A stretch of 64,000 nucleotides of DNA from Hydrogenothermus marinus. Lineage in GTDB: Bacteria > Aquificota > Aquificia > Aquificales > Hydrogenothermaceae. The DNA is taken from contig NZ_REFO01000011.1 of the NCBI RefSeq assembly GCF_003688665.1, positions 186,001 through 250,000 of the forward strand, in the 5' to 3' direction. Shown here piece after piece: positions 1 to 64,000 of this stretch. A program made the position numbers and the translations under genes. The notes below the pieces were generated by a model that had not been told where the DNA came from, made no database searches, and saw nothing but the letters and a program-made list of their open reading frames with translations. The first letter of the stretch is position 1; each line of letters starts with the position of its first letter.

Positions 1-577
1 CAGGTACTTTCATATTTTTATATTCTGCAGGCCTTGTATAATTAGGATACCCTAAAAGATTGTCAGAAAAAGAATCCACTTTTAAACTATCTTCATCACC
101 TACAACACCGGGAACTAACCTTGATACTGCATCTATAATTACAACAGCAGCAGGCTCACCACCTGATAAAATAAAATCTCCTATGGAAACCTCTTCATCA
201 ACAATTGTTTTTACCCTTTCATCAACTCCTTCATATCTTCCACAAATAATTAATATTTCATCCTTTTTAGAAAGCTCTTTTGCAAACTCTTGATTAAATC
301 TTCTTCCCCAAGGCTCTGTAATTAAAACATAAGGTTTATATCCTTTTTCTAATATACTTTCATAAGCTTTAAAAATAGGTTCTGGTTTCAAAAGCATACC
401 AGGGCCGCCGCCATATACTACATCATCTACAGTTTTATGTTTATCAGTAGTAAAATCTCGTGGATTTATATTTTCAATAGATATTAATCCTTTTTTTATA
501 GCCTGTTTTATAATACCTGTCTCTTTTAATCCTTCAATAAGTTGTGGGAATATAGATATTGTGAAAAATTTTTTCAT
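1..577 (-). CDS. trmD: tRNA (guanine-N1-)-methyltransferase TrmD, 3' end cut by window edge
   Basis: The minus-strand frame starting at 577 reads MKKFFTISIFPQLIEGLKET and stays open to base 1, giving about 192 residues of a usual 230-250. TrmD methylates G37 in tRNAs read by CNN-type codons, using SAM. Seen: the knot-region motifs VVYGGGPGMLLKPEP, ICGRYEGVDER and SIGDFILSGGE, followed by LLGYPNYTRP, all characteristic of TrmD. No Shine-Dalgarno precedes the ATG. A TATAAT box ends only about 9 bases upstream, so the mRNA is probably leaderless. It lies downstream of the superoxide reductase gene, separated by a terminator. The C-terminal domain lies outside the window. Confidence 0.95.
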   Translation of the reverse strand, partial: MKKFFTISIFPQLIEGLKETGIIKQAIKKGLISIENINPRDFTTDKHKTVDDVVYGGGPGMLLKPEPIFKAYESILEKGYKPYVLITEPWGRRFNQEFAKELSKKDEILIICGRYEGVDERVKTIVDEEVSIGDFILSGGEPAAVVIIDAVSRLVPGVVGDEDSLKVDSFSDNLLGYPNYTRPAEYKNMKVP

Positions 578-586
578 AATGAATAA

Positions 587-592
587 ATTATA
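587..592 (-). promoter_or_regulatory. TATAAT -10 box of trmD (leaderless transcript likely)
   Basis: On the minus strand TATAAT occupies 592-587, ten bases from the A of the trmD ATG. A start site 6-7 bases past it would leave about 3 bases of leader. No clear -35 is seen at a 17-bp spacing, and there is no ribosome binding site in the gap. Confidence 0.45.
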
Positions 593-680
593 TCTTTTTT
601 AGGAAATTACAAAAAGACTAAAATTAATGATTTTATAATTATGATGATTTAAATGAGAAAGGAAAGACTTGAATAAAATT

Positions 681-706
681 AAAGCCCCTTTTAAAAAGGG
701 GCTTTT
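681..706 (-). terminator. Intrinsic terminator after the superoxide reductase gene
   Basis: An inverted repeat pairs AAAGCCCCTTTT with AAAAGGGGCTTT. On the minus strand it is followed by TTTAATTTTATT. It sits 9 bases past the superoxide reductase stop codon and isolates trmD from that transcript. Confidence 0.85.
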
Positions 707-714
707 AAAATATA

Positions 715-1122
715 TTAAGCACCTACTGGTTCTTCAGCTTCTTTAACTTCTACTTCAACTTCTGGACCTTGCCAGAGACCATGTTTTGTGCAGTAGCTCA
801 TAGCTTGGAGTTTCATTTTTTTCTTAGTAGGAACAATATAAAAATCAACTTCAGCTTGAGAGCATTGGTTTCCTTGTGTTCCTGGAACAAATGTAGCTTG
901 TCCTAAGAAAGTATCACCATCCCAAAGTTGAACCCAAGCAATGTAATGATCAAAATCATCAGGATGACAATATTCTTCACCAACTTTTACTTTAACTTTT
1001 AATTTTTGTCCTTTTACTGCTTCTCCTTCAACATGAACAAATGGAGAATGTCTGTCAATATAGTCTCTTTTAGCTTCTTTGTCAATTGTTGAAATATCAA
1101 CATAGTTGTTTATTTTTGGCAT
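715..1122 (-). CDS. Superoxide reductase (neelaredoxin / class II desulfoferrodoxin-like)
   Basis: It reduces superoxide to hydrogen peroxide at a mononuclear iron centre, without making oxygen. Seen in 135 residues: His25 in a DRHSP motif, His53 in CHP, His59 in DHYIAW, and Cys111/His114 in YCTKHGLW, which is the complete His4-Cys iron site of the family. There is no N-terminal rubredoxin-like desulforedoxin domain, so it is the one-iron type. The usual Glu-Lys before the first His is Asp-Arg here. An ATG at 1128 lies one base from AGGAGG; the ATG at 1122 has 7-base spacing and is preferred, giving MPKINNYVD. It is a single gene with its own terminator and an upstream Fur/PerR-like palindrome. 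No signal peptide is seen, so it is probably cytoplasmic. Confidence 0.9.
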   Translation of the reverse strand: MPKINNYVDISTIDKEAKRDYIDRHSPFVHVEGEAVKGQKLKVKVKVGEEYCHPDDFDHYIAWVQLWDGDTFLGQATFVPGTQGNQCSQAEVDFYIVPTKKKMKLQAMSYCTKHGLWQGPEVEVEVKEAEEPVGA

Positions 1123-1184
1123 TTTCATACCTCCTTAAGTATTTAATTTTGGTTTTTATTTTATTTCTAATATATGTATCTCTA

Positions 1185-1200
1185 AATGATATTTATCATT
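1185..1200 (-). promoter_or_regulatory. Fur/PerR-like inverted repeat upstream of superoxide reductase
   Basis: AATGATA-TT-TATCATT is a perfect 7-bp inverted repeat, 63-78 bases upstream of the superoxide reductase start. It resembles Fur-family boxes, whose half-sites contain AATGATAAT. Control by PerR or Fur would suit an oxygen-defence gene, but this is inferred and AT-rich palindromes can occur by chance. Confidence 0.4.
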
Positions 1201-1202
1201 AA

Positions 1203-1910
1203 TTAAATTATTATTTCTTGGAAGTCTTTATCCCATTTACCTAATAATGTTGGTTTTGTTGTAGAAATTTTCAATATATCTAAAAACTGATTTCTAGGAA
1301 TTTCTATAGCCCCAAATCTAGCCATGTGAACTGTTGCTTGCTGACAATCTATAATATCAAATTTCCATTCTTGTAGTTTTTTTACTAAATAGACAAAAGC
1401 AACTTTTGAGGCATCTGAAACTATATGAAACATAGATTCTCCAAAAAATGCTCTACCAATTGAAACACCATAAAGTCCACCTACAAGCTTATTATCTATG
1501 TACGCTTCTACACTGTGAGCAATACCTATTTTATGAAGGTTTATATATGCTTCTATCATCTCCGTAGTTATCCAAGTTCCATCTTGTCCTTTCCTTTTTA
1601 CAGTAGCACACATTTTAATAACATCTTCAAAATTTTCATCAAATCTAATCTCAAATTTATTCTTTTTTAATACTTTTTTTAAGCTTCTTTGGATTTTTAG
1701 ATTTTCAGGAAATAACACCATTCTTGGATTAGGACTCCACCATAAAATAGGCTCATCTTCACTATACCAAGGGAAAATGCCATTTTTATAAGCAAAAATT
1801 AATCTTTCTACAGATAAATCTCCACCATAAGCCAAAGGAAAATCATCAGGTGCGAAATAAGGGTCTGGGAAATAAATATCTGGATTATTTTTATCAATAA
1901 TAAATTTCAT
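1203..1910 (-). CDS. aat: Leucyl/phenylalanyl-tRNA-protein transferase
   Basis: It transfers Leu or Phe from tRNA to proteins with N-terminal Arg/Lys, creating N-degrons for ClpAP. Seen: PDPYFAPDDFPLAYGGDL, then GIFPWY, ILWWSPNPRMVLFP, then GGLYGVSIGRAFFGESMFH and DCQQATVHMARFGA, all hallmark Aat motifs. The chosen start is 1910 (MKFIIDKNN, 235 residues), preceded by GAAAGG at about 8 bases. The longer frame to 1970 would add 20 hydrophobic residues and has no ribosome site. Divergent from pepA, whose ATG overlaps the longer frame. Confidence 0.95.
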   Translation of the reverse strand: MKFIIDKNNPDIYFPDPYFAPDDFPLAYGGDLSVERLIFAYKNGIFPWYSEDEPILWWSPNPRMVLFPENLKIQRSLKKVLKKNKFEIRFDENFEDVIKMCATVKRKGQDGTWITTEMIEAYINLHKIGIAHSVEAYIDNKLVGGLYGVSIGRAFFGESMFHIVSDASKVAFVYLVKKLQEWKFDIIDCQQATVHMARFGAIEIPRNQFLDILKISTTKPTLLGKWDKDFQEIII

Positions 1911-1969
1911 TTTTAAAACCTTTCGTTTATAATAACTAATATTAAATATATAAAAAGAGGTAAAAATCA

Positions 1970-3466
1970 ATGGATATAAAAGTTTTTAGTGGAAAAATAA
2001 ATACTCAAAGAGTGGATGCTCTTTTTATTCCTGTATTTTCTGATAAGAAAAATTTCTCTGAAGAAGTTGAACAATTAGATTTAGAACTAAATAATGCAAT
2101 TTCAAAATTAAAAAAAGATCAAAAATTTAATGGTGATTTAGGAAAAAGCTTAGTAGTTCCTACTTTTGGAAAATTAAAAGCAAAATATATAGTTTTAATA
2201 GGTGCAGGTAGCAAGAAAAAAGCAGATCTTGATATTTTTAGAAGAGTAGGTGCAAATGCTGTAAAAGTAGCTAAAGGAATAAATGCAACTAAAATATTAT
2301 TTGATTTAAAGAAACTTGATGTAAATGAAAATGAAGAAGATTTAGCTCAAGCGATTGTAGAAGGAATTATACTTGGAAGTTATTCTTTTGATAAATATAA
2401 ATCTAAAAAAGATGATTTTGAGATAAAGAGTTTAAATATAAGAGTAAGTAAAAAACACAAAGAAAAAGCAGAAGAAAAAGTAGAGCTGGGAAAAATATTA
2501 GCTGAATCTCAAAACTTTACAAGAGATTTAGTAAATACACCTCCAAATGTTATAAATCCTGAGAAACTTGCAGAGATAGCTTTAGAACTTGGGAAAGAGT
2601 ATGGAATTGAAGTAAAGGTTTATGATGAAGAAGAATGTGAAAAAATGGGAATGAATGCTTATCTTGCAGTAGCAAAAGGCAGTGCAAATCCTCCAAGATT
2701 TATACATTTAGTATATAAAGGAAAAAATCCAAAAGAAAAAATAGCCCTTGTTGGAAAAGGTTTAACATTTGATAGTGGTGGCCTTAATATAAAGCCAGGT
2801 GATTATATGAGATGGATGAAATCTGATAAATCAGGAGCTTGCGCCGTTCTTGGAATATTTAAAGCTTTAGGGCAGCTGAAACCTGAAGGTATAGAAGTTC
2901 ATGGTGTTATAGCAGCAGCAGAAAATATGCCAGATGGTAAAGCATATAGACCTGATGATATATTAACTGCAAAAAATGGAGTTACTATAGAAGTAGGAAA
3001 CACAGATGCTGAAGGAAGATTAACCTTAGCAGATGCCCTTTGTTATGCATCAGAGCAAGAACCAGATATATTAATAGATATGGCAACTTTAACTGGAGCT
3101 TGTGTGGTAGCACTTGGAGAATATACTGCAGGGATAATGGGAAATGATCAAAAATTAATTAATAATATTTTAAAAGTGTCAGAAAAAACAGGAGAATGGA
3201 TGTGGCAACTTCCATTTAATGATATGCTTAGAGAAAGTATAAAAGCTCCAAATGCAGATGTTTATAATATTGGAAAATCAAGATACGGAGGAGCTATTAC
3301 AGCTGGTTTATTCCTTGAAAAATTTGTGCCAGAAAATATTCCTTGGGCTCATATAGATATAGCTGGACCTGCCCATACAACATCAGGATGGTACTATCAT
3401 CCAAAAGGTGGAACAGGATTTCCTGTTAGAACAATCACTCAGTTTTTATTAAAAAAAGCAAAATAA
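1970..3466 (+). CDS. pepA: Leucyl aminopeptidase (M17, PepA)
   Basis: A two-metal cytosolic exopeptidase that removes N-terminal residues. The 498-residue length is typical. Seen: an N-terminal macro-like domain (about 1-160), FTRDLVNTPPNVINPEKLAE, then the catalytic segments KGLTFDSGGLNIKP and SDKSGACAVLG (Lys and Asp metal ligands), and NTDAEGRLTLADAL near residue 344, the M17 signature. AGAGGT precedes the ATG by 8 bases. It is transcribed alone, with a strong terminator 4 bases past the stop. Confidence 0.97.
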   Translation: MDIKVFSGKINTQRVDALFIPVFSDKKNFSEEVEQLDLELNNAISKLKKDQKFNGDLGKSLVVPTFGKLKAKYIVLIGAGSKKKADLDIFRRVGANAVKVAKGINATKILFDLKKLDVNENEEDLAQAIVEGIILGSYSFDKYKSKKDDFEIKSLNIRVSKKHKEKAEEKVELGKILAESQNFTRDLVNTPPNVINPEKLAEIALELGKEYGIEVKVYDEEECEKMGMNAYLAVAKGSANPPRFIHLVYKGKNPKEKIALVGKGLTFDSGGLNIKPGDYMRWMKSDKSGACAVLGIFKALGQLKPEGIEVHGVIAAAENMPDGKAYRPDDILTAKNGVTIEVGNTDAEGRLTLADALCYASEQEPDILIDMATLTGACVVALGEYTAGIMGNDQKLINNILKVSEKTGEWMWQLPFNDMLRESIKAPNADVYNIGKSRYGGAITAGLFLEKFVPENIPWAHIDIAGPAHTTSGWYYHPKGGTGFPVRTITQFLLKKAK

Positions 3467-3468
3467 AT

Positions 3469-3492
3469 TTAAGGGGTTATTCCCCCTTTTTA
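3469..3492 (+). terminator. Intrinsic terminator after pepA
   Basis: AAGGGG pairs with CCCCTT across a short loop and runs into TTTTT, immediately after the pepA stop codon. Confidence 0.85.
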
Positions 3493-3501
3493 TGTAAATT
3501 T

Positions 3502-3510
3502 TGTTAAAAT
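3502..3510 (+). promoter_or_regulatory. Extended -10 (TGtTAAAAT) upstream of mqnD
   Basis: TG-T-TAAAAT lies about 33 bases before the mqnD start, with no good -35. Nearly the same block (TTTTGTTAAAATA, four or five bases, AGTTAAA) precedes the menaquinone prenyltransferase gene at 23719. Confidence 0.4.
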
Positions 3511-3543
3511 ATTAGTTAAATTTTAAATTTATAGAGGTTTTTT

Positions 3544-4377
3544 ATGAGAATACATGTAGCCCATAGCCCAGATTCAGATGATGCTTTTATGTTTTATGCA
3601 ATAAACCATAAAAAAATAGATACAAAAGGTTATGAATTTATAGATGTTTTATCTGATATAGAAACTTTAAATAAAGAAGCTTTAAAAGGTACATATGAAG
3701 TATCAGCTATTTCTATCCATGCATTTCCTTATGTTGCTGATAAATATGCTCTTTTATCAAGTGGAGCATCTATGGGTGATAATTATGGACCTATGGTAGT
3801 CGCAAAAGAAAAATTTGATATAAATCAGCTAAAAAATAAAAAAATTGCAGTACCTGGTACATTAACATCTGCATTCTTGGCACTTCAATTATTTTTAGAA
3901 TCTAAAGATTTCAATTATGAAGTGATACCTTTTGATCAAATTATTCCTGCTGTTAAAGAAGGAAAAGTAGATGCAGGATTAATAATCCATGAAGGACAGC
4001 TTACTTACAAAGATGAAGGTTTAGAATGTATAGTTGACCTTGGAAAATGGTGGTATGAGAAAACAGAAGGACTACCTCTTCCTCTTGGTGGAAATGTTAT
4101 AAGAAAAGATTTAGGCGAAAAAGTAATGAAAGAAATATCTGAGATATTGAAAGAAAGTATAAAATATTCTTTAGAACATAGAGAAGAAGCAGTTGATTAT
4201 GCTTTAAAATTTGCAAGAGATATGACAAAAGAAAAAGCAGATAAATTCATTGGAATGTATGTTAATGATTTAACAGTTGATTATGGCCAAAGAGGGAAAA
4301 AAGCTATAGAATTATTTTTAAATGAAGCAAAAAATTTAAATTTAATTCCAGATATACCAGAGATCAAATTTGTGTAG
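3544..4377 (+). CDS. mqnD: 1,4-dihydroxy-6-naphthoate synthase MqnD (futalosine pathway)
   Basis: It converts cyclic de-hypoxanthine futalosine to 1,4-dihydroxy-6-naphthoate in the alternative menaquinone route. Seen in 277 residues: HSPDSDDAFMFYA at the N-terminus, LLSSGASMGDNYGP, AVPGTLTSAFLALQL and AGLIIHEGQLTY, the MqnD pattern within the periplasmic-binding-protein-like fold. No export signal is present. AGAGG precedes the ATG by 6 bases. It heads a closely spaced run (receiver-like, TOPRIM, hisF, M23 peptidase, tal). A prenyltransferase of the same pathway lies near 23.8 kb. Confidence 0.93.
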   Translation: MRIHVAHSPDSDDAFMFYAINHKKIDTKGYEFIDVLSDIETLNKEALKGTYEVSAISIHAFPYVADKYALLSSGASMGDNYGPMVVAKEKFDINQLKNKKIAVPGTLTSAFLALQLFLESKDFNYEVIPFDQIIPAVKEGKVDAGLIIHEGQLTYKDEGLECIVDLGKWWYEKTEGLPLPLGGNVIRKDLGEKVMKEISEILKESIKYSLEHREEAVDYALKFARDMTKEKADKFIGMYVNDLTVDYGQRGKKAIELFLNEAKNLNLIPDIPEIKFV

Positions 4378-4386
4378 GTAAAAGCT

Positions 4387-4866
4387 ATGAGGATTTTATT
4401 AATTGATGAAAATCCAGAAACATATGAGGTTCTTAATGAGGTAGCAAAACTCAGTCAGTCAGAAATAATATATTTTGACGATATAATGAAAGCTGAAGAT
4501 TTTTTAGATAAGTCTGAAACAGTTGATATCGATGGAATTATAACAGAAAAATATACTCAAAATAAGCCTATTGCAATAATTTTAAACATAGTAAAAGAAA
4601 AAAATGTAGATATTCCAATTATATTATTAACTACTAAAATTACAGAGGAAGAAGAAGAATATTTTAAAAAAATGGGTGTTTCTTCTATAATGTTAAAGCC
4701 ATTCAATCCTCTTGAAGTTCTGACAGAAATAGTTGAAATATTGAAAAAGGAAAAAGGTGAAGAGTATGTAAAAGAAAGACTTCATACTACTGAAGCAGAT
4801 AGATCCTCTTTAAAAAGGATTATTGAAAAGATTATTAATCTATTCAAAAAATTATTAGGAAAATGA
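4387..4866 (+). CDS. Receiver-like protein with Glu in place of the phospho-acceptor Asp
   Basis: A stand-alone response-regulator receiver fold of 159 residues, with no DNA-binding or enzymatic output domain. Seen: acidic pair Asp7-Glu8 (LIDEN), Thr82 in LLTT and Lys104 in MLKPF, which match the canonical receiver. The phospho-acceptor position in the third strand is Glu54 (GIITEKY). Glu can mimic phospho-Asp, so a constitutively active-like pseudo-receiver is possible (inference). The last 35 residues are a basic amphipathic tail rich in Lys and Leu. It sits 9 bases after mqnD and overlaps the TOPRIM gene by 4. Partner unknown. Confidence 0.7.
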   Translation: MRILLIDENPETYEVLNEVAKLSQSEIIYFDDIMKAEDFLDKSETVDIDGIITEKYTQNKPIAIILNIVKEKNVDIPIILLTTKITEEEEEYFKKMGVSSIMLKPFNPLEVLTEIVEILKKEKGEEYVKERLHTTEADRSSLKRIIEKIINLFKKLLGK

Positions 4867-5222
4867 TATTTAACTCTTTAAAAGAATGGAAAAACAAACT
4901 TGTAGAATATTCAAGATATCCAGAAGTTTATGTAATTGTAGAAGGAAAAAATGATATAAAAACCCTCTCTAACTTAGGAGTAAAAAATCTATACTCATTA
5001 AAAGGAAAAAGATTTTATGATGTGGTAGAAGACCTTGAATACTGTAAGCTTTGCATACTTCTTTTAGACTTAGATAAACAAGGAGAAAAAATATTTAATA
5101 AACTCAAATTTATTTTAGAAAGAGAAGGAATTCCTGTAGAAATATCTTTTAGAGAGTATTTAAAAAATTTTAATATAAAAGAGATAGAAAATTTACCTAT
5201 AGAGGAATTAAATGATTGCTAA
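4863..5222 (+). CDS. Small TOPRIM-domain protein
   Basis: A 119-residue protein that is essentially one TOPRIM domain. Seen: Glu27 in VIVEGKND and the Asp-x-Asp pair Asp69/Asp71 in [12 protein letters not shown], the metal-binding residues of TOPRIM enzymes. It resembles the small stand-alone TOPRIM proteins related to RNase M5 and the archaeal UPF0292 group, but which activity it has cannot be told. It starts inside the receiver-like gene (ATGA overlap) and overlaps hisF by 11 bases, so translation is probably coupled. Confidence 0.7.
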
Positions 5223-5982
5223 AAGAATAATCCCATGTCTTGATGTAAATAAAGGAAGAGTTGTAAAAGGGGTAAATTTTGTAAATCTTATAGATGCAGG
5301 AGATCCTGTAGAAATAGCAAAAGCTTATGATGAGGCTGGAGCAGATGAGCTCGTTTTTTTAGATATTACTGCCTCAGCAGAAGATAGAGACATAATATTA
5401 GATGTTGTAAAAGAAACTGCAGAAACTGTTTTTATGCCTCTTACAGTTGGAGGTGGAGTTAGAAGTTTAGAGGATATAAGGAAACTTCTTGAAAGTGGAG
5501 CAGATAAAGTTTCAATAAATACTGCTGCAGTAAAAGAACCTATTTTAGTAGAAGAAGCAGCAAAAAGATTTGGATCTTCAACAATAGTAGTAGCAATAGA
5601 TGCAAAAAAAGTAGAAGAAAATAAATGGGAAGTCTATATTAATGGTGGAAGAACAAAAACAGGGAAAGATGCTATAGAATGGGCTAAAGCAGTTGAAGAT
5701 TTAGGAGCAGGAGAAATACTTTTAACTTCAATGGATAAAGACGGTACAAAATCAGGATATGATGTAGAGTTAACAAAAAAAATAAGCGAAACAGTATCTA
5801 TTCCTGTAATTGCTTCTGGTGGTGCTGGTAAAAAAGAGCATTTTTATGAAGTTTTTCAAGAAGGAAAAGCAGATGCTGCATTAGCAGCATCATTATTTCA
5901 TTTTAAAGAACTTACAATAAAAGAAGTAAAAGATTATCTTTTAGAAAAAGGAATAAATATAAGACCTGTGGAGGAAATATGA
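5212..5982 (+). CDS. hisF: Imidazole glycerol phosphate synthase subunit HisF
   Basis: The cyclase half of IGP synthase: with HisH ammonia it converts PRFAR to imidazole glycerol phosphate and AICAR. Seen in 256 residues: the (beta/alpha)8 barrel with [18 protein letters not shown] (catalytic Asp11), LTVGGGVRS phosphate loop, [18 protein letters not shown] (catalytic Asp) and [17 protein letters not shown] precedes the ATG by 5 bases. Histidine genes are otherwise absent here, so the pathway is dispersed, as is common in Aquificota. Confidence 0.97.
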
Positions 5983-7316
5983 AAAAGAAATCTTTATTAA
6001 TATTATTGATAATAATTTTAATAGCTATTGGTTATGCATATTTTGTAGGAATTATAGATTTTACAAAACCTAAGGTTATTTTTAAAGAAAAACCTCAGTT
6101 TGTAGGTGCAAATAAACATATAGAGTTTAAAGTAGAGGATAATAATCCAGGTATAAAATCAGTAGAAGTTTTTGTAATTCAAAATGAAAAAAATATAAAA
6201 ATATTTGAAGATAAAAATGTACCAGAGGGAATAAAGGAAAAAGATTATTCCTTAGATATAAAAGCAAGACAGCTAAGACTAAGAGAAGGTAAAGCAAAAA
6301 TATTAATAATTGCTCAAGATGGTTCCTTGCTAAAAAATAAAACTACATTAGAAATACCTGTAAAGGTTGATTTAACTCCACCAACTTTAAGTATTCTGTC
6401 TTCTCCTGCAACTATAATAAATGGTGGTACAGGATTTGTATTTTATAGAACATCAAAAGACATAGAAAAAACTGGCGTTAAAGTAGGAGATTTAGACTTT
6501 AAATGTTTTAATGGAATTTTTAAAAATCCAAATATATATGGTTGTGCATTTCCATATCCTTATTACTGGAATACAAAGAAACCTATTATAGTTTATGCTA
6601 TTGATAAAGCAGGGAATAGTTCTCAAAACTCTTTAATGTATTTTTTCAAAAAAGTTAGATATAAAAGATCAATAGTTAATATAACAGATACATTTATAGA
6701 AACAAAAGTAAGACCCCTTTCAGATAAAGATATTCAAGATCCTATAGAGCTATTTAAATATGTTAATGTAGAAGTTAGGAAAAGAAATGAAGACAAAATC
6801 CACCAAATTACATCTGATGTAAAAATAATAAAGCCAATGTTCCATGGAAGATTTTTACAACTGAAAAATTCTAAAAGATTAGGTGGTTTTGCTGATTATA
6901 GAAAATATAGATATAAAGGAAAAATAATAAAAGGAGCAGATGCTTACCATAAAGGTATGGATTTAGCATCTATAAAAAATGCTCCTGTTCAAGCGGCAAA
7001 TGATGGAATAGTTAGATTTGTAGGATTCTTAGGAATTTATGGAAACTCAATAATAATAGAGCATGGAATGGGTATATTTACTTTATATTCTCATCTTGCA
7101 GAAAGTAAAGTAAAAGTAGGAGATACTGTTGTAAAAGGACAAGAGATAGGAATAACAGACACAACAGGATTAGCAGTAGGAGATCATTTACATTTTGGTG
7201 TTTTAGTTCAAGGTCTTGAAGTTCATCCTATAGAATGGTTTGATAGAAGATGGATAAAAACAAGATTTGAAAATGAGTATAATAAAATAAAGAAATTATA
7301 TGGAGGTGAAAAATAG
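5979..7316 (+). CDS. Membrane-anchored M23 family metallopeptidase
   Basis: Probably cleaves peptidoglycan cross-links. Seen in 445 residues: one N-terminal membrane segment (about residues 5-27), a long periplasmic stretch with beta-rich, Ig-like sequence (for example [13 protein letters not shown] and [10 protein letters not shown]), and a C-terminal LytM/M23 domain with YHKGMDLAS (H-x3-D zinc ligands) and DHLHFGVLV (H-x-H). All expected catalytic residues are present, so it is likely active rather than a degenerate activator. ATGA overlap with hisF; tal follows directly. Confidence 0.88.
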
Positions 7317-7973
7317 ATGAAATTTTTTATAGACACTGCAAATATTGATGAGATTAAAGAGGCAAACTCTTTAAAAATATTAGATGGTGTTACGACAAAT
7401 CCAACTTTAATATCTAAAACAGGAAAACCTTTTATGGATGTTGTTAAAGAGATATTAGAAGAAGTACCAGATAAACCTGTAAGTCTTGAAGTTGCAAGCA
7501 CAGATTATGAAGGAATGATAAAAGAAGGAGAATATTTAGCAGAATTTGGAAGTAATGTTGTAATAAAAATACCAATGACATTAGATGGATTAAAAGCAGT
7601 AAAACATTTTGAGTATAAAGGAATTAAAACAAATGTTACTTTAATATTTTCTCCTGCACAAGCATTACTTGCTATGAAGGCAGGAGCATCTTATATATCT
7701 CCTTTTGTTGGAAGACTTGATGATATAAGCCATACAGGAATGGATTTAATTTCTGATATTGTAAATATTAGGGATAATTATAATTTTGATACAGAAATAA
7801 TAGTTGCTTCAGTAAGAAACCCAATTCATGTTATAGAATCTGCATTACTTGGAGCAGATATAGCAACTATACCATTTAAAGTAATATCTCAACTTGTAAA
7901 ACATCCACTTACAGATATAGGACTTGAAAGATTTTTAAAAGATTGGGAATCTGTACCTAATAAACCATTTTAA
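7317..7973 (+). CDS. tal: Transaldolase (short TalC/MipB type)
   Basis: A pentose-phosphate enzyme that transfers a dihydroxyacetone unit; related members are fructose-6-phosphate aldolases. The 218-residue length fits the short decameric group. Seen: [34 protein letters not shown] with the Schiff-base Lys, [12 protein letters not shown], and [18 protein letters not shown] ends 7 bases before the ATG. Last gene of the run that begins with mqnD, followed by a strong terminator. Confidence 0.92.
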
Positions 7974-7998
7974 AAGGGAGTTTTCTCCCTTTTTTTAT
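7972..7998 (+). terminator. Intrinsic terminator after tal
   Basis: AAAAGGGAG pairs with CTCCCTTTT around a TTTT loop, followed by further T residues. It begins in the tal stop codon. Confidence 0.9.
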
Positions 7999-8003
7999 AA
8001 ACA

Positions 8004-8288
8004 ATGAAATACAGAAAAAAGGGTATTAAGAAAGAACATCATATTATAGAAGATGGAGAGGCTGTACTAAACCAATTAATAAAAGAAGGTTTAGCAGATT
8101 CTATAATACCGGGTAGAATAAAAACAACTCCAAAAGGAAGGCCAGGCAAAATAAGACTTACTTATCAGTATGATACACAGTCTGGAGCAAAACTTCTTTT
8201 AAAAAAAGGCTCTACAATCCAAGAAGTATTTGTAATTACTAATAATAGAGAAGATTTAAAAAAATTTATAAAAGAAAATTTTGAATAA
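8004..8288 (+). CDS. Small conserved protein, probably DUF2103 family
   Basis: A basic 94-residue protein. Seen: HHIIEDGEAVLNQL, SIIPGRIKTTPKGRPGKIRL and a QEVFVIT segment, which I recall as the pattern of the DUF2103 'predicted metal-binding' family. That assignment comes from memory and function is unknown. The ATG lies just 6 bases past the tal terminator, and there is no ribosome binding site, so expression may depend on read-through or an unrecognised signal. It is followed by the AT-rich dnaA leader. Confidence 0.55.
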   Translation: MKYRKKGIKKEHHIIEDGEAVLNQLIKEGLADSIIPGRIKTTPKGRPGKIRLTYQYDTQSGAKLLLKKGSTIQEVFVITNNREDLKKFIKENFE

Positions 8289-8310
8289 AAAAATTATCAA
8301 ATTTTAGCAT

Positions 8311-8339
8311 AAAAAAATTTTTCGTCAAAAAAATTTTTC
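8311..8339 (+). repeat. Tandem A7T5C repeats upstream of dnaA
   Basis: AAAAAAATTTTTC occurs at 8311-8323 and again at 8327-8339, a 16-bp period. The 107-bp gap before dnaA holds no TTATCCACA box. The repeated A-tracts may bend DNA or act as promoter upstream elements (inference). Confidence 0.5.
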
Positions 8340-8407
8340 ACTTTAATTTTAAATTTTTTAGAGTTATTATTTTCCTCCAAAAAAACAAAAAAGGGGTGAT
8401 TTTTAAC

Positions 8408-9730
8408 TTGGATATCTGGGGTGATATTGTCTCTTCAATGGCTCCAAATATAGATAAAAATTCTTTAAAGCTTTTGAAGGGAATACATAAAACAAAATTA
8501 GAAAATAATAAATTTAAAATATATACCCCAGATATAGTTTATAGAGACTGGCTTGATTCAAACTATAAAGAAGATATAAAGAAAATACTTTATAGATTAA
8601 CAGGAAAAAATCTAATTGTTGAAGTAATATCTGAAGAAGAAATCCAATTAAAAAAAGAAAAAAGAAAAATAGAAAAACAGCTTCCAAAAGAAAAATTAGC
8701 ACAACCAATAAATCTTAATCCTAAATTTACCTTTTCAAATCTTATTATTGGAAATTGTAATAAAGTAGCCTACAAAGCAGCTATAGCAGTAGCAGAAAAT
8801 CCGGGAAATATTTATAATCCTCTTTTTATATATGGAGATATAGGGCTTGGGAAAACCCATATATTACACGCTACTGCCCACTATATGCTTTCTAAAAATC
8901 CAGATGCAAATATTATTTATACTACTGCAGATGCTTTTATGTCAGAACTTATAGCATATATGCAAAAAGGTTCTATCTTAGACTTTAGAAGAAAGTATAA
9001 AAATATAGATTTACTACTTATAGATGATGTCCAGTTTTTAGTAAGAAAAGAAAGAACTCAGATTGAGTTGTATTATATATTTAACGCTTTACATCTAATA
9101 AGAAAGCAAGTGATTTTATCATCAGATACACCACCTTCAAAACTAAAAGGAATTCAAGGTAGATTGTTAAGTAGATTTGCAAGTGGATTAGTAGTTGAGG
9201 TTAAACCACCTGATATTGAAACAAAACTGAAAATAATAAAGAAAAAAGCACAAGAATTTAAAATGGATATTCCTTATGATGTAATGCTTTTTATTGCAAA
9301 AACAGTAAACACAAATATAAGGGAACTTGAAGGTTCTTTAACTAAGTTAAAGGCTTATAGTCAAATAATGGAAAGGCCTGTAACCCTTGATATGACAAGA
9401 GAAGTCTTAAAAGATATTTTAGAAATAAAGCAGATTGAAGAATTTTCAATAGAAAAAATACAAAAAGAAGTAGCTAATTATTTTGCAGTTAATATAAATG
9501 AGATATTAGGCTCTTCAAGAAAGAAAAAAGTAGTAATGGCAAGACAGATAGCTATGTATCTTGCTAGATATTTAACTGATAAATCTTTAAATGAAATATC
9601 AAAAGCTTTCAAGAAAAAGGATCATACAACTGTAATAAATGCAATAGAAAAAGTAAAAAAACAGATGGAAAAAGATAGAAAATTTAAATTAACAGTAGAA
9701 TTTCTAAGAGATAAAATACTTACAAGTTAA
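8408..9730 (+). CDS. dnaA: Chromosomal replication initiator DnaA (TTG start)
   Basis: Binds DnaA boxes and unwinds the origin. Seen in 440 residues: N-terminal domain I (LDIWGDIV...), a Lys/Glu-rich linker, FTFSNLIIGNCNKVAYKAA, Walker A GDIGLGKTH, Walker B LLLIDDVQF, sensor II region NIRELEGSLTKL, and domain IV with the DnaA signature KKKDHTTVINAIEKV. The TTG at 8408 is chosen because AAGGGGTGAT, a near-perfect anti-16S match, ends 7 bases before it. An alternative GTG at 8396 lies inside that ribosome site. The gene is about 46 kb from the DnaA-box cluster at 55.4 kb. Confidence 0.97.
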   Translation: MDIWGDIVSSMAPNIDKNSLKLLKGIHKTKLENNKFKIYTPDIVYRDWLDSNYKEDIKKILYRLTGKNLIVEVISEEEIQLKKEKRKIEKQLPKEKLAQPINLNPKFTFSNLIIGNCNKVAYKAAIAVAENPGNIYNPLFIYGDIGLGKTHILHATAHYMLSKNPDANIIYTTADAFMSELIAYMQKGSILDFRRKYKNIDLLLIDDVQFLVRKERTQIELYYIFNALHLIRKQVILSSDTPPSKLKGIQGRLLSRFASGLVVEVKPPDIETKLKIIKKKAQEFKMDIPYDVMLFIAKTVNTNIRELEGSLTKLKAYSQIMERPVTLDMTREVLKDILEIKQIEEFSIEKIQKEVANYFAVNINEILGSSRKKKVVMARQIAMYLARYLTDKSLNEISKAFKKKDHTTVINAIEKVKKQMEKDRKFKLTVEFLRDKILTS

Positions 9731-9787
9731 AAATTTTTAGATTTAATCCTTTCTTAATTCTAAGTAAAAGAAAAAATAAACAAGTCT

Positions 9788-9796
9788 TGATATAAT
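9788..9796 (+). promoter_or_regulatory. Extended -10 (TGaTATAAT) upstream of gpmA
   Basis: TGATATAAT is a consensus extended -10 element 35 bases before the gpmA start. No strong -35 is present. Confidence 0.55.
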
Positions 9797-9830
9797 AAAA
9801 ATAAACTAAAAAAATTAAAGGGGTATATAA

Positions 9831-10445
9831 ATGCCAAAATTAGTTTTAGTTAGGCATGGTCAATCTGTTTGGAATTTACAAAACAGATTTACAGGATGGA
9901 TAGATGTACCATTAACCGAAAAAGGTAAAGAAGAAGCTTACAAAGCAGGAGAACTTTTAAAAGATATAAAATTTGATGTTGCTTATACTTCAATGCTTAC
10001 AAGAGCACAAGAAACATTAAGAATAATCCTTGAAACAATAGGTCTTTATATTCCTGTAATTAAAGATCAAGCTTTGAATGAAAGACATTATGGAGCACTT
10101 CAAGGTTTAAATAAAGATAGAGCAAGAGAAAAATGGGGTAAAGAGATAGTCCATTTATGGAGAAGAAGTTATGATATTCCTCCACCAGAAGGAGAATCTT
10201 TAAAAGATACAGCAGCAAGAACAATACCATTTTTAGAAAGAACAATTATGGGAGATATTTTAGATGGAAGAAATGTTTTAGTTTCTGCCCATGGAAACTC
10301 ATTAAGAAGTATAGTTATGTATATAGAAAATTTATCTCCTGAAGAAATAGTAAAAGTAGAAATTCCAACAGGTACACCAATAGTTTATGAACTTGATGAA
10401 AATGGAAAACTTTTGAACAAAGAAATAAGACATTTAGGGGATTAA
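9831..10445 (+). CDS. gpmA: 2,3-bisphosphoglycerate-dependent phosphoglycerate mutase
   Basis: Interconverts 3- and 2-phosphoglycerate. Seen: LVLVRHGQSVWNLQNRFTGW (phospho-His motif), TSMLTRAQET, LNERHYGALQGLNK (the ERHYG acid/base motif), PPPEGESL and VLVSAHGNSLR (second catalytic His). At 204 residues it is shorter than the usual 228-250 because the C-terminal tail is reduced. AGGGG precedes the ATG by about 8 bases. Followed after 1 base by tpiA and then secG, giving a glycolytic operon like those in other Aquificota. Confidence 0.93.
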   Translation: MPKLVLVRHGQSVWNLQNRFTGWIDVPLTEKGKEEAYKAGELLKDIKFDVAYTSMLTRAQETLRIILETIGLYIPVIKDQALNERHYGALQGLNKDRAREKWGKEIVHLWRRSYDIPPPEGESLKDTAARTIPFLERTIMGDILDGRNVLVSAHGNSLRSIVMYIENLSPEEIVKVEIPTGTPIVYELDENGKLLNKEIRHLGD

Positions 10446-10446
10446 T

Positions 10447-11217
10447 ATGAAATATTTGATAGCGGCAAACTGGAAAATGCATAAAACTTGTGCAGAAACC
10501 CTTGATTATTTAGATAAATTTTTACCTTCTGTTAAAGATATTCTAAATGTAGAAATAATGATAGCTCCTCCTTTTACAGCTCTTTCTTCTGCATCTATAA
10601 GATTAGATGCAGCTAAAAAAGAAGGAGAGTTTAATGTTAAGTTAGGTGCTCAAAATATGTATTTTGAAGAAAAAGGAGCTTTTACAGGAGAAATATCTCC
10701 AATTATGTTAAATGAGCTAAATATTGATTATGTAATACTTGGTCATTCTGAAAGAAGACATATTTTCAAAGAAAAAGATGAACTTATAAATAAGAAGATG
10801 TATTCAGCAATAGAGCATGGAATAAGACCTATATTATGTGTCGGAGAAACAATAGAAGAAAGAGAACAAGGAATAACATTAAATGTTATTGAAAATCAAA
10901 TAAGAAAAGGATTAGCAGGAATAGAAAAAGATATGCCTTATATTGATATAGCTTATGAACCAGTTTGGGCTATTGGTACAGGAAAAACAGCAACTCCTGA
11001 ACAAGCAGAAGAAGTTCATAGATTTATAAGAAGTTTAATAAATGAGATGTCTAAAGGAAATGATGATAAAACAAGAATATTATATGGTGGAAGTGTTAAA
11101 CCTGAAAATGCTACTGATTTAATAAAACAAGAAAATATAAATGGTTTTTTAGTAGGTAGTGCAAGTCTTGATCCTGAAAAATTTTATAAAATAATAATAA
11201 ACTCTTTGGAGGAATAA
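10447..11217 (+). CDS. tpiA: Triosephosphate isomerase
   Basis: Interconverts dihydroxyacetone phosphate and glyceraldehyde 3-phosphate. Seen in 256 residues: AANWKMHKT (Asn/Lys), LGHSERRHIF (catalytic His), AYEPVWAIGTGKTAT (catalytic Glu and loop 6), and ILYGGSVKPENA phosphate loop. Full length for the family. Between gpmA and secG; both junctions are 1-2 bases, so the three are one transcript. Confidence 0.97.
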   Translation: MKYLIAANWKMHKTCAETLDYLDKFLPSVKDILNVEIMIAPPFTALSSASIRLDAAKKEGEFNVKLGAQNMYFEEKGAFTGEISPIMLNELNIDYVILGHSERRHIFKEKDELINKKMYSAIEHGIRPILCVGETIEEREQGITLNVIENQIRKGLAGIEKDMPYIDIAYEPVWAIGTGKTATPEQAEEVHRFIRSLINEMSKGNDDKTRILYGGSVKPENATDLIKQENINGFLVGSASLDPEKFYKIIINSLEE

Positions 11218-11219
11218 AT

Positions 11220-11516
11220 TTGGAGCTTTTATATACAATTTTATCTATATTACTTATTATAGATGGGATACTTCTTGTAATTTTAATACTTATGCAAAAA
11301 ACAAAAGGTGCAGAAATTGGAGCAGTTTTTGGCTCAGGTGCTGCAGCTGCTGTACTTGGAGCAGGAGCATCTAATTTTTTAACAAAACTTACATACTGGC
11401 TTGGAGGAATATTTTTAGCTATAGTTTTAACTTTATCTTTAATTGATCATTATAAACATAAACCTAAATTTACAGATATACCAGCTAATTTACCTGTAAA
11501 AACAGAAAAAAAATAA
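11220..11516 (+). CDS. secG: Preprotein translocase subunit SecG (TTG start)
   Basis: A small accessory subunit of SecYEG. Seen in 98 residues: two membrane helices (about 4-24 and 54-76) flanking LILMQKTKGAEIGAVFGSGA, the diagnostic SecG loop. Starts at TTG, 6 bases after GGAGGA. It follows tpiA by 2 bases, the tpiA-secG order found in many bacteria. The lysine-rich tail is short. Confidence 0.92.
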   Translation: MELLYTILSILLIIDGILLVILILMQKTKGAEIGAVFGSGAAAAVLGAGASNFLTKLTYWLGGIFLAIVLTLSLIDHYKHKPKFTDIPANLPVKTEKK

Positions 11517-11530
11517 AAATTGGTGGTTAA

Positions 11531-12394
11531 ATGAAAAGGGTAGGATGGATAGGACTTGGACATATAGGACTTCCTTTAGTAAAAAATCTTATTAATGCAG
11601 GACTTGATGTAAAAGTTTGGAATAGAACCTTAGATAAAGCTAAAAAAAATAATTTACCTTATACTGAAACCTTAGAAGAACTTGTTAATGATAGAGATAT
11701 TATTATAACTATGCTTTATGATTCAGATTCTGTTTTAGAGGTTTATTCTAAAATAACAAAATTAGATATATTTAATAAAACATTTATAGATATGACAACT
11801 ATTAAACCAGAAACTGTAAAAAAAATAGCAGAAATGCTTATTCAAAAAAAAGCTAATTTTTTAGAAGCTCCTGTAATAGGTAGTGTTCCTTTAGCAGAAA
11901 AAGGAACTTTAACTATATTAGTTAGTGGAGATGAAAATATCTATAAAGATTTAACAGGTATATTTTCAGTATTAGGAAAAGAAATAATCTATGTAGGTGA
12001 TTATACAATAGCTACATCTTTAAAACTCATAAATAATATGGTTTTGGCATCTTTTTTAACAACTTTAACAGAAGCTTTTGTATCTGCCAAAAAACTAGGA
12101 ATTGATCCAAAACTTACAATGAAAGTATTAGAAAATGGTGCAGGTAAATCTGCTGTTTTAGAAGCCAAAAAAGAAAAATTATTAAACGAAGATTACTCTA
12201 CTCATTTTTCTGCGAACTTAATGTTAAAAGATTTAAATTATGCAATAGAGTTAACAAACAAAATTAATACACCTGCAGTATTAACATCTATATCTAAGGA
12301 ACTTTATAAAGCAGCTAAAGCTAAAGGCTTAGGAGATAGTGATTTTTCTTCAGTATTAGAAGTATTTAAATCATTAGCAAATTTAGAAAATTAA
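11531..12394 (+). CDS. NAD(P)-binding beta-hydroxyacid dehydrogenase family protein
   Basis: A member of the 6-phosphogluconate/3-hydroxyisobutyrate dehydrogenase superfamily. Seen in 287 residues: Rossmann motif GWIGLGHIGLPLVKNL with VWNRT for NADP-type binding, IDMTTIKPET, EAPVIGSVPLAEKGTL (substrate loop) and KLINNMVLASFLTTLTEAF with the catalytic Lys. Substrate cannot be told; glyoxylate/succinic semialdehyde reductases look alike. It follows secG by 14 bases and its stop overlaps the convergent small membrane gene by 4. Confidence 0.8.
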   Translation: MKRVGWIGLGHIGLPLVKNLINAGLDVKVWNRTLDKAKKNNLPYTETLEELVNDRDIIITMLYDSDSVLEVYSKITKLDIFNKTFIDMTTIKPETVKKIAEMLIQKKANFLEAPVIGSVPLAEKGTLTILVSGDENIYKDLTGIFSVLGKEIIYVGDYTIATSLKLINNMVLASFLTTLTEAFVSAKKLGIDPKLTMKVLENGAGKSAVLEAKKEKLLNEDYSTHFSANLMLKDLNYAIELTNKINTPAVLTSISKELYKAAKAKGLGDSDFSSVLEVFKSLANLEN

Positions 12395-12627
12395 AATTTG
12401 TCTTTAAGCTTTTTTGGTTCTTCTACCTCATACTCAACATCTATAAAATCCTTTTCTAATTCTTCTAATTCCTTTTTTGCTTTCCATCTAATATATAGAA
12501 AATAAGGGATTGTAATAGCCAATAGAATTAAACCTATAATAAATGCAAATAAAGATAATGTAATACTTACTGCAATTACAATTACTACTACTGCAAATAT
12601 CCAAAGATATGTAAAAAATCTAAACAT
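12391..12627 (-). CDS. Small two-helix membrane protein, unknown function
   Basis: A 78-residue protein with a hydrophobic stretch from about residue 5 to 47, long enough for two membrane helices, then a charged tail (KAKKELEELEKDFIDVEYEVEEP). AAGGA lies 7 bases before the ATG. I do not recognise a family. It is convergent with the dehydrogenase gene (4-base overlap) and divergent from cutA. Confidence 0.55.
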   Translation of the reverse strand: MFRFFTYLWIFAVVVIVIAVSITLSLFAFIIGLILLAITIPYFLYIRWKAKKELEELEKDFIDVEYEVEEPKKLKDKF

Positions 12628-12706
12628 AATTTAATCCTTTTTTTATATTGTTATAATTTATAAATATATCTAAAAAATTTTCATATACAAGCAAAAAGGA
12701 GGAAAT

Positions 12707-13027
12707 ATGAACTATATAGTTATTTATATTACAACGCCTTCTTTAGAAAAAGGACAAGAGATAGCAGATATACTAGTAAAAGAAAAGCTTGCTGCATGTG
12801 TAAATGTTATTCCTAATATAAGCTCTACTTATTTTTGGCAAGGAAATATTGAAAAAGATGATGAATCTCTTTTGATAATAAAAACAAGAAAAGATAAATT
12901 TGAAAATTTAGAAAAAAGAGTAAAAGAAGTTCATCCTTATTCTGTTCCTGAAATAATAGCTCTACCTATAATTGCTGGTTCTAATGATTATCTAAAATGG
13001 ATAGATGAATCCTTAGATAGGGATTAA
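12707..13027 (+). CDS. cutA: Divalent cation tolerance protein CutA
   Basis: A small trimeric protein linked to copper tolerance, cytoplasmic. Seen in 106 residues: VIYITTPSLEKGQEIADILVKEKLAACVNVIPNISSTYFWQG, with the LAACVN and Y-x-W-x-G motifs, and VPEIIALPI near the end. Full length. AAGGAGG ends about 6 bases before the ATG. Convergent with the efflux operon, sharing 4 bases. Confidence 0.95.
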   Translation: MNYIVIYITTPSLEKGQEIADILVKEKLAACVNVIPNISSTYFWQGNIEKDDESLLIIKTRKDKFENLEKRVKEVHPYSVPEIIALPIIAGSNDYLKWIDESLDRD

Positions 13028-14103
13028 AATAGCTTTCCTATTTTTCTAAAACCAAACATATACAGACTAAAGCTTAAAAGAGATAAAGCTATGAAATAAG
13101 GGATTAATGCATCAAGAGGCATACCTTTAAAGAAAATACCTATACTTCCTTGGATATAGTACCTTAAAGGGGATATATAAGATAAATACTGAATAAAAGG
13201 GTGCATTGAAGATATTGGAGTCCAGGCTCCACTTAAAAATATCATTGGCATCATTATAAGAACTGAAAGCTGTGCCACCTGAAGAAGATTTTTGGCTATA
13301 GATGCAATAAATAAGCCTATTCCTGTCATAGAAAATAAAAATATTAAGGTCAAAATTAAAAAATATATAAAATTACCATTCATTGGAACATTAAAAATCT
13401 TAAATAAAACAATACCTACTGATATTAAACTTGCTGAAAAGATTATTACAATTTGAGACAAACTTTTAGCTAAAATTATAAGCTTAGAATCTATAGGCAT
13501 TAATAACATTAAATCCCAAGTTCCGTTTTCTTTCTCTCTTACAAAAACAACTGCAGATAATATAATACTTAATAAACTTAAAACAGATAAAAACTCAGAA
13601 AAAGATATAAATTTTTTTGTATCTGCATTTTGATTAAATAGTTTGTGTATTTTAAGTTCAATAGGAAATTTTAGATTAGAAAACTGACTTACACTATCTT
13701 GAATATAAGAAAGAGTAATATAGGCTTGAGCTGCTGCTGTTGAATCAAGCATCACATTAATTTTTGCTTTTCCTGTTTTTATTAGATTTTTTTCAAAATC
13801 AGGATCAAAAATTAATCCTACTATTATCTCTCTATTAAAAATAGCTTTTTTCAGTTCTTCCTCAGATTTAAACATTTTTGGTTTTTGAAATTCTGGTTTA
13901 TGAAGTGTACTTAAAATTTTATTTGATATAACACCTTGAGTATAATCTACATAACCTACAGATATATTTCTTGGTTTTATCTCAAATCCTTCCCCTGCAA
14001 TATAAACATCTAATGTAAAGGAATATAAAACAAGAAGAACAAGACCCCAATTTCTGAAAAAGGTTAATATCTCTTTAAAAAATATTGTCAAAAATGCTTT
14101 CAT
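13024..14103 (-). CDS. ABC-2 type transporter permease (YbhR-like)
   Basis: A membrane half of an ABC exporter, last gene of the nine-gene efflux operon. Seen in 359 residues: an N-terminal membrane segment, a large extracytoplasmic domain (about 40-165), then five helices with the ABC-2 motif FVREKENGTWDLMLLMP and a conserved GAWTPISSMHPFIQYLSYISPLRYY. It starts with a 4-base overlap with the neighbouring permease gene, implying equal synthesis of a heterodimer driven by the fused ATPase. Confidence 0.85.
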   Translation of the reverse strand: MKAFLTIFFKEILTFFRNWGLVLLVLYSFTLDVYIAGEGFEIKPRNISVGYVDYTQGVISNKILSTLHKPEFQKPKMFKSEEELKKAIFNREIIVGLIFDPDFEKNLIKTGKAKINVMLDSTAAAQAYITLSYIQDSVSQFSNLKFPIELKIHKLFNQNADTKKFISFSEFLSVLSLLSIILSAVVFVREKENGTWDLMLLMPIDSKLIILAKSLSQIVIIFSASLISVGIVLFKIFNVPMNGNFIYFLILTLIFLFSMTGIGLFIASIAKNLLQVAQLSVLIMMPMIFLSGAWTPISSMHPFIQYLSYISPLRYYIQGSIGIFFKGMPLDALIPYFIALSLLSFSLYMFGFRKIGKLF

Positions 14104-15218
14104 CTTAATTCCTTCTTCATAAATAAACTACCTAAGGTCAAAAGTAATATTGCATAAAAAATAAGTATCAAAAAATAAAACAGATTTTTATCAGAGCTAA
14201 ATCCCTGTCCTATCAAAAAAGTATCATAAATAATATGGTTATAATACATAACAGGGAAAATATGTGCTTCAATATATGCTTCTCCTTTTAAGGAAGAAAT
14301 TGGCATTAAAATTCCAGAATATAAGAAACCTGGGATTATAGTAATAACAATTGTTGCTATTAATGCCACTATCTGAGTTTTTGCTATTACAGAAACTAAA
14401 AGGCCAATTGAAAGACTTATAACTATATATATTTCAGAAGTTAGCCAGTAAATAAAAAAACTACCTTTAAATGGTACTTTAAAAAGATAGGTAGCCCATA
14501 AAAATAAAATAAAAATATTTATAGAGTGAAGTAAAAAAACAGGAATAAGTTTTGCAATTAAAAATTCAGATTTTTTAACTGAAGATGAATAAAAATTGAA
14601 AATAGTACCATTTTCTTTTTCTCTTACTATAAGTAAAGCTGATAATATAGCAGGGGCTATAAGTAAGATAAGTCCTATTAATCCAGGTACTACTGCATTT
14701 TCATCTCTCATGGATTGATTAAAAAGATTTCTATTATTTATATCAACAAATTTAAGATTTATATTTTTCTTTATAAAAAAATCTTGGGCTGTTTTAAATA
14801 AAACACCTTTGACATAACTTTCTATTGTACTTCCTCTAAATGGAAAAGAAGCATCAACAAAAATACCAATATCTGCTTTTTGACCTTTTAAAACTCTTTT
14901 TTCAAAAGAAGGTGGAATAATTATAATTAAATCTACTTTTCCTTTTTTCATATTATTTAAAATTTTATTTTCTGGTAAATATGTAATTTTTGTATCAAAA
15001 TATTTTGAATGTTGTAAAGCAGATGTAAAATCTATTGATAGTTTTGTTTGATCTTTATCTATTATCACTGTTTTTATATGTTCAACTTGCATTCTAATAC
15101 CATAACTAAATAAAAGTAGAACCATAGTAGGCATAAGATAAACAAAGATTATAAGCTTTGATCTTACAAGTTCTTTTATCTCTTTTAAAAAGTAAGCTTT
15201 TATTACTCCAGTATTCAA
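14100..15218 (-). CDS. ABC-2 type transporter permease (YbhS-like)
   Basis: The second permease of the YbhFSR-type exporter, 372 residues. Seen: N-terminal helix, extracytoplasmic domain, then LIVREKENGTIFNFYSSSVKKSEFLIAKL and GILMPISSLKGEAYIEAHIFPVMYYNHI, equivalent to the motifs of its partner. Overlaps both the ATPase gene upstream and its partner downstream by 4 bases. Substrate unknown; related pumps export drugs or lipophilic cations. Confidence 0.85.
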   Translation of the reverse strand: MNTGVIKAYFLKEIKELVRSKLIIFVYLMPTMVLLLFSYGIRMQVEHIKTVIIDKDQTKLSIDFTSALQHSKYFDTKITYLPENKILNNMKKGKVDLIIIIPPSFEKRVLKGQKADIGIFVDASFPFRGSTIESYVKGVLFKTAQDFFIKKNINLKFVDINNRNLFNQSMRDENAVVPGLIGLILLIAPAILSALLIVREKENGTIFNFYSSSVKKSEFLIAKLIPVFLLHSINIFILFLWATYLFKVPFKGSFFIYWLTSEIYIVISLSIGLLVSVIAKTQIVALIATIVITIIPGFLYSGILMPISSLKGEAYIEAHIFPVMYYNHIIYDTFLIGQGFSSDKNLFYFLILIFYAILLLTLGSLFMKKELR

Positions 15219-16855
15219 ATTTTTACCTGCTTTTCTTCATGTATTTTTATAAATATATCTTCAAATGATTTAGCGTCTGAATATTTCTTATAGAGATTTT
15301 CAGGTTTATCATCAGCTATTTTTTTCCCTTCTTTCAATAGAATAACCCTATCACAAAAATCTGCTTCGCTCATATAATGGGTAGTAATAAGAACTGATAC
15401 TCCCCATTTTTCTTTTAACTGATGGATAATCTGCCACATTTGAGCCCTTGCTATAGCATCAACGCCACTTGTAGGCTCATCTAAAAATAAAACAACAGGC
15501 TCATGAAGTATTGCAGCAGCTATAGATAATCTTTGATTTATTCCAAGAGGAAGTTCTGTAGGAAGATAATCCAAATACTGTTTAAATTCAAGTTCTTCTG
15601 ATAATCTATTTATTCTCTTTATAGCTTTTATTGAAGGTATTTGATGTATATTTGCAAAATATATTAGATTTTCTCTAACAGTTAAATCTTTATAAAGGGA
15701 AAATTTCTGACTTACATATCCAATTTTGCTTTTAAGATTTAATCTATCTTTATAGCTTTCTATTTTTTTACCAAGTAGCCAAAGCTCTCCTTCATCAATA
15801 GGATAAAGTCCAAGTAGCATTTTTATTAAAGTAGTTTTTCCAGCTCCATTTGCTCCAAGAAGTCCTAAAATTTCTCCTTTTTTTAAAACTATGTCTATAT
15901 GATCATCTGCTATAAAATCACCAAACTTTTTTGTTAAACCTTTTCCTTTTAAAACAATATCAGTATTTTCTAAATATGTATCCTTATTTTCTTTTGCCTC
16001 TAAATTTATTTCAGGTATTTTTTTATATTTTTTTAAAGCATAAACAAAAAATACACTTTCAAGATCAGGTTCAGCATGAGGAACATTTAAAGGTTTTAAA
16101 GAGTATGTTTTTTTATTAAAGGTAAAACATTCCTCATAACATTTTGTTTCTATATATGTATAATTTTTTACTGATTCTTTTAACTGATTTGCTGTACCTG
16201 TTGCTATAATCTGCCCATCTTCAAATAAAAACACTTTATCCATTTTTTCAGCTTCTTGCATATATCCTGTACTTATAATTGCTATTATTCCTTCTTTTTT
16301 TCTTATCTCATCTACAATTTCCCAAAGTTCTCTACGGCTTAAAGGATCAACTCCTGTTGTTGGTTCATCAAGGATTAAAAGTTTTGGTTTATGTATTAAA
16401 GTACATATTAAAGAGAGTTTTTGTTGCATACCTCCACTTAAATTTTGAGCTTTTCTATCTTGAAACTTATAAAGACCTGCCATTTTTAAAAGTCTTTCTC
16501 TATATTCATAATAAGATTTATCTTTTTTTATATTTCTTATTTCTGTAAAAAACTCTAAATGCTCTGATACAGTAAGCTCTGGATATAAAACTAATCCTAT
16601 ACCTTGAGGCATAAAACCTATATATTTTTTTATTTTTTCTGCCTCTTTTGGTGAATGATATTTATATCCTTTATATATAATCTCTCCTTCAAACTTTTTT
16701 ACTCCTGAGATAGCAAACATTAAAGAGCTTTTTCCAGCACCATCAGGACCTATAAATCCTAAAATTTCACCATTATTTGCTGTAAATGATGCATCTTTTA
16801 TACCTACCTTTTTCTTATATCTAACTGTTATATTTTTAACTTCTAAATCAGCCAT
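15215..16855 (-). CDS. Fused double ATP-binding protein of an ABC exporter (YbhF-like)
   Basis: Two nucleotide-binding domains in one 546-residue chain. First: Walker A GPDGAGKSS, signature LSGGMQQKLSL, Walker B LLILDEPTTGVDP. Second (from about residue 310): Walker A GANGAGKTT, a non-classical signature LPLGINQRLSIA, Walker B VLFLDEPTSGVD. The altered second signature is, from memory, usual for YbhF-type proteins rather than decay. Overlaps the MFS gene by 8 bases and the permease gene by 4. Confidence 0.92.
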   Translation of the reverse strand: MADLEVKNITVRYKKKVGIKDASFTANNGEILGFIGPDGAGKSSLMFAISGVKKFEGEIIYKGYKYHSPKEAEKIKKYIGFMPQGIGLVLYPELTVSEHLEFFTEIRNIKKDKSYYEYRERLLKMAGLYKFQDRKAQNLSGGMQQKLSLICTLIHKPKLLILDEPTTGVDPLSRRELWEIVDEIRKKEGIIAIISTGYMQEAEKMDKVFLFEDGQIIATGTANQLKESVKNYTYIETKCYEECFTFNKKTYSLKPLNVPHAEPDLESVFFVYALKKYKKIPEINLEAKENKDTYLENTDIVLKGKGLTKKFGDFIADDHIDIVLKKGEILGLLGANGAGKTTLIKMLLGLYPIDEGELWLLGKKIESYKDRLNLKSKIGYVSQKFSLYKDLTVRENLIYFANIHQIPSIKAIKRINRLSEELEFKQYLDYLPTELPLGINQRLSIAAAILHEPVVLFLDEPTSGVDAIARAQMWQIIHQLKEKWGVSVLITTHYMSEADFCDRVILLKEGKKIADDKPENLYKKYSDAKSFEDIFIKIHEEKQVKI

Positions 16856-18002
16856 AATTTTTATTCCTAAGGATATAAATTGAGAATAATAAGGTAATGA
16901 AGGATGTTCCTATCAATGAAAATATTATTGATAATTCCATACCAAATTTATTCCATATTAAGCCAACAATATAAGCACCTATAGCTCCAAAAACTGCAAC
17001 TCCACTGTAAAAAATACCATAAACAGAACCTTGATTTTTTGCATTTTTCGCTATAAAAGCCCTATTAGCATTTAAAGATGAAACTGTAAAAAGTCCTAAA
17101 AATGCAAAAGCAAACCATGTATAAATAGGCTGTTCTTGTAGTAATAAAAGCTCAGAAATTATTCCAGATATATATGCAAACAAAAGTATTTTTTTAGCCC
17201 CATATTTATCAATTGCAAGGCCAAATATATAACTTGTAGCAGTTTGTACTGCAGTTAAAACTACAAATAGTAATGGAATTATAGATATTGATATACCTAC
17301 TTCTTTTGCTTGAACTGTAAAGAAAGCATCATTAAATATAAAAAATACAAATAAGAAATAAAAAATAAGAAGTTTTACTGTTTCTTTATCTTTTTCTATA
17401 AGCTTGAAACTAACTTTTTTTATTTTGTTTACCTTAGGTACATCTTCTACAAAAAAAGCAACTAAAATTACACCAATTATTCCTGGGATAATAGTTAAAA
17501 AGAATATATTTCTTATAACCTGTTCTGTTGGTGAAAAATAAAGCAAAATAAAAAAAAGAGTTAATGTACCGCCAAGTTCTCCTCCAATATCAAGAGTTTT
17601 ATGAAATCCAAAGCTTTTCCCATATTTTTTCTTTTTTGTAAATGAGGAAATCATATAATCTTTTGGTGCAGATCTAATAGCTTTTCCAAGCCTTTCAAAA
17701 GCCTTTAAAAAAGCAACAGATTTATAATTATCAGAAAAACCTATTAATGGTTTACTTATTGCAGATATTACATATCCAGCTACAACAAGAGGTTTTACTA
17801 TACCAAACCTGTCAGCAATATATCCTGATAAAAGTCTAACTGCATAAGAAACAAATGTGGCAACTGCAACTATAATTCCAAGTTTATCCATACTTTGATT
17901 TAAAATAACTACTACAAAAATTGGCAGAATAGGATTTATCATTGCCGTAGCAAAATCTGTAAAAAAACTTACTAAGCCAAGAACAACAATATTTCTATTC
18001 AT
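16848..18002 (-). CDS. Major facilitator superfamily transporter
   Basis: A 384-residue protein with about 12 predicted helices. Seen: GYIADRFGIVKPL (MFS motif A between helices 2 and 3) and FERLGKAIRSAPKDYMI, a segment typical of one MFS efflux-like family. It lies between the periplasmic adaptor gene and the ABC ATPase gene, overlapping each by 4-8 bases. Substrate unknown. An MFS gene inside a YbhGFSR set is unusual, and a 12-helix pump does not normally need the adaptor. Confidence 0.82.
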   Translation of the reverse strand: MNRNIVVLGLVSFFTDFATAMINPILPIFVVVILNQSMDKLGIIVAVATFVSYAVRLLSGYIADRFGIVKPLVVAGYVISAISKPLIGFSDNYKSVAFLKAFERLGKAIRSAPKDYMISSFTKKKKYGKSFGFHKTLDIGGELGGTLTLFFILLYFSPTEQVIRNIFFLTIIPGIIGVILVAFFVEDVPKVNKIKKVSFKLIEKDKETVKLLIFYFLFVFFIFNDAFFTVQAKEVGISISIIPLLFVVLTAVQTATSYIFGLAIDKYGAKKILLFAYISGIISELLLLQEQPIYTWFAFAFLGLFTVSSLNANRAFIAKNAKNQGSVYGIFYSGVAVFGAIGAYIVGLIWNKFGMELSIIFSLIGTSFITLLFSIYILRNKNYG

Positions 18003-19159
18003 AACTCAGGTAGTTCATTTAAGCTTTTTGGTAGTTTTTTTCCATCTAAGGATATAACTCCAGTTGCAGGAAGTCCAAGTTTCAATAAGGGATTTGGTTT
18101 TAAAGGTTTTAGTCTAACTGCATAAACCCTTTGGATTCTATCTTCTCTAACTGCGACCTCTTTTGGTGTAAACTCTGCTTTTTTAGCTACTTTTACAACT
18201 TTTGCAGGTATTGGTTTATCTGGATATGCATCAAGAAATATTTCTGCTTTATCTCCTATTTTTATCTTTCCATTTTTAATAGTATCAACATACATCTTTA
18301 AATAAAGTTCTTTTGGATCAATAGCTGTAAATATAGGCATTCCAGCACCTATTACTTCTCCCTCATTTGCTATTTTGTCAACTATATATCCATTTAGTGG
18401 TGCCTTTATTAAAAGCTCATTTAAGACTACTTCTATTTCTCCTTTTTGTGCTTTAAGAGCGTCTATAGCATTTTTTAAAGCTTCTATACTTTTTTTTAGT
18501 ATTTTTAGATTTTTAAGTCCATTTTTTGCTTGATTTAAATTACTTTCAGCTATCTTTATATTTTCTTCTATCTGTTTTTTCTTATCTAATAATGCAGAAA
18601 GTTTGTCTTTGTCTGTTTCAAGTTTAAGTTTTATTTCTTCAAAATTCCTTTTTGGCATTAAATTTTTTTCTGTTAGATTTTTAAATCTTTTATAATCTCT
18701 TTTATCTTGCTCTATAATTTTTTTTAAGCTCTCTATATTTTTTTCAAGTTCTGAAAGCATTGCTTTATTTATCTCTATTGATGATTTTGCTTTTTTGATA
18801 GTTTCATTTAAATCTTTTTTTGTCATTTTTAACTGAATTTTTTTAGCTTCAAGCTCTTTTTCCTTTGCTTTTATCTGAGCTTCTATTGCTTTTAGTTTTT
18901 GTTTATACTCATCATCTTCTATTTCTGCAACTAATTGCCCTTTTTTAATATTATCTGATTCATCTACATATAATTTTTTTATCCTTCCAGGATATTTTGT
19001 ATTTATATTTACCAAATCTCCATCTATGGTACCTGTTCCCATTACAAGATTTGGTGGAAGTTGCTTTTTATTAAGCTTTTGATAAATAAAGAACACGGCA
19101 ACTATTAAAAGTGCAATTCCAATTACTGCAGTCCAGTATTTCTTTACTATATTTTTCAT
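17999..19159 (-). CDS. HlyD/YbhG-type periplasmic adaptor protein
   Basis: A membrane fusion protein of 386 residues. Seen: N-terminal membrane anchor (about 9-27), a lipoyl half-motif GRIKKLYVDESDNIKKGQLVAEI, a long alpha-helical hairpin of Lys/Glu-rich coiled coil (about 80-250), the second lipoyl half LLIKAPLNGYIVDKIANEGEVIGAGMPIF and a beta-barrel. It should bridge the YbhFSR-like pump to the TolC-like channel. Four-base overlap with the MFS gene and 3 bases after emrB. Confidence 0.88.
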   Translation of the reverse strand: MKNIVKKYWTAVIGIALLIVAVFFIYQKLNKKQLPPNLVMGTGTIDGDLVNINTKYPGRIKKLYVDESDNIKKGQLVAEIEDDEYKQKLKAIEAQIKAKEKELEAKKIQLKMTKKDLNETIKKAKSSIEINKAMLSELEKNIESLKKIIEQDKRDYKRFKNLTEKNLMPKRNFEEIKLKLETDKDKLSALLDKKKQIEENIKIAESNLNQAKNGLKNLKILKKSIEALKNAIDALKAQKGEIEVVLNELLIKAPLNGYIVDKIANEGEVIGAGMPIFTAIDPKELYLKMYVDTIKNGKIKIGDKAEIFLDAYPDKPIPAKVVKVAKKAEFTPKEVAVREDRIQRVYAVRLKPLKPNPLLKLGLPATGVISLDGKKLPKSLNELPEL

Positions 19160-19162
19160 TTT

Positions 19163-20719
19163 TTAAGCCTTTTTTAATTTATTTTTCAAATCTGAGTATA
19201 TTATTATTAATAATGGAAATACACCTAAAAGTCCATAAAGCCCTGCAACAAAAAAAGTATCTTGTAATCCCCAGCTAAAACTATAAATCTGTTGTAGCTT
19301 ATAAATAATAATTTTAGATATATAGAATACTTTTTCTGGATTAACTATTTGTGAAAATATTTCTTTCAATCTTTCAAATTCCATTAAAATATATGAATGA
19401 TTTTGAGTATTATTTATACCTTCGTAATGTTCATACTGATATTTATATAAATTATTTGTAGCTATTGCTGTTCCAAAAGAACCTCCTACAAATCTTGAAT
19501 AATGAAGAAGTCCTGTACCTAAGGATGTTTTATCTCCTAAATTTCTTAAAGCTAAAGTTGTAATTGGAGCAAAAAACATACCTAAGGAAATACCAAGAGG
19601 AATAGTTAATATTGCCGCTTGTACACTTGGAGTAAAATAATTTAGTTTTGGTATTATCCATAAAGAACTTATTAAATATAAAACTGCAGGTATGAAAATC
19701 ACATATCTTTCTCCTATCTTATCAGATAGTATTCCTGCAATTGGTGAAAATAAAGCTATAAAAACTGCAAAAGCAAGTATATGAAGACCTGCATCTAAGG
19801 TTGATAAACCTTTTAATTTTTCAAAATATATTGGAAGAAGATAAAAAATCTGATACATAGAAAATCCAAGCAAGAAAAAGAAAACAGAAATACCAATAGC
19901 ATACTCTTTTATTTTAAAGATAGAAAAATCTATTAAAGGTTCTTTTGAAACAATTTCTGAAATAAAATATAAAATTAAAGAAAAAATTGCAATAATAGTT
20001 AAATAAACAATAATATCAGACATAAACCAGCCAAGCTGTTGGCCTTTTGAAAGTATTATTAAGGTTGTAATTGTAAAAACTGATAAAAAGAAGAAAGATA
20101 TAAAATTAAGTTTTGCTTTTTCTTTAAATACTGAAGTTTCTGGAAGATAAAATAAAGAAAGAATTATAGTTAAAATTCCAAATGGTAAATTTATAAAAAA
20201 TACCCATCTCCAGCTTAAATACTCAGTTAAATATCCTCCAAGAGTAGGACCAAGAGAAGGAGCAAAACTTACACCAAGTCCAAAAATTCCCATTGCTAAA
20301 CCTTTTTTTTCAGGAGGATAAACAGCAAAAAGAATAGTTTGAGCAGTAGCCATAATTAAAGCTTCACCTATACCTTGGAATATTCTTGCTCCAACTATAC
20401 TTTCAAGGGAGTTTGATATTCCACATGCAAAAGAAAAAAATGTAAAAAGAATAATCCCTGCAATATAAACGTTCCTTAGTCCAAAATTTTTATCAAGCCA
20501 ATGGGCAAGAATTAACATTGTAGCAGAGGCTATCATATAAGCTGTAATTATCCATTGAGCACCATAAAGATCTGTACTTAAAGGACCTGTTATCTTAGGA
20601 ATTATAATATCTACTATTGTTGTATCTAAAACAGCCATAAAGGCTCCAGACATAACAATGAATGTTATTAAAAATCTTTCCTTATTTGATATTTTTTCAT
20701 AAATTGGTTTATTTTCCAT
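19163..20719 (-). CDS. DHA2-family 14-helix drug exporter (EmrB-like)
   Basis: A proton-driven multidrug pump of 518 residues. Seen: AFMAVLDTTIVDIIIPKI (the DHA2 motif D1), GARIFQGIGEALIMATAQTI, LGPTLGGYLTEYLSWRWVFFINLPFG (motif C) and 14 hydrophobic helices. It sits directly after the EmrA-like adaptor gene with no gap, so the pair should form a tripartite pump with the TolC-like protein of the same operon. Confidence 0.92.
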   Translation of the reverse strand: MENKPIYEKISNKERFLITFIVMSGAFMAVLDTTIVDIIIPKITGPLSTDLYGAQWIITAYMIASATMLILAHWLDKNFGLRNVYIAGIILFTFFSFACGISNSLESIVGARIFQGIGEALIMATAQTILFAVYPPEKKGLAMGIFGLGVSFAPSLGPTLGGYLTEYLSWRWVFFINLPFGILTIILSLFYLPETSVFKEKAKLNFISFFFLSVFTITTLIILSKGQQLGWFMSDIIVYLTIIAIFSLILYFISEIVSKEPLIDFSIFKIKEYAIGISVFFFLLGFSMYQIFYLLPIYFEKLKGLSTLDAGLHILAFAVFIALFSPIAGILSDKIGERYVIFIPAVLYLISSLWIIPKLNYFTPSVQAAILTIPLGISLGMFFAPITTLALRNLGDKTSLGTGLLHYSRFVGGSFGTAIATNNLYKYQYEHYEGINNTQNHSYILMEFERLKEIFSQIVNPEKVFYISKIIIYKLQQIYSFSWGLQDTFFVAGLYGLLGVFPLLIIIYSDLKNKLKKA

Positions 20720-21844
20720 TTATTTTCTCTTTATCTCAACTTCTCCACCAAGACCAACTTTTAAAAGGCTAATATCTCCTTTGGTAATTCTTATTTTCAC
20801 AGGTATTCTTTGGGCTACCTTTGTAAACTCTCCTGCAGTAATATCTCTTGGTACAAGAGCAAATTTTGCTGCAGTTGTTGGATTTATCTCAAAAACTTCA
20901 CCCTCAAACTTTTTATCAGGATATGCATCTAATGTTATATATGCTTTACTTCCAACTTTAACACCTTTTAGTTTGTTTTCATCAAGTAAAACAAGAATAT
21001 ACAAATTATTTCTTGGAAAGATTGAATAAATAGGTTTTCCTGCAGATACCACTTCTCCGACAGATTTAAACTTTTTAGCAATAATAGCATCAAATGGAGC
21101 TTTTAAATCTGTATAAGATATAAGATTTTGTATATCTTTTTTAGTTTCTTTTAAACTTTCTATTTTTTTATTTAATGCTTTTATATTTTCTTCAAGCTCT
21201 TTTACCTGGGCTAATTTTACTTTGTTTAGTTTTAGATTATCTTCTAAAATTTTCTTTTTATAATCTAACTGATTAAGTTTTACTTTTAATGAATTTTCTT
21301 TAGCATTTAATATTTTTAATTGAGTATTTATTTCCTCAAGGTTTCTTTTAGCAGTTAAATTTTTCTCTACAAGATTTTCATATCTTTTTTTATCCCTTTG
21401 AAGTTGTTCTTTCTGTGCTTTTAACTCTTCAATCTGATATTTTATAGCCTTTTTTTCTAAATCTAACTGATTTAGTTCAGTTTGAGCTATATTTATAGCT
21501 ATGTTTAACTGCTTTTCTATTCTATCTTTTTTTATCTCTAATGCTTTTTTTTCAAATAAAAGATTTTCAATCTCTTTTTCTGTTTTAGATAGTGTTGTTT
21601 TATAATCGGTAGGATCAATTTTTGCTAATAATTCTCCTTTTTTTACTTTGTCTCCTTCTTGTTTATACATTTTTATTATTTTTCCTGAAACTCTATTAAA
21701 AGCTATATTTGATAGATTATCTGTCTCTACAAAAACTGCATCAGAAATTGCATACTCTATTCTATGTTTTATCCATTTATAAGCAACAAATCCAAAAACT
21801 ATTAATAAAACTACTAAGATAATAAGAGCAATTTTATTTTTCAT
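20720..21844 (-). CDS. EmrA-like periplasmic adaptor protein
   Basis: The adaptor for the neighbouring EmrB-like pump, 374 residues. Seen: anchor helix (about 5-24), SGKIIKMYKQEGDKVKKGELLAKI half-motif, an alpha-helical hairpin of about 150 residues, and the second half YTDLKAPFDAIIAKKFKSVGEVVSAG. It overlaps the TolC-like gene by 11 bases. It differs from the second adaptor at 17999-19159, so the operon holds adaptors for two different pumps. Confidence 0.9.
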   Translation of the reverse strand: MKNKIALIILVVLLIVFGFVAYKWIKHRIEYAISDAVFVETDNLSNIAFNRVSGKIIKMYKQEGDKVKKGELLAKIDPTDYKTTLSKTEKEIENLLFEKKALEIKKDRIEKQLNIAINIAQTELNQLDLEKKAIKYQIEELKAQKEQLQRDKKRYENLVEKNLTAKRNLEEINTQLKILNAKENSLKVKLNQLDYKKKILEDNLKLNKVKLAQVKELEENIKALNKKIESLKETKKDIQNLISYTDLKAPFDAIIAKKFKSVGEVVSAGKPIYSIFPRNNLYILVLLDENKLKGVKVGSKAYITLDAYPDKKFEGEVFEINPTTAAKFALVPRDITAGEFTKVAQRIPVKIRITKGDISLLKVGLGGEVEIKRK

Positions 21845-23120
21845 TTAAATCTACTCCTACTGCTTTTTCAAGATCAACAAATGCTTTTAATAATTCATAA
21901 TAAGAAATCATTCTTCCTCTTTTTGCCGCTGTATATGATGATTCTGCATTTAAAAGATCTGTCATATCTGCAAGCTGATTTTCATACTGGCCTTTAACAA
22001 GTTTGTAATATTCTTCTGCTTCTTTTAAAGTATTTTCTGCTATATCTAAATTTTTTTGAGCTGTAAGAAAGTTTTCATAAGCAGATTTTACTTGTAGTTT
22101 TATATTGTTTTTAAGCTGATTAATTTTTATAACTAATTTTTTTTCTAATTCTTTTGTTTTTAAGCTTGCATAATAAGGTTTTATTCCTTGAAATTCAAGA
22201 TTTAAAGCTATAGCAAAAATATAATTACCTTTTGGATCAAGATATGGAGATTGATTTGAGTAATTATATTTAGCTTGTGCAACAACTTGCGGATAAAAGC
22301 TTGCTTGATTTATTTTATAAAGATATTCTGCTTGTTTTTCTTGTTCTGACAAAGCATTTATTATTTTCCTATTTCTAATTGCTAATTCTTGAAGTTTTTC
22401 TAAATTAAGATTTTTTGGAATATTCCACTTTACATGTTCTACTTGGAAATCTTTATTTATATCTTGATTTAATAAATTATTAAGATATGCTTTTGCAATT
22501 TTTAGATTACCTTCTGCTTTTTTAATATCTCTTTCAACTTTTGAAAGTTTAACTTTTGCTTGTAATACATCTACTTTTGTTCTTAATCCTTCTTTATATT
22601 GTTCTTTTGCTTTTTTGACTGCATAAGAAACTGCCTTTTTTTGAGATTTATATATGTTTAGTGCATCTTCTGCCATTAATACATTAAGATATGCTTTTTC
22701 TACTTTTGCTTTTATCTCATTTTCTTGTTCATGATACATATATTTTGACGACTTTATCTGAGATTTTGATATTTTAATCTTATTTATTCTTTGAAAACCT
22801 GTAAAAATAGGATAATTAATTCCTATATCAAAATTAGAAAACTGCTTATTAAACTGTTTAAAAGGTGGAGGACTAATACTACCAAAAGATATTGGTATTT
22901 GTGTATAAGGTGTATCTTTAAACATAGTATAAGAATAACTTACAAAAAATTGAGGAAACCATAACTGTTTATCTTCTTTTAGTTGGTATTGATTAGCTTT
23001 TATATCTTGTTTATACTCTTTTAAGTTTAAGTTTTGATTTAATGCTTTTTGAACTGCTTGATCTATTGTTAATCCATAAGAGGCTATTGGTAAAAATAAA
23101 ATATATGCTAACTTTTTCAT
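21834..23120 (-). CDS. TolC-like outer membrane efflux protein
   Basis: An outer membrane channel-tunnel of 428 residues. Seen: signal peptide MKKLAYILFLPIASYG, then two copies of the OEP repeat with long helices (for example KAKVEKAYLNVLMAEDALNIYKSQ and VKSAYENFLTAQKNLDIAENTLKEAEEYY), ending in LLKAFVDLEKAVGV. It probably serves both adaptors in the operon. Overlaps the regulator gene by 4 bases. Confidence 0.9.
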   Translation of the reverse strand: MKKLAYILFLPIASYGLTIDQAVQKALNQNLNLKEYKQDIKANQYQLKEDKQLWFPQFFVSYSYTMFKDTPYTQIPISFGSISPPPFKQFNKQFSNFDIGINYPIFTGFQRINKIKISKSQIKSSKYMYHEQENEIKAKVEKAYLNVLMAEDALNIYKSQKKAVSYAVKKAKEQYKEGLRTKVDVLQAKVKLSKVERDIKKAEGNLKIAKAYLNNLLNQDINKDFQVEHVKWNIPKNLNLEKLQELAIRNRKIINALSEQEKQAEYLYKINQASFYPQVVAQAKYNYSNQSPYLDPKGNYIFAIALNLEFQGIKPYYASLKTKELEKKLVIKINQLKNNIKLQVKSAYENFLTAQKNLDIAENTLKEAEEYYKLVKGQYENQLADMTDLLNAESSYTAAKRGRMISYYELLKAFVDLEKAVGVDLNEK

Positions 23121-23671
23121 TTTAATCCTCCTAATATTACTTTTATTCCTTTTTTATATTCAGTTAATATCTCTTCTAAAGGTTTATCTTCAATTAAAAT
23201 TGAAAACTCAAATAATCTTTTTCCAAAACCCATAAATAAATCTGTAATAAGCTCTTTTTCTTTATATTCTTTAAAAAGCTCTAAATAAAACTGAGATATT
23301 TTTTTATTTGTCTGTAAGAAGATATTTTTAAATTTTTCATCAATACATAAAAGCTGAAAGAAAAAAATCCTTCCTATATTTTTGTATTTATATAAAAGAC
23401 TAAATAATTCACTGTTAAATTTCTCTAATTTTTTATCAATAGGAAGATTTAATGATTTATTTTCTTTTATTATATTTTCAATTTGAGCTGTTATAGTTTC
23501 AATAATATAAATAAATATATCTTCTTTACTTTTAAAATAAATATAAAAAGTTCCTTGAGCAACACCTGCATCTTTTACAATGTCAGAAACTTTAGTATTA
23601 AAAAATCCTTTTTCTGAAAATATTTTTATTGCACTATTTATAAGCCTTTGTTTTGTATCTGACTGACTCAT
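23117..23671 (-). CDS. TetR-family repressor of the efflux operon
   Basis: First gene of the operon; probably represses it until a pump substrate binds. Seen in 184 residues: N-terminal helix-turn-helix (about 8-55) with KIFSEKGFFNTKVSDIVKDAGVAQGTFYIYFKSKEDIF, a textbook TetR head, and a variable ligand-binding C-terminus. No ribosome site precedes the ATG, and the promoter places the start site within a few bases of it. A palindromic operator covers the start codon, implying autoregulation. Confidence 0.9.
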   Translation of the reverse strand: MSQSDTKQRLINSAIKIFSEKGFFNTKVSDIVKDAGVAQGTFYIYFKSKEDIFIYIIETITAQIENIIKENKSLNLPIDKKLEKFNSELFSLLYKYKNIGRIFFFQLLCIDEKFKNIFLQTNKKISQFYLELFKEYKEKELITDLFMGFGKRLFEFSILIEDKPLEEILTEYKKGIKVILGGLK

Positions 23672-23677
23672 CAGTCA
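23660..23677 (-). promoter_or_regulatory. Palindromic operator overlapping the tetR start codon
   Basis: TGACTGA-CTCA-TCAGTCA has perfect 7-bp arms and an N4 centre, the size and symmetry of TetR-family operators. It spans the start codon (23671-23669) and the predicted transcription start, so bound repressor would block the only promoter of the nine-gene operon. Confidence 0.65.
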
Positions 23678-23679
23678 TA

Positions 23680-23708
23680 ATTTTAAAAAAGAGAGAAGAC
23701 AAAGTCAA
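23680..23708 (-). promoter_or_regulatory. Sigma-70-type promoter of the efflux operon
   Basis: On the minus strand -35 TTGACT (23708-23703) and -10 TAAAAT (23685-23680) are separated by exactly 17 bases. Transcription would begin near 23673, within a few bases of the tetR ATG at 23671, giving a leaderless or nearly leaderless mRNA. Confidence 0.65.
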
Positions 23709-23718
23709 TAGTAATTTT

Positions 23719-23727
23719 TGTTAAAAT
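23719..23727 (+). promoter_or_regulatory. Extended -10 (TGtTAAAAT) upstream of mqnP
   Basis: TG-T-TAAAAT lies 33 bases before the mqnP start. Its surroundings match the block upstream of mqnD at 3500-3517 closely. Confidence 0.4.
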
Positions 23728-23760
23728 AAAAGTTAAAAATTTATTAAGGAATATTAATAA

Positions 23761-24624
23761 TTGATAAAAAAATTAAAGTATTATGGTGAGCTTATAAAGA
23801 TAGAACATACTATTTTTGCTTTACCTTTTGCTATTGCATCTATCTTTATAGTAGAAAAAGGACTTCCTTCAGTAGATAAACTTTTTTGGATTTTAGTTGC
23901 AGTAATTGCAGGAAGAACAGCTGGAATGGCTTTTAATAGGTTTTTTGATCTTCCTTTTGACAAATTAAATCCTCGTTCAAAAAACTGGGCATCTGTTTCT
24001 GGTCTTGTTAAGCCTATTGAAATTTTAGTTTTAGCTATTATATCTTCTATAGTTTTGATTTTTTCTGCTTATATGCTTAATAAACTTGCTTTTTATCTTT
24101 CACCTATAGCTATACTATTACTTATTATTTATCCCCTTGGAAAAAGATTTACAAACTTTGTTCATCTTATTTTAGGAGCAGTATATTTTATTATACCTAT
24201 AGCTGTAAGCATTGCTTTAAAAGCATCTGTCGTACCTTCTGCAGTTTTTTTAGGTCTTGCAATGGCTTTTTGGGTTTCTGGATTTGATATTTTTTATTCT
24301 CTTCAAGATATTGAGTTTGATAAAAAAGTTGGACTTTATTCTATACCTTCTAAGTTTGGTATAAAAAATGCTATTTTATTTGCAAGATTTTTTCATTTTT
24401 TAACTTTAATATTCCTTATTTTAACAGGAATATATGCAGATTTAGGACTTATCTATTATATAGGGCTTTTTATACTTACTTTATTCTTGGTATATGAGCA
24501 TTCTTTAATAAAAGAAAATGATTTATCAAATATAAATGTTGCTTTTTTTACAATAAATGGTTATGTTAGCATTATTTATATGTTTTTTGTAATATTAGAT
24601 ATTTATTTAAACTGGAGGTTATAA
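23761..24624 (+). CDS. mqnP: UbiA-family prenyltransferase, probably MqnP (menaquinone pathway)
   Basis: Attaches the polyprenyl tail to a naphthoate ring at the membrane. Seen in 287 residues: [15 protein letters not shown], the first Asp-rich motif [14 protein letters not shown], second motif [25 protein letters not shown], and eight or nine helices. The sequence fits the 'ubiA_other' group that serves the futalosine route, consistent with mqnD in this window; a ubiquinone enzyme is less likely. Starts at TTG, with AAGGA 10 bases upstream. Leads an operon with fabZ, an aldolase and mscS. Confidence 0.82.
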
Positions 24625-24625
24625 A

Positions 24626-25078
24626 ATGGAAGGTTTTGCAGATGTAATGGAAATAATGCAGGTTTTACCTCACAGATATCCTTTTTTACTTGTTGATAAA
24701 ATTTTAGAGCTTGATCTTGAAAATTTAAAAATAAAAGCAATAAAGAATGTAACTATTAATGAAGAGTTTTTCAATGGACATTTTCCACATTTTCCTGTAA
24801 TGCCAGGCGTTTTAATTATAGAAGCAATGGCACAAGTTGGAGCTTATATGATGATAAAAAAAATACAAAAAGAAGGAATAGATGGAGATTATACAGTTTT
24901 ATTTGCAGGAATAGATAATGCAAAATTTAGAAAACCTGTTAGACCTGGAGATCAAATAATTTTTGAAGTTGAAGGTATAAATATAAAAAAATCAATGGGA
25001 AAAATAAAAGGTGTTGCAAAGGTTGATGGACAAGTTGTAGCAGAAGCAACATTAATGGCCGCTTTAAAGAAAGAATAA
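24626..25078 (+). CDS. fabZ: 3-hydroxyacyl-[ACP] dehydratase FabZ
   Basis: Dehydrates beta-hydroxyacyl-ACP in fatty acid synthesis. Seen in 150 residues: [38 protein letters not shown] with the catalytic His and Glu, and [16 protein letters not shown]. Full length. GGAGG precedes the ATG. It follows mqnP by 1 base and overlaps the aldolase gene by 1 base. Confidence 0.96.
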
Positions 25079-25626
25079 TGTCTATTATAGAAGAAATTAT
25101 CTTTGCAGGAAAAGTTTTATATCAAGAAAATCTTGTAAACTCTCATGCTGGTAATATCTCTGTAAGGAAAGGAGATAAGATATATATTACAAAAACAGGT
25201 GCAATGCTTGGATTTTTAAAAGAAGAAGATATTGTAGAAGTTGACATAAAACCTTCAGAAAAAGATAAAAAAGCATCAACTGAGCTTATAGTACATAGAG
25301 CTATATATGAAAAAACAGATGCTAAAGCTATAGTCCATGCCCATCCAGTAAATATGGTAGCTTTATCTTTTAAGATAGATAAATTTATTCCTATAGATAG
25401 CGAAGGAAAGCTTTTTATAAAAGAAGTTCCAATTATTGAAGCTAAGGTTCCAAGTGCATCAAAAGAAGTTGCAGAAAAGGTTTCAGATAGTTTAAAAGAA
25501 TATAATATTGTGGTAGTAAAAACTCATGGTTGTTTTATAAAAGCCGAAAATCTTATAAAGGCTGTAAATCTTGCATCTGATTTAGAGTATTGTGCAAAAA
25601 TTTTTAGATATGTGAGAAATTTATAA
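25078..25626 (+). CDS. Class II aldolase/adducin family protein
   Basis: A Zn-dependent aldolase-type protein of 182 residues. Seen: NSHAGNISVRKGDKIYITKTGAMLG, STELIVHRAIYEKTDAKAIVHAHP (the Glu and His-x-His metal ligands), and KTHGCFIKAENL with the third His. Relatives include fuculose-phosphate aldolase and methylthioribulose-phosphate dehydratase; the substrate cannot be told. It overlaps fabZ by 1 base and mscS starts 1 base later, so it is firmly within the operon. Confidence 0.85.
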   Translation: MSIIEEIIFAGKVLYQENLVNSHAGNISVRKGDKIYITKTGAMLGFLKEEDIVEVDIKPSEKDKKASTELIVHRAIYEKTDAKAIVHAHPVNMVALSFKIDKFIPIDSEGKLFIKEVPIIEAKVPSASKEVAEKVSDSLKEYNIVVVKTHGCFIKAENLIKAVNLASDLEYCAKIFRYVRNL

Positions 25627-27345
25627 ATGGAAGAAGTAGTTTCCATATTTACTGAGTATTTAAAGAGTAATATATATACAGAAATTATTACATTAATTCT
25701 TGGGATATTTTCTGTAATATTGTTTTTTCTTTTAAAAAAGCATAGAGATGACTTTAAAAATTGGTACCTTTACGAAGGTATAAAGTTTTTTTATATTTTT
25801 TCTTCTTTTTTAGCCTTTCTTTTTTTAGAAATGAAACTAAAAAGCTATATTACTGGCCCTCTATTTAAAAATATATTTATGTTTTTTATTTTTTATCAGA
25901 TAATAGATCTTATTTTTGAAGTTTTTAAAATAAACAGAAAAAAGCTAAAAAATTTTATAGATTTTCTACTTGGTCTTAATATAGTAATACTTTTTTTCCT
26001 TGATTTAATGCATAATTTTTCATTACCTTATGGTAAAAATTACAATTTAATAATATTTCTAAAAATAATAGTGGCTATTCCTTTCTTAATTACATTTTTT
26101 TACCTTTCAATGAGAGCAAGTATAAAACTTCCTCTAGAAAATAAAACCTTAAAAAATTTAATAAATAAAATCTTTTATATAACAAATATATTTCTTGCTA
26201 TATTTACAATTCTTTGGATTACTGGGATATTTAAAATTACTTTTACAATTATTTTAGGATTTGTTGGAATTTCCTTACTTACCATTTTATTTTTAATTAC
26301 ACTATTTTGGGCTAATGACTATATAAATAAAAATTTAAAAGTTATATTAGAAGTTTTTCCTGATTTTAAAAACAGAGTAGATACAGTTTTAGCTATAATA
26401 TATTTTATTTCCTCTTATTTTTATATACTAGAAGTTTTCAATGTAAAATACATCCACCAAAAACTTAAAAGTTTATATATAGTAAAAACAGATGTTTTAT
26501 CTATATCTGTATATTCTTTAATAGAAGCCATTATTTTTTATTTATTTATTTTAAATCTAATAATACTTTTAAAAGTATTTATAAGATATTTACAATTTAA
26601 AAAGAAAGGAGAGTTTGAGCCTTCTCCTATAGAAGCTGTAATTTATAATTTTGGAATATTATTAGCATCTATAATTGCTTTATCTATGCTTGGTATAACT
26701 TGGAAAGTTTTACTTCCTATTATTGGTGCTTTAGGCATAGGTGCAGGATTTGGTCTTCAATCTATTATTAATAACTATATAAGTGGTTTTATAATGATTT
26801 TTAATCGTAAAGTAGAAATAGGAGATGTAGTAGAAATAAAAGGAAATGCAGGAGATTTTGTAGGCAACCCTCAAGAATTAATTTTTGGTATTGTTACAGA
26901 TATTGGAGTTATAAATACTGTAATAAAAACAGTAGATGGAATAAGTGTAGCAATACCAAATTCAAGATTTGTTTCAGATAATATTATAAATTATACATTA
27001 GAAAATAATTACGTAAGAATGAGAATTCCATTTAAAATACCTTATGATGCACCAAATAAAAAAGTTGAAGAGATACTCCTTTCTTCTGTTGAAGATTTTA
27101 AAAATTTTTTATCAAAATATAATAAACCTCAAGTATGGTTTTTTGAAATGAAAGATTATTATAATGAATATGTACTTGTTATATGGATAGATGCGAGAAA
27201 CTGGAAAAGAATAATATGGTTAAAAAGTGAAATATATAAAAAAGCTTGGGAAAAGTTTGAAGAAGAAGGAATAGAAATTCCAGTTACAACTATTGAGATA
27301 ATTAAATCATATTTAGAAAAGCATAAAAATTCAGATAAGACTTGA
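25627..27345 (+). CDS. MscS-family mechanosensitive ion channel with extended N-terminus
   Basis: Releases solutes on membrane tension. Seen in 572 residues: about eight or nine hydrophobic helices before the MscS core, then the pore helix GALGIGAGFGLQSIINNYISGFIMIFNRKVEIGDVVEI and the beta domain FGIVTDIGVINTVIKTVDGISVAIPNSRFVSDNIINYT. Longer than E. coli MscS (286), so it belongs to the multi-helix subfamily. The start abuts the aldolase stop, and no clear ribosome site is seen. Confidence 0.92.
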   Translation: MEEVVSIFTEYLKSNIYTEIITLILGIFSVILFFLLKKHRDDFKNWYLYEGIKFFYIFSSFLAFLFLEMKLKSYITGPLFKNIFMFFIFYQIIDLIFEVFKINRKKLKNFIDFLLGLNIVILFFLDLMHNFSLPYGKNYNLIIFLKIIVAIPFLITFFYLSMRASIKLPLENKTLKNLINKIFYITNIFLAIFTILWITGIFKITFTIILGFVGISLLTILFLITLFWANDYINKNLKVILEVFPDFKNRVDTVLAIIYFISSYFYILEVFNVKYIHQKLKSLYIVKTDVLSISVYSLIEAIIFYLFILNLIILLKVFIRYLQFKKKGEFEPSPIEAVIYNFGILLASIIALSMLGITWKVLLPIIGALGIGAGFGLQSIINNYISGFIMIFNRKVEIGDVVEIKGNAGDFVGNPQELIFGIVTDIGVINTVIKTVDGISVAIPNSRFVSDNIINYTLENNYVRMRIPFKIPYDAPNKKVEEILLSSVEDFKNFLSKYNKPQVWFFEMKDYYNEYVLVIWIDARNWKRIIWLKSEIYKKAWEKFEEEGIEIPVTTIEIIKSYLEKHKNSDKT

Positions 27346-27370
27346 AAAAAGTTTTTTTCAGTAACATAAT
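27342..27370 (+). promoter_or_regulatory. Promoter of sqr
   Basis: -35 TTGAAA (27342-27347), 17-base spacer, -10 CATAAT (27365-27370). Transcription would start near 27377, inside the inverted repeat that follows. Confidence 0.6.
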
Positions 27371-27372
27371 AG

Positions 27373-27390
27373 TTAGTTAAGATTAACTAA
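27373..27390 (+). promoter_or_regulatory. Inverted repeat / putative operator at the sqr start site
   Basis: TTAGTTAA-GA-TTAACTAA is a perfect 8-bp inverted repeat between the -10 box and the ribosome site. The cydA leader has GTTAATATTAAC at the equivalent place, and both fit GTTAA-n-ATTAAC. Function is inferred: an operator or an mRNA 5' hairpin. Confidence 0.55.
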
Positions 27391-27403
27391 TAGGAGGTTT
27401 TAA

Positions 27404-28831
27404 ATGGCTAAAGTTGTAATAGTTGGTGCTGGGTTTGCAGGCCATTACGGTGCTTTAATTCTTCAAGATGAACTAAAAAAAATAGGTGGTAATCATGAAA
27501 TTACTGTTATAAGCAGAGTTCCTAAATTTACCTATATTCCTTCTCTTGTATGGGTTGGAATAAATCTTATGAAAGCAGAAAAAACTCAGTTTGATCTAAA
27601 ACCTGTTTATGACAAATTAGGAATAAACTTTATTCATGGAAAAGTAACAGAAGTATGGCCAGATAATAAGTATGTAAATGTTGAGCTTCCTGATGGCAAA
27701 ACTCAAAAAGTAGATTATGATTTCTTACTTATGGCAACTGGTCCTTATCTTAACTTTGAAGCTACAGAAGGACTTGGTCCTGAAAATGGTTATACCCAAT
27801 CTATATGTTCTCCTCCTCATGCAACAGAAGCTGCAGCGAATTATTTAGAACTTGTTGCAAGATTAGAGAAGGGAGATAAAGCTACTGTAGTTGTTGGTAC
27901 AGGACATGGAACTGCTACATGTCAAGGTGCTGCATTTGAGTATATATGTAATATTTGTAATGATTTAGTAGATAGAGGTTTAAGAGATAAAGTAAGATTA
28001 ATATGGCTTTCAAATGAACCAAGACTTGGAGACTTTGGAATTGATGGACTTGAAGCAAAAAGAGGTTCTTTAATTTTTACATCTGAAATGATGGCAGAAG
28101 GCCTTTTTGCAGACTATGGAATAGAATATCAAATTCGCTCCCATGTGCATAAAGTAGATAATAAAAAAATATATACAGAAAATTTAGATGGTGAATTTAA
28201 AGAAATAGAATATGATTTTGCTATGTTAATACCTCCATTTAAAGGTCAACCTATAAAATGGTTTGATAAAGATGGAAATGATATTACAAACAAAGTATGT
28301 AATCCTGCCGGATTTGTTAAAGTTGATGCAAATTATGGAAAAAGTTGGGAAGAATTAGATGGTCCTGATTGGCCTAAAACATATCAATCACCAGTTTATG
28401 AAAATATATTTGCCGCTGGTATAGCGTTTGCTCCTCCTGGACCATTGTCTGAACCAAATAAATCTCCAAATGGTACTTTAATAGGACCTGCACCTCCAAG
28501 AACAGGATATACTGCAGAACTTTCAGGAAAAGCAGCAGCATTAAATATTGCAGAAATGATAAAAGGAAATAAACCTACTCATCATGCATCTATGGCAGAA
28601 ACTCCAGGGCTTTGTATTGCATCAATGAAGAAACATGTATTTGGTGGAGAAGCTGCTACAATTGCAATCTATCCAGTAGCAAGAGATTATACAAAATACC
28701 CTGAATATGGTAGAGATTTAGATAGCTGTACAGCAGAAATTGGTATGGCAGGAGCTTGGTTTAAATATGCCCTTCATTATGCTTTCTTATATAAACTTCA
28801 AGCAAAACCTTTCTGGAAATTAATACCATAA
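27404..28831 (+). CDS. sqr: Sulfide:quinone oxidoreductase family flavoprotein
   Basis: Oxidises sulfide to sulfur or polysulfide and reduces menaquinone at the membrane surface. Seen in 475 residues: FAD Rossmann motif VIVGAGFAGHYGALIL (7-13 core), ATGPYLNF, second dinucleotide motif VVVGTGHGTATCQGA, Cys135 and Cys173 in positions suited to the redox-active pair, further Cys182/185/299, and an amphipathic aromatic C-terminus for membrane contact. The exact SQR type cannot be fixed without alignment; a flavocytochrome c flavoprotein is the alternative. GGAGG precedes the ATG by 7 bases. A 47-codon gene follows. Confidence 0.82.
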   Translation: MAKVVIVGAGFAGHYGALILQDELKKIGGNHEITVISRVPKFTYIPSLVWVGINLMKAEKTQFDLKPVYDKLGINFIHGKVTEVWPDNKYVNVELPDGKTQKVDYDFLLMATGPYLNFEATEGLGPENGYTQSICSPPHATEAAANYLELVARLEKGDKATVVVGTGHGTATCQGAAFEYICNICNDLVDRGLRDKVRLIWLSNEPRLGDFGIDGLEAKRGSLIFTSEMMAEGLFADYGIEYQIRSHVHKVDNKKIYTENLDGEFKEIEYDFAMLIPPFKGQPIKWFDKDGNDITNKVCNPAGFVKVDANYGKSWEELDGPDWPKTYQSPVYENIFAAGIAFAPPGPLSEPNKSPNGTLIGPAPPRTGYTAELSGKAAALNIAEMIKGNKPTHHASMAETPGLCIASMKKHVFGGEAATIAIYPVARDYTKYPEYGRDLDSCTAEIGMAGAWFKYALHYAFLYKLQAKPFWKLIP

Positions 28832-28846
28832 AAGGAGGATTAAAAA

Positions 28847-28990
28847 TTGAGACATAAAAAAACTGAAAAAAGAGCAACATTTAGATTCTCAGATAAAGAT
28901 AGAAAAAGAAGAAAAAGTTATTTCTATCAATTTTTTAGAGCAATTATACTTGGATTAAAATTCTGGAGTCTTGTAAGAAAAGTTCATTAA
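28847..28990 (+). CDS. 47-residue basic protein downstream of sqr
   Basis: Starts at TTG, 8 bases after a perfect AGGAGG, and ends 9 bases before a terminator that closes the sqr transcript. The product is very basic (RHKKTEKRATFRF, KDRKRRKSYF), followed by an amphipathic/hydrophobic stretch FFRAIILGLKFWSLV. It shares the transcript with sqr, so a role as an SQR accessory peptide, assembly factor or membrane anchor is possible. I recognise no family. Confidence 0.6.
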   Translation: MRHKKTEKRATFRFSDKDRKRRKSYFYQFFRAIILGLKFWSLVRKVH

Positions 28991-28998
28991 AGTTTTTA

Positions 28999-29025
28999 TA
29001 AAAGAGGTCTTTTGGCCTCTTTTTA
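28999..29025 (+). terminator. Intrinsic terminator of the sqr transcript
   Basis: AAAAGAGG pairs with CCTCTTTT around an 8-base loop, followed by T residues. The remaining stretch to 29232 is AT-rich with no convincing gene or RNA. Confidence 0.85.
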
Positions 29026-29232
29026 TTATATTAAAAAATTTCCTTGCTTAATTTTGTGAAAATGCTTTTCTTCTAAAATGAAGCTATAAATCCTGTAAAT
29101 AAAGTTTTTAATTATACTAATCCTTTCATAATATTAATTATCAAAATTTAATTGAAATTCTTGTAATAGATTTTATATCAGGATATAGATAAAAACTAAA
29201 AAAGAAATTTTAAATAATATTAGTATTACTTT

Positions 29233-29262
29233 AAAAAAAACCTACCGACTAAGTCGGTAGGT
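29233..29262 (-). terminator. Strong intrinsic terminator of cydAB
   Basis: CCTACCGAC and GTCGGTAGG form a 9-bp stem with a 3-base loop. On the minus strand it runs into eight T residues. It is 10 bases past the cydB stop. Confidence 0.92.
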
Positions 29263-29271
29263 TCAGTTTAA

Positions 29272-30312
29272 TTAATGACCATATCCACCTTTTGCTGAAA
29301 CTTTACCTTTAAATACTTTATAAACATAGGTAGTATAACCAATAACTATAGGTAAGAATATTAAAGTAGATACAAGCATTATAGTTAATGTCAAATCAGA
29401 AGAAGATGAGTTCCAGATAGTTAAATTATATTTTTCATCAATTGTAGATCTGATAAATACTGGATAACTTGCTAAAGCAATTGTTAAAACAGTACCTGTT
29501 ATTGTAATTGATGATGCATAAATAACTTTATCATATTTTTCGTCAACTACAAGCCATTTAAAGTATAAAAACACTCCAATTATCATTAAGATAGGAGCTA
29601 TCCAGAATAATGGATAATCAAAAAAGTTATTAAAAAGTTCAGATTTTAAAGCAATTATAAAGAAATCTGCAACTGCAACACTTACTACATATCCAACAAA
29701 TCCTATAATTGCTGCTTTCTTTGCAAATTCAAAAGCTTTTCCTTCTGTTTTAATTAAAAGATAAGCTACTCCATGGATTAAAAACATAAATACAGATACA
29801 AATCCCATTAATATAGGAATAGGTTTTAAAAGAGTAAATAAATTACCATAAAAAACACCTTTCTCATCAATAGGAATACCTATTACTGCATTTCCAACTG
29901 CAACACCAAATAAGAATGCAGGTACAATATTTCCTATCCAATAAGCAATATCCCACCATTTTTTCCAAGTTGGTGAATCTTTTTTATTTCTGTATTCAAA
30001 AGCAACTGCTCTTAATATTAAAGCCCATAAAACTAAAAACATTGCTAAATAAAAAGCACTAAAAGATACTGCATAAACTATAGGGAATGCTGCAAAAAGC
30101 ATTCCACCACCAGCAATAAGCCAAACCTCATTACCATCCCAAACAGGAGCAATAGCATTCATATTTGTAAGTCTTATTTCTTCATCTTTTGTAAAGATAT
30201 GTAATATCCCACTTCCTAAATCAAAGCCATCAGTTAAAGAATATCCAACAAGGAAAATGCCAGCAAGTAAAAACCAAATACCATTTAATGTTGTAATTAA
30301 TTCCATTGGCAT
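29272..30312 (-). CDS. cydB: Cytochrome bd oxidase subunit II
   Basis: Structural subunit of the quinol-oxidising bd oxidase, in the cytoplasmic membrane. Seen in 346 residues: LNGIWFLLAGIFLVGYSLTDGFDLGSGIL, VWDGNEVWLIAGGGMLFAAFPIVYA (the CydB signature), and about eight helices ending ...GGYGH. AAGGAGG precedes the ATG by 9-10 bases. It follows cydA by 1 base. No cydX-like micro-gene was seen after it; the terminator follows at once. Confidence 0.95.
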   Translation of the reverse strand: MPMELITTLNGIWFLLAGIFLVGYSLTDGFDLGSGILHIFTKDEEIRLTNMNAIAPVWDGNEVWLIAGGGMLFAAFPIVYAVSFSAFYLAMFLVLWALILRAVAFEYRNKKDSPTWKKWWDIAYWIGNIVPAFLFGVAVGNAVIGIPIDEKGVFYGNLFTLLKPIPILMGFVSVFMFLIHGVAYLLIKTEGKAFEFAKKAAIIGFVGYVVSVAVADFFIIALKSELFNNFFDYPLFWIAPILMIIGVFLYFKWLVVDEKYDKVIYASSITITGTVLTIALASYPVFIRSTIDEKYNLTIWNSSSSDLTLTIMLVSTLIFLPIVIGYTTYVYKVFKGKVSAKGGYGH

Positions 30313-30313
30313 C

Positions 30314-31873
30314 TTATCTTCCCTCCTTGTTTATTTGAGAAAATGCAGTAGAAACACCCACATTACCTGCCGCATTAGTATTATAATCAGGGCTTGAAGG
30401 GGATAAGTTAGGACCTTTATTTATAGCTCTAACCATAGCATACACAAAAACTATAAATAGAATTGTATAAATAATAGTAAATACAGTTAAAGATAAAGCT
30501 ACATTAGCAGCTGGTACAGGAGATACTGCATCAGCAGTTTTTAATATTCCATAAACAATCCAAGGTTGTCTTCCAACTTCTGTTGAGATCCAGCCAAGCT
30601 CACTTGCAATATATGGTAAAGGTATAGAAAGTACTAAAATCCATAAGAAACCTTTACTGTTATATAAAGTTCCTCTTTTGAGTTTCCAAAGAGCAATTAA
30701 AACTATTAATGCAAATAAAAATCCAAGATATACCATTAAGTGGAAAGTTGTGAATACTAAAGCAATAGAAGGTAAATCTTCATATTTAATATTTAAAGCA
30801 TGAGCTTTTATTTTAGCCTCAACTAATTGATCTTGAAGTTTTTGCTTTTCTTCAGGATTTGTTGCTTGAGCTAATTTTTCTTTTATAACAGGAATTTTAG
30901 ATTCATATTCTTTAGCTTTTTCTTGATACTCTTTTACTAAATCATCAATTCCTTTAACTTCAGCATTTGGATCATGATAAGAAAGAATACTTAATAAATA
31001 AGGTATTTTTATTATCATTCTACTTTGATGATGTTCTTGATCTATTACTCCAAATAAATCAAGAGATGCTCCTTTTTCTGTTTGGAATTTACCTTCAAAC
31101 ATTGCAAGTTTTAAAGGTTGATGATGAGCTACTAAATATCCGTGTAAATCTCCAAATAATATTTGAATAAGAGATGCTATTGTAGTAAATATTAAAGCTA
31201 TTTTTAATCCTACTTTAGCAAATTCAACATGTCTTTTTTTAATAAGGTAAAAAGCCATTACACCCATTACAAAAAATCCTGCAGTAATAAAACCAGCATC
31301 TACAGTATGTAAAAATCTAATCCAAGTTGTATGATTCCATGCTGCAGCTAAAAAGTCTGTTAATTCTGCTTTAATTCCTTGAGGAGATTCTACTAATCTA
31401 TAACCTTCTGGAGTTTGTTGCCAAGAGTTTGCAATAAGTATCCATAGCGCAGACAAAGATCCTCCTATTGCTACCATCCAAGCAGAAAAAGCATGTACTT
31501 TATCAGAAACTCTTCCTTTACCAAATAAGAATAACCCTATAAAAGTTGACTCTAAGAAGAAAGCAGTTAACCCTTCTAAAGCAAGTGGAGCTCCAAAAAT
31601 ATCTCCAACAAGTTTTGAATATTCAGACCAGTTTGTACCAAACTCAAATTCCATTGTAAGACCACTTGCAACCCCTACTGCAAAGTTAATAGCAAAAAGC
31701 TTCATAAGGAACATAGCAAGATCTGAATAAACCTGTTTCTTGGTTTTAAGGTATAAAGTCTCAATAATAGCAATGAGAATACCTAAACCAAGAGTTAATG
31801 GAACATAAATGAAATGAAAGAATGCTGTAGCGCCAAACTGCCATCTGGCAAGCGTTAGAGCGTCTAAATCCAT
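30314..31873 (-). CDS. cydA: Cytochrome bd oxidase subunit I
   Basis: Carries hemes b558, b595 and d and reduces oxygen to water with menaquinol; high oxygen affinity, often sulfide-resistant. Seen in 519 residues: ALTLARWQFGATAFFHFIYVPLTLGLG with an N-terminal heme His, SALWILIANSWQQTPEGY, a long Q-loop with extra coiled coil (about 250-360), and GWISTEVGRQPW, the CydA hallmark. GAGGAGG lies 7 bases before the ATG. First gene of cydAB. Confidence 0.96.
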   Translation of the reverse strand: MDLDALTLARWQFGATAFFHFIYVPLTLGLGILIAIIETLYLKTKKQVYSDLAMFLMKLFAINFAVGVASGLTMEFEFGTNWSEYSKLVGDIFGAPLALEGLTAFFLESTFIGLFLFGKGRVSDKVHAFSAWMVAIGGSLSALWILIANSWQQTPEGYRLVESPQGIKAELTDFLAAAWNHTTWIRFLHTVDAGFITAGFFVMGVMAFYLIKKRHVEFAKVGLKIALIFTTIASLIQILFGDLHGYLVAHHQPLKLAMFEGKFQTEKGASLDLFGVIDQEHHQSRMIIKIPYLLSILSYHDPNAEVKGIDDLVKEYQEKAKEYESKIPVIKEKLAQATNPEEKQKLQDQLVEAKIKAHALNIKYEDLPSIALVFTTFHLMVYLGFLFALIVLIALWKLKRGTLYNSKGFLWILVLSIPLPYIASELGWISTEVGRQPWIVYGILKTADAVSPVPAANVALSLTVFTIIYTILFIVFVYAMVRAINKGPNLSPSSPDYNTNAAGNVGVSTAFSQINKEGR

Positions 31874-31892
31874 TTTTCAACCTCCTCAGTTG

Positions 31893-31904
31893 GTTAATAT
31901 TAAC
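31893..31904 (-). promoter_or_regulatory. Palindrome / putative operator in the cydAB leader
   Basis: GTTAATATTAAC is a perfect 12-base palindrome between the cydA promoter and its ribosome site. Extended, TAGTTAAGTTAATATTAACC resembles TAGTTAGTTAAGATTAACT at sqr. Confidence 0.5.
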
Positions 31905-31914
31905 TTAACTATAA

Positions 31915-31943
31915 ATTATTTATCCATAATTTGAATATGTCAA
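31915..31943 (-). promoter_or_regulatory. Promoter of cydAB
   Basis: On the minus strand consensus -35 TTGACA (31943-31938), 17-base spacer, -10 AATAAT (31920-31915). Start expected near 31908, just before the palindrome. Confidence 0.65.
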
Positions 31944-32055
31944 TACCTTTTTTCCCCATAAAGACTGTATTTTGAAGAAAAGTAAAATGGCATAAATTTA
32001 AAGTTTTAAAAATAATACAATTTATAAATTTAATAATATTTAAGGAGAAAGAAAA

Positions 32056-32748
32056 ATGCAAGATTTAATTTATATTTATAAGTCTAATGTTGATACAATA
32101 GAAAATTTTTTATTAGAAACATTTTCAAATATTGGTAGTTTATCTATACACGAAGAGAAAAATTTTAAGAAGTTATTCAAAATTTTTTTATCTCTTGAAT
32201 TAGTCTATGTATGTGATGAAAAAACTTTAATACAGATATCTCCAAATATATATAGAAAAAAAGTAGTGAAGTCAGCTATGGGAAAAAATAGAAGATACCT
32301 GATTGATAAACTAAACTTTAATGAAAATGATATTGCTATCTCACAGCCTTATATTAGTAGTGCAACAGGAAATATATGTATTACTATTGCAAAAAAAGAA
32401 AGCGGTAAGATTTATTTCTTTGACTTTAATCTCTTCATTCTTTTGCAAAAATTGGGTTTAATTGAGACACAACGGGAATTTAACTATATAAATAGAGGCT
32501 TTTATCTGTTTTCTTCTTCTATATTAATAATTCTATCTTTTTTTATAGTAGGTTATGCACTTTTTTCTTTTATTGACTCTTTATTATCTCAAAAAATTTC
32601 AATTGAAACAATATTTAAACCAATTATTGCTTTAACCTTAGGAATCGCAATTTATGATTTAACAAAAACTATTTTAGAGGAAGAAATATTTTTCAAGAAC
32701 TACTCAAGAAATCAAATAGAAGTCAAAGTTTTAACTAAATTTGCATAG
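32056..32748 (+). CDS. PDC/Cache-like sensor domain protein with C-terminal membrane helices
   Basis: A 230-residue protein. Residues 1-150 form a soluble domain with SQPYISSATGNICITIAKKESGKIYFFDFNL, the ligand-facing signature of PDC (double Cache-type) sensor domains. Two hydrophobic helices follow (about 151-175 and 189-205). There is no N-terminal membrane segment or signal, so the sensor half would lie in the cytoplasm, unlike most Cache domains. No kinase, cyclase or chemotaxis output domain is attached. GGAG precedes the ATG. Divergent from cydAB, so a link with respiration is possible but only inferred. Confidence 0.6.
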   Translation: MQDLIYIYKSNVDTIENFLLETFSNIGSLSIHEEKNFKKLFKIFLSLELVYVCDEKTLIQISPNIYRKKVVKSAMGKNRRYLIDKLNFNENDIAISQPYISSATGNICITIAKKESGKIYFFDFNLFILLQKLGLIETQREFNYINRGFYLFSSSILIILSFFIVGYALFSFIDSLLSQKISIETIFKPIIALTLGIAIYDLTKTILEEEIFFKNYSRNQIEVKVLTKFA

Positions 32749-32768
32749 CATTGTTAATAGAATCTCTT

Positions 32769-32891
32769 ATGATGATTTTTAAAGTAGCATTACATAGTAT
32801 TGACCAAATGATCTATCCTTTTTACTTGATTAGTGGTATTTCACTTTTAATAGTAGCATTAGGAATTTTTATATATTTTTCCAAAAAATGA
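32769..32891 (+). CDS. Possible 40-residue single-helix membrane peptide
   Basis: A frame starting ATGATG encodes MMIFKVALHSIDQMIYPFYL, then a hydrophobic helix ending in SKK. It begins 20 bases after the PDC-like gene. No ribosome site is visible, so the call is weak. It resembles the one-helix subunits found with heme-copper oxidases only in general form. Confidence 0.3.
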   Translation: MMIFKVALHSIDQMIYPFYLISGISLLIVALGIFIYFSKK

Positions 32892-32934
32892 ACAAAAAAA
32901 TATTTATCAAATGTATTATTTCATATTTCATAAA

Positions 32935-32943
32935 TGATATAAT
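32935..32943 (+). promoter_or_regulatory. Extended -10 (TGaTATAAT) upstream of purS
   Basis: TGATATAAT, a consensus extended -10, lies 38 bases before the purS start. Confidence 0.5.
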
Positions 32944-32980
32944 AATTTCCGAGAATCCTTATTATTAAAGGAGTTTTTTT

Positions 32981-33226
32981 ATGCTTATAAAATTTTATAT
33001 TAAACCAAGAAAAGGTGTTTTAGACCCTCAAGGAAGAGCAGTAGCAGAAAATCTAAGGAGCTTAGGTTTTGAAAATGTAAAAGATGTAAAAGTTGGAAAA
33101 TATATTGAAGTTTATGTTAATGAGACAAATAAAGAAAAAGCTATTGAAGAAGCAAAAGAAATGGCAAAAAAAGCAATAGTTAATGATATTATTGAAGATT
33201 ATGAGTTTGAAATAGTGGAGGATTAA
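32981..33226 (+). CDS. purS: Phosphoribosylformylglycinamidine synthase subunit PurS
   Basis: Small bridging subunit of the three-part FGAM synthase (PurS-PurQ-PurL). Seen in 81 residues: IKPRKGVLDPQGRAVAENLRSLGFENVKDVKVGKYIEV, the PurS pattern. AAAGGAG precedes the ATG by about 8 bases. purQ follows after 2 bases; purL is not in the window. Confidence 0.95.
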   Translation: MLIKFYIKPRKGVLDPQGRAVAENLRSLGFENVKDVKVGKYIEVYVNETNKEKAIEEAKEMAKKAIVNDIIEDYEFEIVED

Positions 33227-33228
33227 TC

Positions 33229-33915
33229 TTGAGATTTGGTATAGCCGTTTATCCTGGTTCTAACTGTGATTATGATACTTACCATGTAATAAGAGATATA
33301 TTAAAAGAAGAAGTAAGCTTTATAGATTATAGAGAAACTAATATAAAAGATTTTGATTGTATAATTATTCCTGGTGGATTTTCTTTTGGAGATTATTTAA
33401 GACCAGGAGCTTTAGCATCTCATACGCCTTTGACAAATGCAGTTAAAGATTTTGCTAAAAAAGGTGGATTAGTAATTGGAATATGTAATGGTTTCCAAGT
33501 TTTAACAGAAAGTCATCTTCTTCCAGGAGCTTTAATGCCAAATATCCATGGAAAATTTGTATGTAAACATCAATATATAAAAGTGGAAAATAATGAAACT
33601 CCGTTTACAAATAAATGTGAGAAAGGACAGGTTTTAAAAATACCTATAGCTCATCATGATGGAAACTATTTTGTAGATGAAGAAACATTAAAAAAGATGG
33701 AAGATAATGGACAGATTATAGTTAGATACTGTGATAAAGATGGAAATATATCAGAAAAATCAAATCCAAATGGCTCAATAAAAAATATTGCCGGCGTTTG
33801 TAATGAAGAAAAAAATGTTTTTGGGTTAATGCCTCATCCAGAAAGAGCAGCAGAAAGTATTCTTGGCACAGAGGATGGACTTTTTATCTTAAAATCTATT
33901 TTAAACTCTATTTAA
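33229..33915 (+). CDS. purQ: Phosphoribosylformylglycinamidine synthase subunit PurQ
   Basis: Glutaminase subunit that supplies ammonia to PurL. Seen in 228 residues: FGIAVYPGSNCDYD, IIIPGGFSFGDYLRPGALAS, GLVIGICNGFQVL with the nucleophilic Cys, and GLMPHPERAAE with the catalytic His and Glu: a complete class I amidotransferase. Starts at TTG, 7 bases after GGAGG. The 3' end overlaps the convergent thioredoxin-like gene by 8 bases. Confidence 0.96.
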   Translation: MRFGIAVYPGSNCDYDTYHVIRDILKEEVSFIDYRETNIKDFDCIIIPGGFSFGDYLRPGALASHTPLTNAVKDFAKKGGLVIGICNGFQVLTESHLLPGALMPNIHGKFVCKHQYIKVENNETPFTNKCEKGQVLKIPIAHHDGNYFVDEETLKKMEDNGQIIVRYCDKDGNISEKSNPNGSIKNIAGVCNEEKNVFGLMPHPERAAESILGTEDGLFILKSILNSI

Positions 33916-34360
33916 GGAGATTTTCTATCTCCTTTTTTATTTTTTCTTCAGGAACTTTACCTATTAAAATCTTTTTAACTTTTAAATCTTTATCTACAAA
34001 GTAGCTAATTGGAACACCGAAAATTTTGTATTTATACATTATCTTTTTGCCATTAAGCAAAACAGGTATATTAAAACCCCATGCTTTTTTTATTTCTTCA
34101 ACATCTTTACTGTTTTCTGATTCAAGTACAATAGCATAAAAATTTATCTTATTTTTATATCTTTCATAATATTTTTCAATTATAGGTAGTTCTTTTTTAC
34201 AACTTCCACAATATAATCCCCAAAATATTAAAACTGAAGGTTTACCTTTTAAATCATCTCTTTTTACAACTTTTCTATTTTCATCTAAAAGTTTAAAATC
34301 AGGTATTGTTTTTGCAAAAGAAAAACCGAAAAGTATTAATATAATTAAAAGTAGCCTCAT
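33908..34360 (-). CDS. TlpA/ResA-like periplasmic thiol-disulfide oxidoreductase
   Basis: A thioredoxin-fold protein of 150 residues, probably exported. Seen: signal-like N-terminus MRLLLIILILFGFSFAK, Cys51-x-x-Cys54 in LYCGSCKKE, and the cis-Pro loop FGVPISYFVD. Relatives keep apocytochrome c thiols reduced; many c-type cytochromes are encoded nearby, but the link is inferred. Its last codons contain the hairpin that terminates purQ. Confidence 0.82.
   Translation of the reverse strand: MRLLLIILILFGFSFAKTIPDFKLLDENRKVVKRDDLKGKPSVLIFWGLYCGSCKKELPIIEKYYERYKNKINFYAIVLESENSKDVEEIKKAWGFNIPVLLNGKKIMYKYKIFGVPISYFVDKDLKVKKILIGKVPEEKIKKEIENLLK
33914..33941 (+). terminator. purQ terminator embedded in the 3' end of a convergent gene
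   Basis: AAGGAGAT pairs with ATCTCCTT around a 5-base loop, then TTTT-A-TTTTTT. It begins in the purQ stop and lies wholly inside the opposite-strand thioredoxin-like coding sequence. Confidence 0.8.
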
Positions 34361-34421
34361 TTAAAACCTCGCATATATTAAATTTTAATAAAAAATTTTA
34401 TAAAATTTTAAAGGAAAGTTT

Positions 34422-35450
34422 ATGATAAGAATACAGCTTGAAGAATTAGAATATAAATTTTTACATCCAAAAGCAACAAAAAGCAGACAAGCTAAAAGAG
34501 ATAAAGAAGAAAAAGAGTGCGATGTAAGAACTAAATTTCAAGTAGATAGAGATAGAATTTTACATTCAAAACCTTTTAGAAGATTAAAACATAAAACACA
34601 AGTCTTTTTATCTCCAGAAGGAGACCATTATAGAACAAGAATGACTCACACCCTTGAAGTTTCTCAGATAGCAAGGACAATAGCAAAAGCTTTAAGATTA
34701 AATGAAGACTTAACAGAAGCTATAGCTTTAGGACATGACCTTGGCCATACACCTTTTGGACATGCTGGAGAATTTATATTAAGGGAAAGTGGAAGTTATC
34801 ACCATGCAAAGCAAAGTTTAAGAGTTGTTGAAAAGCTTGCAAATGATGGAAAAGGATTAAATCTCACAAAAGAAGTAAAAGATGGAATATTAAAACATAG
34901 CAAAGGTAAATCTCCTTTAGTAGCAGAAGGGAATATGCCTAAAACCCTTGAAGGTGAAATAGTTAGAATTGCAGATAAAATAGCCTATATAAATCATGAT
35001 TTAGAAGACGCTGTTAGAGCAAAAATTGTTAGATATGAAGATGTTCCAAAATCCATTACAAAAATTCTTGGTGAAACAAAGTCTGAAAAAATAAAAACAT
35101 TAGTAAAAAGCGTAATAAATACGACTATAGAAAATGAGTATAAACATATTGTTATGGAAGAAAAAATATATAAAGCTATGTATGAGCTTAGAGATTGGCT
35201 TTTTGAAAATGTTTATTTATCAGAGCCAGTTGTTAAAGAGCTAAATAAAGGTAAAGGAATTGTAAAAGCTTTATATGAGTATTATTTAGAAAATTATGAA
35301 GAAATTCCATATTATGAAAAATATTTAAATTTATGGGGTAAATATGATCCTAAGCAAGCGGCAGTTGATTATGTTGCAGGAATGACTGATAGATTTGCCA
35401 TAAAAACTTATGAAAAAATATTTATTCCAAAAGGTTGGGCAATAATTTAA
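34422..35450 (+). CDS. dGTPase-like HD-domain triphosphohydrolase
   Basis: Likely hydrolyses a dNTP to the nucleoside and triphosphate. Seen in 342 residues: RDRILHSKPFRRLKHKTQVF, TRMTHTLEVSQIARTIAKAL (first metal His), ALGHDLGHTPFGHAGE (HD motif), and IADKIAYINHDLEDAV (last Asp), matching the bacterial dGTPase-like family. AAAGGA precedes the ATG. Overlaps bioD by 29 bases at the 3' ends. Confidence 0.92.
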   Translation: MIRIQLEELEYKFLHPKATKSRQAKRDKEEKECDVRTKFQVDRDRILHSKPFRRLKHKTQVFLSPEGDHYRTRMTHTLEVSQIARTIAKALRLNEDLTEAIALGHDLGHTPFGHAGEFILRESGSYHHAKQSLRVVEKLANDGKGLNLTKEVKDGILKHSKGKSPLVAEGNMPKTLEGEIVRIADKIAYINHDLEDAVRAKIVRYEDVPKSITKILGETKSEKIKTLVKSVINTTIENEYKHIVMEEKIYKAMYELRDWLFENVYLSEPVVKELNKGKGIVKALYEYYLENYEEIPYYEKYLNLWGKYDPKQAAVDYVAGMTDRFAIKTYEKIFIPKGWAII

Positions 35451-36066
35451 AATCTTTTTGATTTTCATAAACTTTTATAATATTTTCAATGTTTGTCATC
35501 TCTTTGATTATATCAGGATTTGTTTTTTCTGCTAAATTAGGATTTTTAGAAGCTTTATTTAAAATTACTGCTTTTATATCTGCTTTTATATTTTTTAAAG
35601 CATTTATTGTTAAAACTGTATGATTTATAGTTCCAAGATTTGCCCTTGCTACAATAATCACAGGAATTTTTAAATCTTTTACTAAATCAAGATAAGTATA
35701 TATTTTTCCTTTCACTTTAGTAATTGGTACATAAATTCCACCTGCACCTTCTACAACAACAAAATTATATTTATTTTTTAGATATTCAAAATGATCCATT
35801 ATTTTATCTATGGAAATATTTAAACCTTCTTCTCTCTCAGCAACTAAAGGAGCAACCGGATTTTTAAATTTATAAAGAACTACTTCATCAATAGATTGAC
35901 CTGTTATAGAAGATAATTTTTTTGCATCTTCACATTCAGAAATGCATCCTGTTTCAACTGGCTTAAAATAAGCTACTTTTTTACCTGATTCTAACAATGC
36001 TTTTGTAAGAAGGTAGGAAATATAAGTTTTTCCTACCCCTGTATCTGTACCTGTAATAAATATCAT
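35422..36066 (-). CDS. bioD: Dethiobiotin synthetase
   Basis: Closes the ureido ring of dethiobiotin from 7,8-diaminopelargonate, CO2 and ATP. Seen in 214 residues: FITGTDTGVGKTYIS (P-loop), KPVETGC, and VVEGAGGIYVPI. Full length. It starts within the end of fabD (4-base overlap), linking biotin and fatty acid synthesis in one transcript. Confidence 0.95.
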   Translation of the reverse strand: MIFITGTDTGVGKTYISYLLTKALLESGKKVAYFKPVETGCISECEDAKKLSSITGQSIDEVVLYKFKNPVAPLVAEREEGLNISIDKIMDHFEYLKNKYNFVVVEGAGGIYVPITKVKGKIYTYLDLVKDLKIPVIIVARANLGTINHTVLTINALKNIKADIKAVILNKASKNPNLAEKTNPDIIKEMTNIENIIKVYENQKDFKLLPNLLE

Positions 36067-36974
36067 AGGTTTTGAATATCTTGTAAATTTCTTATATTTT
36101 TAAGATTAAATTTATCTATTCTTTTTATTAATCCTGTTAATACATTTTTAGGACCAATTTCAAATATTGTATCTACAGACTGAGATTTTAAGAACTCAAC
36201 AGTTTGAACCCATCTAACAGGAGAGTAAAAATGAGCTTTTAATTCATTTCTAATTTCATCTGCTTCTTTTATAGGTGTTGCAGTAATATTGGAAATTACA
36301 GGGATTTTAGCATCCTTTATTTCTATCTCATCTATATATTTTGCAAACTCCTTTGCTTTTTCTTTAAGCATTGATGAATGAGCAGGGACTGAAACTGCAA
36401 GCTTTACTACTCTTTTAGCTCCTTTATCTTTTAAAATCTCCATAGCTTTTTCTACTGCTTCAGTTTCTCCAGAAATTACTGTTTGTTGATAAGAGTTATA
36501 ATTTGCTATCTCAACAATTCCATTTATATCTTTTAATACTTCTTCTATATCTTCAGCTTTTAAGCCAATAATTGCTGCCATTGCTCCAACACCTTCAGGA
36601 ACCGCCTCTTGCATTAATTTCCCTCTTATATTTGTTATCCATACTGCATCTTCAATATTTAAAGAGCCTGCAACTGTTAAAGCTGTAAACTCTCCTAAGG
36701 AATGTCCTGCTACAAAATCAGGTATTAAATCAGGCTTTTCTTTATTTAAAGCATAAAAAAGGCTATAAGATGTAATAACTAAAGCAGGTTGAGTATATTC
36801 TGTAAGATTTAGTTTTTCTTCATTATTAAAAATGATATCTGTAATATTAAAACCAAGTTTTTCATTTATTTTTTCATGTAACTCTTGAATTTCAGGATAT
36901 TTTTCATAAACATCTTTTCCCATACAAATTTCTTGAGAGCCTTGTCCTGGAAAAACAAAAGCTAATTTTGACAT
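36063..36974 (-). CDS. fabD: Malonyl-CoA-[ACP] transacylase
   Basis: Loads malonyl onto ACP. Seen in 303 residues: AFVFPGQGSQ, the nucleophile elbow VAGHSLGEFTAL (catalytic Ser), PVPAHS-type segment VSVPAHSSMLK with the catalytic His, and IFEIGPKNVLTGLIKRI. GGAG precedes the ATG by about 9 bases. Follows the TonB-like gene by 46 bases. Confidence 0.96.
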   Translation of the reverse strand: MSKLAFVFPGQGSQEICMGKDVYEKYPEIQELHEKINEKLGFNITDIIFNNEEKLNLTEYTQPALVITSYSLFYALNKEKPDLIPDFVAGHSLGEFTALTVAGSLNIEDAVWITNIRGKLMQEAVPEGVGAMAAIIGLKAEDIEEVLKDINGIVEIANYNSYQQTVISGETEAVEKAMEILKDKGAKRVVKLAVSVPAHSSMLKEKAKEFAKYIDEIEIKDAKIPVISNITATPIKEADEIRNELKAHFYSPVRWVQTVEFLKSQSVDTIFEIGPKNVLTGLIKRIDKFNLKNIRNLQDIQNL

Positions 36975-37020
36975 AATACAACTTCTCCTAACAAAATTTT
37001 TTTAATATTATAACAGTGAT

Positions 37021-37788
37021 TTACTTTTCAACTTTAAATTTTATAGTTGTTACTGCCCACTGTTTTTTATCAGAAGAGATAGCGTTAAATTTCCAACTTA
37101 AAACATAACTTTCAATTATATTTTTAAGCTTTATATCTCCAAGAGTTTTTGGATAAATTATATCTACTTTATCAACAGTTCCATCAGGATTTATCCAAAG
37201 TTTTACTTTTATTTTTGAAGGTGGCGGTAAAGCTGTTTTTATAACTGGTGTTTCTGGTTTATATACAATAACTCTACCTGCCGCAGGGCCAAAAGCAGTT
37301 TCATCAAATTTATTTAATTTAGTACCAAAGCTTGGATTAAAATTTCCTTCTAATACAGGTTTATAAACTTTTAAATCACCTATTTTTACATTATTTTCAG
37401 ATATTGAAGCTATGTTCTCTTCATTTTCTGGTATAGTAATCTTTTTTTCTTCAAGTTGGACAGTCTCAGGTAAAATAGGAATAGCAATAGGTACAACTGG
37501 TTTTTTATCTTTGATTTTACCTGATGATTTTGATACTTTTGGAGCTTTTACTTTATTTTCTTGTTTTTTGTATTTTCTTTCTTTGACAATTTTTTCCTTC
37601 TTTTTTTCAACTTTTTTTTCTTTAATCTCAATAAATTTTACTTTTGGCTGTTTTAATTTTTCTATAGGTTTAATATTTGATGTAATATATCCATAAGTAT
37701 AAAATAAAGAAAAATTAATTATAACTGCTATAATTAAACCTATTAGAAAGACCCATTTATTAAAGTAGCTTTTAATATTTAATTCCAT
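37021..37788 (-). CDS. TonB-like energy transducer
   Basis: A periplasm-spanning protein of 255 residues. Seen: one N-terminal membrane helix (about 12-33), a Lys/Glu/Pro-rich spacer (about 45-110), and a C-terminal domain with IKVKLWINPDGTVDKVDIIYPKTLGDIKLKNIIESYVLSWKF, the TonB/TolA C-terminal pattern. ExbB/ExbD are not adjacent. Divergent from gpsA across only 46 bases. Confidence 0.75.
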   Translation of the reverse strand: MELNIKSYFNKWVFLIGLIIAVIINFSLFYTYGYITSNIKPIEKLKQPKVKFIEIKEKKVEKKKEKIVKERKYKKQENKVKAPKVSKSSGKIKDKKPVVPIAIPILPETVQLEEKKITIPENEENIASISENNVKIGDLKVYKPVLEGNFNPSFGTKLNKFDETAFGPAAGRVIVYKPETPVIKTALPPPSKIKVKLWINPDGTVDKVDIIYPKTLGDIKLKNIIESYVLSWKFNAISSDKKQWAVTTIKFKVEK

Positions 37789-37834
37789 AATGTTATTTTA
37801 TATTATATTTATGAAAAAAAAGCAAGGAGTATAA

Positions 37835-38830
37835 ATGAGTATTTCTATAATTGGAGCTGGAAGTTGGGGAACGGCTCTTGCTCAAGCTTTTTCTAAGAAG
37901 GTAGATAATATTTTATTATATGGAAGAGATAAAAAAGTTATAAATGATATAAATAAAACTCACCAAAATAAAAAATATCTACCTAATATAAAGTTAAATA
38001 AAAATATAAAAGCTACAGAAAATATAAAGGAAACTATAGAAAATTCAGAAATTATTATTATTGCTATTCCTACTCAAACAATAAAAGAGTTTTTAGAAAA
38101 AATAAAAAATTTTAATGTTAAAAATAAGATTTTTATCTCAGCATCAAAAGGAATAGATATTGATACATTAGAATTAGTCTCAGAAATGATTTATAAAGGT
38201 TTAAGTATAGATGAAGAAAATGTTTTTGCATTATCAGGACCTTCTTTTGCCAAAGAAGTAGCACAAGGACTTCCAACTGCTATTACTTTAGCAGGTGAAA
38301 TATGCAAAGCAAAAGAACTTCAAAATATTTTAAGTAGTGAAAATTTTAGATTATATATAAGTGAAGATATAAAAGGTGTTGAACTTGCAGGAGCAGTAAA
38401 AAATGTAATAGCAATAGCAACAGGTATAAGTGATGGACTAAATTTAGGTAATAACGCAAGGGCAGGACTTATTACAAGAGGATTATATGAGATTAATAAA
38501 CTTGTAAATATACTTGGTGGAAAAACAGAAACAATTTATGGACTTGCAGGACTTGGAGATTTAGTTCTTACTGCAACAGGTAATCTTTCAAGAAATAGAA
38601 GATTTGGACTTCTTATAGGACAAGGTAAAAAATCAGAAGAAGCTCTAAAGGAGATAGGACAGGTAGTAGAAGGTGTAAAAACAGTAAAAGCAGTAAAAAA
38701 AATATCAGAAAAATATAATTTAGAACTTCCCATATCTGAAATGGTTTATAAAATAATATACGAAGGTTTATCTCCAAAAAAAGCAGTAAAAAAATTAATG
38801 AGTAGACAACCAAAAAAAGAGTTTCAATGA
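37835..38830 (+). CDS. gpsA: Glycerol-3-phosphate dehydrogenase [NAD(P)+]
   Basis: Makes sn-glycerol 3-phosphate for phospholipids. Seen in 331 residues: SIIGAGSWGTALAQAF (Rossmann), LSGPSFAKEVAQGLPTA, AGAVKNVIAIATGISDGLNLGNNARAGLITRGL (catalytic Lys), and TIYGLAGLGDLVLTATG. Full length. AAGGAG lies 8 bases before the ATG. kdsA follows 33 bases later. Confidence 0.97.
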   Translation: MSISIIGAGSWGTALAQAFSKKVDNILLYGRDKKVINDINKTHQNKKYLPNIKLNKNIKATENIKETIENSEIIIIAIPTQTIKEFLEKIKNFNVKNKIFISASKGIDIDTLELVSEMIYKGLSIDEENVFALSGPSFAKEVAQGLPTAITLAGEICKAKELQNILSSENFRLYISEDIKGVELAGAVKNVIAIATGISDGLNLGNNARAGLITRGLYEINKLVNILGGKTETIYGLAGLGDLVLTATGNLSRNRRFGLLIGQGKKSEEALKEIGQVVEGVKTVKAVKKISEKYNLELPISEMVYKIIYEGLSPKKAVKKLMSRQPKKEFQ

Positions 38831-38851
38831 TAAAATATTAAAAAATTTTAA

Positions 38852-40495
<1,644 letters not shown>

Positions 40496-40514
<19 letters not shown>

Positions 40515-41170
40515 TGAACTAACTTTGGATTCTTTTTCGGATAAAGTACATCAGTTAAAAACCATCCTGTAATAAAACCACCTATATGGGCATACCAAGC
40601 TACACCACCAATATTAGGAGGTACTGATACTGCAAATAAGACTTGTATAAGAAACCAATATCCAATAAAAAACCAAGCAGGAAGTATAAATGCAAAAAAT
40701 ATAAAAGGTGGAATAATAGTTAATACTTTAGCTTCTGGATAAAGTTTTACATAAGCTGCTAAAACTCCACTTATAGCACCTGATGCACCTATCATAGGAA
40801 TATTTAAACTACCACTCATCAAACTTATAACAGATTGTAGTAAAGCTGCACCTAAACCAGAAAGAATATAAAGTAAAATATATCTAATTTTACCTAAGGC
40901 ATCTTCAACATTATCTCCAAATACATATAAAAAAAGCATATTACCAAACAAATGGGCAAAGCCTCCATGGATAAACATAGCCGTTAGAAAATTTATCCAA
41001 TGTAAATTCATGAGATCAACAGGTAATAATCCCCATGTATGAAAAAATAATTCTAATTCTTGCTTTGAGAGAGTTATCTCATATATAAAAACAATAATAT
41101 TCAAGATTATTAATGAATAGTTTATTATTGGGATATTTCTTGTTGGAATATTATCTTTAATGGGTATCAT
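40496..41170 (-). CDS. Rhomboid-family intramembrane serine protease
   Basis: Cleaves membrane proteins within the bilayer. Seen in 224 residues: about six helices, NFLTAMFIHGGFAHLFGNMLFLYVFG, catalytic Ser130 in GASGAISG and catalytic His195 in WYAHIGGFITGW. The catalytic dyad is complete. Its 3' end overlaps the lipoprotein gene by 19 bases. It lies beyond the cbb3-operon terminator, so it is probably expressed separately. Confidence 0.93.
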
Positions 41171-41195
41171 TAGATATCTCCTTAGAATTTAAAAA

Positions 41196-41218
41196 GGGTG
41201 CCTTCTTGCAAGGCACCA
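41196..41218 (-). terminator. Terminator of the cbb3 oxidase operon
   Basis: GGTGCCTT and AAGGCACC form an 8-bp stem around CTTGC. On the minus strand it is followed by CTTTTT. Confidence 0.85.
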
Positions 41219-41226
41219 AAATTTTT

Positions 41227-41246
41227 GGGGGAGGGAGGGGGGAGGG
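41227..41246 (+). repeat. G-tract with four G-runs (potential G-quadruplex)
   Basis: Runs of 5, 3, 6 and 3 G residues separated by single A bases, in an AT-rich genome. It lies between the last gene of the cbb3 operon and its terminator, on the template strand of that transcript. The RNA carries the C-rich complement. Confidence 0.6.
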
Positions 41247-41277
41247 AATAACAATATACAACAAAATTTAAAAATTA

Positions 41278-41505
41278 TCAACCATTTCTCATTAATTCTC
41301 TTAACCAGATATATTTATCTGCCGCATCTGGTCCTTGACCTATTACTCCAAGCCATCCTGTAAAATCAGGTATCCAATCAAAAATTATATATGCAACAGT
41401 AAATAAAATATATCCTATCCAGAATAACATCCACCATGTTGGAACTGCATCTGTATGATATGTAATTTTATCTACTGCTTTTGTATTTTCTAAATGTGAA
41501 GCCAT
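41278..41505 (-). CDS. CcoP N-terminal-like small membrane subunit of cbb3 oxidase
   Basis: A 75-residue protein with one clear helix. Seen: ITYHTDAVPTWWMLFWIGYILFTVAYIIFDWIPDFTG, which matches the N-terminal anchor of CcoP (VPRWW...). It has no CxxCH, so the two heme domains normally fused to CcoP are missing and may be supplied by the diheme cytochrome at the operon's other end. Starts 1 base overlapping the preceding gene. Confidence 0.65.
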   Translation of the reverse strand: MASHLENTKAVDKITYHTDAVPTWWMLFWIGYILFTVAYIIFDWIPDFTGWLGVIGQGPDAADKYIWLRELMRNG

Positions 41506-41801
41506 TAGTACTTACCTCCTTCTTTTTCTGCTTTAATAATTTTTTCTTCTAACTCTAAAATATCATATTTTGGACCTTCTATATCTTTAAAGTCCCCCTT
41601 TAAATAAGAATATATAAATAAAAATAGCCAACCTGTTAAAGCAATAATATAAGCTATTACCTCAACTAAAAATCCTTTCAGTTGTGCCCCAGCCATACCA
41701 GCTTCTAAATAAGCAACAGTTCTAGTTGCAATTATAGTACCTACAACGAATATAAAAATAAATAATATTAAAAGAGCTACTGTCTTTTGAGTAATTCTCA
41801 A
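41505..41801 (-). CDS. Small two-helix protein of the cbb3 operon (CcoQ/CcoS position)
   Basis: A 98-residue membrane protein with helices at about 8-27 and 45-67, then an acidic/basic tail (DILELEEKIIKAEKEGG). No family motif is recognised; by position and size it may act as CcoQ/CcoS. Starts at TTG after GGAGGTGAT. The start region folds into CTCC-AATT-GGAG, which would mask part of the ribosome site. Confidence 0.5.
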   Translation of the reverse strand: MRITQKTVALLILFIFIFVVGTIIATRTVAYLEAGMAGAQLKGFLVEVIAYIIALTGWLFLFIYSYLKGDFKDIEGPKYDILELEEKIIKAEKEGGKY

Positions 41802-41811
41802 TTTTTATCAC

Positions 41812-41851
41812 CTCCAATTGGAGAAATCAGGGGAGAAAACTCCCCTTTTTA
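41812..41851 (-). promoter_or_regulatory. Intercistronic hairpins between ccoO and the next gene
   Basis: AGGGGAG-AAAA-CTCCCCT (41829-41846) forms a strong stem without a U-run in the transcribed direction. Next to it CTCCAATTGGAG (41812-41823) overlaps the ribosome site. They may stabilise the upstream mRNA and lower translation of the small subunits (inference). Confidence 0.45.
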
Positions 41852-41857
41852 TTAATA

Positions 41858-42886
41858 TTAATGACTAAGAATAAAGTCAGCAAGAGCTTTTCTTTCAGCA
41901 TCTGTTAAAGCTTTTGTAGTAGCAAGTTGAGATTGCATCATCACAAACTTAGCAGGATCAACTATAGGTTCATGATCTCCTTTTAAGAAAGCTAACAACT
42001 CATCTTCTTTTCCTTTATAAGCTTTAGCAATTTTACTTAAAGAAGGACCTACTGTATCAGCTGTAGCTTGATGACAAGCCCCACATCCTTTAGATTGAAA
42101 GATTTTAGAACCATCAGGTTTTGCAGAAGCTACTTTTGTAGGAGCAGAAGCCTTTTCTTTAGTTGCTCCAGGTACAACTGTTGTAGATGCACTTGCAAGC
42201 TGTTTTGCAGTTACACTAACTCTAAAATCTTTCGGTGGTTTAACTTCCCATGAACCAAGCCACATAATATAAGTAAGAAGTCCTATACCTCTTTCATTAG
42301 GAACAATCTTTCCATCCTTAGTTTTTTCAAAATACCAAGGATAACCAGGCATATTAGAACCTGGTGAAGTACTTTGTGGATCATAAAGATGAGCTACTTG
42401 CCATCCAAGATTATGAACAGCAGCTTCTCTTATTAAATCAGGGCCAATTCTTTTTGTTCCCCATAAAACAGGAGCTTGAAGTTCATTATTAAATTCAGAA
42501 GGATAAGAAACCGTATTAGATACTCCTGGAATACCAAATCTTAAAGTTTCATTAGAAACAGGTCTTATCATTTGTGAATGGCAGTTCCAGCAACCTTCAG
42601 CAACATACCAATGATGGCCTACAGTTAAAGCTTTTGCAAAAGATTGTTCATTAACTTCTCCATAATATTTTTTAAACTGCTCAGGATAAGCTCTTGCGAT
42701 ATGTTTAAAATCAGACCAAGCAGTTGTATTTTTTGCTTTTGCTTCTTTAGCTAAATCTATTACAGATTTTTTTGGTATATCTTGTAAAACAAACATAGGC
42801 AAAGCCCACGAAACAAAGTCAGCAAATAAGAAGAATATAATCCCTGCAACTAAAGCAACAAAAGAGAACCTTTCCATTTTACCCAT
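41858..42886 (-). CDS. ccoO: cbb3 oxidase subunit II (CcoO) fused to a second cytochrome c domain
   Basis: Carries electrons to the catalytic subunit. Seen in 342 residues: N-terminal membrane helix (about 8-30), heme c site CWNCH at 99-103 in the typical CcoO context WYVAEGCWNCHSQMIRPV, GTKRIGPDL, NMPGYPW, then an Ala/Thr/Lys-rich linker (about 230-260) and a second site CGACH at 268-272 in a class I cytochrome c domain. Usual CcoO has one heme; the extra domain may replace part of CcoP. GGAGG lies 9-10 bases before the ATG. Confidence 0.92.
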   Translation of the reverse strand: MGKMERFSFVALVAGIIFFLFADFVSWALPMFVLQDIPKKSVIDLAKEAKAKNTTAWSDFKHIARAYPEQFKKYYGEVNEQSFAKALTVGHHWYVAEGCWNCHSQMIRPVSNETLRFGIPGVSNTVSYPSEFNNELQAPVLWGTKRIGPDLIREAAVHNLGWQVAHLYDPQSTSPGSNMPGYPWYFEKTKDGKIVPNERGIGLLTYIMWLGSWEVKPPKDFRVSVTAKQLASASTTVVPGATKEKASAPTKVASAKPDGSKIFQSKGCGACHQATADTVGPSLSKIAKAYKGKEDELLAFLKGDHEPIVDPAKFVMMQSQLATTKALTDAERKALADFILSH

Positions 42887-42901
42887 TATAATCTACCTCC
42901 C

Positions 42902-44296
42902 TTATACTGTATCACTTTTAAGTTCTGCAGATAAGCTTTTTCCAGCAGTTGCAGTTTTATAGAAGTTTACTGCATACATTAAAAGACCAGTTATCATCAT
43001 TATTCCAGCAACACTTCTAAAGTACCAGAATGGTTTTGAGAAGTTTACAGAGTCAATCCAAGGATTTAATCCTATCCAATCAAAACCTTGAACAAGTCCA
43101 CCAGCTGTTAAGTCAATAAACATAGCAAAAACACCAATACCCATTAACCAGTATGCACCTTCAGAAAGACCTTTAGAATACATAGTTTCTTTTCCGAAAA
43201 GTCTTGGCCAGATATATTCAGCCATTCCAAGAACCCAAAGACCAAAAGTACCAAACATTATAAGATGGGCATGTCCTGTTACCCAGTCTGTAAAGTGGAT
43301 TACTTTTTGGAATGTTAAAGTAACATGGAATGCACATTGGAAACATGTAATCCAATAGAAAATAGCACCAGTATACATATATCTTAATGGAACATTATAT
43401 TTAAGCTGTTCTGCAGAACCTCTTAAAGTCATCATAAAGTTAATTAAAACTGAAGTAACTGCAAACTCAACAGCAACAGTTGCAAAAACTGCTGAATATT
43501 GAGCAAACATTGGTATTGGAGACCATAAGAAATGGTGAACCCCATTCATAGGGTAGAAGAATGCTAATCCCCAAAATCCAAGAAGTGATAATCCATGAGA
43601 CCACATAGGTTTTTTCATAATTACAGGAACAAAATAATACATTAATCCCCATGCAACTGGAGTAACATAAAGCCCAACAAGATCATGAATAAATGTTGAT
43701 TGAACAGCTCCAGCTCCTGAACCTACAGACCAAAATCTTGGTATAAGATTACCCATAAAAACAACAAGTGGAGTCCATACAAGCATTGCAGATATATACC
43801 ATCCAGAAACATAAAGTGGCCCTCTTTGAGATGCTTTATAAAGTGGAGCACCAAATTGAATTAAATGGAGTAAAAGCCAAAATACAATTATAGGATCAAT
43901 CCACCAAGGAGTTTCACCCCATTCAACATTATCAGCTTGTCCAAGGAATAAAATTGCAACAACTGTTATTAAAACTGCTGCTTGTAAAGCATAGAACATA
44001 AACCAACCAAGTTTATCACTTAAAACTCTATATCCAGTAAATCTTGGAACAGCCCAATAAAGTAATCCGGTAAACATATTTACTAAAAATCCATATGCTG
44101 CACCAGCTGTATGGATCATTCTAACTCTACCAGGAGATAAAAATTCTATTCCTGGAAATGGATAAATTCCATCAAGCTGTAATGAGTATAAAAATCCCAT
44201 TAATGCAACAATAATAAAGAATATTAAACCCATTGCAACATGGGCTTTTACAAGACCATAATTAACTAAATTTTTAAGTTCTTGAGTATCTCCCAT
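42902..44296 (-). CDS. ccoN: cbb3-type cytochrome c oxidase catalytic subunit I
   Basis: Reduces oxygen and pumps protons. Seen in 464 residues: 12 helices, RMIHTAGAAYGFL (low-spin heme His), FIHDLVGLYVTPVAW, NGVHHFLWSP (two CuB His residues) and WVTGHAHLIMFG (heme ligands), the cbb3 pattern. AGGAGG precedes the ATG. Between the diheme cytochrome gene and ccoO. Assembly genes (ccoG, ccoI, ccoS) are not in the window. Confidence 0.95.
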   Translation of the reverse strand: MGDTQELKNLVNYGLVKAHVAMGLIFFIIVALMGFLYSLQLDGIYPFPGIEFLSPGRVRMIHTAGAAYGFLVNMFTGLLYWAVPRFTGYRVLSDKLGWFMFYALQAAVLITVVAILFLGQADNVEWGETPWWIDPIIVFWLLLHLIQFGAPLYKASQRGPLYVSGWYISAMLVWTPLVVFMGNLIPRFWSVGSGAGAVQSTFIHDLVGLYVTPVAWGLMYYFVPVIMKKPMWSHGLSLLGFWGLAFFYPMNGVHHFLWSPIPMFAQYSAVFATVAVEFAVTSVLINFMMTLRGSAEQLKYNVPLRYMYTGAIFYWITCFQCAFHVTLTFQKVIHFTDWVTGHAHLIMFGTFGLWVLGMAEYIWPRLFGKETMYSKGLSEGAYWLMGIGVFAMFIDLTAGGLVQGFDWIGLNPWIDSVNFSKPFWYFRSVAGIMMITGLLMYAVNFYKTATAGKSLSAELKSDTV

Positions 44297-44313
44297 TTTT
44301 ATATACCTCCTTA

Positions 44314-45075
44314 TTACTTACCTTTATTCATTAAATATGCAATATAAGAAACTAAATCCCATCTGTCTCTTTCTGAAAGATGTCCAAATGATGGCATTGG
44401 AGAACCTTCAAGACCAACAGTTAAAACTCTGAAAGTATCTTCTGGTTTTGGACCTGCTGCTCTTACTGGATAAGTAAGATCTGTTGGAGGTACAGGTAAT
44501 GTTTTTGCTAAAGGACCATCTCCTTGTCCATTTTCTCCATGGCAAGAAGTACAATTAGTAGCATAAATCTTTTTACCTCTGTTAATAGATTCAGGTGTAC
44601 CAAAATAAGCAGGTCTTTTAATATTTTTGTAAACAGACTCACCTGGTTGTTCTTTTTCCCATCTGTCAGAGAATGTTTTAATGTAAGCTATTACAGCTCT
44701 TTTTTGAACTTCAGGCATAAGCTTAAAAGATGGCATAGGTGTTTGAGGAATACCCCAGTTTAAAATGTGGAGTAAATCTTCATCTGTAGGAAGAGTTCCT
44801 GCTGGTGTAGATTTCCATCTGAAAACTGCAGTATGGAAGTTTGGTGGTTTAACAATAAAAAACTCAGCAGCTTTAGATTTACCATCTCCATTTACCCCAT
44901 GACAACCTACACAAAACTTGTTGTAAACTTGCCTACCTGCTTCTTCTTGAGCAGTTAGTTCTTTTGTTTTTTTTGCTTGTGCAGGCTTTGAAGACATAAC
45001 ATGTAAAAGCCCATACACAAACAAGGCTGGCATAAAGAAGAAGAGCAGCCACCTGATAGTTGTGTTTTCTCCCAT
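44314..45075 (-). CDS. Membrane-anchored diheme cytochrome c of the cbb3 operon
   Basis: A 253-residue cytochrome. Seen: one N-terminal membrane helix (about 8-26), heme sites CVGCH at 55-59 and CTSCH at 175-179, each in a class I fold, and Met-ligand segments PMPSFKLM and PMPSFGHLS. It is first in the operon. It probably supplies the diheme function of CcoP, or carries electrons from a quinol oxidoreductase to the oxidase (inference). AGGAGG lies before the ATG. Confidence 0.85.
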   Translation of the reverse strand: MGENTTIRWLLFFFMPALFVYGLLHVMSSKPAQAKKTKELTAQEEAGRQVYNKFCVGCHGVNGDGKSKAAEFFIVKPPNFHTAVFRWKSTPAGTLPTDEDLLHILNWGIPQTPMPSFKLMPEVQKRAVIAYIKTFSDRWEKEQPGESVYKNIKRPAYFGTPESINRGKKIYATNCTSCHGENGQGDGPLAKTLPVPPTDLTYPVRAAGPKPEDTFRVLTVGLEGSPMPSFGHLSERDRWDLVSYIAYLMNKGK

Positions 45076-45120
45076 GAGAATACCTCCTAAATTAAAGTAT
45101 ATTAACTCTTAATTTTATTA

Positions 45121-45148
45121 ATTAAATATTCCCCCTACAATATTTCAA
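45121..45148 (-). promoter_or_regulatory. Candidate promoter of the cbb3 operon
   Basis: On the minus strand -35 TTGAAA (45148-45143), 16-base spacer, -10 TTTAAT (45126-45121). GTTAATAT, half of the cydA palindrome, follows at 45106-45099. Confidence 0.4.
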
Positions 45149-45249
45149 TTTTTCTTTAATTTAACATTATTCTAACAAAAATATTGCAAATATTGATTTA
45201 TATCATATTTTCTTTATTTTTATTATAAATAAATATTTCGGATTGTAAA

Positions 45250-46197
45250 GTGCTAAATTTTAAATTACCAAGTATAGAAGCAGAATACTTAAATATAGTA
45301 AAACTACCTGCTAAATCTTTAACTTTAAAAGCAGGAGAAAATATAAAAGCTCAAGTTGTTGATATTTTGCCTTCAGGTGGAGTTGTAATAAGATTAAAGG
45401 GCCAGTTAGTAGAAGTAAAATCAGAAATTCCTTTACAAAAGGATACTCAGTTATTATTAAAAATTTTACCTTCATCTGATCAAAACAATGTAAAATTAAG
45501 ATTAATTTCTATATTATCTAAAAATGAAGCAAATATTATTAAAACTATCTTACAAAACTTTCAATTAAAACCTTCAAATTTAGATTTTAAATCTGTTCAA
45601 ATATTAAACTTAATCAATGAACAATTGGTTTTAAATCTAAACCCTTCAAAATTAGAACAAGCTATAAAAAATTCTGGTGTTTTTTTTGAATCTAAAATAA
45701 GAAAAAATTTAGATTATAAAAATGACTTAAAATTTAAGTTACTAAAATTACTTTCAGATGAAAATATTAATCCAGCAGAAAAAGAAAAAGTAAAACAATT
45801 AATAAAAGATATTCAACAATATCAGTTTCTATCAAAACTAACAGACTCTATATGGACTTTTATACCTTTTTTTGATAAAGAGTTAGAAAAAGTAGATTTT
45901 ATTTATAAAAAACTAAGAAAAAATAATAAAGAATATCATCTTATTATTATTCCATTAACTTTAAAAAGCATAGGCAATTTACAGATAAATATATTAAACT
46001 TTGAAAAAAATTTAAATATATCATTCTTTAGTGAAAATAAGAAATTTTTAGAAAAAATAAAAAAAAATATAGAAGAATTACAAAGTAAATTACAAATGTT
46101 ATCTTTTAATGCAAATTTCTCTTTCATAGAGGGAAATATAAATTTAGAAAATATTGCTAAAAATAAATTTACAAACATATTTAATATAAAAGTATGA
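45250..46197 (+). CDS. FliK-like protein of unknown role (GTG start)
   Basis: A 315-residue protein with no signal or membrane helix. The N-terminal part (SLTLKAGENIKAQVVDILPSGGVVIRLKGQLVEVKSEIPL) and the C-terminal HLIIIPLTLKSIGNLQINILNFEKNLNISFFSE resemble proteins annotated as hook-length control FliK-like, which often accompany an FlhB-C-like gene. That recognition is from memory and the family is divergent. Starts at GTG with a poor ribosome site. Overlaps the FlhB-C-like gene by 4 bases. No flagellar structural gene is in the window. Confidence 0.5.
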   Translation: MLNFKLPSIEAEYLNIVKLPAKSLTLKAGENIKAQVVDILPSGGVVIRLKGQLVEVKSEIPLQKDTQLLLKILPSSDQNNVKLRLISILSKNEANIIKTILQNFQLKPSNLDFKSVQILNLINEQLVLNLNPSKLEQAIKNSGVFFESKIRKNLDYKNDLKFKLLKLLSDENINPAEKEKVKQLIKDIQQYQFLSKLTDSIWTFIPFFDKELEKVDFIYKKLRKNNKEYHLIIIPLTLKSIGNLQINILNFEKNLNISFFSENKKFLEKIKKNIEELQSKLQMLSFNANFSFIEGNINLENIAKNKFTNIFNIKV

Positions 46198-46463
46198 AAG
46201 ATATAAAAAAAGCAGTAGCTTTAAAATATGAGGTAAAAAAAGATAATGCTCCAAAAGTAATAGCAAAAGGAAAAGAAAAAATAGCAGATAAAATTTTAGA
46301 AATTGCTAAAAAAGAAAATATACCTATATATGAAGATCCTGAAACTTTAGAAATATTGTTTTCCTTGGACATTGGAGATGAGATACCACCTGAATTATAT
46401 CAAGTAATTGCAGAAATTTTTGCATATATTATTTCTAAAAAAGAAGAATATAAGGAGGATTAA
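46194..46463 (+). CDS. Stand-alone FlhB/EscU C-terminal domain homolog
   Basis: An 89-residue protein matching only the cytoplasmic C-terminal domain of FlhB. Seen: AVALKYEVKKDNAPKVIAKGKEKIADKILEIAKKENIPIYEDPETLEILFSLDIGDEIPPELYQVIAEIFAYI. The NPTH autocleavage motif and the membrane domain are absent. Such proteins (FhlB/YlqH type) are known beside FliK-like genes. Overlaps the upstream gene by 4 bases; the MEMO gene follows by 2. Confidence 0.82.
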   Translation: MKDIKKAVALKYEVKKDNAPKVIAKGKEKIADKILEIAKKENIPIYEDPETLEILFSLDIGDEIPPELYQVIAEIFAYIISKKEEYKED

Positions 46464-46465
46464 AA

Positions 46466-47275
46466 ATGAAAGTAGAAATAAGAGAACCTGCAGTAAGCGG
46501 TACTTTTTACCCTGATAATCCAGAAATTTTGAAACAAATGCTATTAAATTTTCTTGATAATGCTCCTTTATTTAATATAAAACCAGAGGCTATAATAAGT
46601 CCTCATGCAGGATATATATACTCAGGACCAACAGCTGCTTATGGATATAAACAGCTTTTAAATTTAGATAAAGATAAACATTACAAAATATTATTAATAG
46701 GACCTTCTCATTTTGTACCTTTTAATGGTATATCTTTTGGATATTATGATTATTGGGAAACACCTTTTGGAAAAGTAAAAGTAGATAAAAAAGAGATTGA
46801 AAATTTTGTAGTTAAAAATCAAAACTTACCTATTACTTTAAATACAATTCCACATCAAAGAGAGCATTCTTTAGAAGTTCAGGTTCCATTTTTACAAATA
46901 GTTTTAGAAAATTTCTCAATAATACCTGTTGTTTATGGACAAGTAGATTATTCTATAGTTGAAAAAATTATTGCTGATATTAAAGCAGATAGGGAAGATG
47001 TAATAGTTGTTATAAGCACAGATTTAAGTCATTACTATCCTTATGATATTGCAAAACAGATAGATTATAACTGTTTAGTTGCAGTTGAAAATGAAGATTT
47101 AAGATATATGAATATTTGTGAAGCATGTGGAAAAATAGGAATGGAAGCAATAATTGATTATGCAAGAAAAATTGGATGGAAATCTAAAATCCTAGATTAT
47201 AGAACATCAGGGGATACTGCAGGTGATAAAGATGCAGTTGTAGGATATTTAAGTGCAATATTTTATAGAGGTTAA
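46466..47275 (+). CDS. MEMO1-family protein (AmmeMemoRadiSam protein B)
   Basis: A dioxygenase-fold protein of unknown reaction. Seen in 269 residues: REPAVSGTFYPDNPEIL, SPHAGYIYSGPTAAYGY, LIGPSHFVPF, REHSLEVQVPFLQ and ISTDLSHYYPY, with the conserved His residues. AGGAGG precedes the ATG. The partner AMMECR1 protein follows 3 bases later; the radical SAM member of the trio is not in the window. Confidence 0.93.
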   Translation: MKVEIREPAVSGTFYPDNPEILKQMLLNFLDNAPLFNIKPEAIISPHAGYIYSGPTAAYGYKQLLNLDKDKHYKILLIGPSHFVPFNGISFGYYDYWETPFGKVKVDKKEIENFVVKNQNLPITLNTIPHQREHSLEVQVPFLQIVLENFSIIPVVYGQVDYSIVEKIIADIKADREDVIVVISTDLSHYYPYDIAKQIDYNCLVAVENEDLRYMNICEACGKIGMEAIIDYARKIGWKSKILDYRTSGDTAGDKDAVVGYLSAIFYRG

Positions 47276-47278
47276 AAA

Positions 47279-47866
47279 ATGGAAGAACTAATTATAGATT
47301 TAAATCAGATTTCTGAAGAAGAAGGAAAAGCTTTAGTAGAACTTGCAAGAATTGCGATTGAGGAATATTTAAAATCAGGAAAAATTATAGATTTAAAAGA
47401 AATACCTTATGAAAACTGGAAGAAAAAAGGAGCTTCTTTTGTTACTTTAGAAAGAAAAGATACAGGACAATTAAGAGGATGTATTGGCTCAATAATACCT
47501 TTTAGGCCTTTATACCAAGATGTAATCTCAAATGCTATAGCAGCTGCAACTAAGGATCCAAGATTTGTACCTGTAAGCTTAGAAGAACTTCCTTTATTAA
47601 ATATAAAAGTTTCCATATTATCTTTTCCTCAAAAACTTGAGTATTCTACACCTGAAGATTTATTAAATAAAATTAAACCATTTGAAGATGGACTTATTTT
47701 AAAGTTAAACAATAATCAAGGAACTTTTTTACCAGATGTATGGGAAGATTTACCGGATAAAAAAGAGTTTATGTCTCATCTTTGTTTAAAAGCTGGACTT
47801 CCTCCTGATTGCTGGTTAAAATATCACCCTGACATTTTTATATATAAAACTAAAGTATTTTCTTAA
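47279..47866 (+). CDS. AMMECR1-family protein (AmmeMemoRadiSam protein A)
   Basis: A 195-residue protein of unknown activity. Seen: the family signature LRGCIGSIIPFRPLYQDVISNAIAAATKDPRFVPVSLEEL, then KPFEDGLILKLNNNQGTFLPDVWEDLPDKKEFMSHLCLKAGLPPDCW. Directly follows the MEMO gene and precedes the pseudouridine synthase gene by 2 bases. The A-B pairing suggests a shared radical-SAM-linked modification pathway. Confidence 0.93.
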   Translation: MEELIIDLNQISEEEGKALVELARIAIEEYLKSGKIIDLKEIPYENWKKKGASFVTLERKDTGQLRGCIGSIIPFRPLYQDVISNAIAAATKDPRFVPVSLEELPLLNIKVSILSFPQKLEYSTPEDLLNKIKPFEDGLILKLNNNQGTFLPDVWEDLPDKKEFMSHLCLKAGLPPDCWLKYHPDIFIYKTKVFS

Positions 47867-47868
47867 TA

Positions 47869-48696
47869 ATGGAAAAATTAATAGTAGAAAAACCAATAGA
47901 CCTAAAAAGTTTTATATCTAAAAGTTTAAATATTTCTAAGACAAAATCTAAAAATCTAATAGATACAAAAAATATTTTTGTTAATGGTAAAAGAGTATGG
48001 ATAGCTACTTATAAGCTACAGAAAGGAGATATTGTTGAAATTCCAGAAATAAAAAAAGAAGTAAAAAAAACGACAATAATTTCTCAAAATAATATCTTAT
48101 ATGAAGATGATTTTATTATAGCTATTGATAAACCAGCTTTCATAGTATCAGAAAGTAAAAGAGATTCAGTGGAAGATCAATTAAGGAAACTAAAAGGGAA
48201 AAATATAAAAGCTATACATAGACTTGATAAAGAAACTACAGGAATACTACTTTTTGCAAAATCTTTTTCTATTTTTGAAAGGTTTAAAAAATTATGGGAA
48301 GAAAAAAATATAAAAAAAGAATATATAGCTATATCTCATAAAAAAGCAGAATTTAAAAAGAAAATAATAAACTTTCCAATAGATAATAAATATGCAAAAT
48401 CAGAAGTTTTTACTATAAAAACTAATAAATTTTATTCATTATTTAAGATAAATATAAAAACAGGGAGAAAACATCAGATAAGAATTCATTTATCAAAAAT
48501 AGGACATCCGATTATTGGAGATAAAGATTATGGATATAAATATATAGATGATCCTATTTTAAAATCCGTAAAAAGACAACTACTTCATTCTTCTACTTTA
48601 TCTTTTTTTCATCCATATTTAAAGAAAAAGGTTATAATTAATTCTCCAATACCAAAAGATTTTAAAGAATTTTTAAGAAAGGTAAATTTATTATAA
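47869..48696 (+). CDS. RluA-family pseudouridine synthase
   Basis: Isomerises uridine in rRNA or tRNA. Seen in 275 residues: N-terminal S4-like part (SKTKSKNLIDTKNIFVNGKRVWIATYKLQKGDIVEI), the catalytic motif AIHRLDKETTGILLFAKS (Asp) and TGRKHQIRIHLSKIGHPIIGDKDYG. Target site cannot be told. Flanked by AMMECR1 and the LptF/G gene with 0-2 base gaps. Confidence 0.9.
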   Translation: MEKLIVEKPIDLKSFISKSLNISKTKSKNLIDTKNIFVNGKRVWIATYKLQKGDIVEIPEIKKEVKKTTIISQNNILYEDDFIIAIDKPAFIVSESKRDSVEDQLRKLKGKNIKAIHRLDKETTGILLFAKSFSIFERFKKLWEEKNIKKEYIAISHKKAEFKKKIINFPIDNKYAKSEVFTIKTNKFYSLFKINIKTGRKHQIRIHLSKIGHPIIGDKDYGYKYIDDPILKSVKRQLLHSSTLSFFHPYLKKKVIINSPIPKDFKEFLRKVNLL

Positions 48697-49770
48697 ATGA
48701 AGCTCCTAAACTGGTATATATTAAAAAAACAGTTGATTTTATATTTTATAGCTTTACCGGCATTTGCATTTATTGCTGCATTAATTTTAATTTTGGAAAA
48801 GATAGGTAATATAAAGGTTTTTAATTTTTATGATTTTTCTTTATTTGTTTTATTTTCTTTACCAGAAAAATTATATTATGTAATTCCTACTGTTTCTGTT
48901 ATTGTATTTTTTATAGTTTATAGAGAACTGCAAATATCAAAAAGAATTTATCCAATTTTATTAAATGGAATATCTTTAAAATATCTTTATCTTCCAGCTT
49001 TTTTATTTTCTATTTTTGTTTTCGTAATTGAATTATTAAATATAGAATTTATAATGCCAACAACTAACCAATTGGCATCTATCCACTATAAAAAGTTAAA
49101 AGGAGACAATCTAGAAGAAGAAAAACATTTAATAACTGCACACCAATGGATAAAATTAAATGATACAACATTTATTTATTTTGGCTTTTTAGATTTAAAT
49201 CAAAATAAAGGAAAAGATTTTGTATTTATTCAAGTTAAAAAAGATAATTTTTATCCTTTATATAGGATAGAAGCAAAAGATGTAAAGCTTGATAAAAATA
49301 AAATTTTTCTGAAAAAAGGTAAGATAGTTTCTTTAGCTAATATACAAAACTTTGAATATACAAAATTTGATAATTTAGATTATCCTGTAAAAATAGATTT
49401 AAAAAATTTAAAAAAACTTATAAAAATAAAAAAAGCAGTTTCTATTTCTCAGTTTTATAAAAAGGCAGTTATTGCAGATAAATTTGGGTATCCTTCTGGA
49501 TTTTTTTGGAGTAGATTTTTTTCTTATACAACCTCTATATTCTCACCAATAGTTTTAATATTATTTACTTATCCATTTTTGTGGCTAAAAAGAAAAGAAA
49601 AATATATAATCATTGTTGGTTTAATATTGCTATATTGGTATCTTATATCTGCTCTTGCATCTTTAGCAGAAACAGGAGCTATCCCTTATTTTTCACCTTT
49701 ATTTGTAAATCTATTTTATGCTGTTTTAGGAATAGTTTTTATCAAAAAAATAAAGTTCACTGAGCTTTAG
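48697..49770 (+). CDS. LptF/LptG-family LPS export permease (YjgP/YjgQ)
   Basis: Membrane subunit of the Lpt transporter that extracts LPS. Seen in 357 residues: three N-terminal helices with FALPAFAFIAALILIL and LFSLPEKLYYVIPTVSVIVFFIVYRELQISKRI, a periplasmic beta-jellyroll region (about 120-255), and three C-terminal helices with SYTTSIFSPIVLILFTYPF. F or G cannot be assigned. It begins at the pseudouridine synthase stop and overlaps pheA by 14 bases at the 3' ends. Confidence 0.88.
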   Translation: MKLLNWYILKKQLILYFIALPAFAFIAALILILEKIGNIKVFNFYDFSLFVLFSLPEKLYYVIPTVSVIVFFIVYRELQISKRIYPILLNGISLKYLYLPAFLFSIFVFVIELLNIEFIMPTTNQLASIHYKKLKGDNLEEEKHLITAHQWIKLNDTTFIYFGFLDLNQNKGKDFVFIQVKKDNFYPLYRIEAKDVKLDKNKIFLKKGKIVSLANIQNFEYTKFDNLDYPVKIDLKNLKKLIKIKKAVSISQFYKKAVIADKFGYPSGFFWSRFFSYTTSIFSPIVLILFTYPFLWLKRKEKYIIIVGLILLYWYLISALASLAETGAIPYFSPLFVNLFYAVLGIVFIKKIKFTEL

Positions 49771-50854
49771 GATAAGAACCTAAAATCTTAAAATAAGGTG
49801 ATATATTTTCTAACTCTTTAAGAGCTTCTTTAATATTTTTATTTTCAATATGTCCTTCAATATCTGTAAAAAAGATATAATCCCAAGCTCCTTTTTTAGA
49901 AGGCCTTGATTCTATTTTTGTCATATTTATTCCTCTTTTATACAAAGGTTCTAAAGTTTTATATAAAGCTCCTACTTCATTTTTAACAGAAAATATAAAA
50001 GAGGTTTTATCATTTCCAGTAGGTTTTGGTATATCTTTTCCTATTACTATAAATCTTGTAAAGTTATGAAGATGTTTATCTATTTTTCTTTCTATTATAT
50101 GAAGCCCATAAATATCTGCTGCAGCCTCACTTGCTATTGCTACAGATTCATAATCATCTTTTGCCATCTCTGCTGCTTTTGCAGTGCTTTCAACCTCTAT
50201 TAATTGAGCATTTGGTAAATTTTTATGGAGCCAATCTCTACATTCTGCAAAAGCATGCCTATGAGAATAAACCCTTTCTATCTCGCTTAAATTAGGATTT
50301 ATTCCCATTAAATGAAGTGAAATTTCTAATATTATCTCCCCTGTAATTTTTAAATCAAAATCCATAAACATATCTAAAGTATAATTAACAACTCCTTCAA
50401 TAGTATTTTCAACAGGAACTACTCCAAAATCTACTTTACCTTTTACAATTTCTTCAAATACATCTTTAATAGTTGCAACAGGAATATGCTCAACTGCTTG
50501 GCCAAAATATTGAATACTTGCTTGATGGGTAAAGGTTGCTTTTGGACCAAGATATGCAACTTTTAGATTTTCTTCTGTTGACCTACAAGCAGATATAATC
50601 TCTCTAAATACCGGTTTTATATAATCAGTTGGGAACTCTTTATATTTTTCATTTAATTTAATTAATCTTTCAAATATTTCCCTTTCTCTACTTGGAACAT
50701 ATATAGGAAGTCTGTACTGCTTTTTTATATGACCAACTTCTTTTGCAAGTTTTGCTCTTTTATTTAATAATCTTACTATTTCTTCATCAATTTTGTCTAT
50801 CTGCTCTCTGAGTTTTGAAAGATTTTCCTTTACTTCTTGTGGTATCTCCTTCAT
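49757..50854 (-). CDS. pheA: Bifunctional chorismate mutase / prephenate dehydratase
   Basis: Two steps of phenylalanine synthesis. Seen in 365 residues: chorismate mutase (about 8-90; LREQIDKIDEEIVRLLNKRAKLAKEVGHIK), prephenate dehydratase (about 95-275; AYLGPKATFTHQAS, GVVPVENTIEGVVNYTLDMF, HNFTRFIVIGKD with the TRF motif), and an ACT domain (about 283-360; KTSFIFSVKNEVGALYKTLEPLYKRGINMTKIESRPSKKGAWDYIFFTDIEGH) for feedback inhibition by Phe. GGAG precedes the ATG. Confidence 0.96.
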   Translation of the reverse strand: MKEIPQEVKENLSKLREQIDKIDEEIVRLLNKRAKLAKEVGHIKKQYRLPIYVPSREREIFERLIKLNEKYKEFPTDYIKPVFREIISACRSTEENLKVAYLGPKATFTHQASIQYFGQAVEHIPVATIKDVFEEIVKGKVDFGVVPVENTIEGVVNYTLDMFMDFDLKITGEIILEISLHLMGINPNLSEIERVYSHRHAFAECRDWLHKNLPNAQLIEVESTAKAAEMAKDDYESVAIASEAAADIYGLHIIERKIDKHLHNFTRFIVIGKDIPKPTGNDKTSFIFSVKNEVGALYKTLEPLYKRGINMTKIESRPSKKGAWDYIFFTDIEGHIENKNIKEALKELENISPYFKILGSYPKAQ

Positions 50855-51006
50855 CTTTCTCCTTTCTTTATATATTAAGCTTTAAAGTAGGATAAGACAG
50901 CTAAAAGAAAAAAGCAAGACTTTAATTTAGTATATAATTTTTCCTATTGACAAAATAACAAAAAAAGTATATTACTATCCGTTAAATTTACCGGGAGGAT
51001 TTAAAA

Positions 51007-51438
51007 ATGGATATTGAAAAAGTAAGAGAAGAATTATTAAAGAAAAGAGCAGAGATTATAGAATCTCTTGAAAATAATAAAAAGGAAAGTCAAAATGAAA
51101 AAAGCGGTGTAGAAGACGCAGCAGATGAAGTAACAGCTGAGCTTTCAAGAGAAACTTTATATAAATTGTCTCAAACAGAAAGAGAAAAATTATTCTTAAT
51201 AGATATTGCTTTAAAGAAAATTGAAAGTGGAACTTATGGTATATGTGAAGAATGTGGAAATCCTATAGGAGAAAAAAGATTAGAAGCTATTCCTTGGGTA
51301 AGACTTTGTATAGATTGTAGTCAAAATGAAGAAGCTTTAAGACTTTCAAATGGATATGAAGATATAAATTATTATAATATTCTTCCAGATGCATCAAACT
51401 TTATTGAAGAGGAGGATAATAAATCTGTCTCTGAATAA
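51007..51438 (+). CDS. DksA/TraR-family zinc-finger protein
   Basis: A 143-residue protein. Seen: N-terminal coiled coil (about 1-60), then a C4 zinc finger GTYGICEECGNPIGEKRLEAIPWVRLCIDC. The DxxDxA tip of true DksA is replaced by VEDAADE, so it is DksA-like and may act on RNA polymerase or another target. GGGAGG lies 7-8 bases before the ATG. It overlaps lspA. Confidence 0.85.
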   Translation: MDIEKVREELLKKRAEIIESLENNKKESQNEKSGVEDAADEVTAELSRETLYKLSQTEREKLFLIDIALKKIESGTYGICEECGNPIGEKRLEAIPWVRLCIDCSQNEEALRLSNGYEDINYYNILPDASNFIEEEDNKSVSE

Positions 51439-51937
51439 CACAGGAAATTTTAGAATCTTTTTAATAGTTGTTTTTTTTGTTTTAATTTTAGACTTAATAA
51501 CTAAAAATTTAGCTGTATCACTTTTAGCTAATAAAGATATAGTTATTATTCCTAATTTTTTTGATTTGACTTTAGTATGGAATAAAGGTGCTGCATTTGG
51601 AATATTTGCAAACTCTTCTGAATGGATTAGAAAAGCTATCCTATTAGGAGCATCTACAATAGCAGTTATAATTACTGCTATTTATGCCTATATAAAAAGA
51701 TTTAATATCTCTGTTTTTGAAATGATTTTTCTTGGATTAATTGCAGGAGGAGCCTTAGGAAATCTTTATGATAGATTTTTTATTGGAAAAGTGAGAGACT
51801 TTATAGATATTCATATATTTAACTACCATTGGCCTGCTTTTAATATAGCAGATGCATCTATTACAATTGGTATTATCGGTTTTGTTTTTAATGAAATTTA
51901 TCTAAAAAAAAGATTGAAAAATAAAAATAATGAATAA
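51425..51937 (+). CDS. lspA: Lipoprotein signal peptidase (possible CTG start)
   Basis: Removes signal peptides from prolipoproteins. Seen: four helices, VWNKGAAFGIF, LIAGGALGNLYDRF and FNIADASITIG with the two catalytic Asp residues. No ATG, GTG or TTG lies at a suitable distance from the GGAGG at 51411-51415. An in-frame CTG at 51425, 9 bases after it, gives a normal N-terminus (170 residues). The ATG at 51389 would add 12 residues and has no ribosome site. The gene overlaps the DksA-like stop by 14 bases. Confidence 0.9.
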   Translation: MSLNNTGNFRIFLIVVFFVLILDLITKNLAVSLLANKDIVIIPNFFDLTLVWNKGAAFGIFANSSEWIRKAILLGASTIAVIITAIYAYIKRFNISVFEMIFLGLIAGGALGNLYDRFFIGKVRDFIDIHIFNYHWPAFNIADASITIGIIGFVFNEIYLKKRLKNKNNE

Positions 51938-51989
51938 TTTTTAGAGTAAAATTTAATAAATGTAAATTGCTGGAGGTTTTATTTATAAA

Positions 51990-54830
51990 ATGATAGGTTT
52001 CTTAGCTAAAAAAATATTTGGAACAAAAAATGAAAGAGAGATAAAAAAGTTAAGAAAAATAGTAGATCAGATAAATGCATTAGAAGATGATATAGAAAAA
52101 TTATCTAATAAAGAGCTTATTGAAAAAAGTCTCCAGCTAAAAGAAAAAGTTCAATCAGATAAAGAGTTATCAGATGCTATAACAAAAGGTGAAATAGTAG
52201 ATATACTTCCGCAGGCTTTTGCAATTGTAAGAGAAGCGGCAAAAAGAACTTTAGGATTAAGACCTTTTGATGTTCAGTTAATAGGTGCTATTGCTTTACA
52301 TCAAGGAAAAATTGCAGAAATGAAAACAGGTGAAGGTAAAACCTTAGTTGCAGCTATTGCTATATATCTGAATGCTTTAACTGGAAAAGGTGTACATCTT
52401 GTAACAGTTAATGATTATCTTGCAAAAAGAGATGCAGTTTTAATGGGAGCAATATATAGATTTTTAGGGTTAACCATAGGAGCTATAAATACAAATCAAC
52501 AATCTTTTTTAATAGAATGGGCTGATGAAGAAGCTTTCAAAAAAGCTATAGAAGAAGACTTAAGAGTTTGGGAAAAAGGATATAAGGGAGAGCTTTTACC
52601 TGAAGATAAATTTAATATAGAAGCAAGAAAAAATTTCTTTACTATAGCAGTAGAAGCTGAAAGAAGACAGGCTTATGAAGCAGATATTACATATGGTACA
52701 AATAATGAGTTTGGATTTGATTATTTAAGAGATAATATGGTTTTTTCTAAGGATCAAATGGTTCAGGTAAAAGGCCATCATTATGCTATTGTTGATGAGG
52801 TTGATAGTATATTAATAGATGAAGCAAGAACTCCTTTAATTATTTCAGGACAAGCTGAAGAAGATATTTCTATATATTATTCTGCAGATGGCTTTGTTAA
52901 AAATTTATTACAAAAAGCTAAAGAAGAAGGTTTAGATCCTCTAAAAAATGATTATTATGAGGTAGATGAAAAAAATAAAACAGCAGTCTTAGCAGAAAAA
53001 GGTGTTCAAGAAGCTGAAAAATATTTTAATATTGAAAATTTATACGATCCTAAAAATATAGATATATTACATGCAATAAATCAATCTTTAAGAGCAAATA
53101 CCTTATTCCATAGAGATAAAGATTATGTTGTAAAAGATGGAGAAGTAATTATTGTTGATGAGTTTACTGGAAGACTTATGCCTGGAAGAAGATGGTCTGA
53201 TGGTTTACATCAAGCTATAGAAGCAAAAGAAGGAGTAAAAATAGAAGCAGAAAATCAAACATTGGCATCTATTACCTTCCAGAACTATTTTAGAATGTAT
53301 GAAAAGCTTGCAGGAATGACAGGTACAGCAGAAACAGAAGCTGAAGAGTTTAAAGAGATTTATGATTTAGATGTTTTAGTAGTGCCAACAAATAAACCAA
53401 TTCAAAGAAAAGATTACCCTGATCTTATATATAAAACTGCAAAAGAAAAATTTGATAATGTTATTAAAGAAATAGAAAAACTCCACAAACAAGGAAGACC
53501 TGTACTTGTAGGTACTGCTTCAATAGAGACTTCAGAATACTTATCTAAATTATTAAAGAAAAGAAAAATACCACATAATGTTTTAAATGCAAAACATCAC
53601 GAAAAAGAAGCAGAAATAATAGCACAAGCAGGAAGAGTTGGGGCAGTTACTATAGCTACAAATATGGCAGGTAGAGGTACTGATATACTTCTTGGTGGTA
53701 ATCCTGAATTTTTAGCAAGAGAAATATTAAAGAAAAAAGGTTTAACACCAGAGAAAGCAACAGAAGAACAATATAAAGAAGCATTAAAAGAAGCACAAAA
53801 AATAACATCTGAAGAAAAGAAAAAAGTTATAGAACTTGGTGGACTTGCAGTAATAGGTACAGAAAGACATGAAAGTAGAAGAATTGATAATCAGCTTAGA
53901 GGTAGAGCAGGAAGACAAGGAGACCCAGGAAGTTCAAGATTTTATTTATCTCTTGAAGATGATTTATTAAGACTTTTTGGTGGAGATAAGTTAAAAGCAA
54001 TTATGGATAGACTTAAAATACCAGAGGGAGAACCTATAGAAAGTTCTATGGTTTCAAAAGCTATAGAAAATGCTCAGAAAAGAGTAGAAGGGCAGAACTT
54101 TCAGATTAGAAAAAGACTTTTAGAGTTTGATGATGTAATGAATAAACAAAGACAGGTTGTATACTCTTTAAGAAAGGATATCCTTGAAGGATTAAACTTA
54201 AAAGAAGAGCTAAAACAATGGCTTTATGATGTTGCAATTGATTTTACTAATAAATATGCTCCAGCAGAAGAGTATCAAGAAAAATGGGATTTAAAAGAAC
54301 TTGAAAGTTCATTTAAAGAATGGCTTGGTATAGAATTAAACCTAAATAAAAATAAAGAATGGGATAGAAAAGAGCTTGAAGATTATATTTTAAACAAGCT
54401 TGAAAATTACTATCAAGAAAGAGAAAAACAGATAGGTGAAGAAGTATATAGAGAACTTGAAAGATATATCACTTTACAAGTTTTAGATAATCTTTGGAAA
54501 GAGCATTTACACTTACTTGATAGATTAAGAGAAAGTGTTTCTTTAAGAGGTTATGCACAAAGGGATCCTCTTGTTGAGTATAAAAAAGAATCTTTTGAAC
54601 TGTTTGAAGATATGCTTTATAAATTAAAATATAACACCCTTGAGTATTTATATAAAGTTCAACTACAATCAGAAGAAGAATTAAAACAACAAGAAGAAGA
54701 GCTAAAAAAACAAGCAGAAGAGAATTTAGAAAAAGCATCTACAAACTTAGATACACCAAAAAAAGAGAAGAAAAAGAAAAAGGTAATAAAATATAAAACA
54801 AGACTGGAAAGAAGGAAAAGAAAAAAGTAA
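51990..54830 (+). CDS. secA: Preprotein translocase ATPase SecA
   Basis: Motor that drives proteins through SecYEG. Seen in 946 residues: LRPFDVQLIGAIALHQGKIAEMKTGEGKTLVAAI (Walker A), VDEVDSILIDEARTPLIISG (DEAD-like), VGTASIETSE, TNMAGRGTDI and QLRGRAGRQGDPGSSRF. An insertion of about 60 residues (WADEEAFKKAIEED...) lies in NBD1. The C-terminus is a run of Lys/Arg with no Cys-rich SEC-C zinc motif. GGAGG lies 13 bases before the ATG. Confidence 0.97.
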   Translation: MIGFLAKKIFGTKNEREIKKLRKIVDQINALEDDIEKLSNKELIEKSLQLKEKVQSDKELSDAITKGEIVDILPQAFAIVREAAKRTLGLRPFDVQLIGAIALHQGKIAEMKTGEGKTLVAAIAIYLNALTGKGVHLVTVNDYLAKRDAVLMGAIYRFLGLTIGAINTNQQSFLIEWADEEAFKKAIEEDLRVWEKGYKGELLPEDKFNIEARKNFFTIAVEAERRQAYEADITYGTNNEFGFDYLRDNMVFSKDQMVQVKGHHYAIVDEVDSILIDEARTPLIISGQAEEDISIYYSADGFVKNLLQKAKEEGLDPLKNDYYEVDEKNKTAVLAEKGVQEAEKYFNIENLYDPKNIDILHAINQSLRANTLFHRDKDYVVKDGEVIIVDEFTGRLMPGRRWSDGLHQAIEAKEGVKIEAENQTLASITFQNYFRMYEKLAGMTGTAETEAEEFKEIYDLDVLVVPTNKPIQRKDYPDLIYKTAKEKFDNVIKEIEKLHKQGRPVLVGTASIETSEYLSKLLKKRKIPHNVLNAKHHEKEAEIIAQAGRVGAVTIATNMAGRGTDILLGGNPEFLAREILKKKGLTPEKATEEQYKEALKEAQKITSEEKKKVIELGGLAVIGTERHESRRIDNQLRGRAGRQGDPGSSRFYLSLEDDLLRLFGGDKLKAIMDRLKIPEGEPIESSMVSKAIENAQKRVEGQNFQIRKRLLEFDDVMNKQRQVVYSLRKDILEGLNLKEELKQWLYDVAIDFTNKYAPAEEYQEKWDLKELESSFKEWLGIELNLNKNKEWDRKELEDYILNKLENYYQEREKQIGEEVYRELERYITLQVLDNLWKEHLHLLDRLRESVSLRGYAQRDPLVEYKKESFELFEDMLYKLKYNTLEYLYKVQLQSEEELKQQEEELKKQAEENLEKASTNLDTPKKEKKKKKVIKYKTRLERRKRKK

Positions 54831-55153
54831 AGAAGATATTTAGTCCTAAAGTTGATAAATCTTGAATGATAAATCAAAGATTTATTTTGTAAACCTTAAT
54901 TTTAAGTTAAAGCAGTTTTAAAGCTTTTCTTTAATTAAAGAGAGGAATGCTTTTCCTCTTTCCTAATTTATAATCTTTACACTAAAATAATTTGTAAATT
55001 ATAAACTCAAATTATGTTTATTATCATACAAAAATACATAAGCTGAAATAAATTTTTATATCAAAATATAAAAAAAACTTAACCATTTCTTCATACTACC
55101 TTTACAAAAAAGGTATAAATTAAAATCAAAATAAAAAAAGGAGGTGATAGAAA
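54831..55153 (+). other. 323-bp AT-rich gap between secA and the zinc-ribbon gene
   Basis: No coding frame or RNA gene is seen. It holds a direct repeat TGATAAATC (54853-54861 and 54867-54875), the second copy being one arm of an ATAAATC-AAA-GATTTAT hairpin (54869-54885), and a terminator-like hairpin near 54941. It ends with the strong ribosome site AAAGGAGGTGAT. It borders the origin region. Confidence 0.5.
54939..54962 (+). terminator. Probable terminator downstream of secA
   Basis: AGAGGAA and TTCCTCT pair around a 5-base loop, with outer weak pairs, followed by TTCC. The T-run is poor, so the call is moderate. Confidence 0.5.
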
Positions 55154-55348
55154 ATGAAAAAATTAGCAATAGTTAAACCAGATTCAGACATTAGGTTTGA
55201 AGAAGTTCCTTACCAGTGTAAATGTGGATACAAAGGAAAAGATACAATCCTTGTATCACAAAATACAGGAATTCTTGATGTAAATTGCCCTAAATGTGGT
55301 AGAAGGATTTTAGAATTTAGAATATTAGAAAATAATGAAGGGAAATAA
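55154..55348 (+). CDS. 64-residue zinc-ribbon protein next to oriC
   Basis: Seen: YQCKCGYKGKD and NCPKCGRRILEFRI, two Cys pairs spaced as in a zinc ribbon, with a beta-rich body. AAAGGAGGTGAT ends 5 bases before the ATG, one of the best ribosome sites in the window, so it is probably well expressed. Its stop lies 29 bases before the first DnaA box. No family is recognised; binding to nucleic acid is possible. Confidence 0.7.
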   Translation: MKKLAIVKPDSDIRFEEVPYQCKCGYKGKDTILVSQNTGILDVNCPKCGRRILEFRILENNEGK

Positions 55349-55423
55349 TCTTTTTTCTGTTTTAGATTTCCCTTCATTATCCACAAGTTATCCACAGGTT
55401 ATCCACAAGTTATCCACAAGTTG

Positions 55424-55452
55424 AAACCCTTTAATATCAACTGTTTGAACCA
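55424..55452 (+). repeat. Origin spacer repeat, copy A
   Basis: A 29-bp element of the form AAACCCTT-n4-ATCAAC-n2-TTTGAACCA between DnaA-box groups. It matches copy B at 24 of 29 positions. It contains no DnaA box. Confidence 0.75.
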
Positions 55453-55606
55453 GTTTCATCCAATTTATCCACAAAAGTTATCCACAAGTTATCCACAACC
55501 TACAAAAAATATGTGGATAACTTAAGAAAAATCAGGCTTAAATTTGAGTTATCCACAAGTTATCCACAGGTTATCCACAAGTTATCCACAACTTATCCAC
55601 AATCTA

Positions 55607-55635
55607 AAACCCTTGTACATCAACATTTTGAACCA
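55607..55635 (+). repeat. Origin spacer repeat, copy B
   Basis: Second copy of the 29-bp element, 183 bp downstream of copy A and again between DnaA boxes. The identical blocks are AAACCCTT, ATCAAC and TTTGAACCA. Confidence 0.75.
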
Positions 55636-55657
55636 CTTATCCACAATTTTTCCACAC

Positions 55658-55720
55658 CTATTATTATTATTATTAATTTATTTAATAAATAAAAAAAATA
55701 TAAAATAATTAAGCAGAAAA
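55658..55720 (+). other. DnaA-trio-like triplets and AT-rich unwinding region
   Basis: One base after the last box, CTA is followed by five TTA triplets (55658-55675), which read 3'-GAT/AAT-5' on the other strand, as in the bacterial DnaA-trio. The next 45 bases are almost pure A/T, fitting a DNA unwinding element. Confidence 0.7.
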
Positions 55721-55743
55721 AAAATTTTTTGGAGGAAAATTTT

Positions 55744-56895
55744 TTGGACTACTTAATGGGAAATTATGCAAGGTTTGATATTTATTTTGAAAAAGGGGAA
55801 GGAGTTTATCTATATGATGATAAAGGAAAAAAATATATAGATATGCTTGCAGGTATTGCAGTTAACACTCTTGGATATGCACACCCTAAATTAACAGAAG
55901 CTATTTGCAGTCAAGCGAAAAAATTAATTCATGTATCAAATCTTTTTAAAATAAAACCACAAGAAGAAGTTGCTAAAATTTTAGTTGAAAATAGTATTAA
56001 AGATGGTAAAGTTTTTTTCTGTAATAGTGGAGCTGAATCAAATGAAACAGCTATAAAACTTGTAAGAAAATATTTTTATGATAAAGGAAAATCTGAAAAG
56101 TATGAAATAATTACCTTTACAGGTGGATTTCATGGAAGGACTATTGGCTCATTAACTGCTACAGCACAACCAAAATATCATGAAGGTTTTAAACCTCTTC
56201 TACAAGGAATAAAATATGCAGAGTTTAATAACATAGAAAGTTTAAAAAAAGCTTTATCTGAAAAAACAGCAGCAATAATGTTTGAGATAATTCAAGGAGA
56301 AGGAGGAATAAATCCAATAGATAAAGAGTTTTTAAAAGAAATTATAACTATAGCAAAAGAAAAAGAAATTTTAATTGTGGTAGACGAAGTTCAAACTGGT
56401 ATAGGTAGAACAGGTAAATTTTTTGCTTATCAACATTTCAACATTGAGCCAGATATAATAACTTCAGCAAAGGGCATTGCAGGAGGAGTTCCTGCTGGAG
56501 CTGTAATTGCAAAAACAGATATAGCAAAATCTTTTACACCAGGAACCCATGGCTCAACTTTTGGTGGTAATTATCTTGCTATGACTGCTTCAAAAGTGGT
56601 TCTAAATGAAGTATTACAAGATGGATTTTTAGATGAAGTTTATAAAAAAGGAGAATATTTAAAAGATAGATTGAAAAAATTAGGCTTAACACCAAGAGGA
56701 TTAGGATTAATGATAGGAGTACCTTTACCCGAAAATATTTCTGTGAAAGATTTAGTTAAAGTTTGCCTACGAAATAGATTAATAGTAGGTATGGCAGGAA
56801 ATAATACTTTAAGATTTGTTCCACCACTTATTATAAATTATAATGAAATAGATGAAGCAATAGAAATATTAAAAAAGTCTTTGGAGGAAATTTAA
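55744..56895 (+). CDS. argD: Acetylornithine aminotransferase (TTG start)
   Basis: PLP enzyme of arginine (and possibly lysine) synthesis. Seen: CNSGAESNETAIKLVRKY, FTGGFHGRTIGSLTATAQPKY, VDEVQTGIGRTGKFFAYQ, the PLP Lys in TSAKGIAGGVPAGAVIA, and HGSTFGGNYLA. The TTG at 55744 lies 8 bases after GGAGG (383 residues). An upstream TTG at 55729 overlaps the ribosome site, and an ATG at 55756 is too far from it. First gene right of the origin; the membrane barrel gene follows by 1 base. Confidence 0.95.
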   Translation: MDYLMGNYARFDIYFEKGEGVYLYDDKGKKYIDMLAGIAVNTLGYAHPKLTEAICSQAKKLIHVSNLFKIKPQEEVAKILVENSIKDGKVFFCNSGAESNETAIKLVRKYFYDKGKSEKYEIITFTGGFHGRTIGSLTATAQPKYHEGFKPLLQGIKYAEFNNIESLKKALSEKTAAIMFEIIQGEGGINPIDKEFLKEIITIAKEKEILIVVDEVQTGIGRTGKFFAYQHFNIEPDIITSAKGIAGGVPAGAVIAKTDIAKSFTPGTHGSTFGGNYLAMTASKVVLNEVLQDGFLDEVYKKGEYLKDRLKKLGLTPRGLGLMIGVPLPENISVKDLVKVCLRNRLIVGMAGNNTLRFVPPLIINYNEIDEAIEILKKSLEEI

Positions 56896-56896
56896 A

Positions 56897-57655
56897 ATGA
56901 AAAAATTTTCTTTAGCTATATTAATTTCTACAGCAGTAGTTGGAACATCCTTTGCTATCCCTGGGATAGACTTAAAAGTAGGTGCTGGATATATTAATCT
57001 GTCTCCTTCTGGATGGGTTAAATATAAAGGTAATCAAGTAGATGTTAAAAATGATTTACACTGGGGAGATTCTGGCAATATAAATGCTTATTTAGAATTA
57101 GGACTTCCTATTTTACCAAATATTAAAGTAGAATATCTACCTGCTAAATATGATGGAACAGGGAAAATAACTAAAACTTTTAAATTTGGTGATTATACCT
57201 TTACTGCAAGTGATAATATATATTCAAAATTAAAACTTGACCAATATTATTTATCTTTATTTTATAATTTGCCAATACCTTTTGTAAAGCCAAGAATAGG
57301 CGTTGCTGTAGATTATGCAGATGGATATGCTTATGTTAAGTCTTTAACTACAGGTCAAGAAGATAGAGCAGATTTTAAAGCACCTATTCCTATGGCTTAT
57401 TTAGGACTTCATGCATCAGTTCCTAAACTTCCTATAGAATTTGATTTTGAAGGTAAAGGAATTGCTTATAAAGGAAATAGATTGATTGATATAAAGGCAA
57501 TGGGAATGTTTACATTAATTGGTATTCCTTTAATAGGTAAAGCTTATGTTGGCGGTGGATATAGATATCAAAAAATAAAATTAGATGATATTGATAATGT
57601 TTATTCTGATCTTAAATTTAAAGGTTTCTTTGGAGAAGTTGGAGTTGAATTTTAA
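56897..57655 (+). CDS. Outer membrane beta-barrel protein, probably TIGR04219-like
   Basis: A 252-residue exported protein. Seen: signal peptide MKKFSLAILISTAVVGTSFA, then alternating amphipathic strands (LKVGAGYINLSPSGWVKY, NINAYLELGLPILPNIKVEYLPAKY, KPRIGVAVDYADGYAYV) and a C-terminal Phe (EVGVEF), the usual barrel insertion signal. The family name is from memory. Function unknown. Co-transcribed with argD and rnr. Confidence 0.75.
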   Translation: MKKFSLAILISTAVVGTSFAIPGIDLKVGAGYINLSPSGWVKYKGNQVDVKNDLHWGDSGNINAYLELGLPILPNIKVEYLPAKYDGTGKITKTFKFGDYTFTASDNIYSKLKLDQYYLSLFYNLPIPFVKPRIGVAVDYADGYAYVKSLTTGQEDRADFKAPIPMAYLGLHASVPKLPIEFDFEGKGIAYKGNRLIDIKAMGMFTLIGIPLIGKAYVGGGYRYQKIKLDDIDNVYSDLKFKGFFGEVGVEF

Positions 57656-57668
57656 ATAAGGAGAGTAA

Positions 57669-59765
57669 ATGGAAATAACTGAAAATGAAATTTTAGAGCT
57701 TTTTAGACAAAAAAAGAAACCTTTTTATATAAAAACTCTTTTAAAACAGCTTGGTTTACCTAAGACAGAAAAGCAAAATTTAAAAAAGATGTTAAGAAAA
57801 CTTCAAAAGAAAAAATTAATTAAGTATCAAAAAGGTAAATATTTTCTAATAGAAAAAAAACAAGAAGAAGATTTAGTAAAAGGGCAAGTTGAAGCACATC
57901 CAAGTGGATATGGATTCTTAATAATTGGTGATCAAGTAGAAGATCTTTTTATTCCTCCACCTGAGATGAAATATTTATTTGATGGAGATATAGTTTTAGC
58001 AAAACCAATAAAAAAGAAAAAGAAAGATGAAGCAAAAGTAGTAAAAGTATTAGAAAGGGTAGTTAAAGAAGGAGTAGGAGTTTTAAAAAAGGATAAAACT
58101 GGATATTATGTTCTCTTATCTGATACAGTTATTCCTCATAAAATCTATGTTCCAAAAAAACAAGCTGAGAAAATAGTAAAAGGTAGTTATGTTGTTGTAA
58201 AAATAAAACAGTATCCAGAACCTAAAAAAAGAGCTAAAGGAGATATTGTTGAAGTTTTAGGAAAAACAAGAAATACAAAAACAGTAGCTGAAATAATAGC
58301 AAGAAAATATGGACTTCCAAAAAGGCATTCTGATGAAGCTTTACAAGAAGCAGAAAAGATATCATCAAGAGTAGTTATATCTAAAAATAGAAAAGATTTA
58401 ACAAAGCAGGTATGTTTTACTATAGATCCAGAAAGTGCAAGAGATTTTGATGATGCAGTAGCAATAGAAAAAGAAGGTGAAAATTATAGACTTTATGTTC
58501 ATATTGCAGATGTAAGCCATTATGTAAAAGAAGGCTCTGCAATTGATAAAGAAGCATTTGAAAGAGGTAATACATATTATCTTCCTGAAAATGCTCTTCA
58601 TATGCTTCCAGAAAGATTATCAGCAGATTTATGTAGTTTAAAGCCTAAGGAAAAAAGATATGCTTTCACATGTGAAATGCTTATAAATCCAAAAGGAAAA
58701 GTGATAGATTATGATATTTATGAAAGTGTAATTATTAGTAAAGCAAGATTAACTTATGATCAAGCTTTAGGTATTATTTTAGGAGATCCTGAATTATCTG
58801 AAAAATACCCAGATTTAGTTGAGCCTTTAAAATATATGGAAGAGCTTGCAAAAATACTTTTAAAAGAAAGAGAAAGAAGAGGAAGTATAGATTTTGATCT
58901 TCCTGAAAGTAAGATACTGTTTACAGATACAGGAGATCCTTATGATGTAGTACCTTATGAAAGACATTTTGCTCATAGATTAATTGAAGAATTTATGATT
59001 ATTGCAAATATAACTGTAGCAAAACATATGGAGAAGTTAGAACAACCTTTTATATATAGATCCCATGAAGAACCAGATATTGAAAAGGTTATAAAGTTTG
59101 TTGATTTAGTAGCAGGACTTGGATATGAAGTTAATTATCCTGATGTTATCACTCCTAAATTTATACAAAAGATATTAAAAAAAGTAGCAGGCACTCCTGA
59201 AGAAGAGCTTATTAGATTTATGGCACTAAGGAGTATGAAACAAGCAAAATATACAGTTGAAAATTATGGTCATTTTGGATTAGCACTTGATACTTATACT
59301 CATTTTACTTCTCCAATTAGAAGATATGCCGATTTAGTTGTACATAGAATGCTTAAAAAATCAATAAAAAATAAATTTACAAAAAAAGATTTACAAACAT
59401 TACCAATTAAACTTGAAGAAGTAGCAAAACAATGTTCTAAAATGGAAAGAGTAGCAGAAGAAGCAGAAAGAGATGCTTTAGAAATATTAAAACTTAGAAT
59501 ACTATCTAATCATATTGGTGAAGAGTTTGAAGGAATAATTACAGGCGTAGTTTCTTTTGGGTTATTTGTTGAGATTGAAAAATATATAATAGAAGGTTTA
59601 ATTCCTATTTCTTCTTTAGAAGGATATTATATTTATGATGAACAAAATCACAGATTGATAAGAGAAGACAAGCAAAAATCTTATAGACTTGGAGATAAAG
59701 TTAAAGTTAGAATTGAAAAAGTTGATGAAGACTTGAAAAAATTAGATTTGTCTATGGTTGATTAG
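57669..59765 (+). CDS. rnr: Ribonuclease R
   Basis: 3'-5' exoribonuclease that degrades structured RNA. Seen in 698 residues: N-terminal winged helix (about 1-65), cold-shock-like OB folds with HPSGYGFLI, RNB catalytic segment FTIDPESARDFDDAVAIE with four Asp residues, LPERLSADLCSLKP, FTSPIRRYADLVVHR, and a C-terminal S1 domain (about 615-698; FEGIITGVVSFGLFVEIE). GGAG precedes the ATG. Its last 14 bases overlap mlaF. Confidence 0.96.
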   Translation: MEITENEILELFRQKKKPFYIKTLLKQLGLPKTEKQNLKKMLRKLQKKKLIKYQKGKYFLIEKKQEEDLVKGQVEAHPSGYGFLIIGDQVEDLFIPPPEMKYLFDGDIVLAKPIKKKKKDEAKVVKVLERVVKEGVGVLKKDKTGYYVLLSDTVIPHKIYVPKKQAEKIVKGSYVVVKIKQYPEPKKRAKGDIVEVLGKTRNTKTVAEIIARKYGLPKRHSDEALQEAEKISSRVVISKNRKDLTKQVCFTIDPESARDFDDAVAIEKEGENYRLYVHIADVSHYVKEGSAIDKEAFERGNTYYLPENALHMLPERLSADLCSLKPKEKRYAFTCEMLINPKGKVIDYDIYESVIISKARLTYDQALGIILGDPELSEKYPDLVEPLKYMEELAKILLKERERRGSIDFDLPESKILFTDTGDPYDVVPYERHFAHRLIEEFMIIANITVAKHMEKLEQPFIYRSHEEPDIEKVIKFVDLVAGLGYEVNYPDVITPKFIQKILKKVAGTPEEELIRFMALRSMKQAKYTVENYGHFGLALDTYTHFTSPIRRYADLVVHRMLKKSIKNKFTKKDLQTLPIKLEEVAKQCSKMERVAEEAERDALEILKLRILSNHIGEEFEGIITGVVSFGLFVEIEKYIIEGLIPISSLEGYYIYDEQNHRLIREDKQKSYRLGDKVKVRIEKVDEDLKKLDLSMVD

Positions 59766-60528
59766 AATATATATCCTTTGTAATGGGGCCTTCAGGAAGT
59801 CTATTAATAAACTGTTGAACTACAGGGTCTTTATTAGTTTTTATTTCTTCTGGAGTTCCTATTGCATATATTTTACCTTTATGGATAATAGCAATTCTGT
59901 CAGCTATAGAAAAAGCACTTTCTAAATCATGGGTTACTACTATAGATGTTACTCCTATCTCTTTTCTAAGCTTTAGTATTAAATTATCTATAATTGCACT
60001 CATTACAGGATCAAGTCCAGACGTTGGCTCATCATATAAAATAATTTCAGGATTTGTTGCTATAGCTCTTGCAAGGGAAGCTCTTTTTCTCATTCCACCA
60101 GAAAGCTGAGAAGGATAAAGTTCTTCCACTCCTTTAAGTCCAACTAATTCAAGTTTTTCTTTTGCAAGCTGATATATCTCTTTTATAGGCTTTTTAGTAT
60201 TTTCAAGATAATAAAATCCTACGTTTTCCCATATTTTTAAACTGTCAAATAAAGCTCCTTCTTGGAATAGATATCCCATTTTTTTTCTAAATTCTATAAG
60301 TTCATTTTGAGATAGTTTTGTAATATCAATCCCATCTATTATTATCTGTCCAGAAGTTGGTTTTAAAAGCCCTATTATATGTTTAATAGTAGTTGATTTC
60401 CCACTACCGCTACCTCCCATTAAAACAAAAATTTCCCCTTTTTTTACATCAAAAGATATACCTTTTAATATTTCTCTATCTCCAAACTTTTTTACAAGAT
60501 TTTTAACTATAATGTAAGATTTATTCAA
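59752..60528 (-). CDS. mlaF: MlaF-like ABC transporter ATP-binding protein
   Basis: ATPase of an MCE-type lipid transporter. Seen in 258 residues: Walker A MGGSGSGKSTT, YLFQEGALFDSLKIWENVGF (the MlaF-type Q-loop segment), signature LSGGMRKRASLARAIA, Walker B ILYDEPTSGLDPVMS and VTHDL. No MlaE permease or MCE gene is adjacent. Last of a minus-strand operon (Skp-like, SAM hydrolase, mlaF) with 4-8 base overlaps. Confidence 0.9.
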   Translation of the reverse strand: MNKSYIIVKNLVKKFGDREILKGISFDVKKGEIFVLMGGSGSGKSTTIKHIIGLLKPTSGQIIIDGIDITKLSQNELIEFRKKMGYLFQEGALFDSLKIWENVGFYYLENTKKPIKEIYQLAKEKLELVGLKGVEELYPSQLSGGMRKRASLARAIATNPEIILYDEPTSGLDPVMSAIIDNLILKLRKEIGVTSIVVTHDLESAFSIADRIAIIHKGKIYAIGTPEEIKTNKDPVVQQFINRLPEGPITKDIYSNQP

Positions 60529-61279
60529 TTTCTATTACTACCTTATCCCCTTTTTTTAAATTAAATTTTTCTTTTGCATTTTCCATTGGAGTAAACAGTT
60601 CATAAAATCCAAAACTTCCTTTTATAATGTTTAAATTATTTTTTTCTCCTTCTAAAAATGAATTTACTAGTTTATTTATTTTAAATCCTTTAACATAACC
60701 TATTTTGAAAGAAGGTAAATCTTCTATATTTGTAATAGCATTTCCAAACTTATCAAATTTTATAATTTCTCCTATTATTTGCTTGATTTCTATTTTTAGT
60801 TTTGGCAGTACTATTTTTTTGTAATCTTTTTTTTCTTGGCCAAATTCATTTAAAGGTATTTTTTTGGAAATATAAGCAGATACAGGTGCAAAAATATCTC
60901 TTCCATGAAATGTATTATTATCTCTGGGTAGTAAGTATTTTTCATTTTCAATTTTTATTATTTTTTTAATCTTTTCTTTTTCTAATGCTAATGATAAAAC
61001 ACCATTATCTGGAGCTACAAAATAGTAATTTTCTGTTTTTATAATAATTGGATCCCTTTTTGTACCAACTCCTGGATCTATTACTACACAGAATATTGTA
61101 CCTTTTGGAAAATAGGAAAAAGAAGCCCTTAAAACAAGAGCCCCTTCTAATATATCAAAAGAGTTTATATCATGAGATATATCTATAATATCTACTGATG
61201 GATTTATATTTTTTATTACCCCTTTTAAAGTTCCAACAAATCCATCTTTTATTCCAAAATCAGTTAAAAGAGCTATCAT
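60521..61279 (-). CDS. SAM hydroxide adenosyltransferase / SAM hydrolase (DUF62)
   Basis: Converts SAM to adenosine and methionine; related to fluorinase and chlorinase. Seen in 252 residues: LLTDFGIKDGFVGTLKGVIKNINP, IIDISHDINSFDILEGALVLRAS, VVIDPGVGTKRDPI, FVAPDNGVLSL, and FHGRDIFAPVSAYI, the hydroxide-adding variant (Asp, Arg, His triad present). Overlaps mlaF by 8 bases and the Skp-like gene by 4. Confidence 0.92.
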   Translation of the reverse strand: MIALLTDFGIKDGFVGTLKGVIKNINPSVDIIDISHDINSFDILEGALVLRASFSYFPKGTIFCVVIDPGVGTKRDPIIIKTENYYFVAPDNGVLSLALEKEKIKKIIKIENEKYLLPRDNNTFHGRDIFAPVSAYISKKIPLNEFGQEKKDYKKIVLPKLKIEIKQIIGEIIKFDKFGNAITNIEDLPSFKIGYVKGFKINKLVNSFLEGEKNNLNIIKGSFGFYELFTPMENAKEKFNLKKGDKVVIEIE

Positions 61280-61737
61280 TTAATAAATTCAGGTTTTTCC
61301 TTTTGGTATTTATTATCTAAATATTTTATAAAATCCTCAGTTTTATCATACTTTTCCTTTCCATATAAAACTGCTTGACTATCAACAACAAGTTCATATC
61401 CATTTTTATTTGCAAACTCGTTTACAGATTTTCTTACGAAATTTGCAAATTTTTCGACTGATTGTTGCTGAATTTTCTGAAGTTCTTGTTGTTTTTGAAT
61501 TATTTCCTGTTGTAGTTTTTGCATTGCTACTTGATCTTTTTGGTTTATAGTTGCTGCTTTAGATTGAATTTCTGATTTTGCTTTGTTTGCTATATTTTGT
61601 AATTTAGCTTTTAGATCAATTCCTGCTTTTGATTGGGTAAAAACCTTTTGAACATCAATGTAAGCTATTTTCCCTTCTGCATAAGATGAAACTGCTAAAA
61701 CGAAAATTGTTAAGATAGATAAAACAAATTTTTTCAT
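61276..61737 (-). CDS. OmpH/Skp-family periplasmic chaperone
   Basis: Holds outer membrane proteins on their way to assembly. Seen in 153 residues: signal peptide MKKFVLSILTIFVLAVSSYA, then GKIAYIDVQKVFTQSKAG, a long Gln/Lys-rich coiled coil (about 45-105; QQEIIQKQQELQKIQQQ) and GYELVVDSQAVLYG. GGAG precedes the ATG by about 8 bases. First gene of the operon, divergent from rnpB. Confidence 0.9.
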   Translation of the reverse strand: MKKFVLSILTIFVLAVSSYAEGKIAYIDVQKVFTQSKAGIDLKAKLQNIANKAKSEIQSKAATINQKDQVAMQKLQQEIIQKQQELQKIQQQSVEKFANFVRKSVNEFANKNGYELVVDSQAVLYGKEKYDKTEDFIKYLDNKYQKEKPEFIK

Positions 61738-61771
61738 AAAAATTCTCCTTTTTGTTTTTTCTTTATTATAC

Positions 61772-61798
61772 TTGAAAATTTTAAATTATTTATATATT
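61772..61798 (+). promoter_or_regulatory. Promoter of rnpB
   Basis: -35 TTGAAA (61772-61777) and -10 TATATT (61793-61798), spacer 15 bases. It places the start near 61805, just before the P1 helix. Confidence 0.5.
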
Positions 61799-61808
61799 TT
61801 TTTTCGTA

Positions 61809-62163
61809 GGTGTAGCTTTCGGGACTGTCGCTTTCTGATTTTTCAGAAAGAGGAAAGTCCGGACTCCAAAGGGCAGGAAGCTGCCGAAAGGCAGGTGGGG
61901 GTAACCTCACGGAAAGGGCCACAGAAAATAGACAACCTTCATTTTAGTAGGCTGGGAAACAGCCGAAATGTAAATAGGAAGGTTCAGGTGAAACGGTAGG
62001 GTAAAAGCCTACCAGTACTACTGGCGACAGTAGTAGCTGGCAACCCCCTTCCGGAGTAATCCCAAGTAGGAGAGCGTTAAGGCTGGCCCGGCTTGCTCTC
62101 GGGTAGGGAGCTTAGATAAATGACAGTCTAAAACAGAATCCGGCTTACCTGAAAGCTACACCC
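61809..62163 (+). ncRNA. rnpB: RNase P RNA
   Basis: Catalytic RNA that trims tRNA 5' ends. Seen: the universally conserved P4 strands, GAGGAAAGTCCGGACTCC near 61849 and CAGAATCCGGCTTACC near 62134, and a P1 helix of 12 perfect pairs joining GGTGTAGCTTTC (61809-61820) with GAAAGCTACACC (62151-62162). The GC content is far above its neighbours, as expected for a structured RNA in a thermophile. About 355 nt, ancestral bacterial type. Short open frames across it are not genes. Confidence 0.97.
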
Positions 62164-62185
62164 CACTAATTTTAAGGATTTAAAA

Positions 62186-62725
62186 ATGAAAAGAGTATTT
62201 GTTGGAAGTTTTATTGACCAAAAAATTTCAAAAAAATTTTATTCAAAAATAAAAAAGGATTTTGCAGGTGTTATTTCTGGTAGATGGATTCCTACTGAAA
62301 ATCTACATATAACTTATAAGTTCTTAGGAAATGTTCCCGAAAACAAAGTAAAAGATATAAAAAATGTACTTTCTGAAATTTTAGATAAACAGATAAATAC
62401 AAAAATAATTTTAAAAGGCTTATCTGCATTTCCTAATATTGAAAATCCTAAGGTTTTTTACATATCTGTTGAAGATAAAAAAGGTGATTTAAAAGAAATA
62501 CATAATTTTGTAGAAGAAAAATTAGAAAATTTAGAATTTGAGAGAGAAAAAAGAAGTTTTACTCCACATATAACATTAAAAAGACCAAAATTTGTAAAAA
62601 TTCATCAATTTAAAGAAAAATTAAAAGAATACCAATATAAAGAATTTGCACATATATTTAATATTGAGGTCAATGTTATTGAAAGTATATTAACTAATAA
62701 AGGGGCAATTTACAGAAAAATATAA
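62186..62725 (+). CDS. thpR: RNA 2',3'-cyclic phosphodiesterase (LigT/ThpR)
   Basis: A 2H phosphoesterase of 179 residues that opens 2',3'-cyclic phosphates. Seen: two HxT motifs, His41-Thr43 in LHITYKFLG and His128-Thr130 in FTPHITLKRPK, spaced as in the family. AAGGA precedes the ATG. It is 22 bases past rnpB and likely shares its promoter, which would link two RNA-processing functions (inference). Confidence 0.93.
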   Translation: MKRVFVGSFIDQKISKKFYSKIKKDFAGVISGRWIPTENLHITYKFLGNVPENKVKDIKNVLSEILDKQINTKIILKGLSAFPNIENPKVFYISVEDKKGDLKEIHNFVEEKLENLEFEREKRSFTPHITLKRPKFVKIHQFKEKLKEYQYKEFAHIFNIEVNVIESILTNKGAIYRKI

Positions 62726-63592
62726 TTAACCTTTTACAGCCTTTATTATATCCTGTATAAATCTTTTGAAATATTTATTACTATTTTCAACCCAATAATA
62801 AATTTTTTCTGAAGAAATTTCTTTTGTTGGATCAGCAAGATTAATTCTGTTATTTTGTAAATCTTGTAAAAAATATGCTGTTTCTTTATCTATAATATTT
62901 TTTTCATATAGCTTTATAAAACATTCATCTGTATTTTTCTCTCCTAACTTCCTTAAAAGATGTTTACATATCCAGTTAGCTCCATCTATAGCAACAACTA
63001 AAAAATATTTAGATCTATCTATAAACAAAGGCGAATTTATGAACTCTTCTTTTGAATATTTTAAGAAAGTTTTTAATTTTTTTATATTTGATAAAATGGC
63101 AGATATATTTTGTTGAACCCTTTTTATATTAATAGATATTTTTAGCTTAGGCTGTTTTTCTTTTAATTCTTTTACAATCTTTGAAAGTTCTGGAATAAAC
63201 ATATTGTCTAAAGTTAAGATTATATCAGAGACTATAGAATACATATTTTCAGGTTGGTAATTTAGATTTTTTTCCATTAGATTTTCTTTAAAATTATATA
63301 AATCAAGTAAAGCCCTTGAAAGCTTAGGATTAAATATTTCCTCTTTTGAAATTATTTTTAAACAGTTGTCTTTAAAAGATTTATTGTAAATAATAGAAAG
63401 TAAATGACAAGATATTTCTTCTAATTCATCATTTAAAACAACTAAATAATATTTTACCCTATCTGGATATATTGGTTTATTTTCAAATTCTTCTTTGCCT
63501 AAATCTAAAATCTGCTTTATCTTTTTTATATATGTTTTTACTTTTCCAGCTTTTTCATTTAAAAATTTAATATCTATGGTTTTTGGAAGCAT
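62726..63592 (-). CDS. Tandem DUF86/HEPN-like protein lacking the catalytic motif
   Basis: A 288-residue helical protein built of two similar halves. Seen: IKQILDLGKEEFENKPIYPDRVKYYLVVLNDELEEISCHLL (about 24-64) and LKTFLKYSKEEFINSPLFIDRSKYFLVVAIDGANWICKHLL (about 173-213), each like the first half of HepT/DUF86. The RNase motif R-x4-6-H expected after LYEKNIIDKETAYFLQDL is NNRINLADP, with no His; the first half has lost it too. No MntA nucleotidyltransferase is adjacent. It overlaps the next upstream gene by 1 base. Structural or regulatory role suspected. Confidence 0.55.
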   Translation of the reverse strand: MLPKTIDIKFLNEKAGKVKTYIKKIKQILDLGKEEFENKPIYPDRVKYYLVVLNDELEEISCHLLSIIYNKSFKDNCLKIISKEEIFNPKLSRALLDLYNFKENLMEKNLNYQPENMYSIVSDIILTLDNMFIPELSKIVKELKEKQPKLKISINIKRVQQNISAILSNIKKLKTFLKYSKEEFINSPLFIDRSKYFLVVAIDGANWICKHLLRKLGEKNTDECFIKLYEKNIIDKETAYFLQDLQNNRINLADPTKEISSEKIYYWVENSNKYFKRFIQDIIKAVKG

Positions 63593-64000
63593 TAACTTAA
63601 CTCTGTTTTTATTTTACTTTTTAAATCATAAACCTCATCTCTTAAACTTTTTATGGTATTTTTCATATTCTCAAGATATTTTCCACCTGTTGAGTATACT
63701 TCTAATTCTTCATTTATAATCTCGTTTATTCTGTCAATTAATAACTGATTTTCTTCATAAAAATATAAAAGTAGAGCCGTTTTTATCTCATCTAAATTTT
63801 TTCTTAAACTTTGGATTAATATCTCTTCTTGCTTTTGCAAAAATACTTTTTTATATTTTTTATTGAAAAATAAAGCATCTACTAAAGAACCAAAAATAAA
63901 GAATATTCCTACTATAGATAAAATCATCCACATATCTACATCTGAATTTAAAGTTTCATAAATTCCTATTAAAGTTAAGATTATTCCTGTTAAAAATATA
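63592..64000 (-). CDS. Membrane/coiled-coil protein, 5' end beyond the window
   Basis: The frame is open to the right edge. An ATG at 63933 has no ribosome site, and upstream codons read FLTGIILTLIGIYETLNSDVD, a membrane helix, so the gene very likely continues past 64000. Seen: two helices, then a coiled coil (about the last 90 residues; FLQKQEEILIQSLRKNLDEI, LRDEVYDLKSKI). Function unknown. Overlaps the HEPN-like gene by 1 base. Confidence 0.6.
   Translation of the reverse strand, partial: IFLTGIILTLIGIYETLNSDVDMWMILSIVGIFFIFGSLVDALFFNKKYKKVFLQKQEEILIQSLRKNLDEIKTALLLYFYEENQLLIDRINEIINEELEVYSTGGKYLENMKNTIKSLRDEVYDLKSKIKTELS

Follow-up and report, generated by a model that had tools for sequence, protein, structure and literature searches.

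The window analyzed here is a 64-kb stretch of DNA (G000:C11:186001-250000) from a Hydrogenothermaceae genome (G000) of 1.604 Mb (1,604,000 bases). Its plus strand encodes a sulfide:quinone oxidoreductase of 475 amino acids (sqr, 27404-28831), identified by phmmer comparison with solved SQRs (best E 3.6e-45), with which the three redox-center cysteine regions align. Directly 3' of sqr lies a gene for a small protein of 47 amino acids with a TTG start (28847-28990, plus strand), which is present in 20 of 21 Hydrogenothermaceae loci and gave no match in a Pfam search; a terminator-like hairpin at 29000-29023 (plus strand) ends the sqr transcript. On the minus strand, cydA (30314-31873; bd-oxidase model match) and cydB (29272-30312; TIGR00203, E 5e-79) encode subunits I and II of a cytochrome bd oxidase, and their transcript ends at a second terminator-like hairpin (29238-29264, minus strand).

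A sigma-70-type promoter with a 17-base spacer precedes each of the two transcripts, with the spacing and positions given in the preliminary description: TTGAAA-17-CATAAT upstream of sqr (27342-27370, plus strand; 10/12 consensus matches) and TTGACA-17-AATAAT upstream of cydA (31915-31943, minus strand; 11/12). These are the top-scoring promoter-like sites within 27300-32000, an interval in which such sites are not enriched as a class (16 observed versus 24 in shuffles). The palindrome and subsequent ribosome site (AGGAGG) described 3' of both promoters were also found in their places. At sqr, TTAGTTAAGATTAACTAA forms a perfect 8-2-8 inverted repeat (27373-27390) inside a 20-base operator, GTTAGTTAAGATTAACTAAT (27372-27391, plus strand), followed by AGGAGG and the ATG at 27404. 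At cydA, the operator TTAAGTTAATATTAACCAAC (31889-31908, minus strand) has the core GTTAATATTAAC (31904-31893, minus strand), followed by AGGAGG and the ATG at 31873. Aligned with each other, the cores at sqr (AGTTAAGATTAACTAA) and cydA (AGTTAATATTAACCAA) are identical at 14 of 16 positions. Judging from the usual 7-base distance to the -10 element, transcription would start at about 27377 for sqr and 31908 for cydA; relative to these starts the operators would cover approximately -5 to +15 and +1 to +20, respectively.

The genome of the window was searched by pattern and by single stretches. Within the 1.6 Mb, the palindrome core GTTAA-NN-TTAAC was found three times: at sqr, at cydA and inside a coding gene. 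The bare 12-mer shows no genome-wide excess (3 copies, against 5 of the reversed control), and it stands out by its location, not its number. Near matches to a degenerate 20-mer were not in excess either (9 versus 10 in controls) and we therefore limit the claim in this genome to sqr and cydAB, to which its regulon looks contracted at high stringency. A half copy of the motif had also been reported after the cbb3 promoter. The 8-mer GTTAATAT does exist there (45106-45099, minus strand), but it occurs 10 times in the window against 7.6 expected and no full operator scored in the cbb3 promoter region in a matrix scan of the 64 kb, so we regard this copy as chance.

Sequences upstream of sqr and cydA in relatives were gathered and searched for motifs by expectation maximization under a palindrome constraint. 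The cydA promoters of other genera yielded GTTAGTAAATATTTACTAAC; it is usually present twice, immediately 5' of the ribosome site and again 58-116 bases upstream. The sqr promoters of relatives carry a related, shorter form of 16 bases, GTTAGTnnTTGyTAAC, which in most other genera lies between positions -76 and -155 relative to the start codon. GTTAA-NN-TTAAC is the core of a longer predicted operator, approximately GTTAGTWANNNNTWACTAAC, that is family-wide in Hydrogenothermaceae. This operator of 20 bases (about GTTAGTWA-N4-TWACTAAC) is a better frame than the 12-mer palindrome. Because reversal keeps the motif, a reversed-sequence control was uninformative for the upstream regions and shuffles were used instead. 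With up to 3 mismatches, the number by which the cydA site of the window departs from the 20-mer, the operator was found in 15/17 cydA promoters of relatives (0.41 expected from dinucleotide shuffles) and in 15/24 sqr promoters (0.36 expected from shuffles), while GTTAR-N6-YTAAC with at most 1 mismatch was found in 21/24 sqr promoters (1.2 expected from dinucleotide shuffles). The 20-mer was found in none of the cydA promoters of the sister family. Across 41 family genomes, the TTAGTWANNNNTWACTAA core gave 43 exact forward matches against 5 for the reversed-pattern control, and all 30 of the perfect sites examined were intergenic, although the loci are 90% coding.

Matrices trained exclusively on other genera were then applied to the 64 kb. 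The cydA-trained matrix ranked 27372-27391 first (score 19.5) and 31889-31908 second (15.4), the next position scoring 10.7, and the sqr-trained matrix placed the same two sites at ranks 1 and 2. Shuffles reached the cydA-trained scores in 2/100 (sqr site) and 6/100 (cydA site) cases, and the sqr-trained scores of the two sites in 20/100 and 23/100. Since shuffles reach such scores, the strength of this result lies in both matrices independently picking these two promoters and not in the raw score. We consider this comparative evidence, the ranking across genera, to be decisive for the reality of the predicted sites.

The operator also precedes other genes in relatives, several of them in sulfur metabolism: a YeeE/YedE-type sulfur transporter (genera g4 and g7), an MST-like rhodanese (g6 and g8), the cysteine synthase gene cysM (g1 and g6) and, in one genus (g10), a persulfide-dioxygenase-like metallo-hydrolase with rhodanese domains. 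Further targets are NapH-like 4Fe-4S proteins (g1, g4, g6 and g7), a PEGA/beta-propeller lipoprotein gene (g1, g6 and g7), an MFS transporter resembling Bcr/CflA exporters (g4 and g7), a ferredoxin/PepQ pair, a Rieske protein and NapA; the NapH-like proteins, NapA, the PEGA lipoprotein, PepQ and the MFS transporter are not sulfur genes. A common operator would probably place sqr and cydAB in one regulon. The joint regulation of sqr and the bd oxidase proposed in the preliminary description is partly supported: several genera keep the operator at both genes and it recurs at sulfur genes, but the cbb3 half site falls away. We conclude that the sqr/cydAB operator is real and conserved and, on comparative grounds, part of a predicted family-wide sulfur/respiration regulon. 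Very probably, genes for sulfide handling and for respiration are switched jointly through this 20-base site, for whose binding protein there is at present a candidate.

As to mechanism, the shared operator is likely to be bound by a single dimeric factor, presumably a start-site repressor that is relieved by sulfide or reactive sulfur or by a change in redox or copper status. Repression is the simplest reading because both operators overlie the inferred transcription start. The same factor would bind both copies of the operator and, sitting on the start site, would block RNA polymerase. It would leave when sulfide or reactive sulfur, or the resulting redox/copper change, rises. Relief would then switch on SQR, by which sulfide would be removed into the quinone pool, and also the sulfide-tolerant bd oxidase, which would re-oxidize that pool; the same operator would serve further sulfur-handling genes across the family. 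In other genera activation at sqr, or the existence of two related sites, is possible, since the form found at sqr there is shorter and far upstream. The signal is best read as sulfide or reactive sulfur because the operator is conserved at sqr and cydA and recurs at genes of sulfur metabolism.

Known sulfide responses are built around SQR, persulfide dioxygenase, rhodanese, YeeE/YedE and bd oxidase. The ArsR-family persulfide sensors SqrR, BigR and YgaV are repressors sited at or near the promoter, as proposed here, and SqrR controls sulfide-oxidation genes. The yeeE-yedE-pdo2 genes are under BigR control, and A. baumannii shows upregulation of CydAB (PMC7315123); in E. coli, cydAB expression goes up both with sulfide and when ygaV is mutated (PMC9774250). 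The SqrR/BigR-type targets (sqr, persulfide dioxygenase, rhodanese and YeeE/YedE) are matched family-wide, but in the genome of the window only sqr and cydAB are found. Moreover, the SqrR site (ATTC-N8-GAAT) differs from GTTAGTWA-N4-TWACTAAC, which is therefore not an SqrR-type operator. That genome has two ArsR genes, one of the arsenic type (ELCVC) and one linked to trxA with cysteines at other positions, and by eye neither shows a BigR-like cysteine pair. A further parallel to the pairing of sqr and cydAB comes from FisR in Acinetobacter baumannii, where a sulfide oxidation/detoxification operon and CydAB respond jointly (PMC7315123). However, FisR is a sigma-54 activator and the promoters described here are of the sigma-70 type.

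The identity of the binding protein was approached through the regulators shared by genomes with the site. No regulator gene is conserved beside sqr or cydAB, and the operator was not seen at any regulator gene. A fusion of a DeoR-type regulator with a NosL domain (G000:C10:202950-203558 in the genome of the window) is possibly the binder, an assignment that is circumstantial and the weakest made here. The fusion is present in all family genomes except G022, whose sqr/cyd contig resembles that of genus g1, and G048, which is 83% complete and has no exact site; a DeoR-type winged HTH regulator accordingly occurs in every genome with the site save G022. Nine cysteines are invariant across 15 orthologues. 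Its recognition helix, VSEMTI, is shared only with DeoR among E. coli DeoR, AgaR, UlaR, SrlR and GlpR, although helices of the SEMTI/VSEMTI type are common in the DeoR family. Orthologues in an order-level sister family (f2) have the helix VSLMTI, and in genomes of f2 the motif is only weakly enriched (46 versus 29). The E. coli DeoR operator is TGTTAGAA-TACTAACA (PMC5326754), and its half-site, TGTTAGTA, is near-identical to the operator half found here, with TGTTAG(T/A)A in common. The E. coli halves abut (16 bp), whereas 4 bp separate those of the Hydrogenothermaceae operator (20 bp). The two systems also differ in their targets and in the presence of a NosL-type cysteine-rich domain in place of the sugar-phosphate sensor domain of E. 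coli DeoR. In DeoR-family regulons autoregulation or linkage to targets is expected, but the DeoR-NosL gene has no operator at or near it and is not autoregulated. The only linkage of note is a convergent TusA-type neighbor in some genera.

It is quite conceivable that the operator is bound instead by another conserved regulator, such as the universal Crp/Fnr-type protein or a member of the IclR, TetR or Rex types. All of the family genomes searched contain the Crp, and most of them also contain IclR genes. Rex controls cydAB elsewhere through AT-rich palindromes, although by eye its sites (TTGTGAA/TTGTTAA-N4-type) differ from the operator described here, and no TetR neighbor was found in several genera. 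The Crp/Fnr-type protein is not favored despite its universal presence since its helix, VETAIR, is FNR-like and better fits separate boxes, TATGAT-N4-ATCATA and TTGAT-N4-ATCAA, which lie between the two operators in the cydA promoters of other genera. Because these extra boxes suit such a protein, cydA is probably under double control in those genera. Three other candidates are disfavored: the trxA-linked ArsR has no operator nearby and was not found in g9, a genus with strong sites; in G003, G013 and G014, all with strong sites, no Rrf2 gene passed the family cut-off; and the genome of the window has no clear MarR gene.

With regard to the signal, the operator could be genuine and shared but respond to oxygen, redox state or the supply of electron acceptors, SQR being included because it delivers electrons to the quinone pool. 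The bd oxidase, Rieske protein, NapA and NapH-like ferredoxin proteins among the targets point in this direction, as do weak sister-family sites preceding a hemerythrin and a heme-copper oxidase subunit. We nevertheless consider such a signal rather unlikely, given that the YeeE/YedE, persulfide dioxygenase-rhodanese, MST-like rhodanese and cysteine synthase targets are specific to sulfur. A signal of copper limitation, in which sulfide would precipitate copper and DeoR-NosL would induce a copper-free bd oxidase together with sulfide removal, appears improbable. The C-terminal part of the candidate matches the copper-binding NosL (Pfam and solved structures) and its CxxC and CC motifs are invariant, but the targets include no identified copper transporter or chaperone, the MFS protein being Bcr/CflA-like, and the proposal depends on DeoR-NosL as regulator, itself a candidate.

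Hydrogenothermaceae are major sulfide and hydrogen oxidizers of hot springs and vents, and a search of one literature library for Hydrogenothermaceae, Sulfurihydrogenibium and Aquificales regulons found no paper on a regulon of this family. An operator tying SQR to a sulfide-tolerant bd oxidase offers a direct handle on how respiration is switched under sulfide. We tentatively suggest that a DeoR protein with a NosL-type domain of nine cysteines senses reactive sulfur or Cu(I) and, acting through GTTAGTWA-N4-TWACTAAC, controls the sulfide-detoxification and respiration regulon of this family; such a sensor has not been described before. If DeoR-NosL does bind, it would be a new class beside the sulfide sensors SqrR/BigR, CstR and FisR.

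Two further readings do without an operator. The palindromes lie just 5' of the ribosome site and the leaders show weak folding at 37 °C (-3.6 and -5.9 kcal/mol), yet it is very improbable that the palindromes are RNA hairpins acting on translation, since at 65 °C the leaders retain essentially no structure and in other genera the site lies up to ~155 bases upstream, often twice per promoter. Chance occurrence in an AT-rich genome, with which the unenriched bare 12-mer would agree, is more improbable still, being contradicted by conservation, by intergenic placement and by the prediction of the same two places from other genera.

The sqr gene is followed directly on its 3' side by a gene with a TTG start (window 28847-28990, + strand), which encodes a small protein of 47 amino acids, MRHKKTEKRATFRFSDKDRKRRKSYFYQFFRAIILGLKFWSLVRKVH. 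A counterpart of this small protein follows sqr in 20 of the 21 Hydrogenothermaceae loci, and no Pfam match was found for the 47-residue protein. It is probably an overlooked partner of SQR. The sqr and cydA genes on contig C182 of genome G022, which is labelled as genus g5, most resemble those of genus g1, and contamination of this genome is possible.

Between the two operators of the cydA promoters, TATGAT-N4-ATCATA and TTGAT-N4-ATCAA (FNR-like) boxes were detected at four loci (L070, L071, L072, and L075). Upstream of cydA itself, some genera encode a small NifX/MrpORP-like protein (L206, L226, L397, and L403), and motif-like sites precede relatives of this protein in the sister families. 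The candidate binder of the operator, a DeoR-type HTH joined to a NosL-like domain (L349, G000:C10:202950-203558), carries nine invariant cysteines. This fusion is conserved across two of the order's families; it was not found in a third. In several genera, a TusA-Se/S-carrier fusion is convergent with its gene.

The genome of the window (G000) also has a second Crp/Fnr-type regulator on contig C10 (L298/L008), divergent from a DoxX-like gene. Behind the DoxX-like gene lie the gene of a small Cys-rich protein and one of DUF692-like type, and together they are perhaps a metal-handling operon. Arrays of TAGTTCAGATAAAACAA with a spacing of about 65 bases, probably CRISPR repeats, were observed on contigs C1 and C5 (L010-L033).

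What the first reader, a model, noticed from the sequence alone, without database searches (positions are those of the whole stretch)
55377..55656. Origin with fourteen perfect DnaA boxes at a strict 11-bp pitch
Seen: runs of 4, 2 and 5 consecutive TTATCCACA boxes spaced exactly 11 bp, nearly all in one orientation. 11 bp is close to one helical turn, so DnaA would sit on one face of the DNA as a continuous filament. Most bacterial origins have fewer, irregular and degenerate boxes. A very dense consensus array may suit a thermophile, where protein-DNA contacts are weaker.
Basis: partly seen in the sequence, partly recalled or inferred. Interest (0 to 1): 0.8.

Follow-up and report, generated by a model that had tools for sequence, protein, structure and literature searches.

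The report
Chromosome replication origin with DnaA-site arrays
This is almost certainly the place where a heat-loving bacterium of the family Hydrogenothermaceae starts copying its chromosome; its unusually regular rows of perfect DnaA-binding sites are an enriched version of an arrangement already known from E. coli, Thermotoga and Thermus, and not a special adaptation to heat.

Summary
Fourteen perfect TTATCCACA boxes (0.6 expected) lie at 55377-55645, 13 on + and 1 on -. Runs of 4, 2 and 5 have exactly 11-bp pitch, and a fifteenth, one-mismatch box (55648) completes a last pair. It is the only box cluster found in the 1.6-Mb genome.

The region is an ordinary DnaA-dependent oriC. On the argD side the last box pair abuts CTA(TTA)5 (55658-55675), the 'box pair - short spacer - DnaA-trio' unwinding module (BUS). 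Most family members with a recovered array have 10-16 boxes and such a trio end, in changing gene contexts. dnaA lies 46 kb away. GC skew is uninformative.

The array is a duplicated module: box run, IHF-like spacer of 55 or 44 bp (multiples of 11), box. Relatives carry IHF sites there in E. coli's orientation, mostly 18 or 28 bp from the unwinding-side box (E. coli: 18). They also encode IHF-like proteins; this genome kept only HU.

The 2-bp gap (11-bp pitch) is known from E. coli and T. maritima. The thermophile idea fails: mesophiles have longer runs, most other Aquificota genera lack close pairs, and another family uses 12-13 bp.

Left over: why every box is high-affinity, and whether IHF bending is ancestral.

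The parts
55377..55418 (+). Module 1 box run: 4 perfect DnaA boxes at 11-bp pitch (starts 55377, 55388, 55399, 55410)
55419..55464 (+). Module 1 spacer, 55 bp box start to box start (5 x 11), holding a strict IHF-consensus match TATCAACTGTTTG at 55435-55447; E. coli R5M-R1 is also 55 bp
55465..55497 (+). Three perfect boxes (55465, 55478, 55489; pitches 13 and 11)
55512..55520 (-). The single inverted perfect box; relatives have 3-4 inverted central boxes here at about 21-bp pitch
55549..55601 (+). Module 2 box run: 5 perfect boxes at 11-bp pitch; near copy of module 1
55602..55636 (+). Module 2 spacer, 44 bp box start to box start (4 x 11), with IHF-like CATCAACATTTTG (one mismatch) at 55618-55630
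55637..55656 (+). Box pair of the basal unwinding system: perfect TTATCCACA (55637-55645), 2 bp, TTTTCCACA (55648-55656)
   Evidence: BUS rules in PMC8287927
55658..55675 (+). DnaA-trios CTA(TTA)5 on this strand (3'-GAT-(AAT)5-5' on the other), 12 bp after the perfect box: predicted site of first strand opening
55676..55713 (.). Very A+T-rich continuation of the duplex-unwinding element
   Evidence: sequence
8396..9730 (+). dnaA (the only Bac_DnaA ATPase-domain match in the genome), 46 kb from the array; TIGR00362 489 bits; C-terminal DnaA-box-binding domain PF08299 present

Best explanation
The region 55377 to about 55713 is the chromosomal oriC. DnaA (window 8396-9730) fills the perfect boxes; within the 11-bp runs neighbours lie on nearly one face of the helix and join head to tail. 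The two IHF-like spacers (44 and 55 bp) let the DNA bend, probably by HU in this organism, so that the box-run oligomer is brought to the box pair at 55637-55656. From there DnaA spreads onto the trio strand at 55658-55675, opening the A+T-rich element where the helicase loads. Shown by sequence: boxes, pitch, module duplication, trios, uniqueness in the genome, recurrence in relatives, canonical DnaA, loss of IHF-like genes. Inferred from E. coli, B. subtilis and T. maritima work: oligomer, bend, opening, and origin activity itself.
For: 14 perfect boxes versus 0.6 expected. Only cluster in a 99.95%-complete genome. Perfect box, degenerate box, then trios with a 12-bp spacer and GAT as the first trio, as in the published BUS rules. 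10-16 perfect boxes in almost all of the about 20 family arrays examined, and a box plus CTATTATTA-type trios at the same end in nearly all of them, while neighbouring genes change. One canonical DnaA with the DHTTV box-recognition motif and conserved AAA+ residues, best match B. subtilis DnaA 8btg. IHF-consensus sites in family arrays 29 observed versus 1.9 in shuffles; their placement matches E. coli IBS1. Closely spaced E. coli boxes also have a 2-bp gap and the same face (PMC4451416); T. maritima DnaA dimers form best at a 2-bp gap (PMC10316083).
Against: No functional data. GC skew and gene orientation do not point to the array: genes on this contig converge towards it rather than diverge, and strand-corrected skew is flat; in the closed relative G015 the best skew fit (4.99) is below the 95% permutation level (5.94) and is not at the array. 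dnaA is 46 kb away. The IHF-like sites of the window differ in orientation and distance (6 bp) from those of relatives, and one has a mismatch. A few relatives (such as G014, G031, G032) have smaller or differently built clusters.
Confidence: 0.93

Rival explanations
1. The array is a DnaA-titration or regulatory site (datA/DARS-like), and the origin is elsewhere.
For: Many high-affinity boxes could titrate DnaA; dnaA is 46 kb away and skew gives no support.
Against: No other close box pair exists in the genome to serve as the origin, and the array carries trios in the right place and orientation, recurring in relatives.
Confidence: 0.03
2. The array is the origin of an integrated plasmid or other mobile element.
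For: A Pantoea plasmid (L036) has a similar 7-box run, and neighbouring genes differ between relatives.
Against: One such cluster per genome in the family, on the main chromosome of the closed relative G015 (1.93 Mb); flanked here by chromosomal housekeeping genes (secA, argD) with no replication or integrase gene among the flanking ORFs.
Confidence: 0.02
3. It is the origin, but the dense 11-bp consensus array is a thermal adaptation.
For: Hydrogenothermaceae are thermophiles; Thermus oriC has 13 consensus or near-consensus boxes (PMC4451416).
Against: Long 11-bp runs occur in groups not known as thermophiles (Dependentiae/TM6, Binatia, Alysiella, Dichelobacter). In family f2 of the same order, ten genera (g13-g21 and most of g12) have no close perfect pair. 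Most thermophilic relatives in the same family have runs of only 2-3.
Confidence: 0.06

Closest known systems
E. coli oriC, left half (R1 - IHF site IBS1 - R5M/tau2/I1/I2)
   Same: Boxes in one direction, 2-bp gaps, unwinding-side box separated from the array by a bend-site spacer of the same length (55 bp box to box, here in module 1; 54 bp in most relatives), unwinding element beyond the box
   Different: E. coli array boxes are low-affinity and ATP-DnaA specific; here nearly all are perfect. E. coli uses IHF; this genome has only HU. No opposed right-half array here
Thermus thermophilus oriC (Schaper et al. 2000, via PMC4451416)
   Different: Its exact pitch was not compared here (original paper not held)
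Thermotoga maritima oriC (PMC10316083)
   Same: Direct boxes with 2-bp gap favour DnaA dimer formation; trio-type elements in the unwinding region
   Different: Own box consensus, fewer boxes, an inverted box
B. subtilis basal unwinding system, BUS (PMC8287927, PMC6669920)
   Same: Box pair with degenerate downstream box, short spacer, trios starting with GAT
   Different: Trios here are GAT then AAT repeats; upstream array far denser
Origins of other Hydrogenothermaceae (such as G015, G018)
   Same: 10-16 perfect boxes, trio end, IHF-like spacers
   Different: Relatives have 3-4 inverted central boxes at 21-bp pitch and mostly shorter 11-bp runs

Membership tests
DnaA-dependent bacterial oriC | Cluster of DnaA boxes, unique in the chromosome | tested here: met
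DnaA-dependent bacterial oriC | A+T-rich unwinding element next to the boxes | tested here: met
   55658-55713 is almost pure A+T
DnaA-dependent bacterial oriC | Genome encodes canonical DnaA | tested here: met
DnaA-dependent bacterial oriC | GC-skew switch at the site | tested here: inconclusive
   no usable skew in the family
DnaA-dependent bacterial oriC | Replication starts here | not testable with these tools
   needs marker frequency or an autonomous-replication assay
BUS (box - spacer - DnaA-trio) | Box pair, upstream closer to consensus; at most 16-bp spacer; at least 3 trios | tested here: met
   perfect then one-mismatch box, 12-bp spacer, 6 trios
E. coli-type left-half oriC with IHF bend | IHF consensus between unwinding-side box and array, in E. 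coli orientation | tested here: inconclusive
   met in many relatives (18 or 28 bp, same orientation); in the window the orientation is reversed and one site has a mismatch
E. coli-type left-half oriC with IHF bend | IHF subunits encoded | tested here: not met
   only one DNABII gene, best NCBIfam match HU-beta though below cut-off; relatives have IHF-alpha-like and IHF-beta-like copies

The most novel reading that the evidence does not exclude
The E. coli-style bent origin (unwinding element - box - IHF site at fixed distance and orientation - same-direction box array) is also the plan in Aquificota, and the window's lineage lost IHF, let the sites drift, and strengthened the origin by duplicating modules and lengthening 11-bp runs of perfect boxes.
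Probability: 0.2. Interest if true: 0.6.

Novelty: new member of a known kind. Interest (0 to 1): 0.35.

Why it matters
It gives a clear origin for a family in which GC skew cannot find one, and a natural origin in which nearly all array boxes are high-affinity. In E. coli, making the low-affinity boxes consensus-like causes over-replication (cited in PMC12342881), so this lineage must time initiation in another way. The IHF-site geometry shared with E. coli, together with IHF-like genes in relatives, makes it testable whether origin bending is ancestral or arose twice; a recent review holds IHF to be limited to a few phyla such as proteobacteria (PMC10380432).

Tried and rejected
GC skew, AT skew, gene orientation and four-fold-site skew on the own contig, on a 41% sample of the closed relative G015 and on a 20% sample of G018: no significant origin signal. 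secA-argD synteny as origin evidence: shared only with G004 on the secA side. Thermal adaptation: rejected on distribution. A new non-DnaA motif between the boxes: resolved as IHF consensus TAAnnnnTTGATW; TAAGTNATTGATW also occurs elsewhere in the genomes, so it is not origin-specific. A clean rule 'IHF lost, runs longer' was not found: G003 has IHF-like genes and a 5-box run. No paper on Aquificales origins was found in the held library.

Full report
Observation. The window holds exactly 14 perfect TTATCCACA, all in 55377-55645 (0.61 expected), 13 on + and 1 on -, with 11-bp runs of 4, 2 and 5; a one-mismatch box at 55648 makes a further 11-bp pair. The genome (1.604 Mb, 18 contigs, 99.95% complete) has 13 other perfect boxes, all isolated, and no second close pair of TTATNCACA. 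The window lies at 186001-250000 of a 372,577-bp contig.

What it is. The array fills the gap between a 64-aa zinc-ribbon-like ORF behind secA (55154-55348) and argD (from 55729). Past the last box pair the sequence reads CC-TATTATTATTATTATTAAT; read as triplets from 55658 it is CTA(TTA)5, the complement of 3'-GAT-(AAT)5-5'. This fits the published basal unwinding system: a closer-to-consensus upstream box, a weaker downstream box, a 10-13 bp spacer (12 here) and GAT as the first trio. The single dnaA lies at 8396-9730, 46 kb away, with no box within one mismatch in the 600 bp around its start; its product is a full-length DnaA, closest in the PDB to the B. subtilis structure 8btg.

Relatives. 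Exact 11-bp pairs occur in 24 of 41 family genomes. Arrays of 10-16 perfect boxes with the trio end recur in different gene contexts. In the genomes checked with a looser pattern the close pairs lie at one place (G000, G013, G015, G018, G035, G040; G022 has one extra pair elsewhere; G033 none). Relatives carry 3-4 inverted central boxes at about 21-bp pitch; the window keeps one inverted box and instead has longer direct runs.

Modules. 55377-55473 and 55549-55645 are near copies: box run, spacer with AAACCCTT....ATCAAC..TTTGAACCA, box. The spacers measure 55 and 44 bp from box to box, both multiples of 11, so register is kept across each spacer, but the two modules are in different registers. 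Over 14 family arrays same-strand distances peak at 11-12, 21-22, 44-45 and 54-55 and fit a period of 10.5 bp best (R=0.54); for distances of 15 bp and more the best period is 11.8 (R=0.48) with 10.5 close behind (0.465), and related sequences are not independent.

The spacer motif. A profile built from the spacers gave TAAGTTATTGATA, an exact match to the IHF consensus TAAnnnnTTGATW (PMC10380432). Strict sites in the arrays number 29 against 1.9 in shuffles (related sequences). In G015, G017, G018, G024, G028 and G037 the site (strict or with one mismatch) ends 18 bp before the unwinding-side box; in genera g2-g5-like arrays (L144-L149) it ends 28 bp before, one helical turn more; in E. coli MG1655, read from the record, the site between R5M and R1 ends 18 bp before R1 and the box-to-box distance is 55. 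The 18-bp agreement was noticed afterwards and on its own would happen by chance perhaps once in 30-60 tries. Strict sites also occur in several family f2 arrays but in only one of nine f5 arrays.

Bending protein. The window's genome has one DNABII gene (C11:97267), most like HU-beta though below the NCBIfam cut-off; most complete relatives have 3-4, including copies closest to IHF-alpha and IHF-beta, also below cut-off. HU can replace IHF at E. coli oriC (PMC10380432), so HU bending here is plausible but inferred.

Pitch and heat. E. coli arrays have exactly 2-bp gaps on one face (PMC4451416) and T. maritima DnaA dimers prefer 2 bp (PMC10316083), so the 11-bp pitch is not new. Four or more perfect boxes in a row at this pitch were found in 34 stretches among 84,980 species: Dependentiae/TM6, Binatia, Armatimonadetes, Alysiella, Dichelobacter and others, with runs up to 11 in a Binatia MAG (at a contig end), 7 in a Pantoea plasmid and 6 in Halanaerobiales. 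In Aquificota, ten family f2 genera (most of g12 and g13-g21) lack close perfect pairs, and family f5 uses 12-13 bp, with six in a row at 12 bp in G130. Heat is therefore not the driver; growth temperatures were not looked up and rest on general knowledge.

Origin by skew. The family has no usable skew: own contig, G015 sampled at 41% (best 4.99, 95% permutation level 5.94) and G018. Genes near the array run towards it. This neither supports nor refutes the origin.

Verdict. An ordinary, well-built DnaA origin of a known kind, richer in perfect boxes than E. coli's, probably through module duplication. The open points are how initiation is limited with so many strong boxes, and whether the IHF geometry is inherited or convergent.

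Noticed in passing
L036 (Pantoea edessiphila plasmid pSOE2), 3164-3610: 15 perfect DnaA boxes, all in one direction, with a run of 7 at 11-bp pitch.
   Followed up: no
L045 and L047, positions 11-121 (Binatia MAG): Runs of 8 and 11 perfect boxes at 11-bp pitch, both at contig ends, possibly the two sides of one array broken in assembly.
   Followed up: no
L032, L042, L053, L056 (Dependentiae/TM6 and a bacterium MAG): Opposed sets of 4-6 boxes on + and - at 11-bp pitch, like the two halves of E. coli oriC but with consensus boxes.
   Followed up: no
family f5 genomes, such as G130:C23:7532-7600 and L217: Another Aquificota family uses 12-13 bp pitch, up to 6 boxes in a row, with opposed sets; only one of nine arrays has a strict IHF site.
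   Followed up: partly
G000:C11:97267-97536 (L161): The only DNABII (HU/IHF) gene of the window's genome; most relatives have 3-4.
   Followed up: yes
55154-55348: 64-aa zinc-ribbon-like ORF beside the array, no Pfam hit; 57% identical copy beside the array of G004.
   Followed up: partly
family arrays, such as L152 and L143: A second conserved spacer element, about GTAAGTGTTCTAATA followed by A/T, precedes the last box run in many relatives and was not recognised in the window.
   Followed up: no
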